Assembly: GCA_024690485.1 (NCBI GenBank)
Contig: JAILPB010000099.1
Span: forward strand, 1 to 39,476
Direction: 5' to 3'
Length of the DNA stretch: 39,476 nt
Source: Butyrivibrio sp.
GTDB taxonomy: Bacteria > Bacillota > Clostridia > Lachnospirales > Lachnospiraceae
Shown: in pieces, positions 1-39,476 of the stretch
Position numbering within the stretch: position 1 is the stretch's first letter
Layout: the number at the start of each line of letters is the position of its first letter
Made by a program: the position numbers and the translations under genes
The notes under the pieces: model-generated
The model's database searches: none
The model's input: the letters and a program-made list of their open reading frames with translations, nothing else
What the model was told of the DNA's origin: nothing

Positions 1-1
1 A

Positions 2-427
2 CCTCGTGCAAAGGTTAACTGCTACGGCGCTAACGATGTACAGGAAGGTGTTGCTATCATGTGGAAGGAGAACGTTGACGTATCTATCACAGGTAACTCA
101 ACCAATCCTACAAGATTCCAGCATCCCGTTGCAGGTACATACAAGAAGGAGCGTACTGAGGCTGGTAAGAAGTACTTCTCAGTTGCTTCAGGTGGTGGTA
201 CAGGTCGTACACTTCACCCCGACAACATGGCAGCAGGTCCTGCTTCTTACGGTATGACAGATACTATGGGACGTATGCACTCTGATGCACAGTTCGCTGG
301 TTCTTCATCAGTTCCTGCTCACGTTGAAATGATGGGTCTCATCGGTGCTGGTAACAACCCGATGGTTGGTATGACAGTTTCAACAGCAGTATCCATCGAG
401 GAAGCTGCTAAAGCTGGTAAGTTCTGA
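2..427 (+). CDS. GGGtGRT family protein, C-terminal part (truncated by window start)
   Basis: The reading frame is open from base 2 to the stop at 425-427, so only about 141 C-terminal residues are present; family members are roughly 330 residues as I recall. The diagnostic motif GGGTGRTLHPDNMAAGPASY is visible in the middle of the fragment, followed by a very conserved Gly/Met/His-rich stretch (MTDTMGRMHSDAQFAGSSS, then VPAHVEMMG). This identifies the Pfam GGGtGRT family of anaerobic Firmicutes. No biochemical function is established that I know of; relatives are often encoded beside NifU-like Fe-S scaffold proteins, but that neighbour would lie left of this window. There is no signal peptide evidence in the visible part. 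The gene ends 175 bases before a strong terminator. Family call is firm; function unknown. Confidence 0.85.
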   Translation, partial: PRAKVNCYGANDVQEGVAIMWKENVDVSITGNSTNPTRFQHPVAGTYKKERTEAGKKYFSVASGGGTGRTLHPDNMAAGPASYGMTDTMGRMHSDAQFAGSSSVPAHVEMMGLIGAGNNPMVGMTVSTAVSIEEAAKAGKF

Positions 428-436
428 CCTCAATCA

Positions 437-578
437 CTTAGCGAGGTTCTGTCGAGCTTAGTGAGTGTGGTCGTTCGGGCGAGCGAAGCGAGAGCCGAAC
501 ATCGATGAAACTTAGCGAGGTTCTGTCGAGCTTAGTGAGTGTGGTCGTTCGGGCGAGCACATAGTGCGAGAGCCGAAC
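437..578. repeat. Two-copy intergenic repeat with variable hairpin tip
   Basis: Two near-identical units lie at 437-500 and 511-578, separated by 10 bases. Both begin CTTAGCGAGGTTCTG and end GCGAGAGCCGAAC. They differ at one place: between the shared GTTCGGGCGAGC and GCGAGAGCCGAAC, unit 1 has GAA while unit 2 has ACATAGT. The second version lengthens a possible stem by two pairs (AC/GT) around a three-base loop, so the change keeps pairing. The outer arms GTTCGG and CCGAAC also pair. There is no open frame across them. They lie between the GGGtGRT stop and its terminator, so they would be transcribed in the 3' untranslated region. Confidence 0.8.
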
Positions 579-602
579 TTCCTTTTAAAAAATTAGCTTA
601 GA

Positions 603-636
603 AAACGCCATGGTCGTAAGGCCATGGCGTTTCTTA
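603..636 (+). terminator. Rho-independent terminator after GGGtGRT gene
   Basis: An 11-bp perfect stem AAACGCCATGG (603-613) pairs with CCATGGCGTTT (622-632) around an 8-base loop, followed by a short T-rich tail (TTTCTT). The tail is weak, but stem strength and position support termination of the upstream transcript. Confidence 0.75.
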
Positions 637-717
637 ATGAAACATCTTAAATACGGAGTATAAAAACTCTATTAGTCAAGAAAAGTTCCCTATTTTCCTT
701 TTATTTATCGTTGTTTA

Positions 718-726
718 TGGTAAGAT
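718..726 (+). promoter_or_regulatory. Candidate extended -10 promoter for the GH25 gene
   Basis: TGGTAAGAT fits an extended -10 (TG-N-TAAGAT), with a T-rich stretch (TTTTAT, about 699-704) at -35 distance. It is about 100 bases before the ATG at 825. The rest of 640-824 shows no gene; a small GCGC/GCGC inverted repeat lies near 764-778. Confidence 0.25.
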
Positions 727-824
727 GTATAGGGAGTATTTTACTTCTGTTCATATAGCTCTGCGCATTTACTGCGCTGAGCGTGAGAAAAAGTTTTGTG
801 GTTTTTAAAACTAGGAGGAGAGGT

Positions 825-2213
825 ATGAAGTTAAGCAAGAATGTATTAGCTGGATTAGTGATAGCAACAACGCTTTTTTCAGCTATTCCTTTTGTACCGG
901 GGGAAACTGCTACTGCGGCGGTTAAGTATTCAGGTACATATACTAAAGAAATCTCAATCGAGAAAGTGATTCCCAAAGAAACAAAGAAGGATACAACAGA
1001 TCCTACTGCTGTTAATCCCATAGATCCTACAGCTGCAAACAGTGCAGATACTGCGTCAACTGCTGAGGAAGAACAGGTTCAGTCTGAGGACGTAACAGCA
1101 ATGCCCGGCATGACCTTTGTCATCGCTGCAAAGAGATATGGATCAAATATTAAGACAAATAAGAACAAGAACTACTTTAAGTACTCCACATCCAATAAGA
1201 GAATTGCCAAGGTAACTACAAAGGGTGTCGTAACAACCAAGAAAAAGGGTAAGTGCGATATCACAGTTACTAACAAGGCTGACGGAGTTAAGTTTGTTCT
1301 TCACCTTAATGTAGCCAAGAAGGTTAAGGTGTCCAAGGTAAAGCTCAATGTTAAGAAGAAGACCTACGATGAACTTGGGGATAAGTTCAAATTAACTGCA
1401 ACCATAAGCCCTAAGAAGAACGCCAACGTTCCTGTTAAGTGGTATAGCTCAAACAACAGAGTAGCCAAGGTTGACAACAGAGGAAATGTTACTGTTAAGG
1501 GCTGGGGCGATTGCAGAATATACTGCGAGGCAGGTTCTAACTTTAAATCTGCAAACTGCAGAATCATTGCAACAGATCCCGACGCTCCGGATGATATTGA
1601 TCCAGGTGAAGGCGGAAACAATACAGGTAAGGTAGTTGATATTTCACAGTTCAATACAGTTAATGACTGGAAGCAGCTCAGAGACAGCTGTGATGCTGTA
1701 ATTATCCGTGTGGGTGGACGTTACTACGGCGGTGGCGGACTTTTTGAGGATACTAAGTTCAGAAGCAACGTATATAACTGCCAGCAGTACGGAATTCCCT
1801 ACTCATTCTACTTCTACTCAAATGCAACAACTGCAGCTGAGGGTAGAGAGGAAGCAAACTTTATCGCAGCAAGAGTTGGCGGCTACAGCAGAGTACTTCC
1901 TGTATTTATGGATACAGAGCTGGCTCCCGGCGGACGCGGAAGAGCTGATGGATTATCAAAAGACCAGAGAACCGCTGCGATCAAGGGCGCTTGTCAACAG
2001 CTTCAGTCAAGCGGAATTGATGCGGGTGTATACGGCTCAACAAACTGGCTTAATGCAAAGCTCAACATGGGTGACCTTCCTTATGCTGTATGGGTAGCTC
2101 AGTATGCACCAACCTGTACCTACAGCGGAAGTAAGCTTCTTTGGCAGTTTACTTCAAGAGGCGAAGGATATGGTATAAACGCAGGATGCGACGTATCATA
2201 CTGGTATAAATAA
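825..2213 (+). CDS. Secreted Ig-like / GH25 muramidase (lysozyme-type)
   Basis: A 462-residue secreted cell-wall hydrolase. I take the ATG at 825, directly behind AGGAGGAGAGGT, instead of the in-frame codon at 783; it starts MKLSKNVLAGLVIATTLFSA, a clear signal peptide. After a Thr/Asp/Ala-rich linker (about 45-95) come two bacterial Ig-like group 2 units (about 95-175 and 180-260; STSNKRIAKV and SSNNRVAKVDNRG). The C-terminal 190 residues are glycoside hydrolase family 25: VVDISQFNTV at its start, PVFMDTE with the DxE catalytic pair (D363, E365), and WVAQYAP and LLWQFTS near the end. GH25 enzymes cleave the beta-1,4 bond after N-acetylmuramic acid. The Ig-like units probably hold it at the wall. 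No cell-wall sorting motif is visible. Confidence 0.9.
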   Translation: MKLSKNVLAGLVIATTLFSAIPFVPGETATAAVKYSGTYTKEISIEKVIPKETKKDTTDPTAVNPIDPTAANSADTASTAEEEQVQSEDVTAMPGMTFVIAAKRYGSNIKTNKNKNYFKYSTSNKRIAKVTTKGVVTTKKKGKCDITVTNKADGVKFVLHLNVAKKVKVSKVKLNVKKKTYDELGDKFKLTATISPKKNANVPVKWYSSNNRVAKVDNRGNVTVKGWGDCRIYCEAGSNFKSANCRIIATDPDAPDDIDPGEGGNNTGKVVDISQFNTVNDWKQLRDSCDAVIIRVGGRYYGGGGLFEDTKFRSNVYNCQQYGIPYSFYFYSNATTAAEGREEANFIAARVGGYSRVLPVFMDTELAPGGRGRADGLSKDQRTAAIKGACQQLQSSGIDAGVYGSTNWLNAKLNMGDLPYAVWVAQYAPTCTYSGSKLLWQFTSRGEGYGINAGCDVSYWYK

Positions 2214-2241
2214 TTCTTATTGAAAATATAAGCAATAACTA

Positions 2242-2272
2242 TTGCCTCAGGCGGCCAGGCTGCTTGAGGCAA
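2242..2272 (+). other. Strong hairpin without U-tract, just before the AAA+ gene
   Basis: TTGCCTCA (2242-2249) pairs with TGAGGCAA (2265-2272), and pairing continues inward with wobbles through GGCGGCC/GGCTGCT almost to the loop. The 3' flank is ATATATGG, not a T-run, so it is a poor intrinsic terminator. It ends 6 bases before the GGAG ribosome site of the next gene, suggesting mRNA processing, 3'-end protection of the muramidase message or partial attenuation. Confidence 0.6.
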
Positions 2273-2288
2273 ATATATGGAGACAGAA

Positions 2289-3554
2289 ATGGCACAGGAT
2301 TTATTAGGAAGCATGTATAACGACTTTTTTGGTCCGGGCTCAGGAGGAGACGGAAAGCCTCCGGTCTTTGATGATCCAAAGAAGCAGAAGGAAATAGAAG
2401 ATCAGGTCGAGAAAGACTTTAAGAATGAAGGAAACAAAGGTGGCGATAAGCCGGAAGGCATCGGAGCAGGTTCCCAGACAGGAGCAGGCGCTACAATTTC
2501 AGGCGATGAAGATGCCATGAAAAAAGCTGATGATGCTTTAAGGGAAGCAAAAGCTCTCTTTGCCACAAGCGCCGGAGATAAGAAGGAAAAAGAGGACAAT
2601 GACCAGGAAGAGAAAGAGCCTGAGCCGGAGACAGATCCTATGGAGGATTTGGAGAGCCTCATCGGACTTACATCCATAAAGCATGATGTTAAGGAACTTG
2701 CTGATTTTGTTAAGGTTCAGAAGATGCGTTCAGATGCAGGAATGAAAGCGGTTCCGGTATCCCTTCATCTTGTATTTACAGGAAATCCCGGAACAGGTAA
2801 GACCACGGTTGCCAGAATAATCTCCAGAATATACAAGCAGATCGGTGTTCTCTCCAAGGGACAGCTCGTGGAAGTGGACAGATCAGGACTTGTTGCAGGC
2901 TATGTTGGACAGACAGCACTTAAGACTCAGGCCAAGATAAAGGAAGCCCTTGGCGGCGTTCTTTTCATTGATGAAGCATACTCACTTGCCCAGGACAATG
3001 ACAACTTCGGTCAGGAAGCTATTGATACTATTCTCAAGGCCATGGAGGATCACAGAGATGATCTGGTTGTAATCGTTGCTGGTTACACCAAGCCCATGGA
3101 GAAGTTCATTGAAAGTAACCCGGGACTAAAGTCCAGGTTCAACAAGTACATTGAATTCCCGGATTATTCAATCGACGAGCTGGAATCAATCTTTGATATA
3201 AGCTGCAATAAATACGAGTACATTCTCGAAGAGGATGTGAAAAAGCATATCAGAGAGATGATAAACCAGAGAAAGCTTGAGCGTATTGAGAACTTTGCTA
3301 ACGCTAGAGAAGTCAGAAACCTCTTTGAGGAGATCGTTACAAATCAGGCAACAAGAATCGCCAAGATGGAAAATCCCACACCTGAGGATATCAAGGTGGT
3401 TAAGCTTGAGGACCTGATGGATAAAAAGCCTGAGGCTGATGAAGCCAAAAAGGATGATGCCGAAAAAGACAGTACTTCAGAAGAAACCACAAAGGAAGAA
3501 ACTACAGCAGAGAACACTGAAGTAAAAGAAGAAGCAGAATCACAGGACGAATAA
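2289..3554 (+). CDS. AAA+ ATPase, CbbX/SpoVK type, with acidic tails
   Basis: A 421-residue cytoplasmic AAA+ ATPase. GGAG at 2279-2282 lies 6 bases before the ATG at 2289 (MAQDLLGS), so I prefer this start to the ATG at 2277. Residues 1-115 are a Gly/Lys/Glu/Asp-rich low-complexity arm. The AAA+ module follows: Walker A GNPGTGKTT (165-173), Walker B VLFIDEAY (D228, E229), a GLKSRFNKYIEF arginine-finger segment, and a C-terminal lid ending NAREVRNLFE. This is the CbbX/SpoVK branch, whose members remodel proteins (Rubisco activase CbbX, sporulation SpoVK, EccA of type VII secretion). The last 45 residues are almost all Glu, Lys, Thr and Asp. Substrate unknown. No secretion genes flank it, and the link with the muramidase upstream is only positional. 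Confidence 0.8.
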   Translation: MAQDLLGSMYNDFFGPGSGGDGKPPVFDDPKKQKEIEDQVEKDFKNEGNKGGDKPEGIGAGSQTGAGATISGDEDAMKKADDALREAKALFATSAGDKKEKEDNDQEEKEPEPETDPMEDLESLIGLTSIKHDVKELADFVKVQKMRSDAGMKAVPVSLHLVFTGNPGTGKTTVARIISRIYKQIGVLSKGQLVEVDRSGLVAGYVGQTALKTQAKIKEALGGVLFIDEAYSLAQDNDNFGQEAIDTILKAMEDHRDDLVVIVAGYTKPMEKFIESNPGLKSRFNKYIEFPDYSIDELESIFDISCNKYEYILEEDVKKHIREMINQRKLERIENFANAREVRNLFEEIVTNQATRIAKMENPTPEDIKVVKLEDLMDKKPEADEAKKDDAEKDSTSEETTKEETTAENTEVKEEAESQDE

Positions 3555-3562
3555 TTAAGAAT

Positions 3563-3612
3563 AAAAAATACCGCGGTTTCGTTTAGATGATAAAACGAAA
3601 TCGCGGTTTTTT
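3563..3612. terminator. Bidirectional Rho-independent terminator
   Basis: ACCGCGGTTTCGTTT pairs with AAACGAAATCGCGGT around a short AT-rich loop, flanked by A-run ATAAAAAATA on the left and TTTTTT on the right. Both strands therefore end with a U-tract. It sits between the convergent AAA+ gene and the minus-strand membrane protein gene and should serve both. Confidence 0.85.
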
Positions 3613-3632
3613 GATGCTTTCAGCCGGTCGGC

Positions 3633-4283
3633 TCAGGCAAACTTAAATACTTTTTTATTCAGGAACTTACCAACAGCTGTAATTGTAGGGCCAAGAAGGA
3701 ATACCATAAGAATGGTGCAAAGCTCGATCTTTCCTCCAAGGACAAAGCCTATAACAACGGCTGCTCCGTCGAAGGCAATACGTATAAACTTAAAAGGAAT
3801 CTTCTTGAAAACCCTGTCACTTAAGATGTTAGGGATCGCATCATAGGGAGCAACGCCCATATCCGCATTCATGTAAAATGATGCTGCGATCACAAAGCAA
3901 AGAAGGGCAACTACGAAAACAACAGCTCTGTAGGGCCACTCCTTGAAGACGAACTCGGGAATGGTTTTTCCCCATATCCATCTGCAAAAATCTGAGATGT
4001 ATCCGATACAAACCATGTTGGCAATGGTTCCGGGACCAATCTGGTAACGGTCAAAAATGATAACCAGCACAAACAGAACTGAATTAAGAAGAACCTGCCA
4101 GGTTCCAAAGAGCATACCCAAACGACCAGAAATAGTAAGGTTCATAAAGGTGCAGGGGTCAGTTCCGAGGCTGACTTCGATCAAAAATGAAAGGAAGAAT
4201 CCCATAAAGAAAACGCCAAGGCACATAATAGCGAATTTCTTTTTGAACTGGGGATCTTTGGTAAATCTTGTAATAAACTCCAT
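3633..4283 (-). CDS. YczE/YitT-type integral membrane protein
   Basis: 216 residues with about five to six hydrophobic segments (roughly 17-38, 58-78, 85-105, 115-135, 165-200). The segment LGTDPCTFMNLTIS and the later copy MGVAPYDAIPNILSDR form an internal pseudo-repeat typical of YczE/YitT-like proteins (BCR, YitT family). AGAGGTAG precedes the start. The biochemical role of the family is not settled; a transporter-like function is usually assumed. It lies 32 bases downstream of the beta-sandwich protein gene on the same strand, so the two are probably co-transcribed from the promoter near 5150. Family call is fairly secure; function unknown. Confidence 0.75.
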   Translation of the reverse strand: MEFITRFTKDPQFKKKFAIMCLGVFFMGFFLSFLIEVSLGTDPCTFMNLTISGRLGMLFGTWQVLLNSVLFVLVIIFDRYQIGPGTIANMVCIGYISDFCRWIWGKTIPEFVFKEWPYRAVVFVVALLCFVIAASFYMNADMGVAPYDAIPNILSDRVFKKIPFKFIRIAFDGAAVVIGFVLGGKIELCTILMVFLLGPTITAVGKFLNKKVFKFA

Positions 4284-4315
4284 AACTACCTCTTTAAAAA
4301 TATATTTCTTACAGA

Positions 4316-5104
4316 TCAGGCATTCTTGCCATATACTTCAATCTGGGTAAGAGCGGGGAAAGGACTTGGATCATCTGCCTTTATCAGTTCTCCCAGCTTA
4401 AGGAAGGTGATGCCCTTCTTCTCTATCTTGAAAATATGCGGATCATCCACATGCTTTTCCATTTCTACTGTTTCCCTTGAACCGTCTGAGAAAGTAAATG
4501 TTCCTCTGATCCAGTAATTGTCATGAGGAAAATCTGCTCTGGTGTAGAGCCTTATCTCATCTATGTCTACAGCTCTGCCAAAATCGATAGTGATCTCTGC
4601 GTCGTCCTGTCTGTTTATGCCCCAGGACTCATAGGGCCACTCGCCGTGACTTCTTGTGGCAACCACACCGTCTACTGCATTTCTTGCAGCAAAAACAGCC
4701 TCTCCTCTTGTCTCCACATTGGCCAAAGCATGGGGATAAACTGAGGATTCCTCGTGCTGATCAAAGGGATTGAGGGCAAGGTTTCTGTAGGAATCAACCT
4801 CATAAGATGCAGCCTTTCTGATAGAAACATAATGCCTGTTTCCTACGAAGGCTATGGGATTGTAACTGGTTTTTTTCTCATAAAAAGGGACAGTGTAGGT
4901 TACGGTTTCTGCCTTTACCAGAACAAAAGCCTCTCCAACGCAAGGATCCACATTCACAACGTAGTAGGAATCAGGTGTAAGACCTGAGAAAACAATGCTG
5001 TCGCCCTTTCTGTACTCACCATCCCAGGCAAGTCGCACATAATCATTACCTTCAGCAAAGGCTTTTTCTGATTTTGACCAGTCGTCAACAACTGCAATTT
5101 TCAT
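4316..5104 (-). CDS. Discoidin-like (galactose-binding fold) domain protein, intracellular
   Basis: 262 residues with no signal peptide or membrane segment, started by ATG behind a near-perfect AAGGAGG. The N-terminal third (MKIAVVDDWSKSEKAFAEGN to about 95) looks like a small beta domain. Residues about 120-262 resemble an F5/8 type C (discoidin-like) jelly roll: NAVDGVVAT, ESWGINRQDDAEITIDFG, VDIDEIRLYTRADFPHDNYW and FPALTQIEVYG, matching the usual 'DG...W....WI.VDLG....I..I.LY.R' pattern. Such domains bind sugars or phospholipid headgroups and are usually extracellular, so the lack of an export signal is notable. No catalytic domain is recognisable. It probably forms a two-gene operon with the membrane protein gene downstream. 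Confidence 0.7.
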   Translation of the reverse strand: MKIAVVDDWSKSEKAFAEGNDYVRLAWDGEYRKGDSIVFSGLTPDSYYVVNVDPCVGEAFVLVKAETVTYTVPFYEKKTSYNPIAFVGNRHYVSIRKAASYEVDSYRNLALNPFDQHEESSVYPHALANVETRGEAVFAARNAVDGVVATRSHGEWPYESWGINRQDDAEITIDFGRAVDIDEIRLYTRADFPHDNYWIRGTFTFSDGSRETVEMEKHVDDPHIFKIEKKGITFLKLGELIKADDPSPFPALTQIEVYGKNA

Positions 5105-5137
5105 ACGTAACCTCCTTAAAATCCAACAAACGATATT

Positions 5138-5166
5138 ATTTTGAAGTATTTTAGATAGAATGTAAA
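5138..5166 (-). promoter_or_regulatory. Sigma-A-type promoter for the minus-strand pair
   Basis: On the minus strand TTTACA (5166-5161) is followed after 17 bases by CAAAAT (5143-5138), about 35 bases before the start codon at 5104. The -35 matches five of six consensus bases and spacing is ideal; the -10 is weaker. Confidence 0.45.
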
Positions 5167-5284
5167 GTATTACTGTATAGAGTCTTAAAAAACAATTAAA
5201 TACGATATTTAGTGCATCTATGAGGTGTTACTTCGTAGTATGATTACTATGTATTAATATTTGTTTTGGGAGAAATGAAAAAGG

Positions 5285-5479
5285 ATGAATATTTATTTGT
5301 GCACAGGGGATGAAACCTTGCAGGATGCCCTTAAAAGGATCAACGAGAATGACAGCGAGGGCAGAGTTTTTGTTCTGGATGAGGAAAAAGATAGGTGCTA
5401 TATTGGCGACGATGCTTTTAAGAATGCACCTGTTCTTGTGATGAAACAAAATCAGTATTATGCGTTAAGAGAAGCTTAG
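5285..5479 (+). CDS. Small acidic protein, unknown function
   Basis: 64 residues beginning MNIYLCTGDETLQDALKRIN, soluble, with no signal peptide and no recognised domain. The opening LCTGDETLQDALKRI suggests a beta-strand then a helix, followed by two beta hairpins (RVFVLDEEKDRCYIGDD and PVLVMKQNQYYAL). The start is uncertain: GGGAGA (5268-5273) is 11 bases upstream and AAAAAGG abuts the ATG. It ends 37 bases before hybrid kinase 1 with no terminator between, so it is probably the first gene of the signalling block. It could be a small regulator or inhibitor of the kinase; this is position-based inference only. Confidence 0.55.
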   Translation: MNIYLCTGDETLQDALKRINENDSEGRVFVLDEEKDRCYIGDDAFKNAPVLVMKQNQYYALREA

Positions 5480-5516
5480 GACATATAGATCTGTATAACA
5501 TTTGAGGGGACTTTAG

Positions 5517-8500
5517 ATGAAGTCAAAGGCCAAAAAAAGGGAAATGATCATAAGGCACATCATTTTAATTCTGGCTATGCTCTGGTGTACAACCCTTACG
5601 ATCAAGAACAATGGACATATCGACACGAATAAAGAGCTGAACACAATAGAATACGTGGCAGCTTATTTATTCAAGTTTTCTCCTATGCTCATTTTCGCTG
5701 CCCTTGAAGGCGTTGTTCCATGCATCTTTAGTTGCTTCATTTTATTTGCGGCAAAAACTGTTGTTTATAGGGAGCTGGCATTTACTTCCGCGATATATTT
5801 TGTTGGCGGCGCCATGGCTCATTTCTTTAGCATGTCAGGCATGTTTAATAAAAAGAGAAAAGCCCTGGCTGTAATGACGTTTTATATGTTCCTCTACGGA
5901 AGTGTCTGGGGTGGAATCCTTGGAATTCTGTCAGGACGAGGCTTTTATGAGTTTATGCCACACAGGACCATATTCTATTTCCTTAATGAGCTTCCTGAGG
6001 CATTTATAAGTGTTGCGGTTGTTTATATCATATTCGGAGTGGCACCAAATAAAGTTCGCGCACTTTTCTTTAGCGGCGTTTATTACAGATCTGATATTGA
6101 TGAGATAACAAGGAAAGTTGCGGACGTTAGAAAATCAAAGATTGGAATGGCTCTGGCGCTGGTTATTTCCATACAGGCGATAGCCCTTGGTATTGCAGCG
6201 GCAATATATGCCAATACACTTATTCCTACTATGGATGCGCCCTATATCTACAGGCAGGAGTATGACACTGATGAAATGAGCGCAGAAATAGATTGGGAAC
6301 ATACCACCAATATTGTTTCTTTGGAGCATCAGTTCAGTATCATCGAGATCGAGAATGCTAGCAAAGAGGGCAGAAAACTTGGGCTTACTTTGAATAATGC
6401 TACTCTTATATTTGATACTAAGCTCATAATGCTGATACTTATCGTAATCATACCTATGAGTGTCATAGCAAACCAGTATGCCCAGTTCAGAATAGCCAGG
6501 CCCATAATGAGGCTCTCAGACAGCATACAATCCTTCTATGACCTTGGTGCGTCGGGACTCGATGAAAACCTTGAGAACTTAAAAAACCTGAATATAAATA
6601 CTAACGATGAAATTGAATACATGTACAGCACCTTCCAGAAGACCGCTGAGACCATGGTCAGCTACATTAAGATGATCCAGGCCCAGCGAACTCTTGCGGA
6701 TGAACTTAGAACCCAGCAGATGGCCAATGAAGCCAAGAACAATTTCCTGTCCAGTATGTCTCATGAAATCAGGACTCCTATAAATGCTATGCTTGGCTTT
6801 AATGAGATGATTCTCCGTGAGAGCAAGGATCCTGAAATAACCAAGTATGCTACAAATGTAAATGCTTCAGGAAAACTCCTTCTTGGACTAGTCAATGATG
6901 TACTTGACTTCTCCAGGATTGAAGCCGGTAAAACAGAGATAATCCCTGTTGAATATGACCTTAGTTCCATGATAAATGACCTTATAAATACTGCTCACAT
7001 GAGGATGAAGGGCAAAAATCTGGAGCTTAAGACAGATATATCCACAGAGATTCCCTGCATACTTCTTGGAGATGAAATCAGAATAAAGCAGTGCGCAATA
7101 AACCTTATTACCAATGCCATCAAGTACACTAATGAGGGAAGCGTCACCATATCTATCGATCACAAGAAGCTGGATGAAGAAAACATATCCATGCGCATAA
7201 GAGTTAAGGACACCGGTATCGGCATAAGAAAAGAGGATATGGAAAAACTCTTTGCTCCCTTTGAAAGAATCGAGGAGAGCAGAAACAGAACCATCGAGGG
7301 TACCGGCCTTGGAATGAATATTGTAAAGCAGCTCCTTAATCTTATGGATTCAAAGCTTCTTGTCAGCAGTGAGTACGGAAAGGGAAGTGAATTCTCCTTT
7401 AGCATTAAGCAGAAGGTAGTTAACTGGAATCCTATTGGTGACTTTGCTGCAACCTATGAAGAGACACTTCTTGGACAAGATACTTACCATGAGAGCTTCC
7501 ACGCACCTGAAGCAAGGATTCTTGTGGTGGATGATACACTTGCCAATCTAACAGTAATACAGGGACTTTTGAAGCAGACACAGGTCCAGGTAGATGTGGC
7601 TGAGAGCGGATTTGAGGCACTTAACCTCGTCTGCGAGAACAAGTATGACATCATTTTCCTTGATCACAGAATGCCCAAGATGGACGGCATAGAGACCCTC
7701 AGGGCAATGAAGGATCTTGATGAAAACCTTAATAAAAACGTACCGGTCTTTGCCCTTACTGCAAATGTAATTAGCGGAGCAAGGGAGATGTACTTAAAGG
7801 AAGGATTTTCAGGTTATCTTCCAAAACCTGTGGATTCAGCAAAGCTGGAGGATGCAATACTTAAGAGTCTTCCTGATTACAAGGTAATAAGACCTGAGGA
7901 TAAGGATTTTGTTCCGGTAATTGAAGCAGAGGAAATATCTGCAAAGGATCTTAACGCCATAAGTATCATGTCTAATATTGAGGGTATAGATTTTGAAGCA
8001 GGTATTAAGAACTGTGGAGGACCAATTGCCTTTATGGACGTAGCCAAGGATTTTGCATATGCTATAGAAGCCAAGGCAAAATCCATCGAGGATGCATGGC
8101 AGTTTAGAGATTTTGAGAACTACACCACCTATGTACACGGACTTAAGAGCTCGGCAAGAGTCCTTGGTGCAATGGAGCTTTCAAACCTTGCGGCTTACCT
8201 TGAGCAGTGCGGAAACAGCAAAGATGCCCATGAGATAGAACGCAGAACTCCGGAACTTTTATCCATGTACAGGGCATATTCAGATTACCTCAGTCCTCTT
8301 ATTGACAAAGACCTTACTGAGGAAGAGGATATGAGCAAACCGCTCATCGAACCGGAGGAACTTAAGGGCGCTTTAAAGAGTCTTAGAGAGTTTGTTGAAG
8401 GGTCTTACTTTGACAGCGCCGACGATGTGGTCAATATGATGGATGACTATCGGATGCCGGATGATTTTAAGGATACCTATAAAGAAATAAAAAGATTGTT

Positions 8501-8540
8501 ATCGGCAGTTGACAGAGACGGGTTGTTAAAGATATTGTAA
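5517..8540 (+). CDS. Hybrid sensor histidine kinase 1 (membrane, HisKA-HATPase-REC-Hpt)
   Basis: 1007 residues with ATG behind GAGGGGA. An N-terminal membrane region (about 12-235, six or so helices), a predicted extracytoplasmic stretch (about 237-303) and a last helix (about 304-325) lead into a HAMP-like linker. HisKA carries MSHEIRTPINAML with phospho-acceptor H416. The ATPase domain shows N-box NLITNAIKYTNEG, G1 DTGIGI and G2 EGTGLGM. The receiver starts ILVVDDTLAN and has phospho-acceptor D716 in FLDHRMPKMDG with a conserved Lys in YLPKPV. A C-terminal Hpt domain has YVHGLKSSARVLGA with intact H874. It therefore holds a full His-Asp-His relay and is the only kinase of the three here with a usable Hpt histidine. 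The likely next acceptor is the tandem-receiver protein encoded 27 bases downstream. The signal sensed is unknown. Confidence 0.9.
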   Translation: MKSKAKKREMIIRHIILILAMLWCTTLTIKNNGHIDTNKELNTIEYVAAYLFKFSPMLIFAALEGVVPCIFSCFILFAAKTVVYRELAFTSAIYFVGGAMAHFFSMSGMFNKKRKALAVMTFYMFLYGSVWGGILGILSGRGFYEFMPHRTIFYFLNELPEAFISVAVVYIIFGVAPNKVRALFFSGVYYRSDIDEITRKVADVRKSKIGMALALVISIQAIALGIAAAIYANTLIPTMDAPYIYRQEYDTDEMSAEIDWEHTTNIVSLEHQFSIIEIENASKEGRKLGLTLNNATLIFDTKLIMLILIVIIPMSVIANQYAQFRIARPIMRLSDSIQSFYDLGASGLDENLENLKNLNINTNDEIEYMYSTFQKTAETMVSYIKMIQAQRTLADELRTQQMANEAKNNFLSSMSHEIRTPINAMLGFNEMILRESKDPEITKYATNVNASGKLLLGLVNDVLDFSRIEAGKTEIIPVEYDLSSMINDLINTAHMRMKGKNLELKTDISTEIPCILLGDEIRIKQCAINLITNAIKYTNEGSVTISIDHKKLDEENISMRIRVKDTGIGIRKEDMEKLFAPFERIEESRNRTIEGTGLGMNIVKQLLNLMDSKLLVSSEYGKGSEFSFSIKQKVVNWNPIGDFAATYEETLLGQDTYHESFHAPEARILVVDDTLANLTVIQGLLKQTQVQVDVAESGFEALNLVCENKYDIIFLDHRMPKMDGIETLRAMKDLDENLNKNVPVFALTANVISGAREMYLKEGFSGYLPKPVDSAKLEDAILKSLPDYKVIRPEDKDFVPVIEAEEISAKDLNAISIMSNIEGIDFEAGIKNCGGPIAFMDVAKDFAYAIEAKAKSIEDAWQFRDFENYTTYVHGLKSSARVLGAMELSNLAAYLEQCGNSKDAHEIERRTPELLSMYRAYSDYLSPLIDKDLTEEEDMSKPLIEPEELKGALKSLREFVEGSYFDSADDVVNMMDDYRMPDDFKDTYKEIKRLLSAVDRDGLLKIL

Positions 8541-8567
8541 ATCTATGTGCGAAGAGAGGGGAACCAC

Positions 8568-9332
8568 ATGCAGAGAAAAGTATTGCTTATCGGAGCTACA
8601 AAGAGCTTTATGATCAATGCTATCGCAGTTGGATTGGAGAAAGGTAAGTACGATGTGATCCGTTGCGATTTATCCAAGGAAGCTATTATGGCCATCGAGG
8701 ATAAACCCGAGCTGTATGTTCTTTATCTTGGAGATTTAAATGAGGAAAGTGTAAAACATCTCAAATATCTGGATGAAGCCATAGATTCCGAGCATTTTTA
8801 TCTGTATGAAGTAGGAAATACCGAGGAGCTGGACTATGCTTCCAATTTCCTGTCTCCCATAAAGGTAACCGAGACTTACCTAAGGCCGCTGGATGTGACA
8901 GAGCTTGTAGAGGCTCTTGACCTGGCTGTTGCAAGCGGTAATATGGATGAGGAGCAGAAAAAGAAGATCCTGGTTGTGGACGATGACGGAACCATGCTCA
9001 GGATGATCAAAACCTGGCTTTCTGTAAGATACAGGGTTTATATGGCAAGCTCCGGTAAGATAGCTTTGAATTTCCTTGCCGGAAATGATGTGGATCTGGT
9101 TCTTTTGGACTACATGATGCCTCAGATGGACGGGCCGGAGGTACTTAAAAATATAAGAGCGGATGAAAAAACCGCGAATCTGCCGGTAATGTTTTTGACG
9201 TCCAAGAGCGATAAAGAAAGTGTTATAAATGTTGCTTCCTTGAAGCCTGAAAAGTATCTGCTTAAGACCATGCCAAAGGCGAAGCTTGTTTCGGCGATAG
9301 ATACATTTTTCTATGGCTATCAGGATTCATAG
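8568..9332 (+). CDS. Tandem receiver protein (pseudo-REC plus REC), no output domain
   Basis: 254 residues. ATG at 8568 is chosen over upstream GTG 8547 because AGAGGGGA lies just before it. The N-terminal half (about 1-120, RKVLLIGATKSFMINAIAVG) has receiver-like alternation but lacks the acidic pocket and the phospho-Asp: YVLYLGDLN stands where LxxLDxxMP is expected. The C-terminal half is a canonical receiver: KILVVDDDGTMLRM, LVLLDYMMPQMDGPEVL with the phospho-acceptor Asp, MFLTSKSD, and KYLLKTMPK with the conserved Lys. There is no DNA-binding or enzymatic domain, so it works by protein contact or as a phosphate shuttle or sink, like Spo0F or CheY. Position directly after the Hpt-bearing kinase suggests that kinase as donor. 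Confidence 0.85.
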   Translation: MQRKVLLIGATKSFMINAIAVGLEKGKYDVIRCDLSKEAIMAIEDKPELYVLYLGDLNEESVKHLKYLDEAIDSEHFYLYEVGNTEELDYASNFLSPIKVTETYLRPLDVTELVEALDLAVASGNMDEEQKKKILVVDDDGTMLRMIKTWLSVRYRVYMASSGKIALNFLAGNDVDLVLLDYMMPQMDGPEVLKNIRADEKTANLPVMFLTSKSDKESVINVASLKPEKYLLKTMPKAKLVSAIDTFFYGYQDS

Positions 9333-9362
9333 TAAATAAATACAGGGAGGATGAAAAGTTAC

Positions 9363-10289
9363 ATGATTCAGAGACTGGTAGAGGGGATAAAAAAGACAGA
9401 AGCACCTATCGTGGTAGGGCTTGATCCTAAGACAGATTTTATCCCGAAGAGAATCCTAGACAATAATCTTGCAAAGTATGGGGAGAGCGCAGAGGCAGTT
9501 GCAGAGAGCTTCTTTGAGTTCAACAAGGAAATAGTTGATAACATATATGACCTTGTGCCCGCTGTAAAGCCTCAGGTTGCAATGTACGAGCAGTACGGTA
9601 TTCCCGGACTTATTGCTTACAAGAAGACAATCGATTATTGCAGAGAAAAGGGACTTCTTGTAATCGCAGATGTAAAAAGAGGTGACATAGGTTCAACATC
9701 AGAATCCTATGCTCTTGCTCATCTTGGAGCATCTAAGGTTGGTAATACTCTTGTAAAGGGCTTTGATGCTGATTTTGCAACAGTTAATCCCTATCTTGGA
9801 TCAGACGGAGTAAAGCCCTTTGTTTCAGTTTGTAACGAGTTTGATAAGGGTATATTTGTCCTTGTAAAAACATCTAATCCCAGCAGCGGAGAGCTTCAGG
9901 ATAAGATAACTGACGAGAAGCCCTTATATGAGCTGGTGGGAAGCCTGGTTGAGAAATGGGGCGCAGAGTCAATGGACGGCGCTTACAGTAATATCGGTGC
10001 CGTAGTTGGTGCTACATATCCTGAGATGGGCAAGGTACTCCGCGATATCATGCCCCACGCATTTATCCTTGTTCCGGGATACGGCGCTCAGGGCGGCAAG
10101 GGAGCAGACCTTGTTAACTTCTTTGACAAGGACGGTCTTGGTGCTATTGTAAATTCATCAAGAGGAATTATTGCCGCATGGAAGAATGAAAAATACGCAG
10201 ATCCTTCCAGGGAACTTTTGGGAGAAGCTGCGAGAAAAGCAGTTCTTGATATGAAGGAAGACATCAAGGGTGCACTTTTAAACAGATAA
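9363..10289 (+). CDS. pyrF: Orotidine 5'-phosphate decarboxylase (type 2)
   Basis: 308 residues; converts OMP to UMP, the last step of de novo UMP synthesis. GGGAGG at 9345-9350 abuts the ATG at 9351, leaving no spacing, so the ATG at 9363 (MIQRLVEGIKK, the usual family start) is more likely. The long bacterial subfamily is shown by IVVGLDPK, VKPQVAMYEQYG, and the catalytic ADVKRGDIGST with its Lys and Asp residues, followed by a phosphate-binding region near LVPGYGAQGG and VNSSRGI. It lies 30 bases from both neighbours: a tandem receiver gene upstream and pyrE downstream. The other pyr genes are not in this window. Placement inside a signalling gene string is unusual. Confidence 0.95.
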   Translation: MIQRLVEGIKKTEAPIVVGLDPKTDFIPKRILDNNLAKYGESAEAVAESFFEFNKEIVDNIYDLVPAVKPQVAMYEQYGIPGLIAYKKTIDYCREKGLLVIADVKRGDIGSTSESYALAHLGASKVGNTLVKGFDADFATVNPYLGSDGVKPFVSVCNEFDKGIFVLVKTSNPSSGELQDKITDEKPLYELVGSLVEKWGAESMDGAYSNIGAVVGATYPEMGKVLRDIMPHAFILVPGYGAQGGKGADLVNFFDKDGLGAIVNSSRGIIAAWKNEKYADPSRELLGEAARKAVLDMKEDIKGALLNR

Positions 10290-10319
10290 ACATAATACTA
10301 TTACAGGAGATGACCGGAA

Positions 10320-11012
10320 ATGGAAAGGTATAAGGAAGATTTTATTGACTTTATGGTGGACAGCAACGTCCTTAAATTTGGCGAGTTTACATTAAAGAGC
10401 GGAAGAAAATCTCCGTTTTTTATGAACGCAGGAGCATATGTAACGGGCTCTCAGCTTAAAAAACTTGGTGAGTACTATGCAAGAGCTATTCATGATACAT
10501 TCGGACTTGAGTTTGATGTGTTATTCGGACCTGCGTATAAGGGTATTCCCCTTACAGTTATCACAGCAATAGCAATCAGCGAGCTCTATGGCAGAGAGGT
10601 TCGTTATTGTTCCAACCGTAAGGAAATAAAGGACCACGGCGATAAGGGCATCCTTCTTGGATCAAAGCTCAGAGATGGGGACAGAGTAATGATCATCGAG
10701 GATGTTACAACCTCAGGAAAATCCATTGAGGAGACAGTGCCGATCATCAGAGAACAGGCTGATGTTGATATTGTCGGACTTATGGTATCCCTTAACCGTC
10801 AGGAAAAGGGACAGGATTCTGATGCCAGCGCTCTTGATGAGATCAGGGATCGCTACGGATTTGAAGCAAAAGCTATTGTAACCATGCAGGAAGTTGTTGA
10901 ACACCTGTATAACGTGCCTGTTGATGGAGAAGTTATCCTCGGAAAAGACATCAAGAAGGCTATTGATGAGTATTATAAGGAGTATGGCGCAGCAGGAGTT
11001 GCGAAGAACTAA
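10320..11012 (+). CDS. pyrE: Orotate phosphoribosyltransferase
   Basis: 230 residues; joins orotate to PRPP to give OMP, the substrate of PyrF encoded just upstream. AGGAG (10305-10309) lies 10 bases before the ATG. The N-terminal FGEFTLKSGRKSPFFMNAG is the orotate-side signature; GPAYKGIPL is the loop preceding the catalytic region; RVMIIEDVTTSGKSI is the PRPP-binding motif with its paired acidic residues. The conserved flexible-loop segment NRKEIKDHGDKG is present. Length fits the 210-230 residue family range. It is followed after only 9 bases by a small membrane protein gene, so translation may be coupled. Confidence 0.95.
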   Translation: MERYKEDFIDFMVDSNVLKFGEFTLKSGRKSPFFMNAGAYVTGSQLKKLGEYYARAIHDTFGLEFDVLFGPAYKGIPLTVITAIAISELYGREVRYCSNRKEIKDHGDKGILLGSKLRDGDRVMIIEDVTTSGKSIEETVPIIREQADVDIVGLMVSLNRQEKGQDSDASALDEIRDRYGFEAKAIVTMQEVVEHLYNVPVDGEVILGKDIKKAIDEYYKEYGAAGVAKN

Positions 11013-11021
11013 GATAGGTCT

Positions 11022-11381
11022 ATGGAGGAGCAGAGAAAAAAGCGCAAATTTAAAATAAAGCTATTTAAGCGTAGGAGGGAGCGCTATGTTTTTACTGATA
11101 AGAAGCATCCGGAAAAGGGCATAATGTCCTTTGTCCTCGGTGTTATATCAGTATGTACCATAGCTCTGGCTGTTTATTTTTCCTATAGGAACGGAGGGCA
11201 GGCTCTCGCCCGCTACGCTATGGCGGTGCTGTTTTGCTTGTTCTATTCACTTGCCGGACTGATACTTGGAATAATATCCAGATTCGAGAGAGATATTTTC
11301 AAGCTCTTCCCGAATCTGGGAATAGCATTAAATGCACTGTCACTGATAGCGATAGGGATATTGTTGTATCTGGCTTTTTAG
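11022..11381 (+). CDS. Small basic membrane protein (DUF6142-like)
   Basis: 119 residues. The first 27 are strongly basic (MEEQRKKRKFKIKLFKRRRE), then come three hydrophobic helices (about 35-55, 64-86, 95-118) with the charged joint ISRFERDIFKLFPN between the second and third. It resembles small uncharacterised Clostridial membrane proteins I know as DUF6142; that assignment is from memory. The ribosome site is poor, and the 9-base gap from pyrE suggests coupling. A 12-base gap links it to hybrid kinase 2, so it might be an accessory membrane partner of that kinase. No function can be assigned. Confidence 0.7.
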   Translation: MEEQRKKRKFKIKLFKRRRERYVFTDKKHPEKGIMSFVLGVISVCTIALAVYFSYRNGGQALARYAMAVLFCLFYSLAGLILGIISRFERDIFKLFPNLGIALNALSLIAIGILLYLAF

Positions 11382-11393
11382 TGAGGTGCTGAT

Positions 11394-13880
11394 ATGGAAC
11401 GAGGCAAGCGTGACGAAGAATTACGTAGAAGTATTCAGGTTGTAATACTTATGTGTTACACCTTGTATTCAGTTGGGCTTGCCATTGGAGCCATATATAA
11501 AGGCTGGGAATTGTGGGTTGTTCCGATTCTGCTAGTAGGAGTCGGAGTAAGCTGGAGTGTCTATGTAAATCAGAAATTTGATGCCAAATTTTCTGTTTAT
11601 TTCTATGCGGGTTTCATTACCCTTACCAATTTCTACTATGGAATTCACGTGGAAGCTTTCTACAGCGTTTCACTTGTTATAGTCCTTGCACTTCTTTTGT
11701 TCTGTCTTACGGAAGAAAAGGAAGTCTTAAGGATAATCGTTCTGACCTTTTTCCTTTTGATTGTTTATCATATCGTAATGATAGTTTTTAACTATGAAAA
11801 TGCAGAAGACTTTTCGGTTGGTCACAGTGCTTTGCATGTCATGGTAGTTCTTGTGGCTTACAAGGTTGCAGGATACGTCTGTGAACTCTTATCAGAAGGT
11901 AGAAAAACAGCGGAAGGATTAGAGCACGCCCTGCAGATAATGAGAGAAAAATCCGAGGACTTCATGGCCAACGTATCCCATGAACTCAGAACTCCCATTA
12001 ACGTTGTAACAGGCCTTTCATCACTTCTGTTAAAGGATGAAAAAAGCGATCAGAAAAAAGCAGATCTGACGGCTATTCAGGGTGCGGGTAGGAGACTCTT
12101 TGGAAGAATTGAAGATATTCTTGATTATACCGAGGTTGATACTGACAGCCTTGTTTTATCTGAGGATGACTATCGTATATCCTCCATCATCAATGACATT
12201 GTAACTGAATACAGAATGGAAATTCGTCCAAATGACCCTGAGTTTATAGTGGATATGGGCGTAACCCTTCCTGCAAGAATGCTTGGCGATGCAGCCAGAA
12301 TAAAGAGAATCATAAGACATCTCGTGGTTAATGCAAGGAAATTTACAAGTTCTAACGGATGTATATATATGAGCGTTTTTGCAAGGCGCAAGGAGTACGG
12401 AACAAACCTGTGTATAGAAGTGTCAGACACAGGTATAGGAATGTCCACTGAAGAACTTGATAAGGTCATAAAGGGAATATATCAGTCTGATTCCGGAAGA
12501 AGCAGAAAGGCTGACGGAATAGGTCTTGGACTATATATTGTCTTTGGATTTGTTCGCAAGATGGGCGGATTTGTGCACATAGAAAGTGAGAAAAACAAAG
12601 GTACAAAGGTTTCCGTCAGCATACCTCAAAAGGTTATAGATGATAAGCCGAGTGTTGTTCTTGATAATCCTGAAAAGCTTGAACTTGTATGCTTTTTAAA
12701 GCCGGATAAATACAAGTCACCTGCAGTCAGAGAGTATTACAACACAATGATCATAGAGATGTTAAGAGGACTAAATGTTCCTATTCACAAGGTCACTGAT
12801 TTTGAAGAACTGCGCACCATTTGCCAGGGTACACAGATAACTCATGTATTTATTGCAGAGGAGGAGTATAAGGCTGACGCAAATTATTACGAGACATTAA
12901 AAAATGATATTTCGGTAGTGGCAGCAGTTTCTCCGGGATTTAGGATACCCAAAAATTCCAAGGTTACTTTCGTAAGAAAGCCTGTATTTAGCCACTCTCT
13001 TGTAAATGCTGTAAACAGAAAGATGTCTGTCTGGGAGTTCGATCCTGAGACCAGTGGAAAGAAGCTTGCCTTTAACGGTGTAAAGGCTCTTGTTGTTGAT
13101 GATGAAGAGATGAACCTTATTGTTGCGAAGGGTGTCCTTGCCGGCTACGGAATGGACGTATCTGTTGTCCTTAGCGGTCTTGAAGCTGTCAAGATGTGCG
13201 AGAAGCAGCGCTTTGACGTTGTCTTCATGGATCACATGATGCCTGAAATGGACGGTGTCGAAGCCATGAAGCTAATAAGAAGAAATAATGGTAATGATGA
13301 TCACACAGCTATCATAGCCTTCACCGCAAATGCAGTCAGCGGCGTAAGAGAAATGTTTATTAAGGAAGGTTTTGATGAGTTCATAGCAAAGCCTATAGAA
13401 GTATCGGAGCTTGAGAGAATCCTTAAAAAACTCCTTCCCTCCACCATGTGGCAGTATGTGGAAGCAGAAGATAAGGACGAAGATGACTATGGTTCTTCCG
13501 ATGAATATGACGAGGATGAGCTCACTTCGAAATTTGAACTCCTCAACGCCCAGGAAGGCAGAAAGCTTTGCAGAGGAAGTGGAGCAATGTATGAGGAAAT
13601 GCTTATGGAGTTTGTGAGGGCATCTGATGATATTATGGACGAACTTCAGGAATATTATGAGAACAAAGACTGGAAGAACTATCGAATAAAGATAAACGGA
13701 CTTAAGTGCTCAGCTAAGATAATCGGCGCAGATGAGCTTTCAAAAGAAGCACAGGAAATCGAGAGAGCTGCCGTTGGAAGCTGGGAAGCTTATATTGTTG
13801 CCAATCATGGAGATCTGTACAGAAAAGTTGATGACATTAAAGATGAGATAGAAAGAGTTTTGGGAGGTAATGCCTCATGA
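11394..13880 (+). CDS. Hybrid sensor histidine kinase 2 with pseudo-REC, REC and inactive Hpt
   Basis: 828 residues, ATG behind GAGGTG. About six membrane helices (about 15-165) lead to HisKA with NVSHELRTPINVV and H196. The ATPase domain has VVNARKFT, DTGIGM and DGIGLGLYIV. Residues about 425-555 look like a degenerate receiver: THVFIAEEEY replaces the phospho-Asp strand. A true receiver follows (ALVVDDEEMN; FMDHMMPEMDG with D613; FIAKPIE). The C-terminus folds like Hpt, but the histidine of the motif HGLKxSA is Asn (INGLKCSAKIIGA, N768). Hpt phosphotransfer is therefore not expected, and D613 needs another acceptor or acts allosterically. The stop overlaps the start of the next kinase by 4 bases (ATGA), indicating translational coupling. 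Confidence 0.9.
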   Translation: MERGKRDEELRRSIQVVILMCYTLYSVGLAIGAIYKGWELWVVPILLVGVGVSWSVYVNQKFDAKFSVYFYAGFITLTNFYYGIHVEAFYSVSLVIVLALLLFCLTEEKEVLRIIVLTFFLLIVYHIVMIVFNYENAEDFSVGHSALHVMVVLVAYKVAGYVCELLSEGRKTAEGLEHALQIMREKSEDFMANVSHELRTPINVVTGLSSLLLKDEKSDQKKADLTAIQGAGRRLFGRIEDILDYTEVDTDSLVLSEDDYRISSIINDIVTEYRMEIRPNDPEFIVDMGVTLPARMLGDAARIKRIIRHLVVNARKFTSSNGCIYMSVFARRKEYGTNLCIEVSDTGIGMSTEELDKVIKGIYQSDSGRSRKADGIGLGLYIVFGFVRKMGGFVHIESEKNKGTKVSVSIPQKVIDDKPSVVLDNPEKLELVCFLKPDKYKSPAVREYYNTMIIEMLRGLNVPIHKVTDFEELRTICQGTQITHVFIAEEEYKADANYYETLKNDISVVAAVSPGFRIPKNSKVTFVRKPVFSHSLVNAVNRKMSVWEFDPETSGKKLAFNGVKALVVDDEEMNLIVAKGVLAGYGMDVSVVLSGLEAVKMCEKQRFDVVFMDHMMPEMDGVEAMKLIRRNNGNDDHTAIIAFTANAVSGVREMFIKEGFDEFIAKPIEVSELERILKKLLPSTMWQYVEAEDKDEDDYGSSDEYDEDELTSKFELLNAQEGRKLCRGSGAMYEEMLMEFVRASDDIMDELQEYYENKDWKNYRIKINGLKCSAKIIGADELSKEAQEIERAAVGSWEAYIVANHGDLYRKVDDIKDEIERVLGGNAS

Positions 13881-16546
13881 TTATAGAAAAAATTCTTTCC
13901 AGGGTAGATGATCACTCAAGAAGCATGCAGGAGAGACTGTTTTCGTTCTTTCCTCACATAGGACTTTGTACACTGCTTGTGGTAATCATAGTGGCTATCA
14001 TAGTTAAGGACGACATCCTTAACATTATAGCCATGTCAGTATGCTTTGTTGTTTTTCTGACGATAACACTGGTATCCTCCAAAGCCAGGAAGATAAGGGT
14101 GGGCACCACGCTTATAGCTCTGTTGCTGGTTCTGGTGCTTCTTCCCTTTGCGTTCATTTTTGGCGGAAGTATCTATGGCGGATCTCCTGCATGGTATGTT
14201 TTTGGATTTGCTTATATAGGAATTACTGTCGAGGGAAAAAGGAAATATGTGCTTATGGCATTAGCTGTTGCATCTGCAGCGGTGGCATATTATATAGCTT
14301 ACACATATCCTGAGCTTGTGGCACATCACTCAGAAAAAGCTGCATACTTCGACTCTTTTTCAAGCATCATCCTGGTAAGTATTCTTATAGTTGCCATGGT
14401 TTTGTTTGAAAATAAGATTTACATACATGAGAATAGCCTTATCGAAAAGCAGAGGAAAGAAATCGAGGATCTGAGCGAAGTAAGAAACAAGTTCTTCTCG
14501 AATATGAGCCATGAGATAAGAACCCCTATAGATTCTATTATCGGTTTTAACGAGCTGACTTTAAGAGAAGATATTTCCGAAGAAGTCCTTGAGAATTCTC
14601 AGAATATCAGAAGTGCCAGCAAACTTTTACTATCCCTTATAAATGATGTTCTTGACTTATCAAAGCTTGAGGCAGGAATGATGGAAATCGTTCCTGTGGA
14701 CTACGATTCAGTAGGACTTTTGTCAGAGACCATCAATCTTGTGTGGGAAAATGCCACGAGAAAAGGACTTGCCTTCTACGTTGAGGTTGATCCTGATATT
14801 CCCACAAGACTTCTTGGGGATGATACCAGAATAGAGCAGATTCTTATCAATATTTTGGAGAATGCCATAAAGTACACAAATGAAGGAAGTGTCAGCTTAT
14901 CTGTGACCTGTAACCGTGTAGCAGACAGACAGGCTGAGATGATCTATACGGTGGAAGATACAGGTATTGGTATTAAGAGAGATAATCTTCCTTTCATTTT
15001 TGATGAATATAAGCGGATAGATATGGCAAACAGCAAAGAAATAATCGGAACCGGACTTGGACTTACCATCGCCAAACAGCTGGTTGATCAGATGAACGGT
15101 GAGATACTGGTTAATAGCGTTTATACTAAGGGATCAACCTTTGTTGTTAAGATTCCGCAGGAGATCATGGTTGAGAAGCCTGTAGGTAATCTTAGTCTTG
15201 ATGAAATAAGGAAGCGGGAGGAAAAACAGTTTTATCGCCAGAGCTTTGAGGCACCTTCTGCAAGGCTTCTTATAGTTGACGACAACCAGATGAACAGAGT
15301 GGTTACCGCTAAGCTTCTTAGGGACACCAAGATGATAATCGATACGGAGAGCAGTGGACCTCTGTGCCTTGAGAGATGCGCGAATACCCACTATGATGCT
15401 ATTTTCCTTGATCAGGAAATGCCTGAAATGGATGGAATAGAGTGTCTTAGACTTATAAGATCCCAGATTGGTGGTATGTGCAGAGAGACTCCTGTAGTAG
15501 TTATGACTGCCCATTCTTCTGCTGAGGATCAGGCAAAATTCAGGATGGCAGGTTTTGACGGATACCTGCTTAAACCTCTTAACGGCGAGATGCTGGAAAA
15601 TACGCTTCTTCGAATTTTGCCCGCTGAACTTGTCCACAGGACAAGCCCCACATATATCGATCCCAGTGAACAAAGGCGAGGCAGAAAGGATAAGGTACCG
15701 ATACTTATTACTTCAGAGAGTGTATGCGACCTTCCAAAGGAAGTTTTGGATAAGATACGTATACCACTCATTCACTATTATATTAAGAATAAAAACGGCG
15801 TGTTCCTTGATGGAATAGAGGCAGAGACTGACGGAGTATTGGAGTACATGGAAGAAGGAGATGGAATGGACCTTAGGGTTGAAACGCCTACTCCTGATGA
15901 TTATGAAGACTTCTTTGCCATGCATCTGTCAGATGCCACAAATATTATCCACATCGCCATGTCCTCTAAAGCTGGAGATGCCTACAAAAATGCGGTTATA
16001 GGAGCATCTGCCTTCGATAACGTTACGGTAATAGATTCAGAGCATGTATCAAGCGGAATAGGACTTCTTGTAATGGAAGCCGAGCAGATAGCTGAATCCG
16101 GAAAGGATCTTGAGAGCTGCATTAAAGCAATAAATAAGGCCAAGAAGAAAATTCATACAAGCTTCCTTATAAATGACACCAATTATCTGGTAAGACTTGG
16201 AAGAGTAAGCCCGAAATTCCGAGGAATCAGCCGGATATTTATGATAAGACCTTCGATTATCTTCAAGGAGGGTGTCGGCCGACTGGATAAGATTTTGTAT
16301 GGACCAACTGATGGAACAAGGGTAAGGTATATCCAGATGCAGCTTGATAAGGGCCAGAACATTGATAAGAGCGTCTTGTTTATCACTCACTCCAGCCTGT
16401 CTCCGTATGAACTTGATGATGTAAGGAGATATGTGGGCAATAACATGCTCTTTGATAAGATATATATTCAGAAAGAATCAGCAGCCATGGCTGCAATCCA
16501 TGGAAAAGGAGCCTTTGGACTTTTATATAAGATAAAAGAAGAGTGA
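13877..16546 (+). CDS. Hybrid histidine kinase 3 fused to a DegV/FakB-type fatty-acid-binding domain
   Basis: 889 residues, ATG overlapping the previous stop, GGGAGG just upstream. About six membrane helices occupy 25-190. HisKA has MSHEIRTPIDSII with H212; the ATPase domain has NILENAIKYTNEG, DTGIGI and IGTGLGL. A receiver (LLIVDDNQMNRV; FLDQEMPEMDG, D512; YLLKPL) is followed directly by about 280 residues of DegV type starting at V607: ITSESVCDLP, HIAMSSKAGDAYKNA, VTVIDSEHVSSGIGLLVMEA (V718 onward), LVRLGRVSP, IRPSIIFKEGVGRL. DegV/FakB proteins bind a fatty acid and present it to FakA kinase. Here the usual ITxDS Asp is Glu, and the TSxPS loop reads VETPTP, so ligand contacts may differ. 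No Hpt domain. The frame is continuous across the junction, so fusion is genuine unless the assembly is wrong. Confidence 0.88.
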   Translation: MIIEKILSRVDDHSRSMQERLFSFFPHIGLCTLLVVIIVAIIVKDDILNIIAMSVCFVVFLTITLVSSKARKIRVGTTLIALLLVLVLLPFAFIFGGSIYGGSPAWYVFGFAYIGITVEGKRKYVLMALAVASAAVAYYIAYTYPELVAHHSEKAAYFDSFSSIILVSILIVAMVLFENKIYIHENSLIEKQRKEIEDLSEVRNKFFSNMSHEIRTPIDSIIGFNELTLREDISEEVLENSQNIRSASKLLLSLINDVLDLSKLEAGMMEIVPVDYDSVGLLSETINLVWENATRKGLAFYVEVDPDIPTRLLGDDTRIEQILINILENAIKYTNEGSVSLSVTCNRVADRQAEMIYTVEDTGIGIKRDNLPFIFDEYKRIDMANSKEIIGTGLGLTIAKQLVDQMNGEILVNSVYTKGSTFVVKIPQEIMVEKPVGNLSLDEIRKREEKQFYRQSFEAPSARLLIVDDNQMNRVVTAKLLRDTKMIIDTESSGPLCLERCANTHYDAIFLDQEMPEMDGIECLRLIRSQIGGMCRETPVVVMTAHSSAEDQAKFRMAGFDGYLLKPLNGEMLENTLLRILPAELVHRTSPTYIDPSEQRRGRKDKVPILITSESVCDLPKEVLDKIRIPLIHYYIKNKNGVFLDGIEAETDGVLEYMEEGDGMDLRVETPTPDDYEDFFAMHLSDATNIIHIAMSSKAGDAYKNAVIGASAFDNVTVIDSEHVSSGIGLLVMEAEQIAESGKDLESCIKAINKAKKKIHTSFLINDTNYLVRLGRVSPKFRGISRIFMIRPSIIFKEGVGRLDKILYGPTDGTRVRYIQMQLDKGQNIDKSVLFITHSSLSPYELDDVRRYVGNNMLFDKIYIQKESAAMAAIHGKGAFGLLYKIKEE

Positions 16547-16560
16547 TAAAAACGGTGTTT

Positions 16561-16592
16561 TGCCGCCTCCTATAAAAAGGGAGGCGGTTTTG
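16561..16592 (+). terminator. Rho-independent terminator ending the signalling block
   Basis: CCGCCTCC (16563-16570) pairs with GGAGGCGG (16580-16587) around a 9-base AT-rich loop and is followed by TTTT. It begins 16 bases after the stop of kinase 3 and is the first clear terminator seen after the small gene at 5285. Confidence 0.85.
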
Positions 16593-16749
16593 TATCGTAT
16601 CTTTAGTGACCTTTTACAAAAGTTCTCAAAGACAGTAAAAAGGCTTGAAAGCCTATCTAAAACGCGATATTCTTTTAGGGTTGGAAGCATTATTACGTTA
16701 GATAACACTGTTTGAAAAACACTATATATTGTGGTATAAAGGAGGCAGA
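16593..16749 (+). promoter_or_regulatory. purE upstream region: structured leader and promoter-like hexamers
   Basis: Three consecutive stem-loops can be drawn: CCTTTTAC/GTAAAAAGG (16613-16644), AGGCT/AGCCT with loop TGAA (about 16642-16656), and CTAAAA/TTTTAG (about 16661-16679). Further on, TTGAAA (16712-16717), 17 bases, TATAAA (16735-16740) is an excellent promoter match, but the ribosome site GGAGG (16741-16745) follows immediately, so such a transcript would start at or after it. Between the hexamers lies the near-palindrome CACTATATATTGTG. I do not recognise a purine or other known riboswitch here. Confidence 0.4.
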
Positions 16750-17250
16750 ATGGCACAGGTTGGAATAGTTATGGGGTCTGATTCAGACATGCCGGTTATG
16801 GCAAAGGCAGCAGGAATTCTGGATGAACTGGGAATATCTTATGATATGAACATTATTTCCGCCCACAGAGAGCCCGATGAATTCTTTGAGTATGCTAAAT
16901 CAGCAGAGGAGAAGGGCTACAAGGTAATTATCGCAGGAGCAGGAATGGCAGCTCATCTTCCGGGAATGTGCGCAGCAATTTTCCCTATGCCGGTCATTGG
17001 AATACCGATGCATACTACTTCACTTGGAGGCAGAGATTCACTTTATAGTATTGTACAGATGCCTACAGGAATCCCGGTAGCCACAGTCGCAATTAATGGC
17101 GGAGCAAACGCCGGCTTACTTGCAGCAAAGATTCTTGCTACAAGCGATGCTGAGCTTCTTAATAGATTGAAGGATTATTCAAAAGGTCTTAAAGATGCAG
17201 TTGTCAAAAAAGACGCTCATCTTCAGGAAGTAGGTTACAAAAACTATTGA
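16750..17250 (+). CDS. purE: N5-carboxyaminoimidazole ribonucleotide mutase
   Basis: 166 residues. ATG at 16750, 4 bases after GGAGG, gives MAQVGIVMGSDSDMPVM; the in-frame codon at 16729 would precede the ribosome site. PurE interconverts N5-CAIR and CAIR in de novo purine synthesis. Signature residues are visible: MGSDSD substrate phosphate loop, SAHREPDEF with the catalytic His, and IIAGAGMAAHLPGMCAA. The Gly-Met pattern and 160-170 residue length fit class I PurE, which acts with a PurK; no purK is in the window. First gene of a four-gene pur run; purM starts 20 bases downstream. Confidence 0.95.
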   Translation: MAQVGIVMGSDSDMPVMAKAAGILDELGISYDMNIISAHREPDEFFEYAKSAEEKGYKVIIAGAGMAAHLPGMCAAIFPMPVIGIPMHTTSLGGRDSLYSIVQMPTGIPVATVAINGGANAGLLAAKILATSDAELLNRLKDYSKGLKDAVVKKDAHLQEVGYKNY

Positions 17251-17270
17251 TTCAAAAAGTGGAGGAACAC

Positions 17271-18305
17271 ATGGCTGAACTGAACTACAAAAATGCGGGG
17301 GTTGATATCGAGGCAGGTTACAAGTCTGTTGAGATGATCAAAGGTTACGTTAAGGAGACAATGCGTCCGGAGGTACTTGGAGGTCTTGGAGGATTTTCAG
17401 GAGCTTTTTCATTGTCTAAGATTAAGGAAATGAAGGATCCGGTTCTTCTGTCTGGAACTGATGGAGTAGGAACTAAGATCAAGATCGCATTTTTGCTTGA
17501 TAAGCACGATACGATCGGTATTGATTGCGTTGCCATGTGTGTTAATGACGTAATATGTGCAGGTGGTGAGCCGTTATTCTTCCTTGACTACATCGCTTGC
17601 GGTAAGAATTATCCTGAGAAGATCGCTGCAATCGTTAAGGGTGTTGCAGAGGGCTGTAAGCAGTCTGAGTGTGCACTTGTCGGCGGTGAGACAGCAGAGC
17701 ATCCTGATCTTATGCCTGAGAATGAGTACGATCTTGCAGGATTTGCAGTAGGTGTTGTCGATAAGGAAGACATGATCGACGGAAGCACCATAAAGCCCGG
17801 CGATACACTTATCGGTGTTGCCAGCAGCGGCGTACACAGCAATGGTTTTTCACTTGTAAGAAAAGTATTTGATATGACCAGGGAAAGCCTTGAGACCTAT
17901 TATGACGAGCTTGGAACAACTCTTGGTGAGGCTCTTCTTGCTCCCACAAGAATCTACGTTAAGATGCTTAAGCAGATCAAAAAGGATGGAGTAACAGTTA
18001 AGGGATGCAGCCATATTACAGGTGGCGGTTTCTATGAGAACATTCCGAGAATGCTCCCTGAGGGTGTTAAGGCTGTTGTTAAGAAGGACAGCTATGAGCT
18101 TCCTGCTCTTTTCAAGCTTATGCAGAAGAAGGGCAACCTTGATGAGCACATGATGTACAACACTTACAACATGGGTGTTGGTATGGTTCTTGCAGTAAAC
18201 AGTGAAGATGTGGATAAGACTCTCAAAGCTATTGAGGCTTCCGGAGAAAAGGGATTTGTACTTGGAACTGTAGAAGCTGGTGATAAGGGAGTTGAAATAT
18301 GCTAA
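17271..18305 (+). CDS. purM: Phosphoribosylformylglycinamidine cyclo-ligase (AIR synthetase)
   Basis: 344 residues, started at ATG 17271 (MAELNYKNAGVDIEAGYKSV) 5 bases after GGAGG (17261-17265). Makes AIR from FGAM with ATP. The family opening 'YxxAGVDI..G', the loop SGTDGVGTKIKIAF, MCVNDVICAGGEPLFFLDY, LVGGETAEHPDLM and HITGGGFYENIPRML are all present, covering the ATP site and dimer interface. Length is normal for PurM. Its final codons overlap the start of purN by 7 bases (18299-18305), so the two are translationally coupled. Confidence 0.96.
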   Translation: MAELNYKNAGVDIEAGYKSVEMIKGYVKETMRPEVLGGLGGFSGAFSLSKIKEMKDPVLLSGTDGVGTKIKIAFLLDKHDTIGIDCVAMCVNDVICAGGEPLFFLDYIACGKNYPEKIAAIVKGVAEGCKQSECALVGGETAEHPDLMPENEYDLAGFAVGVVDKEDMIDGSTIKPGDTLIGVASSGVHSNGFSLVRKVFDMTRESLETYYDELGTTLGEALLAPTRIYVKMLKQIKKDGVTVKGCSHITGGGFYENIPRMLPEGVKAVVKKDSYELPALFKLMQKKGNLDEHMMYNTYNMGVGMVLAVNSEDVDKTLKAIEASGEKGFVLGTVEAGDKGVEIC

Positions 18306-18949
18306 ATATAGCAGTTCTTGTGTCCGGAGGCGGAACAAACCTCCAGGCTATTATAGATGCCATCGATAATGGCAAGATCTCTGATACAAAGATATGCATG
18401 GTTTTTTCAAACAACAGAAATGCCTATGCTTTGGAGAGAGCTAAAAAGCATGGAATAAAAACAGAGGTTCTTGTTCCTGCTGAATTCGAGAACAGATCAG
18501 CATTTAATGATGCTTTCTATGAGCTTTTGGTTTCTGAAAATCCTGATCTCATAGTACTTGCAGGTTGTCTTGTGGTTATTCCGGAGAAGATTGTTAAGGC
18601 GTTTAGCGGAAGGATCATCAACATCCATCCTTCACTTATTCCGTCATTCTGCGGAACAGGCTATTATGGCCTTAAAGTACATGAGAAGGCTCTTGAGAGA
18701 GGCGTTAAAGTCTCAGGAGCCACTGTTCATTTTGTGGATGAGGGTACCGATACAGGACCGATCATCCTTCAGAAGCCTGTTATGATAAGAGATGATGATA
18801 CAGCAAAAACTCTTCAGCAGAGAATAATGGAGCAGGCTGAGTGGAAGATTTTACCTATGGCCATAGATCTCATCGCTAAGGGAAAAGTAAGAGTTGAGAA
18901 TGGTCATGCGATAATAGACGGATACGATCCGGATGTTTTGTTAGGTTAA
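18299..18949 (+). CDS. purN: Phosphoribosylglycinamide formyltransferase
   Basis: 216 residues. Formylates GAR using 10-formyltetrahydrofolate. AAGGGAG inside the end of purM supplies the ribosome site. N-terminal VLVSGGGTNLQAIID is the GAR phosphate loop; IINIHPSLIPSFCGTGYYG carries the catalytic Asn and His; VHFVDEGTDTGPIILQ carries the catalytic Asp. The order purE-M-N-D fits a partial purine operon; purF, purL, purC and purH must lie elsewhere. Confidence 0.96.
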   Translation: MLNIAVLVSGGGTNLQAIIDAIDNGKISDTKICMVFSNNRNAYALERAKKHGIKTEVLVPAEFENRSAFNDAFYELLVSENPDLIVLAGCLVVIPEKIVKAFSGRIINIHPSLIPSFCGTGYYGLKVHEKALERGVKVSGATVHFVDEGTDTGPIILQKPVMIRDDDTAKTLQQRIMEQAEWKILPMAIDLIAKGKVRVENGHAIIDGYDPDVLLG

Positions 18950-18961
18950 AGGAGATTAGGT

Positions 18962-20236
18962 ATGAACGTACTGGTTGTTGGCGGCGGCGGAAGAGAACAT
19001 GCAATCTGTGAAGCTGTATCAAGAAGTTCCAAGCTTGATAAGCTCTATTGTGCTCCCGGAAATGCAGGCATAGCAGAACTTGCTGAGTGTGTGCAGATCA
19101 CGCCCATGGAATTTGACAAACTTGTAGGGTTTGCCAAGGATATGCACATTGACCTTACCATCGTTGGTATGGATGATCCGCTTGTTGGTGGAATCGTTGA
19201 TGCATTTGAGGCAGAGGGCCTTAGGGTTTTCGGACCCAGGAAGGCAGCAGCTATCCTTGAGGGAAGCAAGGCTTTTTCTAAGGATCTTATGAAAAAGTAC
19301 GGAATCCCCACAGCTGCATATGAGAATTTTGACAATGCCGAGGATGCTCTTAAATATCTTGAAACAGCAAAATTCCCTATTGTTTTAAAGGCTGACGGAC
19401 TGGCACTTGGAAAAGGCGTTCTCATCTGCCAGACAAAAGAAGAGGCTATCGAAGGCGTCCACAGCATCATGGAGGACAAGAAGTTCGGCGATGCCGGAAA
19501 CAGAATGGTCATCGAGGAATTCATGACAGGACGCGAAGTTTCAGTTTTATCTTTCGTTGATGGCAAGACAATCAAGCTTATGAGCTCTGCTCAGGACCAC
19601 AAGAGAGCAGGAGACGGAGATACAGGTCTTAACACAGGAGGAATGGGTAACTTTTCACCAAGTCCTTTCTATACTGAAGAAGTAGATAAGTTCTGCTGGG
19701 ATCACATCTATCAGAAGACCGTTGATGCCATGAGAGAGGAAGGCAGAGAGTTTAAGGGAGTTATCTTCTTTGGACTTATGCTTACAGAGGACGGCCCCAA
19801 GGTCCTTGAGTATAACGCACGTTTTGGTGATCCCGAAGCTCAGGTTGTGCTTCCAAGGCTCAAGACAGATATGATCGATGTCTGCGAGGCTGTTATTGAC
19901 GGCAAGCTCGATCAGATCGATCTTGAATTCGAGGATAAGGCAGCGGTTTGCGTAGTTCTTGCTTCTGAAGGATATCCCGTAAGTTATGAAAAGGGCAAGG
20001 AAATCACAGGCCTTGAGAACTTTAAGAATAAAGATGGATATTATTGCTTCCATGCTGGTTCAAAGTTCGATGAAAATGGTAAAATAGTTACAAATGGCGG
20101 AAGAGTTTTGGGAATCACCGCAAAAGGTGATACACTCAAAGAGGCCAGAAAGAAAGCCTATGAGGCAACAGAATGGGTATCATTCGACAATAAGTATATG
20201 CGTCATGATATCGGAAAAGCCATTGACGAGGCTTAA
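18962..20236 (+). CDS. purD: Phosphoribosylamine-glycine ligase (GAR synthetase)
   Basis: 424 residues, ATG behind AAAGGAG. Joins phosphoribosylamine with glycine using ATP to give GAR, the substrate of PurN encoded just upstream. ATP-grasp enzyme: N-terminal VLVVGGGGREHAICEAV, central KADGLALGKGVLIC (ATP-binding Lys), HKRAGDGDTGLNTGGMGNFS, and LEYNARFGDPEAQVVLPRL with metal-binding Glu and Asn. Length is standard (420-430). It ends 17 bases before the SH3 surface-protein gene with no terminator between them. Confidence 0.96.
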   Translation: MNVLVVGGGGREHAICEAVSRSSKLDKLYCAPGNAGIAELAECVQITPMEFDKLVGFAKDMHIDLTIVGMDDPLVGGIVDAFEAEGLRVFGPRKAAAILEGSKAFSKDLMKKYGIPTAAYENFDNAEDALKYLETAKFPIVLKADGLALGKGVLICQTKEEAIEGVHSIMEDKKFGDAGNRMVIEEFMTGREVSVLSFVDGKTIKLMSSAQDHKRAGDGDTGLNTGGMGNFSPSPFYTEEVDKFCWDHIYQKTVDAMREEGREFKGVIFFGLMLTEDGPKVLEYNARFGDPEAQVVLPRLKTDMIDVCEAVIDGKLDQIDLEFEDKAAVCVVLASEGYPVSYEKGKEITGLENFKNKDGYYCFHAGSKFDENGKIVTNGGRVLGITAKGDTLKEARKKAYEATEWVSFDNKYMRHDIGKAIDEA

Positions 20237-20253
20237 GTAGTAAGGAGGAAGGT

Positions 20254-21645
20254 ATGAATAAAAAATATGGAAAGATTATGGCTACTGCTGCGTCAGTACT
20301 TTGCGCATCAGTAATCATGTTGGGGAATCCTATTAGTGTTCTTGCCGCAACTGGAACAGTAACATCATCAAATGTAAAGGTAAGATCTGAGGCCAGCACA
20401 ACTGCTCAGCAGGTATCAAGCCTTGATTCAGGAGATAAGGTAGATATCATTGATGAAGCTACTGATTCCCAGGGATATGTTTGGTACAGGATTTATGTAA
20501 ATGACCATGAGTTTGGTTATGTAAGAAGCGATCTCGTTTCTAAGTCAGGAAGCACATCAACAAGTACTTCAACAAAAACTGAGGCAGCTTCACTTCCTGA
20601 GACACAGGTTACAGCTGTGGAGAGTCAGGCAGCTACAATCACTGTCGCAAGCGCAAATGTCAGATCAGGTGCAGGCACAGCCTACAGCACAGTAGGAACA
20701 GTTGCAAACGGTGACGGTGTAACCATTACAGGTGAGGCAACAGGTACAGACAACAAGAAATGGTATCAGATAAGCTTTGGTTCAAACGGAAGAACAGGTT
20801 TCGTAAGATCAGATCTTCTTCAGATCGGTGCACCGGCACCTGCTGAGAGCACAGATGCTCCTGCAGAAGTAACAGAAAACCCTGAGGGCGAGCAGCCGGC
20901 AGAAGAGGGCGCAGCTCCCGAGGAAGGCGCAGAAGGCGCTGAAGGAGAGGTTGCAGAAGCTCCCGCTGAGGAAGCAGCAGCACCTGCAGTTGTTGGTAAC
21001 GGCGAGTTTTCACTTGATTATAAGGATGACGGTACAGGAACAGAGACCTGGTACCTCTATGATAATGTTCAGAGCACACAGGTTAAGCTAAATGACCTTT
21101 TGAATTATGCAACATTAGGCCAGAAGACAGCAGGTCTTGAGGAGCAGGTTAAGAAGCTTAAGATCACACTTATCGTTCTTGCTCTTATCATAGCAGCATT
21201 AGTATTTGCAGTACTTATTCTCATCTACAAGCTTCGTGATTATGCTTATTACGAGGATGAAGAAGAGGAAGAGGCTCCTGCAAGAAGAAAAGACAGCTAT
21301 GATGATCTTCCAAGCAAGAAGGGCTATAAGAAGAGCTCAGAGAAGTCTGACAAAAACGGTTCCTACAAGAGCCTTGGAAGAACTGTTGCAGACAGCAAGG
21401 AGAGAACGGAGACAGTCACTCCTTCAAGAGATAGAAAGGCAGCTCCCATGGGAACAGCAAAGTCTCTTATGCCTGAGAGAAAGTCTTCTTACAACAGATC
21501 AAGCGACGCAGTTGACAGAGTTTCAGTAAAGGCTGACAGAGCAGAGGCTCCCAAGCCTTCATCTCAGCCAAGAAAGAGCAGAAACTTCCTTCTTGAAGAT
21601 GACGATTTCGAATTCGAGTTCCTTGATCTTGATGATGAGAAGTAA
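20254..21645 (+). CDS. SH3b-domain membrane-anchored surface protein
   Basis: 463 residues, ATG behind AAGGAGGAAGGT. A signal peptide (about 1-32, ending VLAATG) precedes two bacterial SH3 domains (about 33-95, VKVRSEASTTAQQVSSL; and 128-190, ANVRSGAGTAYSTVGTV). A Pro/Ala/Glu spacer (about 193-245) follows, then a short folded part, a coil (GLEEQVKKLK), a membrane helix (about 308-332, LIVLALIIAALVFAVLILIYK) and a 130-residue cytoplasmic tail. The tail starts with an acidic run, is rich in Lys, Ser and Arg, and ends DDDFEFEFLDLDDEK. SH3b domains bind peptidoglycan peptides, so it probably links wall state to the inside. The tail could bind a cytoplasmic partner. Position after purD suggests read-through. 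Confidence 0.8.
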   Translation: MNKKYGKIMATAASVLCASVIMLGNPISVLAATGTVTSSNVKVRSEASTTAQQVSSLDSGDKVDIIDEATDSQGYVWYRIYVNDHEFGYVRSDLVSKSGSTSTSTSTKTEAASLPETQVTAVESQAATITVASANVRSGAGTAYSTVGTVANGDGVTITGEATGTDNKKWYQISFGSNGRTGFVRSDLLQIGAPAPAESTDAPAEVTENPEGEQPAEEGAAPEEGAEGAEGEVAEAPAEEAAAPAVVGNGEFSLDYKDDGTGTETWYLYDNVQSTQVKLNDLLNYATLGQKTAGLEEQVKKLKITLIVLALIIAALVFAVLILIYKLRDYAYYEDEEEEEAPARRKDSYDDLPSKKGYKKSSEKSDKNGSYKSLGRTVADSKERTETVTPSRDRKAAPMGTAKSLMPERKSSYNRSSDAVDRVSVKADRAEAPKPSSQPRKSRNFLLEDDDFEFEFLDLDDEK

Positions 21646-21663
21646 TTAAAAATGAAATTGATG

Positions 21664-21697
21664 GCCGGATTGTTCAATAAGAGCAGTCCGGCTTTTT
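21664..21697 (+). terminator. Rho-independent terminator
   Basis: GCCGGATTG pairs with CAGTCCGGC (one T-G wobble) around a loop of about 11 bases, followed by TTTTT. It closes the pur/SH3 transcription unit. Confidence 0.85.
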
Positions 21698-21735
21698 ATA
21701 TCATAGAAAATTGCTTTCCTATGCCTTTCCTAAGG

Positions 21736-21773
21736 TTGACATATGTCACCCCTCTGTTATACTTGATATAACA
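21736..21773 (+). promoter_or_regulatory. Promoter and palindromic operator of the gntR-clpC unit
   Basis: Consensus -35 TTGACA (21736-21741), 16-base spacer, -10 TATACT (21758-21763). A perfect 7-bp inverted repeat TGTTATA (21755-21761) / TATAACA (21767-21773) with a 5-base centre overlaps the -10. The position is ideal for repression, most simply by the GntR protein encoded at once downstream. Confidence 0.8.
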
Positions 21774-21838
21774 CAGAATATGCGGGTTTTATGCGAAATA
21801 CTCTCATATCCGTGGAAACCGGAGGAAAGGAGACGTCT

Positions 21839-22210
21839 ATGTTTATAGAGATTGATTTTAACAGTGACGAAGCTATATACGTTCAGCTCTGTAATCAGAT
21901 AATTATGGGTATTGCCACGTCTCAGTTCCGTGAAGGTGAGCAGCTTCCAAGCGTCAGGCAGCTGGCGGATGCCATTGGCATCAACATGCACACAGTTAAC
22001 AAGGCTTATTCCATTTTGCAGCAGGAGGGCTTTGTTAAGATTGACAGACGAAGGGGAGCTATTATCGCTATTGATCTGAATAAGCTTGCAGCTTTGCAGG
22101 AGGCTCATGATATGCTGAGCGTGGTTCTGGCAAGGGCCATGTGTAAGGGAGTTAGCAGGACTGAGATACATGAGCTTATTGATGAGATTTATGGTGAATA
22201 TGAAGCGTAA
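21839..22210 (+). CDS. GntR family repressor, YtrA-type, of clpC
   Basis: 123 residues from ATG 21839 (MFIEIDFNSDEAIYVQL) behind AAAGGAG; the longer in-frame start at 21791 lacks a ribosome site. Residues about 10-75 form the GntR winged helix: IYVQLCNQIIMGIA, EGEQLPSVRQLADAIGINMH, NKAYSILQQEGFVKIDRRRGA. The remaining 45 residues are a short helical tail, typical of the YtrA subfamily and too short for a ligand domain. It lies 15 bases before clpC. A palindrome over its own -10 suggests autoregulation and joint control of clpC, the place CtsR takes in Bacilli. The inducing signal is unknown. Confidence 0.88.
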   Translation: MFIEIDFNSDEAIYVQLCNQIIMGIATSQFREGEQLPSVRQLADAIGINMHTVNKAYSILQQEGFVKIDRRRGAIIAIDLNKLAALQEAHDMLSVVLARAMCKGVSRTEIHELIDEIYGEYEA

Positions 22211-22225
22211 AGGAGGGATCTTGCT

Positions 22226-24790
22226 TTGAATAAAAAGTTTACGGATAAAGCTGAAGAAGCGCTTAAAAATGCCAAGAAGACAGCCAGAACTCTTAAACTT
22301 AACTATGTAGGAACAGAGCATCTTCTCATGGGACTTATAAAAACTGAGGGATGCGTTGCTTCAAGAATTCTGATAGATAATGGAATAAATGAAGACAAGA
22401 TGATGGATATCATCAGAGACCTTATTGTCACAGGAGGGAACCTTACTGTGCTTGATAAGGAGGGATTTTCACCAAGGGCTGAGAATGTTCTTGAAGAAGC
22501 CCACAGACAGGCTGACAGATTTCATGCTGAAAAGACTGGAACAGAGCATATCCTGCTTGCTCTTATTAAGGAAGGCGAGAATGTAGCAGTAAGACTTATC
22601 GGAACCATGAATGTTTCCATTCAGAAGGTCTATGCTGAGACTCTTGCAGCCATGGGCGAGGATGCAAACCTTGTAAAAGAAGACCTTGGCAGAAAGAACA
22701 ACAATAAGAAAAAGGCATCAATGCTTGATCAGTACAGCAGAGACCTTACAGCTCTTGCTGCAGGTGGAAAGCTTGATCCTATTATCGGAAGAGAGAATGA
22801 GATACAGAGAGTGATCCAGATCCTCAGCCGCAGAACCAAGAATAACCCCTGCCTCATTGGTGAGCCGGGTGTAGGTAAGACTGCGGTAGTAGAGGGACTT
22901 GCCCAGAGAATTGTATCAGGGGACGTACCTTTTACAGTACAAAATAAGAGACTTCTCACACTTGACCTGTCCGGAATGATCGCAGGCTCCAAGTACAGAG
23001 GCGAATTTGAGGAGAGAATAAAGAAGATCATCAGAGAAGTTATCGATGATGGAAATATCATTCTCTTTGTAGATGAGATGCACACCCTTATCGGTGCAGG
23101 CGGAGCAGAAGGAGCAATCGATGCTTCCAATATCTTAAAGCCTTCACTTGCAAGAGGTGAGATTCAGATGATCGGTGCCACAACCATCACTGAGTACAGA
23201 AAATATGTTGAAAAGGATGCTGCACTTGAGCGCCGTTTCCAGCCTGTTAACGTGGAAGAGCCCGACAGAGACGAGACTCTTGCAATCCTTAACGGAATTG
23301 TCCACAAGTACGAGGAGCACCATCATGTAAAGGTAACTCCTGAGGCTATACAGGCGGCTGTAGACCTTAGTAGCAGATATATCAATGACAGAAATCTTCC
23401 GGATAAGGCTATAGACCTTATTGATGAGGCATCTTCTGCTGTAAGACTTAAGTTTGCAGGCGGTTCAACTGCTCTTAAGGAGATGGAGCAGACAATCCGT
23501 GATATGGATTCACAGATTGAGGAGCTTCTTGCAAAGGAGGACTTTGCAGGAGCAGGAAAACTCCATAAGGAGCAGGAAGCAGTTATTAAGAAATATAACC
23601 GCAAGAAGGCAGCGGATGCCAAGAAGGAAAAGAACGCAGACTTTACCGTAACTGAGAATGATATAGCAGAAGTAGTTGCTATGTGGACAAGGATTCCTGT
23701 TAAGAAGATAGCTGAGAAGGAGACAGAGAGACTCTTAAAGCTTGAGAAGATTCTTCATCAGAGAGTTATCGGTCAGGAGGATGCTGTAGTTGCAGTATCT
23801 AAGGCGATAAGAAGAGGAAGAGTAGGTCTTCAGGATCCTAACAGACCTATCGGCTCATTCCTATTCCTTGGACCTACAGGTGTCGGTAAGACAGAGCTCT
23901 CAAAGGCTCTTGCGGAAGCAATGTTTGGCGATGAGAACGCTCTTATAAGAGTTGATATGTCCGAGTACATGGAAGGTCACTCCGTATCCAAGATGATCGG
24001 ATCACCTCCGGGCTACGTTGGATATGACGAGGGCGGACAGCTCAGCGAGAAAGTAAGACGCCACCCTTATTCAGTTATTTTGTTTGATGAAATTGAGAAA
24101 GCTCACCCTGATATCTTCAATGTGCTTTTGCAGGTTCTTGATGATGGTCATATAACAGATGCCAAGGGCAGAAAGGTAAGCTTTAAGAATACAATCCTTA
24201 TTATGACTTCAAATGTCGGCGCTCAGAGAATAGTAGAGCCTAAAAAGCTGGGATTTGACACGGCTTCCGATGCAAATAAGGACTATGAAGCCATGAAGAG
24301 CGGCGTTATGGAGGAAGTAAAGAAACTCTTTAAACCTGAATTCATTAACCGTATCGATGAGATAATGGTATTCCATCCTCTTAACGAGAAGGAGATGATG
24401 GAGATCGTTACCCTCCTTAGCAAGAACCTCAGTAAGAGATGCAAGGAGCAGCTGGGAATTGACCTTGTTATGTCTCCTGCAGTTAAGCAGTTCCTTGTTA
24501 AGAAGTATTCAGATGCCAAGATGGGTGCAAGACCGTTAAAGCGAGCTATCCAGTCAGTTATTGAGGATGCTATGGCTGAGGAACTCCTTAAGGGCAATAT
24601 CTCACGAGATAGCAGGGTTACCATAGGCCTTAAGGACGATAAGGTAGTCTTTACCCAGAAACCTATAGGTACAGCAGCCAAGAAGGCTGTAAAACCTGCC
24701 ACAAAAGCCAAGACTACAGCTAAAACTAAGGCTTCAGTCAAGACAAAAAAGACTACGAAAAAAGTTTCCGGTAAGTCTAAAAAATCATAA
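22226..24790 (+). CDS. clpC: ATP-dependent Clp protease ATPase subunit ClpC
   Basis: 854 residues; starts at TTG 22226, 8 bases after GGAGGG (22212-22217). Two Clp_N repeats (about 5-145) are followed by AAA module 1 (Walker A GEPGVGKTA near 212; LFVDEMHTLIGAGGAEG), a middle domain with a helical insertion (about 420-480; QIEELLAKEDFAGAGKLHKE), and AAA module 2 (Walker A GPTGVGKTE near 549; ILFDEIEKAHPDIF). The segment KKLGFDT matches the ClpP-docking loop region. ClpC unfolds substrates and feeds ClpP. Odd feature: the last 38 or so residues are almost only Lys, Ala, Thr and Ser, a histone-like cationic tail absent from B. subtilis ClpC. mcsA and mcsB are not beside it. Weak stem AAAAAAT/ATTTTTT only at the 3' end. 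Confidence 0.95.
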   Translation: MNKKFTDKAEEALKNAKKTARTLKLNYVGTEHLLMGLIKTEGCVASRILIDNGINEDKMMDIIRDLIVTGGNLTVLDKEGFSPRAENVLEEAHRQADRFHAEKTGTEHILLALIKEGENVAVRLIGTMNVSIQKVYAETLAAMGEDANLVKEDLGRKNNNKKKASMLDQYSRDLTALAAGGKLDPIIGRENEIQRVIQILSRRTKNNPCLIGEPGVGKTAVVEGLAQRIVSGDVPFTVQNKRLLTLDLSGMIAGSKYRGEFEERIKKIIREVIDDGNIILFVDEMHTLIGAGGAEGAIDASNILKPSLARGEIQMIGATTITEYRKYVEKDAALERRFQPVNVEEPDRDETLAILNGIVHKYEEHHHVKVTPEAIQAAVDLSSRYINDRNLPDKAIDLIDEASSAVRLKFAGGSTALKEMEQTIRDMDSQIEELLAKEDFAGAGKLHKEQEAVIKKYNRKKAADAKKEKNADFTVTENDIAEVVAMWTRIPVKKIAEKETERLLKLEKILHQRVIGQEDAVVAVSKAIRRGRVGLQDPNRPIGSFLFLGPTGVGKTELSKALAEAMFGDENALIRVDMSEYMEGHSVSKMIGSPPGYVGYDEGGQLSEKVRRHPYSVILFDEIEKAHPDIFNVLLQVLDDGHITDAKGRKVSFKNTILIMTSNVGAQRIVEPKKLGFDTASDANKDYEAMKSGVMEEVKKLFKPEFINRIDEIMVFHPLNEKEMMEIVTLLSKNLSKRCKEQLGIDLVMSPAVKQFLVKKYSDAKMGARPLKRAIQSVIEDAMAEELLKGNISRDSRVTIGLKDDKVVFTQKPIGTAAKKAVKPATKAKTTAKTKASVKTKKTTKKVSGKSKKS

Positions 24791-24873
24791 TTTTTTAATA
24801 ATAATTACAAAGCAAATGACTTATAATTACTTTAGGAACTTTCTAAAAATACTTGATTTATAGGAGGTACGAA

Positions 24874-25281
24874 ATGGCTGTCGTAGAACAGTTGCTGAGG
24901 GCGGAAAGTGACGGAACTATAAGCTTTGGTAATTATGATCTCCCTGAGAAGAAAAAGCTTGATAACTTCGAATTCAACGGAAATGTGTTGAAGGTCAAGA
25001 CTTTCAAGGATATTACAAAGCTTGAGCAGAACGAAATGTTCCTTTATGAATCCGTACCGGGCACAGCGGTTGCTCATTTTAAGGAGGATAAGGAAGGAGT
25101 AAGTTTCGAAGTTGAAGCACCGGGAGACGCTCAGATTACCATAGGTCTTGAGGAAAATGCTGAGTACCACGTGCTTGTAGATGGTAAGAACATCGGACCT
25201 ATGAAGACCGGAGTAGGTGGAAAGCTTAGTCTTAGCGTGGCACCTGCGGGAGCACCGGTAAAAGTTGAAATCCACAAATAA
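24874..25281 (+). CDS. Conserved small beta-rich protein, unknown function
   Basis: 135 residues from ATG 24874 behind TAGGAGGTACGAA; the in-frame ATG at 24853 precedes the ribosome site and is rejected. Begins MAVVEQLLRAESDGTISFGN and is soluble with no signal peptide. Residues 1-60 read as a compact beta domain (ISFGNYDLPEKKKLDNFEFN, KVKTFKDITKLEQNEMFLYE); residues 70-135 look like an Ig-like or FN3-like beta sandwich (VSFEVEAPGDAQITIGLE, YHVLVDGKNIGP, LSLSVAPAGAPVKVEIHK). I recall close relatives throughout Lachnospiraceae, some named 'endosialidase' in databases, but no sialidase motif such as the Asp-box is present, so that name should not be trusted. A good -10 (TATAAT, 24822-24827) lies upstream, so it may have its own promoter. 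Confidence 0.8.
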   Translation: MAVVEQLLRAESDGTISFGNYDLPEKKKLDNFEFNGNVLKVKTFKDITKLEQNEMFLYESVPGTAVAHFKEDKEGVSFEVEAPGDAQITIGLEENAEYHVLVDGKNIGPMKTGVGGKLSLSVAPAGAPVKVEIHK

Positions 25282-25301
25282 AGTGAATATGTAAAAATAA
25301 T

Positions 25302-25329
25302 AAAAAGGGCTGCAAGGCAGCCCTTTTAG
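25302..25329 (+). terminator. Rho-independent terminator
   Basis: AAAAGGGCTGC (25303-25313) pairs perfectly with GCAGCCCTTTT (25317-25327) around AAG. The short loop, strong stem and T-run make a clear terminator; flanking A and T runs allow weak function on the other strand too. Confidence 0.9.
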
Positions 25330-25338
25330 ATTACACTA

Positions 25339-25359
25339 TAGAAATTTTCCAAAATTCTA
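25339..25359. promoter_or_regulatory. AT-rich near-perfect palindrome upstream of radA
   Basis: TAGAAATTTT, CC, AAAATTCTA is an inverted repeat with a single-base offset, 31 bases before the radA start. It is too AT-rich to be a strong RNA hairpin and looks more like a protein-binding site. It does not match the LexA or CodY consensus well. A possible -35 (TTACAC, 25331-25336) adjoins it, but no convincing -10 at standard spacing. Confidence 0.35.
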
Positions 25360-25389
25360 ATATATGAAAAAAGTTTTAAAGGGTGAAAT

Positions 25390-26769
25390 ATGGCAACGAA
25401 GATAAAATCAGTTTTTTACTGTCAAAGCTGCGGATATGAGTCTTCAAAGTGGATGGGACAGTGTCCCGGATGCAGAGAGTGGAATACTTTTGTTGAGGAA
25501 GTAGTAAAGCCAACTGCAGGTAAGACCGCTAAGAAGGCAGCAGGAATCTCAGGGGCAGGGGATAATAAGCCTGTTAAGATCTCAGAGGTAGTAATTACCG
25601 ATGAGGAGAGGTTTGATACTCATATCGGCGAACTAAACAGAGTACTTGGGGGAGGCATAGTTAAGGGCTCTCTTACTTTGGTAGGAGGAGATCCCGGAAT
25701 AGGTAAATCCACCCTTCTTTTGCAGGTTGCAAGACTATTATCCAAAGATAAAAGAAAAGTATTATATATTTCAGGTGAGGAATCCCTGCAGCAGATAAAG
25801 CTCCGTGCCAATCGCATAGGGGATTTTTCTGATGACATGAACCTTCTGTGTGAGACGGACCTTGGAACAATCGAGGAGATCATAAGGAGACAGTCTCCGG
25901 ATGTGGTTATCATCGATTCAATCCAGACCATGTTCAATGAAAGCGTAAGCTCTGCACCCGGAAGTGTCTCTCAGGTAAGGGAATCCACAGGCGTCCTTAT
26001 GAGGATCGCCAAGCAGCTTGGAATCTCCATATTTATCGTGGGACATGTTACCAAGGAAGGAACTGTGGCAGGCCCCAGAGTCCTCGAGCATATGGTGGAT
26101 ACAGTCCTTTATTTCGAGGGCGACAGACACGCATCCTATAGGATCCTCAGGGCAGTAAAAAACAGATTTGGGTCAACCAACGAGATCGGCGTATTCGAGA
26201 TGAGAACAGAGGGGCTTGCAGAAGTAGCCAACCCTTCTGAATTCATGCTTGAAGGAAAGCCGGAAAATGCCAGCGGCTCAATTGTTACCTGCTCTATAGA
26301 AGGAACAAGACCGATCCTTATTGAGATTCAGGCACTTGTAAGTCATACCAACTTCAATTTCCCAAGAAGACAGGCAAACGGAACGGATTACAACAGGGTA
26401 AACCTCCTTATGGCTGTTCTGGAAAAGAGAGTGGGACTTGAGCTTTCATCCTATGACGCCTACATAAATCTTGCAGGCGGCATGAAACTTATAGAGCCTG
26501 CTCTTGACCTTTCCATGTGCATGGCTATCGTTTCAAGCTTTAGGAATAAGCCTATTTTGGACGACTGCATAGCCTTTGGAGAAGTGGGATTATCAGGAGA
26601 AGTCCGCTCAGTTACAATGCCCGATGTGAGAGTATCTGAGGCGGCAAGGCTTGGCTTTAAGACCTGTATTGTGCCAAAGTCCGCCGAGGCAAAATTAAAG
26701 AGCGCCTTTAAGGACATAAAGATAATTGGAGTTTCCTCAGTTCAGGAAGCTGTAAATATAATAAGATAA
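25390..26769 (+). CDS. radA: DNA repair protein RadA
   Basis: 459 residues, ATG behind AAAGGGTG. N-terminal four-Cys zinc finger (CQSCGYESSKWMGQCPGCREW), RecA-like ATPase core with Walker A GGDPGIGKST (from about 99) and Walker B VVIIDSIQTM, the RadA-specific KNRFG motif starting at K257, and a C-terminal Lon-protease-like domain that carries no protease dyad in this family. RadA promotes branch migration during homologous recombination and repair. Following clpC matches the clpC-radA order of many Firmicutes, where disA often comes next; here it is followed by a transporter promoter instead. Confidence 0.97.
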   Translation: MATKIKSVFYCQSCGYESSKWMGQCPGCREWNTFVEEVVKPTAGKTAKKAAGISGAGDNKPVKISEVVITDEERFDTHIGELNRVLGGGIVKGSLTLVGGDPGIGKSTLLLQVARLLSKDKRKVLYISGEESLQQIKLRANRIGDFSDDMNLLCETDLGTIEEIIRRQSPDVVIIDSIQTMFNESVSSAPGSVSQVRESTGVLMRIAKQLGISIFIVGHVTKEGTVAGPRVLEHMVDTVLYFEGDRHASYRILRAVKNRFGSTNEIGVFEMRTEGLAEVANPSEFMLEGKPENASGSIVTCSIEGTRPILIEIQALVSHTNFNFPRRQANGTDYNRVNLLMAVLEKRVGLELSSYDAYINLAGGMKLIEPALDLSMCMAIVSSFRNKPILDDCIAFGEVGLSGEVRSVTMPDVRVSEAARLGFKTCIVPKSAEAKLKSAFKDIKIIGVSSVQEAVNIIR

Positions 26770-26779
26770 TATTTCTTGG

Positions 26780-26845
26780 TTGACATAATTACTTTATTAC
26801 TGTAAAGTCTTAAATAACTACATTGTATACACGTATTATACAATG
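26780..26845 (+). promoter_or_regulatory. Promoter and 9-bp inverted-repeat operator of the liv operon
   Basis: TTGACA (26780-26785), 17 bases, TAAAGT (26803-26808) is a good promoter. Shortly after the expected start point lies a perfect inverted repeat CATTGTATA (26821-26829) / TATACAATG (26837-26845) with a 7-base centre, a likely operator or leader hairpin. A second hexamer pair, TTGTAT (26823-26828) and TAATAA (26847-26852) with 18-base spacing, overlaps the repeat and may be an alternative promoter. Confidence 0.65.
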
Positions 26846-26892
26846 CTAATAAGAATCGCGAGAGCGTGATTATTGCGAGGAGGACAAATGTT

Positions 26893-28104
26893 ATGAAGAG
26901 ATTCAAAAGCGTAGTAAGTGTAATGGCAGCATCAGCAATGCTTCTTGGTACTATCGCAGGCTGTGGCGGAAATGCTTCAGGTAATGACACAGGTGCAGAG
27001 GCATCTACCGAGGCATCAGCTGGTTCTGAGAGCGCAGGCGGAGTATTCAAGATCGGTGCTATAGGCCCTCTTACAGGCGGCGCAGCAGCTTATGGTAATG
27101 CCGTTTGTAACGCAGCAGAGCTTGCAGTTGAGGAGATCAACGCAGCAGGCGGAATTAATGGTTACCAGGTTGAGTACAGCAAGGAAGACGATGAGCTCAA
27201 CGCTGAGAAATCAGTAAACGCTTACAATACATTGAAGGACTGGGGTATGCAGGTTCTTGTAGGTTCTACTACAAGTGCATGTTCAATCGCAGTTTCTGAG
27301 TATACCAAGGAAGACAACATGTTCCAGCTTACACCTTCAGGTTCAGCTGTTGATTGCGTAAAGTATGACAACGCTTTCCGTGTATGCTTCTCAGATCCTA
27401 ACCAGGGTATTGCATCAGCTCAGTATATTGATGCACACTCACTTGCAACCAAGGTTGGTATCATTTATGACAGCTCAGATGTTTATTCAACAGGTATCTA
27501 TCAGAAGTTCACAGAAGAGTCTGCAGGAAAGAGCTACGAGATAGTTTCTGCTGAGGCCTTCACACAGGATAACAACACAGACTTCTCAGTACAGCTTCAG
27601 AAGGCTAAGGATGCAGGCGCTGACCTTGTATTCCTTCCTATCTACTACAAGGATGCTTCACTTATCCTTACACAGGCTAACACAATGGGCTATGCTCCTA
27701 CATTCTTTGGTGTAGACGGTCTTGACGGAATCCTTACAGTAGACAACTTCGATACAGCACTTGCTGAGGGCGTAATGCTTCTTACACCTTTCGCAGCAGA
27801 TGCAACTGATGATCTTACAGTTAACTTTGTAAATAGCTACAAGGAAAAGTACGGCGAAGTTCCGAACCAGTTCGCAGCAGATGCTTACGATGCAGTATAT
27901 ATCATCAAGGCTGCAATCGAGTCTAAGGGCGTAACACCTGACATGAGCGTTTCAGATATTTGCGAGGCACTTAAGAGTGCTATGACAGAGATCGAGGCAT
28001 CAGGTCTTACATCACAGAAGATGACATGGGATGCAAGCGGTGAGCCTAATAAGGAGCCTAAGGCAGTTGTGATCAAGGACGGTGCTTACGTTTCAGCTGA
28101 CTGA
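26893..28104 (+). CDS. livK: Branched-chain amino acid ABC transporter substrate-binding lipoprotein
   Basis: 403 residues from ATG 26893 behind GAGGAGGA. The signal peptide ends in a lipobox (TIAGC) with acylated C24, followed by a Ser/Ala/Glu/Gly-rich linker. The mature part is a type I periplasmic-binding fold: FKIGAIGPLTGGAAAYGN, AVEEINAAGGINGY, VLVGSTTSACSIAVSEYTKE, LTPSGSAVD, FFGVDGLDG, QFAADAYDAVYIIKAAIE. It captures Leu, Ile or Val, or a related ligand, outside the membrane for LivHMGF. Exact ligand cannot be read from sequence. First gene of the operon; codon use is notably uniform, as in a highly expressed gene. Confidence 0.93.
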   Translation: MKRFKSVVSVMAASAMLLGTIAGCGGNASGNDTGAEASTEASAGSESAGGVFKIGAIGPLTGGAAAYGNAVCNAAELAVEEINAAGGINGYQVEYSKEDDELNAEKSVNAYNTLKDWGMQVLVGSTTSACSIAVSEYTKEDNMFQLTPSGSAVDCVKYDNAFRVCFSDPNQGIASAQYIDAHSLATKVGIIYDSSDVYSTGIYQKFTEESAGKSYEIVSAEAFTQDNNTDFSVQLQKAKDAGADLVFLPIYYKDASLILTQANTMGYAPTFFGVDGLDGILTVDNFDTALAEGVMLLTPFAADATDDLTVNFVNSYKEKYGEVPNQFAADAYDAVYIIKAAIESKGVTPDMSVSDICEALKSAMTEIEASGLTSQKMTWDASGEPNKEPKAVVIKDGAYVSAD

Positions 28105-28151
28105 TAATACTGAGACAACATAGTAAATATCCTTATATTATGATAAAATTC

Positions 28152-28183
28152 AACGAGGAATGCTGTCACAGGCATTCCTCGTT
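28152..28183 (+). other. Stem-loop between livK and livH without U-tract
   Basis: AACGAGGAATGC (28152-28163) pairs with GCATTCCTCGTT (28172-28183) around TGTCACAG. The next bases CTCTATACG are not a T-run. It lies in the 116-base gap after the binding-protein gene, the place where ABC operons often carry a processing or stabilising hairpin that raises binding-protein levels over membrane parts. Confidence 0.75.
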
Positions 28184-28220
28184 CTCTATACGAAATCTGT
28201 AAGTTTTTGGAGGAACAAAA

Positions 28221-29105
28221 ATGAGTTTTCTGACTTATTTCATTAACGGTCTAAGCCTTGGCAGCATCTACGCCATCATTGCTCTGGGCTATACCATGGT
28301 TTACGGCATCGCCAAGATGCTGAATTTCGCCCATGGTGATTTCATTATGGTAGGATGCTATGCGATCTTCACTATCTGCTCAACCTTAAGTGGCAATACA
28401 TGGGTGGGGATTCTTACGGCCGTTATCATCTGCACACTTTTCGGCATCACCACTGAAAAAGTTGCATACAGGCCACTTCGCGGAGCAGCATCACCTCTTG
28501 CGGTTCTTATTACCGCCATCGGTGTCAGCTACTTCTTGGAAAACCTGGCACTTCTTATTTTCGGTGCAGATATTAAGTCATTCTCATCTGTAATAAAGTG
28601 GGAAGGTCTTTCTTTTGCAGGCGGAGAACTTAAGATTCAGGGCGTTACCATCGTAACAATCGTAGTAAGTCTTGTCATTCTTGTTGCACTCCAGTTATTT
28701 ATCCATAAAACCCGTGAAGGACAGGCAATGCTTGCCGTCTCAGAGGATAAAGGGGCAGCAATGCTTATGGGTATAAATGTAAACAGAACCATCACCCTTA
28801 CATTTGCCATTGGTTCAGCTCTTGCTGCTATTGCAGGTGCGCTCCTTTGCTCAGCATATCCTTCACTTTCTCCTTACACAGGAGCCATGCCCGGTATCAA
28901 AGCTTTCGTAGCGGCAGTTCTTGGAGGAATCGGATCAATCCCCGGAGCCATGATAGGCGGACTTGTTCTTGGTATTATCGAGATCTTAAGTAAAACATAC
29001 ATATCATCTCAGTTATCTGATGCGATTGTTTTTGGAATACTGGTAGTTGTGCTGCTCGTAAGACCCACCGGTATTTTGGGTAAGAAAATACAGGAAAAGG
29101 TTTAA
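28221..29105 (+). CDS. livH: Branched-chain amino acid ABC transporter permease LivH
   Basis: 294 residues, ATG behind TTGGAGGAAC. About eight hydrophobic helices. Starts SFLTYFINGLSLGSIYAIIA and contains GYTMVYGIAKMLNFAHGDF, the LivH signature, then EKVAYRPLRGAASPLAVLIT, the cytoplasmic loop VSEDKGAAMLMGINVNRT and KAFVAAVLGGIGSIPGAM, which contacts the ATPases. Forms the membrane channel with LivM. Length typical of LivH (290-300). Confidence 0.95.
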   Translation: MSFLTYFINGLSLGSIYAIIALGYTMVYGIAKMLNFAHGDFIMVGCYAIFTICSTLSGNTWVGILTAVIICTLFGITTEKVAYRPLRGAASPLAVLITAIGVSYFLENLALLIFGADIKSFSSVIKWEGLSFAGGELKIQGVTIVTIVVSLVILVALQLFIHKTREGQAMLAVSEDKGAAMLMGINVNRTITLTFAIGSALAAIAGALLCSAYPSLSPYTGAMPGIKAFVAAVLGGIGSIPGAMIGGLVLGIIEILSKTYISSQLSDAIVFGILVVVLLVRPTGILGKKIQEKV

Positions 29106-29117
29106 GGAGAGTAAGAT

Positions 29118-30173
29118 ATGGCAGCAAAAAAGAGATTTAAAGATCAGCTTATAACCTACGGAATGGTTATAGCAGCATATATCATAATGGAAGCTCTTAT
29201 GATGACAGGCAATCTGTCCAGCCATCTAAAGGGCCTTCTGGTACCAATGACATATTACGCGGTTATCGCAGTTGCCCTTAACCTCTGCGTTGGAATACTG
29301 GGAGAACTCAGTATCGGTCACTGCGGCTTTATGTGTATCGGAGCTTTTTCAAGCGCCCTGTTTTCCAAGATTACAGAAAACAGCCTTCCTACAGGAATTA
29401 GATTTTTCCTGGCATTCGTTGTAGGTATTGCCTTTGCGGCCCTTTTTGGATTCCTTATTGGAATCCCGGTTCTCAGATTAAAGGGTGACTACCTTGCAAT
29501 CGTAACTCTTGCCTTTGGCGAGATCATCAAAAACGTTATAAACGCAGTTTATCTTGGTGTTGATAAGAACGGACTTCATGTGTCACTTAAAAATGCCATG
29601 GAGCTTGGAATGGAGCCTGACGGACAGGTTATCATTAACGGAGCCATGGGTATTACGGGAACTCCACACAATGCCAATTTCACTATAGCAATAGTGGTGC
29701 TTCTCATCTCACTTTTTGTGGTACTTAATCTCATAAATTCAAGAGATGGTCGTGCAATTATGGCTGTCAGAGATAATAATATTGCGGCTGAAGCATCCGG
29801 TATCAATGTCACAGGCTACAAGATGATGGCATTTACAATTTCAGCGGCAATTGCAGGAGCTGCAGGAGTGTTGTTCTCGCACAATATCACATCTCTTACA
29901 GCTTCCTCACAGTACTTTGGTTATAATGCATCAATCATGATCCTTGTATACGTGGTGCTTGGCGGAATCGGTAATATCAGAGGTTCAGTTATCGCAGCTG
30001 TTATCCTTTACCTTCTTCCGGAGCTCCTTAGAGGATTAAACAACTATCGTATGCTTATCTATGCCATCGTGCTTATTGTAATGATGATATTTAACTGGTC
30101 ACCGGGAGTGATCGACTTTAGAAAGAAAATGGTGGCTAAGTTTAAGAAAGGAGGAAGTCATGTCGCTTCTTGA
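29118..30173 (+). CDS. livM: Branched-chain amino acid ABC transporter permease LivM
   Basis: 351 residues, ATG behind AAGGAGAG, 12 bases after livH. About nine to ten helices. Contains NLCVGILGELSIGHCGFMCI and IGIPVLRLKGDYLAIVTLAF (LivM signature), then VRDNNIAAEASGINVTGYK and MILVYVVLGGIGNIRGSVI as coupling segments. Partner of LivH. Its last 14 bases overlap livG, whose ribosome site GGAGG lies inside livM. Confidence 0.95.
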   Translation: MAAKKRFKDQLITYGMVIAAYIIMEALMMTGNLSSHLKGLLVPMTYYAVIAVALNLCVGILGELSIGHCGFMCIGAFSSALFSKITENSLPTGIRFFLAFVVGIAFAALFGFLIGIPVLRLKGDYLAIVTLAFGEIIKNVINAVYLGVDKNGLHVSLKNAMELGMEPDGQVIINGAMGITGTPHNANFTIAIVVLLISLFVVLNLINSRDGRAIMAVRDNNIAAEASGINVTGYKMMAFTISAAIAGAAGVLFSHNITSLTASSQYFGYNASIMILVYVVLGGIGNIRGSVIAAVILYLLPELLRGLNNYRMLIYAIVLIVMMIFNWSPGVIDFRKKMVAKFKKGGSHVAS

Positions 30174-30918
30174 AGTTAATAACTTAAGTATTTCATTTGG
30201 CGGCCTCCGAGCTGTAGATGATTTTTCATTGAAAATTGAAAAGGGTGAGCTCTACGGACTCATCGGTCCTAACGGAGCAGGAAAAACCACAGTATTTAAT
30301 CTCCTTACAGGAGTATATAAGCCATCCGAGGGAATCATAAAGCTTGATGGCAAGGATATAACAAGAGAAAACACAATTAAGATTAACCATGCGGGAATAG
30401 CAAGAACTTTCCAGAACATCAGACTTTTCCACCAGATGTCAGTTATCGACAATGTTAAGGTGGGACTTACGGAGAGGTTTAAGTACAGCGCTCTTGAGGG
30501 AATCTTCCACCTTGGAAGATATAAGTCTGTTGAGAAGGCAATGGACGAGGAAGCCATGAAGCTTCTTAAGGTATTTGACCTTGACGGAGAAAGAGACGTT
30601 CTTGCAAGTAACCTCCCCTACGGTAAGCAGAGAAAGCTTGAGATAGCAAGAGCTATGGCTACATCACCAAAGCTTCTCCTTCTTGATGAGCCTGCTGCAG
30701 GAATGAACCCCAATGAGACAGCAGAACTTATGGAGACCATCGCTCTTGTCAGAAAAGAGTTCAATATGACAATTCTTCTTATTGAGCATGATATGAAGCT
30801 TGTATCCGGTATTTGTGAGAAGCTTACGGTACTTAACTTTGGAAGAATCTTAAAGGCAGGAGAGACCAAGGAAGTTCTCTCAGATCCTGAGGTTATCACA
30901 GCCTATCTTGGAAGCTGA
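30160..30918 (+). CDS. livG: Branched-chain amino acid ABC transporter ATPase LivG
   Basis: 252 residues. Walker A GPNGAGKTT, LTGVYKPSEG, the LivG-type Q-loop segment ARTFQNIRLFHQMSV, signature SNLPYGKQRKLEIARAMA (LivG uses LxYGxQR where other ABC ATPases have LSGGQ), Walker B LLLLDEPAAGMNP and switch IEHDMKLV. It pairs with LivF to drive import. Starts within livM (14-base overlap), so translation is coupled. Confidence 0.96.
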   Translation: MSLLEVNNLSISFGGLRAVDDFSLKIEKGELYGLIGPNGAGKTTVFNLLTGVYKPSEGIIKLDGKDITRENTIKINHAGIARTFQNIRLFHQMSVIDNVKVGLTERFKYSALEGIFHLGRYKSVEKAMDEEAMKLLKVFDLDGERDVLASNLPYGKQRKLEIARAMATSPKLLLLDEPAAGMNPNETAELMETIALVRKEFNMTILLIEHDMKLVSGICEKLTVLNFGRILKAGETKEVLSDPEVITAYLGS

Positions 30919-30961
30919 CCTTGAGGAAAATCCGACAAAAATAAAAATTAAGGAGATGGAC

Positions 30962-31672
30962 ATGGCACTTTTAGATGTTCAGAATTTAAGTGTTAATTAC
31001 GGCGTTATAAATGCCTTAAAGGGAATATCTTTTCATGTTGATAAGGGAGAGATCGTAGCCCTTATTGGTGCAAACGGAGCAGGTAAGACAACTACGCTTC
31101 ACACCCTGTCGGGACTTTTAAAGCCTGAGAGCGGATCCATAAAGTACAAGGATACAGAGCTTACCAGGATTCCCGGACATAAGATTGTATCTCTTGGTAT
31201 GGCTCAGGTTCCTGAAGGAAGACGCGTATTTGCGGATATGACTGTTCTTCAGAACCTTAAGATGGGTGCATATACCAGAAATGATACCGATGAATTTAAC
31301 AAGACTCTGGAGATGGTCTACAAGAGATTTCCCAGACTTGAGGAGAGAAAAAACCAGCTGTCAGGTACACTTTCAGGTGGTGAGCAGCAGATGCTTGCCA
31401 TGGGAAGAGCACTTATGTCTCATCCTGACATAATCCTTATGGATGAGCCATCAATGGGACTTTCTCCTATATTCGTTAACGAAATTTTTAGTATAATAGA
31501 AGATGTAAACAAGGATGGTGTTACAGTCCTTTTGGTTGAGCAGAATGCCAAGAAAGCTCTTACTGTTGCAGACAGGGCTTATGTTCTTGAGACAGGAAGC
31601 ATCGTTAAGGAAGGAAAAGCTTCGGATCTGCTCAACGACGAATCAATTCGCAAGGCATATCTTGGTGAATAA
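30962..31672 (+). CDS. livF: Branched-chain amino acid ABC transporter ATPase LivF
   Basis: 236 residues from ATG 30962 (MALLDVQNLSVNYGVI), which has AAGGAG 6 bases upstream (30950-30955); the ATG at 30956 would have no spacing and an in-frame codon at 30908 would add an unconserved arm overlapping livG. Walker A GANGAGKTT, AQVPEGRRVFADMTV (LivF Q-loop region), signature TLSGGEQQMLAMGRALM, Walker B IILMDEPSMGLSP, switch VEQNAKKAL. Normal family length. Confidence 0.96.
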   Translation: MALLDVQNLSVNYGVINALKGISFHVDKGEIVALIGANGAGKTTTLHTLSGLLKPESGSIKYKDTELTRIPGHKIVSLGMAQVPEGRRVFADMTVLQNLKMGAYTRNDTDEFNKTLEMVYKRFPRLEERKNQLSGTLSGGEQQMLAMGRALMSHPDIILMDEPSMGLSPIFVNEIFSIIEDVNKDGVTVLLVEQNAKKALTVADRAYVLETGSIVKEGKASDLLNDESIRKAYLGE

Positions 31673-31686
31673 AAGGAGACTTTTTC

Positions 31687-32325
31687 ATGAAGGGTATAGT
31701 AATAACTATTGCAAGGCAGTACGGCAGTGGTGGACGAACAGTGGGGAAAATGCTCGCTGATGAGCTTGGGATCCATTATTATGATAAGGAGCTTTCAAAG
31801 CTTGCTTCAGAGGAGAGCGGAATAAATGAGGCACTTTTTGTTGATACGGACGAATCCGTTAAGAAAAAGTGGAAATCCAGGATCTCTTCGACAATTTACG
31901 ATGGAAGCCTGAAAAAGCCCGGGGATAGTGATTTCACATCGGATCAGAACCTGTTCAATATACAGGCTAAGGTTATAAGAGATCTGGCAGAGTCCGGCGA
32001 GCCCTGCGTTATCGTAGGAAGGTGTGCGGACTTTGTATTAAAGGATTACGACAATGCTCTTAGAGTATTTGTTCACGCTGACCACGATTTTTTGATGCAG
32101 GAAGCAGGTAAGGTACAGAGCCTTAAGGGGAAGGAACTTGAAAAGTTCATAGCTCAGATCGATAAAGGCAGAGCTGATTATTATGAGTATTATACAGGCC
32201 ATAAATGGACGGATGCTCTTAACTATGACCTGTGCCTTGATAGCGGAAAGCTTGGCTTTGCAAAATGCGTCGAGGCAATCAAAGCATATGCCAGGGTTCG
32301 CTACGGCGAAGACGTATTTGACTGA
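31687..32325 (+). CDS. Cytidylate-kinase-like P-loop protein
   Basis: 212 residues, ATG behind AAAAGGAGAC, 14 bases after livF. Starts IVITIARQYGSGGRTVGKML, the modified P-loop (GSGG-R-T in place of GxxGxGKS/T) of the cytidylate kinase-like family common in Clostridia and often a separate gene from true cmk. IHYYDKELSKLASEESG, IVGRCADFVLKDYDNALRVF and KGRADYYEYYTGHKWTD follow the family pattern. The substrate of this group is not established; a nucleoside monophosphate is likely but not shown. Co-transcription with the liv genes is probable from spacing. Confidence 0.82.
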   Translation: MKGIVITIARQYGSGGRTVGKMLADELGIHYYDKELSKLASEESGINEALFVDTDESVKKKWKSRISSTIYDGSLKKPGDSDFTSDQNLFNIQAKVIRDLAESGEPCVIVGRCADFVLKDYDNALRVFVHADHDFLMQEAGKVQSLKGKELEKFIAQIDKGRADYYEYYTGHKWTDALNYDLCLDSGKLGFAKCVEAIKAYARVRYGEDVFD

Positions 32326-32333
32326 CCTTTATG

Positions 32334-32371
32334 AGGACTGCGTGCTGATATTTTAGTACACAGTCCTTTTT
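32334..32371 (+). terminator. Rho-independent terminator of the liv operon
   Basis: AGGACTG (32334-32340) pairs with CAGTCCT (32361-32367), continued inward by GTGCT/AGTAC past one mismatch, then a run of T (TTTTT ending 32371). Confidence 0.85.
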
Positions 32372-32481
32372 GCAAGATAAGAAAAATTTAATACAACTTT
32401 CATATGTAGGAAAGTCTCAGGAAACTACTACATGATAAAATGTTTTCAGGGAATATAAGTGCAAAGTAAAAATATATGGTA

Positions 32482-32487
32482 TATAAT
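32482..32487 (+). promoter_or_regulatory. Candidate -10 for the tetR-aga unit
   Basis: A perfect TATAAT lies about 97 bases before the tetR start, in very AT-rich DNA. No good -35 sits at 16-18 bases. Nothing else recognisable is in 32372-32583. Confidence 0.25.
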
Positions 32488-32583
32488 GGAAACTAGAATA
32501 TAAAATCAAGTTTTCATACTTATATAACTATTACCAGTAACTAAAACAATCAACGACAAGGAAGTTAAGAAAAGGAAAAATCT

Positions 32584-33147
32584 ATGAACGAGACTAAGGT
32601 AAAAATTCTTGAGACAGTTCTAAAGCAATTCAAGGTAAAAGGCGCAAAGTTCACTATGGATGATGTGGCTGCAGACCTTCACATGAGTAAGAAAACAATC
32701 TACAAGGAGTACAATGACAAGGAAGAGATATTTGATGCTCTGGTAGATTATTGCTTTGATTCAATTAAGGAAAAAGAGGCAGAGATTCTTGCCGATAATT
32801 CACTTTCAACAGTTGAGAAGATTGAGAAGATTATGATCTGCATGCCTGATAAGTATAGGGATGTTGATTTTAGAAAAGTTTTTACACTTAGAGATAAGTA
32901 TCCCAAGATCTATCAGAAGGTACAGAAGCGTATCGAGAACGACTGGGGCGACACTATCTCTCTTATTGAGAAGGGTGTAAAAGAGGGCTCAGTAAGAAGC
33001 TTGCCTATACCTGTTATCAAAGCTATGACAGAGGCTTCTATCGAGCGTTTCCTTAGCACAAATGTGCTCCTTGAGGGAGATACAACCTATGAGGATGCCC
33101 TCCATGTAATGATAGAAATTATAATGCGCGGTATCTGCATTAAATAA
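32584..33147 (+). CDS. TetR family transcriptional regulator
   Basis: 187 residues, ATG behind AAAAGGAAAAA (weak site). Residues 1-50 form the TetR helix-turn-helix: VKILETVLKQFKVKGAKFTM, DDVAADLHMSKKTIYKEYND, KEEIFDALVDY. The ligand domain is all helical (about 55-187) with no recognisable binding residues. It lies 20 bases before the alpha-galactosidase gene and likely shares its transcript. TetR proteins usually sense small molecules and seldom control sugar genes, so the target may be the downstream membrane or cell-surface genes. Confidence 0.88.
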   Translation: MNETKVKILETVLKQFKVKGAKFTMDDVAADLHMSKKTIYKEYNDKEEIFDALVDYCFDSIKEKEAEILADNSLSTVEKIEKIMICMPDKYRDVDFRKVFTLRDKYPKIYQKVQKRIENDWGDTISLIEKGVKEGSVRSLPIPVIKAMTEASIERFLSTNVLLEGDTTYEDALHVMIEIIMRGICIK

Positions 33148-33167
33148 TCGGTTTTTGGGAGGATGAT

Positions 33168-35639
33168 ATGATAATCAGAAGCAATAACAATTTCCTGCTT
33201 CAGACAAGGAGCAGCAGCTACTTTATAAAGGTGCTGCCCTCCGGACATTTGGAGCATGTTCATTTTGGTGCAACTTTGCTTTCAAGAAATCAGCACGAAG
33301 AGCTTCTTATGGGGAATGAAGAGGATGCTGCGATTCTTGATAAGATGGCAGATGCACTGGGGATAAAGCGCTTGCACGAAGGCGGAAACATGATCAATTA
33401 TTCCCCGGAGACCTATCCTTTATGTTTGGAAGTTATGCCTCTTGAGATATCATCCTTCGGAAAAGGCGATATCAGAGATCCTTTCATAGAAATCACACAT
33501 CCCGACGGATCTGAGACCTGTGATTTCTTATTTTCCAAAGCTGAAATTAAAAATGAATTAGATTCTCCTGAAACACTTCCGGGTGCCTATGACGACGGAA
33601 GTGTTGGTTTTGATGTGAGAAACAAGGTGACAATACCTCTTGAAAACGGAAAGGCAAAGGATGAGAGCCTTGTAGTGGATAGGCCTAGTGAGCTTATAAT
33701 CACACTGGTTGATAAGGGCTATGACCTCAGACTTGAGCTTATCTACAAGGTATTTCCTGAGTGCGATACTATCACAAGAAGTGCTGTTATTTACAACGAC
33801 AGCAAGGAGAAGGTAGTAGTTGAGAGACTCCTTAGTAATCAGCTTGATTTCCAGAAGTGTGGCTACCAGCTTACAAGCTTCCACGGCAGATGGGCAGATG
33901 AGATGGGTATGTACACATCCATGTGCGGCGCAGGCAAGGTTGTATCAGAGGAGCTTGCTGCAGGAGAGTCAGGCAGCAGAAGTAATCCCTTCACTATGAT
34001 CAGTACTCCGGATGTGACTGAGGATGCAGGCGAGTGCTATGGTCTTAACCTTATCTACAGTGGTAACCACTACTCAGCACTTTCATCAAACGGCACCTTC
34101 CTTAGCAGGTTCGTAAGCGGAATTCAGCCTACAGGATTTGCATGGACACTGGAGCCTTCAGAGAAATTCGAAGCTCCCGAGTCTGTAATGACCTATTCAG
34201 GAAAAGGCTTTAACGGCATGAGCAGAAGCATGCACAGCTTCGTAAGAAAACACGTTGTACGCGGAGAGTGGAGAGATAAGGAGAGACCTGTACTTATCAA
34301 TAACTGGGAAGCTACCTACTTTGATTTTGATGAGTCAAAGCTTCTTAGAATTGCAAAGGAAGCTGCTAAGGCAGGAATAGAGCTCTTTGTTCTTGACGAT
34401 GGCTGGTTTGGAAAGAGAAACGATGATAAGGCAGGACTTGGTGACTGGTATGTTAACACCAAGAAGCTCCCTGACGGACTTAAGGGAATTGCCGATAAGA
34501 TAAACGCCCTTGGAATGGACTTTGGTCTGTGGGTTGAGCCTGAGATGGTTAATGAGGACTCAGACCTCTACAGGGCACATCCCGACTGGGCAGTTAAGGT
34601 TCCGGGACATCACCATAGCCTTGGCAGAAACCAGATGATCCTTGACCTTACAAGAAAAGAAGTACAGGACTATGTGATAAAGGCCATGTCCGACGTATTT
34701 TCATCTGCAAATATTTCCTATATCAAGTGGGATATGAACAGAATCTTCTCAGACAGATATTCCATAGACCTTCCTGCTGAGAGAATGCGCGAGTTTAGTC
34801 ACAGATATTATATTGGACTCTATCGCATTATGAAGGAACTTACAGAGAAGTTCCCCAAGATACTATTTGAGGGCTGCTCAGCTGGCGGAAATAGATTCGA
34901 CCTTGGAATACTTAGCTTTTTCCCTCAGATATGGGCAAGTGATGACACAGATGCAGTATGCAGAATGGATATTCAGAGAGGCTACAGCTACGGATATCCT
35001 CTAAATACAATAGGTGCCCATGTATCTGCAGTTCCAAATCATCAGACACTTAATACTGTTCCTCTTGAGACCAGATTCTCAGTGGCTGCCTTTGGATGCT
35101 TTGGCTACGAGCTTAATATATCAGAGCTTTCAGATGAGCAGAAAAAGCAGATCGCAGATCAGGTTGCATTCTACAAGCAGTGGAGAAGAGTGTTCCAGTT
35201 CGGCGTTTACTACAGACTTGATAAGTATCGCCTTATGGCCATATCACCAGATAAATCCATGGCTGTTGCTCTTGTTTTCCAGAAGGAATCAAGACCAAAC
35301 ATGGACTATGTATGCCTTAAGACCAAGGGACTTGATCCTGATAAGGTGTATACTATAACAAACAGACAGGTTAGAATAAATATCAAGGATTTTGGAAGCC
35401 TTATAAATACCATAAGTCCCGTTCATGTTAAGCAGAACGGCATCGTACACGGTATGATCGCAAGATTCTACAAAATGCAGAGCGAGAAGGATGAGGTTAC
35501 AGCATCCGGAAGTATCCTTAACGGATGCGGCGCAAGACTTTGGCCTGACTATGGCGGAACCGGCTATAGTGAGGACACCAGAATGTTCAGGACCGGAGAT
35601 ACAAGGCTTTACGTAATGGCTGAGGTGGAGCTTGACTAA
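33168..35639 (+). CDS. Alpha-galactosidase, GH36
   Basis: 823 residues, ATG behind GGGAGGATGAT; no signal peptide, so intracellular. N-terminal beta-sandwich (about 1-330), then the catalytic barrel: INNWEATYFDFDE, FVLDDGWFGKRNDDKAGLGD, GLWVEPEMVNEDSDLY, nucleophile D522 in YIKWDMNR, FEGCSAGGNRFDLG, and acid/base Asp within WASDDTDA (592-595), then GAHVSAVPNHQT. It hydrolyses alpha-1,6-galactosides such as melibiose and raffinose. The usual CSGGGGRFD is CSAGGNRFD here, a change at a substrate-side loop. It is somewhat longer than the typical 720-750. No sugar transporter is next to it. Its stop overlaps the next gene by 8 bases. Confidence 0.93.
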   Translation: MIIRSNNNFLLQTRSSSYFIKVLPSGHLEHVHFGATLLSRNQHEELLMGNEEDAAILDKMADALGIKRLHEGGNMINYSPETYPLCLEVMPLEISSFGKGDIRDPFIEITHPDGSETCDFLFSKAEIKNELDSPETLPGAYDDGSVGFDVRNKVTIPLENGKAKDESLVVDRPSELIITLVDKGYDLRLELIYKVFPECDTITRSAVIYNDSKEKVVVERLLSNQLDFQKCGYQLTSFHGRWADEMGMYTSMCGAGKVVSEELAAGESGSRSNPFTMISTPDVTEDAGECYGLNLIYSGNHYSALSSNGTFLSRFVSGIQPTGFAWTLEPSEKFEAPESVMTYSGKGFNGMSRSMHSFVRKHVVRGEWRDKERPVLINNWEATYFDFDESKLLRIAKEAAKAGIELFVLDDGWFGKRNDDKAGLGDWYVNTKKLPDGLKGIADKINALGMDFGLWVEPEMVNEDSDLYRAHPDWAVKVPGHHHSLGRNQMILDLTRKEVQDYVIKAMSDVFSSANISYIKWDMNRIFSDRYSIDLPAERMREFSHRYYIGLYRIMKELTEKFPKILFEGCSAGGNRFDLGILSFFPQIWASDDTDAVCRMDIQRGYSYGYPLNTIGAHVSAVPNHQTLNTVPLETRFSVAAFGCFGYELNISELSDEQKKQIADQVAFYKQWRRVFQFGVYYRLDKYRLMAISPDKSMAVALVFQKESRPNMDYVCLKTKGLDPDKVYTITNRQVRINIKDFGSLINTISPVHVKQNGIVHGMIARFYKMQSEKDEVTASGSILNGCGARLWPDYGGTGYSEDTRMFRTGDTRLYVMAEVELD

Positions 35640-37149
35640 GAAAGAAACCAACGTAGTTAAATACATATTCTTTGCTGTATCAGCGCTTATTTTGCTGATG
35701 CTCGCTTCAAGGTCATCATTTCTGTATACCTTTAACAACTGGGATGATGCCAACAGCTATTTTTCCGTGGGAAAAGGAATCTTCAACGGGAAAATGCCCT
35801 ACAGGGACATATTTGATCAAAAGGGAATGTATCTGTATTTTTTGTATGGGATAGCTTATCTTATATCCCATACGACCTTCCTTGGAGTGTATGTACTTGA
35901 AGCGGTTCTTGGATTTATAGATATATATTTCTTCTATAAGATAATAAAGATATACGCTTCTGATATTATGGCGGTAGCCTTAGCCCCTGTGACCTACGGA
36001 GTTATCGTATGCTCCAGGAGCTTTTGGTGGGGCGGGGCAGCAGAAGAGATATGTATGCCATTTCTTGTGATCGGACTCTATTTGTTTACTGCATATTTTG
36101 AGAACGACTACAGGGAAAAGGTGATGCCCCTTGGAACAGTGTTTGCAGGAGGCATCCTTGCAGGACTCATTGCTAATACCAAGTTCACCATGCTGGGCTT
36201 TTACTTTGCCTGGATGATGATGGTGTTCTTTGCGTATCTGTCTCATAAGGATATAGCAGGGGGCATAAAGGGCTGCTTCGTATTTTTATTTGGTATGTTC
36301 GTACCATTTGTGCCATTGATCATTTACTTTGGAGTACAGAATGGCCTCTATGAATGGTACTGGGGTTATGTATATGTTAATGTGTTTGTATATCCTACTG
36401 TCACAGAGGATCCTGTTTCTCTCTATGGCAGAGTATATAACCTTGCAAAGCTCTTATATAATCTGATGCTTGATAACAAGGTATACTTTGCTCTTGTAGT
36501 TCCGGGCATTATCTATACTCTTGTTAAAAAAGAAAAGAAGATAATGGCAAGGCTTTCAATAGCTATACTATTTGGCTTTTTGTTCCTTGGAATATTTGGC
36601 GGAGGAAGGTCACTTCCTTATTACTCCCTGCCCCTTGGAATATTTGCAGTATTTGGGGCTGCTCTTCTTGGAGCATGGGGAGACCTTTTGATCAAGAAGA
36701 TATCCGATGAAAAGAAGGGCACTTTTGCAGCTGCTTTTAGCATACTGTGCCTTGCTCTTTCAATAGTTATTGTTTATGTAAACTCAATGAATATAAGCTT
36801 CATGTCTGAGGATGATAGTTATTTTATGTACCGCTTCAGGGATGAGGTTTTGCAGGAGGATAATCCTACATTATTAAACGTAGGTTGCCTTGATGCAGGC
36901 TTATATACACTTTGCGATATTGTGCCTTCCTGCAGGTGGTTCCAGACTCAGACTCTTAATATAGAAGAGGATGAAAACAATCCATATAAAGAGCAGGAGC
37001 GATACGTAAGGGAAGGCCTTGTGGACTTTGTCCTTGTAAGAGATACTATTCCGCTTTCAATCAATGATCACTACGATCTCATTGATCAGGCTGATTATAG
37101 CTATAGCGGATATGATTTTAAATATTATCTGTATAAAAAGGTAAGATAA
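35632..37149 (+). CDS. GT-C fold membrane glycosyltransferase (PMT/GT39-like)
   Basis: 505 residues; starts at TTG 35632, overlapping the alpha-galactosidase stop by 8 bases, with GAGG 6 bases upstream. About ten to eleven membrane helices (first about 8-25, last about 360-378) and a C-terminal soluble part (about 385-505). The first outer loop NWDDANSYFSVGKGIFNGKM, then PYRDIFDQKGMYLYF, has the Asp pair and the 'PYRDxFDxKGP' pattern of GT39/ArnT-like enzymes that take sugars from lipid-phosphate donors. The C-terminal part (NVGCLDAGLYTLCD, PSCRWFQTQTLN) matches the outer domain of these proteins. Target is unknown, probably a cell-surface glycan or glycoprotein. Confidence 0.78.
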   Translation: MTKKETNVVKYIFFAVSALILLMLASRSSFLYTFNNWDDANSYFSVGKGIFNGKMPYRDIFDQKGMYLYFLYGIAYLISHTTFLGVYVLEAVLGFIDIYFFYKIIKIYASDIMAVALAPVTYGVIVCSRSFWWGGAAEEICMPFLVIGLYLFTAYFENDYREKVMPLGTVFAGGILAGLIANTKFTMLGFYFAWMMMVFFAYLSHKDIAGGIKGCFVFLFGMFVPFVPLIIYFGVQNGLYEWYWGYVYVNVFVYPTVTEDPVSLYGRVYNLAKLLYNLMLDNKVYFALVVPGIIYTLVKKEKKIMARLSIAILFGFLFLGIFGGGRSLPYYSLPLGIFAVFGAALLGAWGDLLIKKISDEKKGTFAAAFSILCLALSIVIVYVNSMNISFMSEDDSYFMYRFRDEVLQEDNPTLLNVGCLDAGLYTLCDIVPSCRWFQTQTLNIEEDENNPYKEQERYVREGLVDFVLVRDTIPLSINDHYDLIDQADYSYSGYDFKYYLYKKVR

Positions 37150-37181
37150 ACAGTAGTGCTGGCATGTGAGGGGGTAGAAAT

Positions 37182-38723
37182 ATGCTGGATACAAGGAAAA
37201 AGAGACAGCTAATAGCTGTAACCTTTGGCTTTGTGGGAATGATCGTTGCTACAGTCATATTTGTTTTCCTGAGAAAGCTTGCGACCATGCATCCTATCTA
37301 TGTCCTGAATGTGGGCTCGGATATGTTTGGCATGGTAATAGGCTATCTTCTGTTCATAAGCTGTATTATCGATGTTCAGAAAAACGAGGCGGATCTTGGA
37401 GTATTCCTTCATCTTATTTTCGTTGCGTTTATGGGACTTTTCACAGATGCCTGCGCATGGCTTGTGGATGGGATTCCTTCCCTTAGGGTTTTGAACTACC
37501 TGGATAATATGCTCTACTATATGTGTGCTCCTCTTGAAGCATATCTGTTCTGGAGATACATGAGGGGATTCATCAAACTTCCACCTAAGCTTAATACTTT
37601 ACTTGAAAAGATAATCGGAGGCGGTCTCGTGGGCGCCATAACCATGAGGATCTTTAATGCTATAACGCATGTTTATTTTAGCGTGGATGCAGATGGATTC
37701 TACCAAAGAAGTGGGACCTATCCCATATCCATGACTTATGTGCTCACAACACTGATCCTAGTGACTATAATCGTGGTTGCTGAGAGAAAGCAGCTTCCTA
37801 CTTATCAGTTTGTTATCCTGATAGTGTATATATTTGCACCTTTTTCTATGACAATCCTCACCCTTGGAGTTTACGGCCTATCCATAAGCGCATCAGTTGT
37901 GATGGGCGTCCTGCTTCTTATGTATTGCGTAATAAACGTATCCCAGGGAAGGGATAAGGCTGTAACTGACAGAGAGCTAATGCTTGCCGCGGCTATTCAG
38001 GAGCATATGCTTCCCAATGTATTCCCACCATTTCCCGAGAGGAAAGAGCTTGACCTGTTCGCATCCATGAGACCTGCCAAGGAAGTTGGAGGAGATTTCT
38101 ATGACTTCTTCTTCCTTGATGATGATCATCTGGCGCTCATAATTGCTGATGTGTCCGGAAAAGGTATACCGGCATCCCTGTTTATGATGGTGTCAAAGTC
38201 CCTTATTAAGAACCAGACGCTCTCAGATAAAAGTAATCCTGATCCGGCATCTATCCTTTCAGCAGTAAATAATCAGCTCTGCGAAGGGAATGATATGGAG
38301 ATGTTCGTCACAGCATGGCTTGGAATAGTGACCATATCCACAGGAGAGCTAATCTATGCAAGTGCAGGCCACGAGTATCCTGCAATCAGGAAGGGTAACA
38401 AGGACTTTGTTCTCATAAAAGAGAAGAATTCACCGCCTCTTGCAACCATCGAAGGCATCAGATTCATGAACCATACGGAAGTCTTAAAACCGGGAGATGC
38501 TCTCGTTATCTATACTGACGGCGTAACTGAAGCCACCAATGATGCTAACGTGCTCTTTGGCGTCGACAGAATGCTTGAAGCCCTAAGCGAAGATCCAAAC
38601 GCCAATGCCAAGGTCCTCGACCACAACCTAAAGCACAACATCCACAGATTCATTGGAGAAGCCCCACAATTTGATGACATCACAATTCTTACTTTCATAT
38701 ACTACGGAGTTCAGGTAAAATGA
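37182..38723 (+). CDS. Membrane-bound PP2C-type serine phosphatase (RsbU/SpoIIE-like)
   Basis: 513 residues, ATG behind GAGGGGG. N-terminal region (about 10-255) has seven or so hydrophobic helices, a 7TM sensor arrangement, ending in a short helical linker (about 258-285; DRELMLAAAIQEHMLPNVFP). The C-terminal SpoIIE/RsbU phosphatase domain shows ASMRPAKEVGGDFYDFFFLD, IIADVSGKGIPASLFM, YASAGHEYPAI, LVIYTDGVTEATN and FDDITILTF, with all metal-binding Asp residues present. Such enzymes dephosphorylate anti-anti-sigma factors; no STAS or anti-sigma gene is nearby, so the partner is encoded elsewhere. It may be co-transcribed with the upstream gene (32-base gap). Confidence 0.9.
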   Translation: MLDTRKKRQLIAVTFGFVGMIVATVIFVFLRKLATMHPIYVLNVGSDMFGMVIGYLLFISCIIDVQKNEADLGVFLHLIFVAFMGLFTDACAWLVDGIPSLRVLNYLDNMLYYMCAPLEAYLFWRYMRGFIKLPPKLNTLLEKIIGGGLVGAITMRIFNAITHVYFSVDADGFYQRSGTYPISMTYVLTTLILVTIIVVAERKQLPTYQFVILIVYIFAPFSMTILTLGVYGLSISASVVMGVLLLMYCVINVSQGRDKAVTDRELMLAAAIQEHMLPNVFPPFPERKELDLFASMRPAKEVGGDFYDFFFLDDDHLALIIADVSGKGIPASLFMMVSKSLIKNQTLSDKSNPDPASILSAVNNQLCEGNDMEMFVTAWLGIVTISTGELIYASAGHEYPAIRKGNKDFVLIKEKNSPPLATIEGIRFMNHTEVLKPGDALVIYTDGVTEATNDANVLFGVDRMLEALSEDPNANAKVLDHNLKHNIHRFIGEAPQFDDITILTFIYYGVQVK

Positions 38724-38807
38724 CTTGTGGTCAGTATTTGTGAGAAATATTCTTATAAACGTTAAGTATACAGTGTAAAAAAGAATAAAGAAATTATAAA
38801 GTGTAGG

Positions 38808-38835
38808 AAAAGAGCGGCTTTGAGGCCGCTCTTTT
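38808..38835 (+). terminator. Rho-independent terminator
   Basis: AAAAGAGCGGC (38808-38818) pairs perfectly with GCCGCTCTTTT (38825-38835) around TTTGAG. Symmetric A and T runs suggest it could act in both directions. Confidence 0.9.
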
Positions 38836-38872
38836 CGGCTAAAGTGCAGAAACTACCAGATATTATTTTGTG

Positions 38873-38907
38873 TTGCCCATGTAGCGTTTCTATGATATAT
38901 TTATAAT
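38873..38907 (+). promoter_or_regulatory. Candidate promoter for the riboswitch transcript
   Basis: TTGCCC (38873-38878), 17 bases, TATATT (38896-38901) is an acceptable match; a perfect TATAAT (38902-38907) overlaps downstream without a good -35. From here to the ATG at 39290 the leader would be about 380 bases. Confidence 0.35.
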
Positions 38908-39018
38908 GCTTTATTTGAGATTCGAGGGGGACGATAGATCAAAGAAAGTACGGGAAAAGTATTTTAGGGTTTATTACATTTGGGGAAGTTGCTGGGGAAA
39001 ATCTTACAAATCTTTGTT

Positions 39019-39061
39019 TTTTGAGGACATTTTTTTAAAAATATGCATTTCGTCCTCGAAA
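39019..39061 (+). other. Long stem-loop in the leader ahead of the riboswitch
   Basis: TTTTGAGGAC (39019-39028) pairs with GTCCTCGAAA (39052-39061), ten pairs with one T-G, enclosing an AT-rich centre. The DNA from 38908 to 39110 otherwise shows no gene and no known RNA family. Confidence 0.4.
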
Positions 39062-39111
39062 TCGTGCAATTCGTCGCGAAACTATCACAAATGAAAAATT
39101 ATCAGTTAGAA

Positions 39112-39205
39112 TATCAAATGTTTGAGGGCAAACATGTAGTGATGCATGGACGCAAAGTCGTAAGTCTCGGAGCTTTTGTGAGATGGTTTGACTGCAAAAA
39201 CTAAA
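39112..39205 (+). ncRNA. Cyclic-di-GMP class I riboswitch (GEMM-I)
   Basis: The core is unmistakable: AGGGCAAAC (39125-39133), a 6-bp stem CATGTA/TGCATG capped by a GTGA (GNRA) tetraloop (39139-39142), then GGACGCAAAGTC (39148-39159), a second stem GTCTC/GAGAT (39164-39168 and 39180-39184), and ATGGTTTG leading into a third stem (GGTTT/AAACT, about 39185-39202). These are the conserved joining elements and tetraloop of the GEMM-I aptamer. The third stem shares bases with the left arm of the terminator that follows, so ligand binding should compete with termination; I infer an ON switch. The controlled gene encodes a secreted protein at 39290. Confidence 0.93.
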
Positions 39206-39232
39206 TGCTTTTTGGTTTTTTGCGGTTTTTTT
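39192..39232 (+). terminator. Riboswitch expression-platform terminator
   Basis: CTGCAAAAAC (39192-39201) pairs with GGTTTTTTGCGG (39214-39225) with one wobble and one bulge, then seven T (39226-39232). Its left arm overlaps the 3' side of the aptamer. Confidence 0.8.
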
Positions 39233-39289
39233 GTACCCTTTTTCATGGTACTGACTGATACATATAGATAAAGAAAATGGAGGAATTAC

Positions 39290-39476
39290 ATGAAGAAAGT
39301 CGTTGTCTTTACTAGAAGTGTTCTTTTACTTTCTACTTTTCTGCTGATTTTGCTGCTTGGTGGTACTAATGCGAAGGCATTAACGTATGACAAAGCTATA
39401 TGCCTTAAGATGGTTACCGACAAGTATACTAGTCCAAATCTTGCTACGCGAATCAATCTGGATGATTCCGAGGATC
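39290..39476 (+). CDS. Secreted protein under c-di-GMP control (cut by window end)
   Basis: Open from ATG 39290 to the window end, 62 residues visible. GGAGG (39279-39283) is 6 bases upstream. It begins MKKVVVFTRSVLLLSTFLL and continues to GGTNAKA, a clear signal peptide with probable cleavage after an Ala near residue 28. The visible mature part (LTYDKAICLKMVTDKYTSPN) matches no family I know. A preceding c-di-GMP-I riboswitch suggests a surface adhesin, matrix or motility-related protein, as is common for such genes in Clostridia; this is inference from control, not from the protein itself. Confidence 0.85.
   Translation, partial: MKKVVVFTRSVLLLSTFLLILLLGGTNAKALTYDKAICLKMVTDKYTSPNLATRINLDDSED

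Follow-up and report, generated by a model that had tools for sequence, protein, structure and literature searches.

A DegV-bearing hybrid histidine kinase and its partner kinase in Butyrivibrio and other Lachnospiraceae, a candidate lipid-responsive signalling system

The fatty-acid-binding proteins FakB1 and FakB2 of S. aureus, the hybrid kinases BarA, TorS and ArcB, and the SaeRS system of S. aureus are the closest described counterparts of the locus reported here. In FakB2, Thr61, Ser93 and His266 reportedly hold the fatty-acid carboxylate (work of Broussard and others in 2016), and we take these to be the positions that line or hold this group. BarA, TorS and ArcB have the domain order HisKA-HATPase-REC-Hpt. 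According to the available text of PMC5539427, fatty acids inhibit the SaeRS kinase system, so that a lipid acting on a histidine kinase system has a precedent. The free fatty-acid pool is linked there to a histidine kinase as well, but that kinase carries no DegV domain, the link runs via pool size and the architecture is different. For FakB1, the available text of PMC9136124 describes Arg173 as required for FakA phosphorylation, without contact to the fatty-acid carboxyl group.

The DegV domain studied here shares with FakB1 and FakB2 the fold, a full-length profile match and a GGR-type motif with its arginine. Unlike them, it is fused to a membrane hybrid kinase and is not encoded next to fakA. 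The position of FakB2 His266 is Asn in most fusions and Ile in our copy, whose branch has also lost the T61 and S93 equivalents. With BarA, TorS and ArcB, the fusions have in common the kinase core and the receiver, and long relatives also possess a C-terminal Hpt domain. In contrast to those kinases, the fusions have DegV inserted after REC and ahead of the Hpt, or in place of the Hpt, and a second kinase, whose gene lies upstream, can carry the Hpt of the module. Searches of the open-licence PubMed Central literature listed no description of a kinase-DegV fusion or of its function, in line with the original prediction, which knew of no experimentally described one. Both halves are known. For their combination, as for the partner kinase and the shifting Hpt, the searched literature appears to hold no description.

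The fusion gene and its relatives

The window is the whole analysed stretch of 39,476 nucleotides from a Butyrivibrio sp. (contig JAILPB010000099.1). It comes from a metagenome-type assembly of 2.26 Mb that is 72.9% complete. All features with coordinates in the window given below are on the forward strand. Translation shows that positions 13877-16546 form a single uninterrupted frame of 889 aa. A multi-pass membrane region is indicated by hydropathy at residues ~20-185 (13934-14431). It is followed by Pfam matches to HisKA (residues 203-267, 14483-14677, with H212 at 14510-14512), HATPase_c (residues 314-429, 14816-15163), a Response_reg receiver (residues 465-575, 15269-15601, with D512 at 15410-15412) and DegV (residues 609-884, 15701-16528, also defined by the fold model). 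The protein retains H212, N325, N329, D361, D468, D469, D512, T544 and K566, all invariant in an alignment of 14 sequences. Judged by these residues, it qualifies as a hybrid histidine kinase with a phospho-His HisKA, an N-/G-box ATPase and a phospho-Asp receiver. The Pfam scan detected no Hpt domain in it, so that it is not a tripartite kinase of the BarA/TorS type.

The match to Pfam DegV (PF02645) scores 118.6 bits (cut-off 27, E 4.3e-34) and covers positions 2-277 of the 280 of the profile. NCBIfam TIGR00762 is matched with 127.4 bits (cut-off 99.7). An AlphaFold2 model of residues 605-889, built from an alignment of 17 sequences, has a mean pLDDT of 87.7 and a pTM of 0.87. When this model was searched against the PDB, ranks 1-45 of the best 50 matches were DegV, FakB or fatty-acid-binding entries (best E 6.2e-23, query-normalised TM 0.73-0.86); the C-terminal domain of FakA and DhaK came after rank 45. 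The model supports a genuine DegV/FakB fold, joined to the receiver in one frame. The original prediction of one frame joining membrane region, HisKA, ATPase, receiver (with D512, as found here) and a full DegV domain (placed at 607-886) is borne out by both Pfam and the frame itself. It had named a stop or frameshift near 15690 among the findings that would refute it. This is very unlikely because 11 orthologues, from other assemblies, share the same open fusion, and for this reason a frameshift or a chimera as the origin of the fusion was rejected.

Among the 12 orthologues, the window's copy included, the DegV domain is under purifying selection (median pN 0.27 and pS 0.73, the latter near saturation). 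Its mean pairwise identity is 0.63, compared with 0.66 for the kinase core. Because it is conserved in this way, the fusion is selected, and a free-riding domain was rejected on the same ground.

Fusions are frequent in the family. By hand tally, at least 48 of the 79 genomes of the genus have a DegV domain within an open frame exceeding 470 aa. The orthologue group of the window's gene is found in 11 of the other 78 (DegV identity 51-64%). In a family draw of 397 genomes, the fused-DegV profile has matches with an E of at most 1e-60 in 82, and in 69 of these the match lies inside a frame of more than 500 aa (hand tally). The survey for HisKA-REC-DegV architectures suggested earlier thus has a positive outcome in both the genus and the family. 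Fused frames outside the family were found in a class-wide draw (391 genomes) in just three genomes, all of one genus of another family, and no extra-family frame longer than 397 aa was seen in a phylum-wide draw (398 genomes). Ruminococcus sp. YE71 is among the relatives, with a protein of 888 aa. A single-domain search for named relatives gave 17 loci, and only when an alignment served as the query. In a quick DegV tree, a branch with full SH-aLRT support splits 56 fused rows from 12 free-standing ones and FakB2. This agrees with a single origin of the fusions, short of proof.

Unless the 30 Butyrivibrio genomes are named, the counts of pocket residues, Hpt domains and pairing given below refer to 57 HK-DegV genes in loci that we chose; twelve rows with DegV in frames of at least 400 aa (L120-L129, L149 and L047 at 2813) were dropped as duplicates. 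A fusion is called long if it has more than 90 aa beyond DegV. Long proteins measure ~1030-1240 aa. The definition also takes in L161 (3808-8544, reverse strand), a relative of 1578 aa in which DegV is N-terminal (residues 3-281) and the kinase part comes after it. Of the 16 long members a single one, probably L161, has a dCache domain. At L059 (5456-7003, forward strand), a protein of 516 aa consists of a hydrophobic N-terminus and DegV, without a Pfam match to HK or REC, and adjoins a partner kinase gene. In a phage collection, 11 of 50,697 records, MT839922.1 among them, have a DegV-like reading frame (<60% identity). Among five listed matches the best identity is 28.4% and none is annotated.

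The partner kinase, the gene cluster and the Hpt domain

The gene at 11394-13880 overlaps the HK-DegV gene by 4 nt. It encodes a hybrid kinase of 828 aa with a membrane region (hydropathy) and, by Pfam, HisKA, HATPase, REC (D613) and Hpt domains. In this Hpt, Asn768 occupies the position of the phospho-histidine. Between HATPase and REC, residues ~416-560 are conserved without a Pfam match and may be a degenerate receiver.

A kinase of this partner type lies upstream of HK-DegV, on the same strand, wherever the contig reaches, mostly with a 4-nt overlap. Pairing was counted in 30 hand-picked Butyrivibrio genomes after removal of free-standing DegV rows (frames <320 aa). There, a partner gene precedes 54 of 56 HK-DegV genes at a distance of up to 7 kb and in the same orientation, and the two unpaired ones (G056:C65 and G045:C47) are both at contig ends. 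Conversely, the same genomes contain 57 partner N-termini. Three of them lack HK-DegV, two near contig ends; the third, a 533 aa frame on G066:C45, is a real orphan, away from the left contig edge. Both genes occur in 24 of the 30 genomes and neither in 6. As the genomes were picked as 24 with and 6 without fusions, this co-occurrence describes a biased sample.

In the set of 57 HK-DegV genes, 52 have a same-strand upstream frame of at least 600 aa. Two of these frames are themselves tandem HK-DegV genes and were left out, and the partner alignment used 35 of the 37 partners of short fusions. The five genes without such a frame are at contig ends (L046, L059, L157 and L158) or preceded by short frames up to the contig end (L152). 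At L159 (10750-16139, reverse strand), a tandem pair of HK-DegV genes stands behind a single hybrid kinase. The two-kinase unit is widespread in Butyrivibrio and other Lachnospiraceae, and a conserved kinase pair with one DegV domain is the part of our interpretation that we hold with high confidence. The original prediction had the fusion right but noticed neither the second kinase nor the exchange of the Hpt, nor how widely the fusion is distributed.

The placement of the Hpt follows the length of the fusion. At a Pfam E of 0.01 or better, it is present on 16/16 long HK-DegV proteins and on 0/15 of their partners; for short HK-DegV proteins the counts are 0/41 and 30/35. In the 30 Butyrivibrio genomes, partners are shorter than 800 aa for all 34 long fusions and measure at least 800 aa for 19 of 20 short ones; a Fisher test on partner length treats related genes as independent and was not used as a probability.

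The phospho-histidine of the partner Hpt is kept in 17 of the 35 aligned partners and lost in 17, one row having no Hpt there. It is lost throughout the window's branch (12/12; Asn 6, Glu 4, Ser 2). Nevertheless, an intact Hpt histidine is found nearby in 9 of these 12 loci as fetched, on a hybrid kinase HisKA-HATPase-REC-Hpt encoded in the window at 5517-8540 (His874; Pfam and alignment) or on its orthologue. Loss is also complete, with Arg, in the five loci L143-L147 (genomes G059, G048, G056, G037 and G057), whose module lies ~8 kb from fakA-recG-degV. The row there is REC-Hpt, partner, HK-DegV and a receiver protein of 251-263 aa, and the separate REC-Hpt gene, with intact histidine, is directly upstream in 5/5 loci. 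Each module thus seems to retain a single working Hpt, whether on HK-DegV, on the partner or on a nearby protein. We consider this the main new point of the comparison. A functional coupling between loss of the pocket (see below) and loss of the Hpt histidine was rejected because independent pairs gave no significance; it is kept as a lead only. On the tree, pocket loss takes six changes and histidine loss two, and the co-loss rests on two clades.

Upstream of the partner gene, the 5517 kinase gene is followed by a gene for a 261 aa protein with a receiver at its C-terminus (8547-9332, Pfam), by pyrF (9351-10289) and pyrE (10320-11012), both assigned by NCBIfam and lying within the signalling cluster, and by a gene for a 119 aa DUF6142 protein (11022-11381, Pfam). 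Directly 3' of HK-DegV and before purE, a consensus scan alone indicates a terminator-like hairpin (16562-16588; 10 pairs, 7 of them G-C), which probably sets the pur genes apart as a unit of their own. All 11 of 11 orthologous loci show the order pyrE, DUF6142, partner kinase, HK-DegV, purE, purM, purN, purD. pyrF is present in 10 of the 11, on the opposite strand in two (L044 and L045). In the stretches as fetched, the 8547 receiver gene has an orthologue in 9/11 loci and the 5517 kinase one with intact Hpt histidine in 8/11. Genes similar to the 8547 gene follow several other HK-DegV genes. In 6/11 loci (L036, L037 and L042-L045), a REC protein of 245-283 aa is encoded between HK-DegV and purE; it is absent from the window and from the 5 other loci. 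By eye, this REC protein ends in an Hpt-like part that lacks the histidine. Ten neighbours of modules were typed (MCP, carB, EF-G, DUF3160, GGDEF, Na-Ala symporter, EAL, FeoB, REC-Hpt and RecG). No lipid-metabolism gene recurs among them, and the idea of recurrent target genes beside the module was rejected for lack of a common theme.

The DegV pocket and its relation to fakA

Pocket positions were numbered by aligning the FakB2 chain (4x9x) to the DegV domains. In the window's copy, the equivalents of T61, S93 and H266 are V668 (15878-15880), G700 (15974-15976) and I874 (16496-16498), and none of the polar carboxylate-site residues is retained. In the 12 sequences of its branch, position 61 is Ala 7, Val 3 or Pro 2. 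Position 93 is Gly 9, Ser 2 or Ala 1, the serine being lost in 10/12. Position 266 is Ile 12/12, with His in 12/12 at the next position. This histidine, H875 (16499-16501), and R776 (16202-16204) are invariant in all 12. From its GGR motif, R776 is probably the equivalent of FakB1 Arg173, and the copy thus keeps the arginine.

Fusions outside this branch mostly keep the polar site. The 16 long ones have Ser 15 or Thr 1 at position 61, Ser 16 at position 93 and Asn 13 or Ser 3 at position 266, with the arginine in 6. The 29 other short ones have Ser 18 or Thr 4, Ser 17, and Asn 21 or His 2, with the arginine in 21. The full polar set (Ser/Thr, Ser, Asn/His/Ser) is retained in 32/45 and absent in 13/45. 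Free-standing near relatives show T 12, S 12, H 11 and R 13 in 13 rows, which remained from 31 loci after a frame filter removed 18 and include the visibly misaligned L099. As the long fusions keep the polar site and have the arginine in just 6/16, they look selected for binding and not for cooperation with FakA. In the window's branch the pattern is the opposite, the carboxylate site being gone and the arginine kept.

Since the polar residues are mostly kept in the wider fused family, a lipid role is plausible there. For the window's own copy, where all three carboxylate-site positions are changed, the fatty-acid binding put forward in the original prediction is doubtful. This copy more likely has a changed ligand or acts allosterically with no ligand at all.

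FakA is encoded in 73/79 genomes of the genus (E <1e-80, hand tally). In the source genome (G000), fakA is on another contig, C91, adjoining a free-standing DegV gene, one of three in this genome besides the fusion. In an alignment reading, all four key residues of this DegV protein are intact, so that the ordinary FakB role is probably filled elsewhere than by the fusion. No fakA gene was found in the neighbourhood of the HK-DegV gene in the window, a check that the original prediction had proposed, and delivery of fatty acid from the fused DegV to FakA is not indicated. A fakA neighbourhood as a general rule was rejected, the module being near fakA in one five-genome branch only (L143-L147), and those five genomes also have a free-standing DegV gene next to fakA.

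A possible lipid-regulated two-kinase relay

Our preferred explanation is that the family functions as a lipid-regulated two-kinase relay, to which we give a probability of about one half; complex, ligand and direction of control are the conjectural parts. It builds on the observed architecture, pairing, Hpt distribution, residue changes and conservation. The two membrane kinases (11394-13880 and 13877-16546) would be made together from their overlapping genes and would probably act as one complex or one short relay. The kinase histidines would hand phosphate to the receivers, which would pass it to a single Hpt; HK-DegV, its partner or a protein encoded nearby may provide this Hpt. DegV comes after the receiver and, in long fusions, ahead of the Hpt, and its ligand may thus alter the communication between receiver and Hpt. 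For the family, this ligand would most likely be a fatty acid or another lipid from the nearby membrane, and the role of DegV would be to regulate rather than to supply FakA. The rewired pocket mouth of the window's branch may accept another anionic lipid-like ligand, or DegV may have become a ligand-free allosteric part. Several observations weigh against the relay as explained here: the altered carboxylate site of the window's branch, the incomplete polar set in 13/45 other fusions, the non-significant co-loss of pocket and Hpt histidine, the orphan partner on G066:C45, the reduced module at L059 and the absence of a recurrent lipid-metabolism gene among the ten typed neighbours.

The DegV domain might instead be a ligand-free structural or docking shell, a FakB-like protein-protein interface serving to join the two kinases or to place the Hpt. 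The near-obligate pairing with the partner would suit such a role, and so would the loss of pocket-mouth residues on a conserved fold (12/12 in the window's branch, 13/45 elsewhere) and the retention of DegV without HK and REC (L059, 516 aa) or at the N-terminus (L161). However, a pure scaffold has no need of the polar carboxylate-type site, including Ser93, that 32/45 other fusions keep, nor does it account for the invariance of Arg776 and His875 in the 12 orthologues; we consider it rather unlikely, if the most serious competitor. The reverse direction of control, in which phosphorylation of the receiver sets fatty-acid uptake or release by DegV as a regulated FakB feeding FakA, appears improbable. 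It draws on the FakB1 Arg173 equivalent (12/12 in the window's branch, 21/29 in other short fusions), on the frequency of FakA in the genus (73/79) and on the L143-L147 modules ~8 kb from fakA-recG-degV. Yet the long fusions have the arginine in 6/16 and Asn 13 or Ser 3 at His266, fakA is not beside the other modules examined, the genomes with fakA near have their own free-standing DegV, and the carboxylate site is changed in the window's copy. A chance fusion kept in one lineage is hardly credible. The three free-standing DegV genes of the same genome speak for it, but fusions in 69/397 family genomes, several paralogues per genome, purifying selection on DegV and one fully supported branch in the DegV tree all argue against it.

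Within the lipid-regulated relay, a bolder reading concerns the window's branch. Acyl-phosphate is a mixed anhydride, like acetyl phosphate. The DegV domain of this branch might hold acyl-phosphate, which would phosphorylate the neighbouring receiver or report its level to it. Such a ligand would agree with the missing carboxylate-site residues and with the strict retention of R776 and of the new neighbouring His875; the counterpart of R776 in FakB1 is proposed to neutralise acyl-phosphate. We regard this reading as a long shot. If true, phospholipid synthesis would be wired straight into a phosphorelay.

For Firmicutes, little is established about the sensing of free fatty acids or acyl-phosphates and its connection to two-component systems. 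A kinase that carries a FakB-type domain in its own chain brings this question within direct reach, since the ligand could be read from the purified protein and its effect measured by phosphotransfer. The single Hpt moving between paired kinases is also an unusual natural experiment in phosphorelay architecture. The HK-DegV family is common in rumen and gut Lachnospiraceae, bacteria that live with dietary lipids, and the fusion with its near-constant second kinase points to an undescribed lipid-responsive signalling system in these bacteria.
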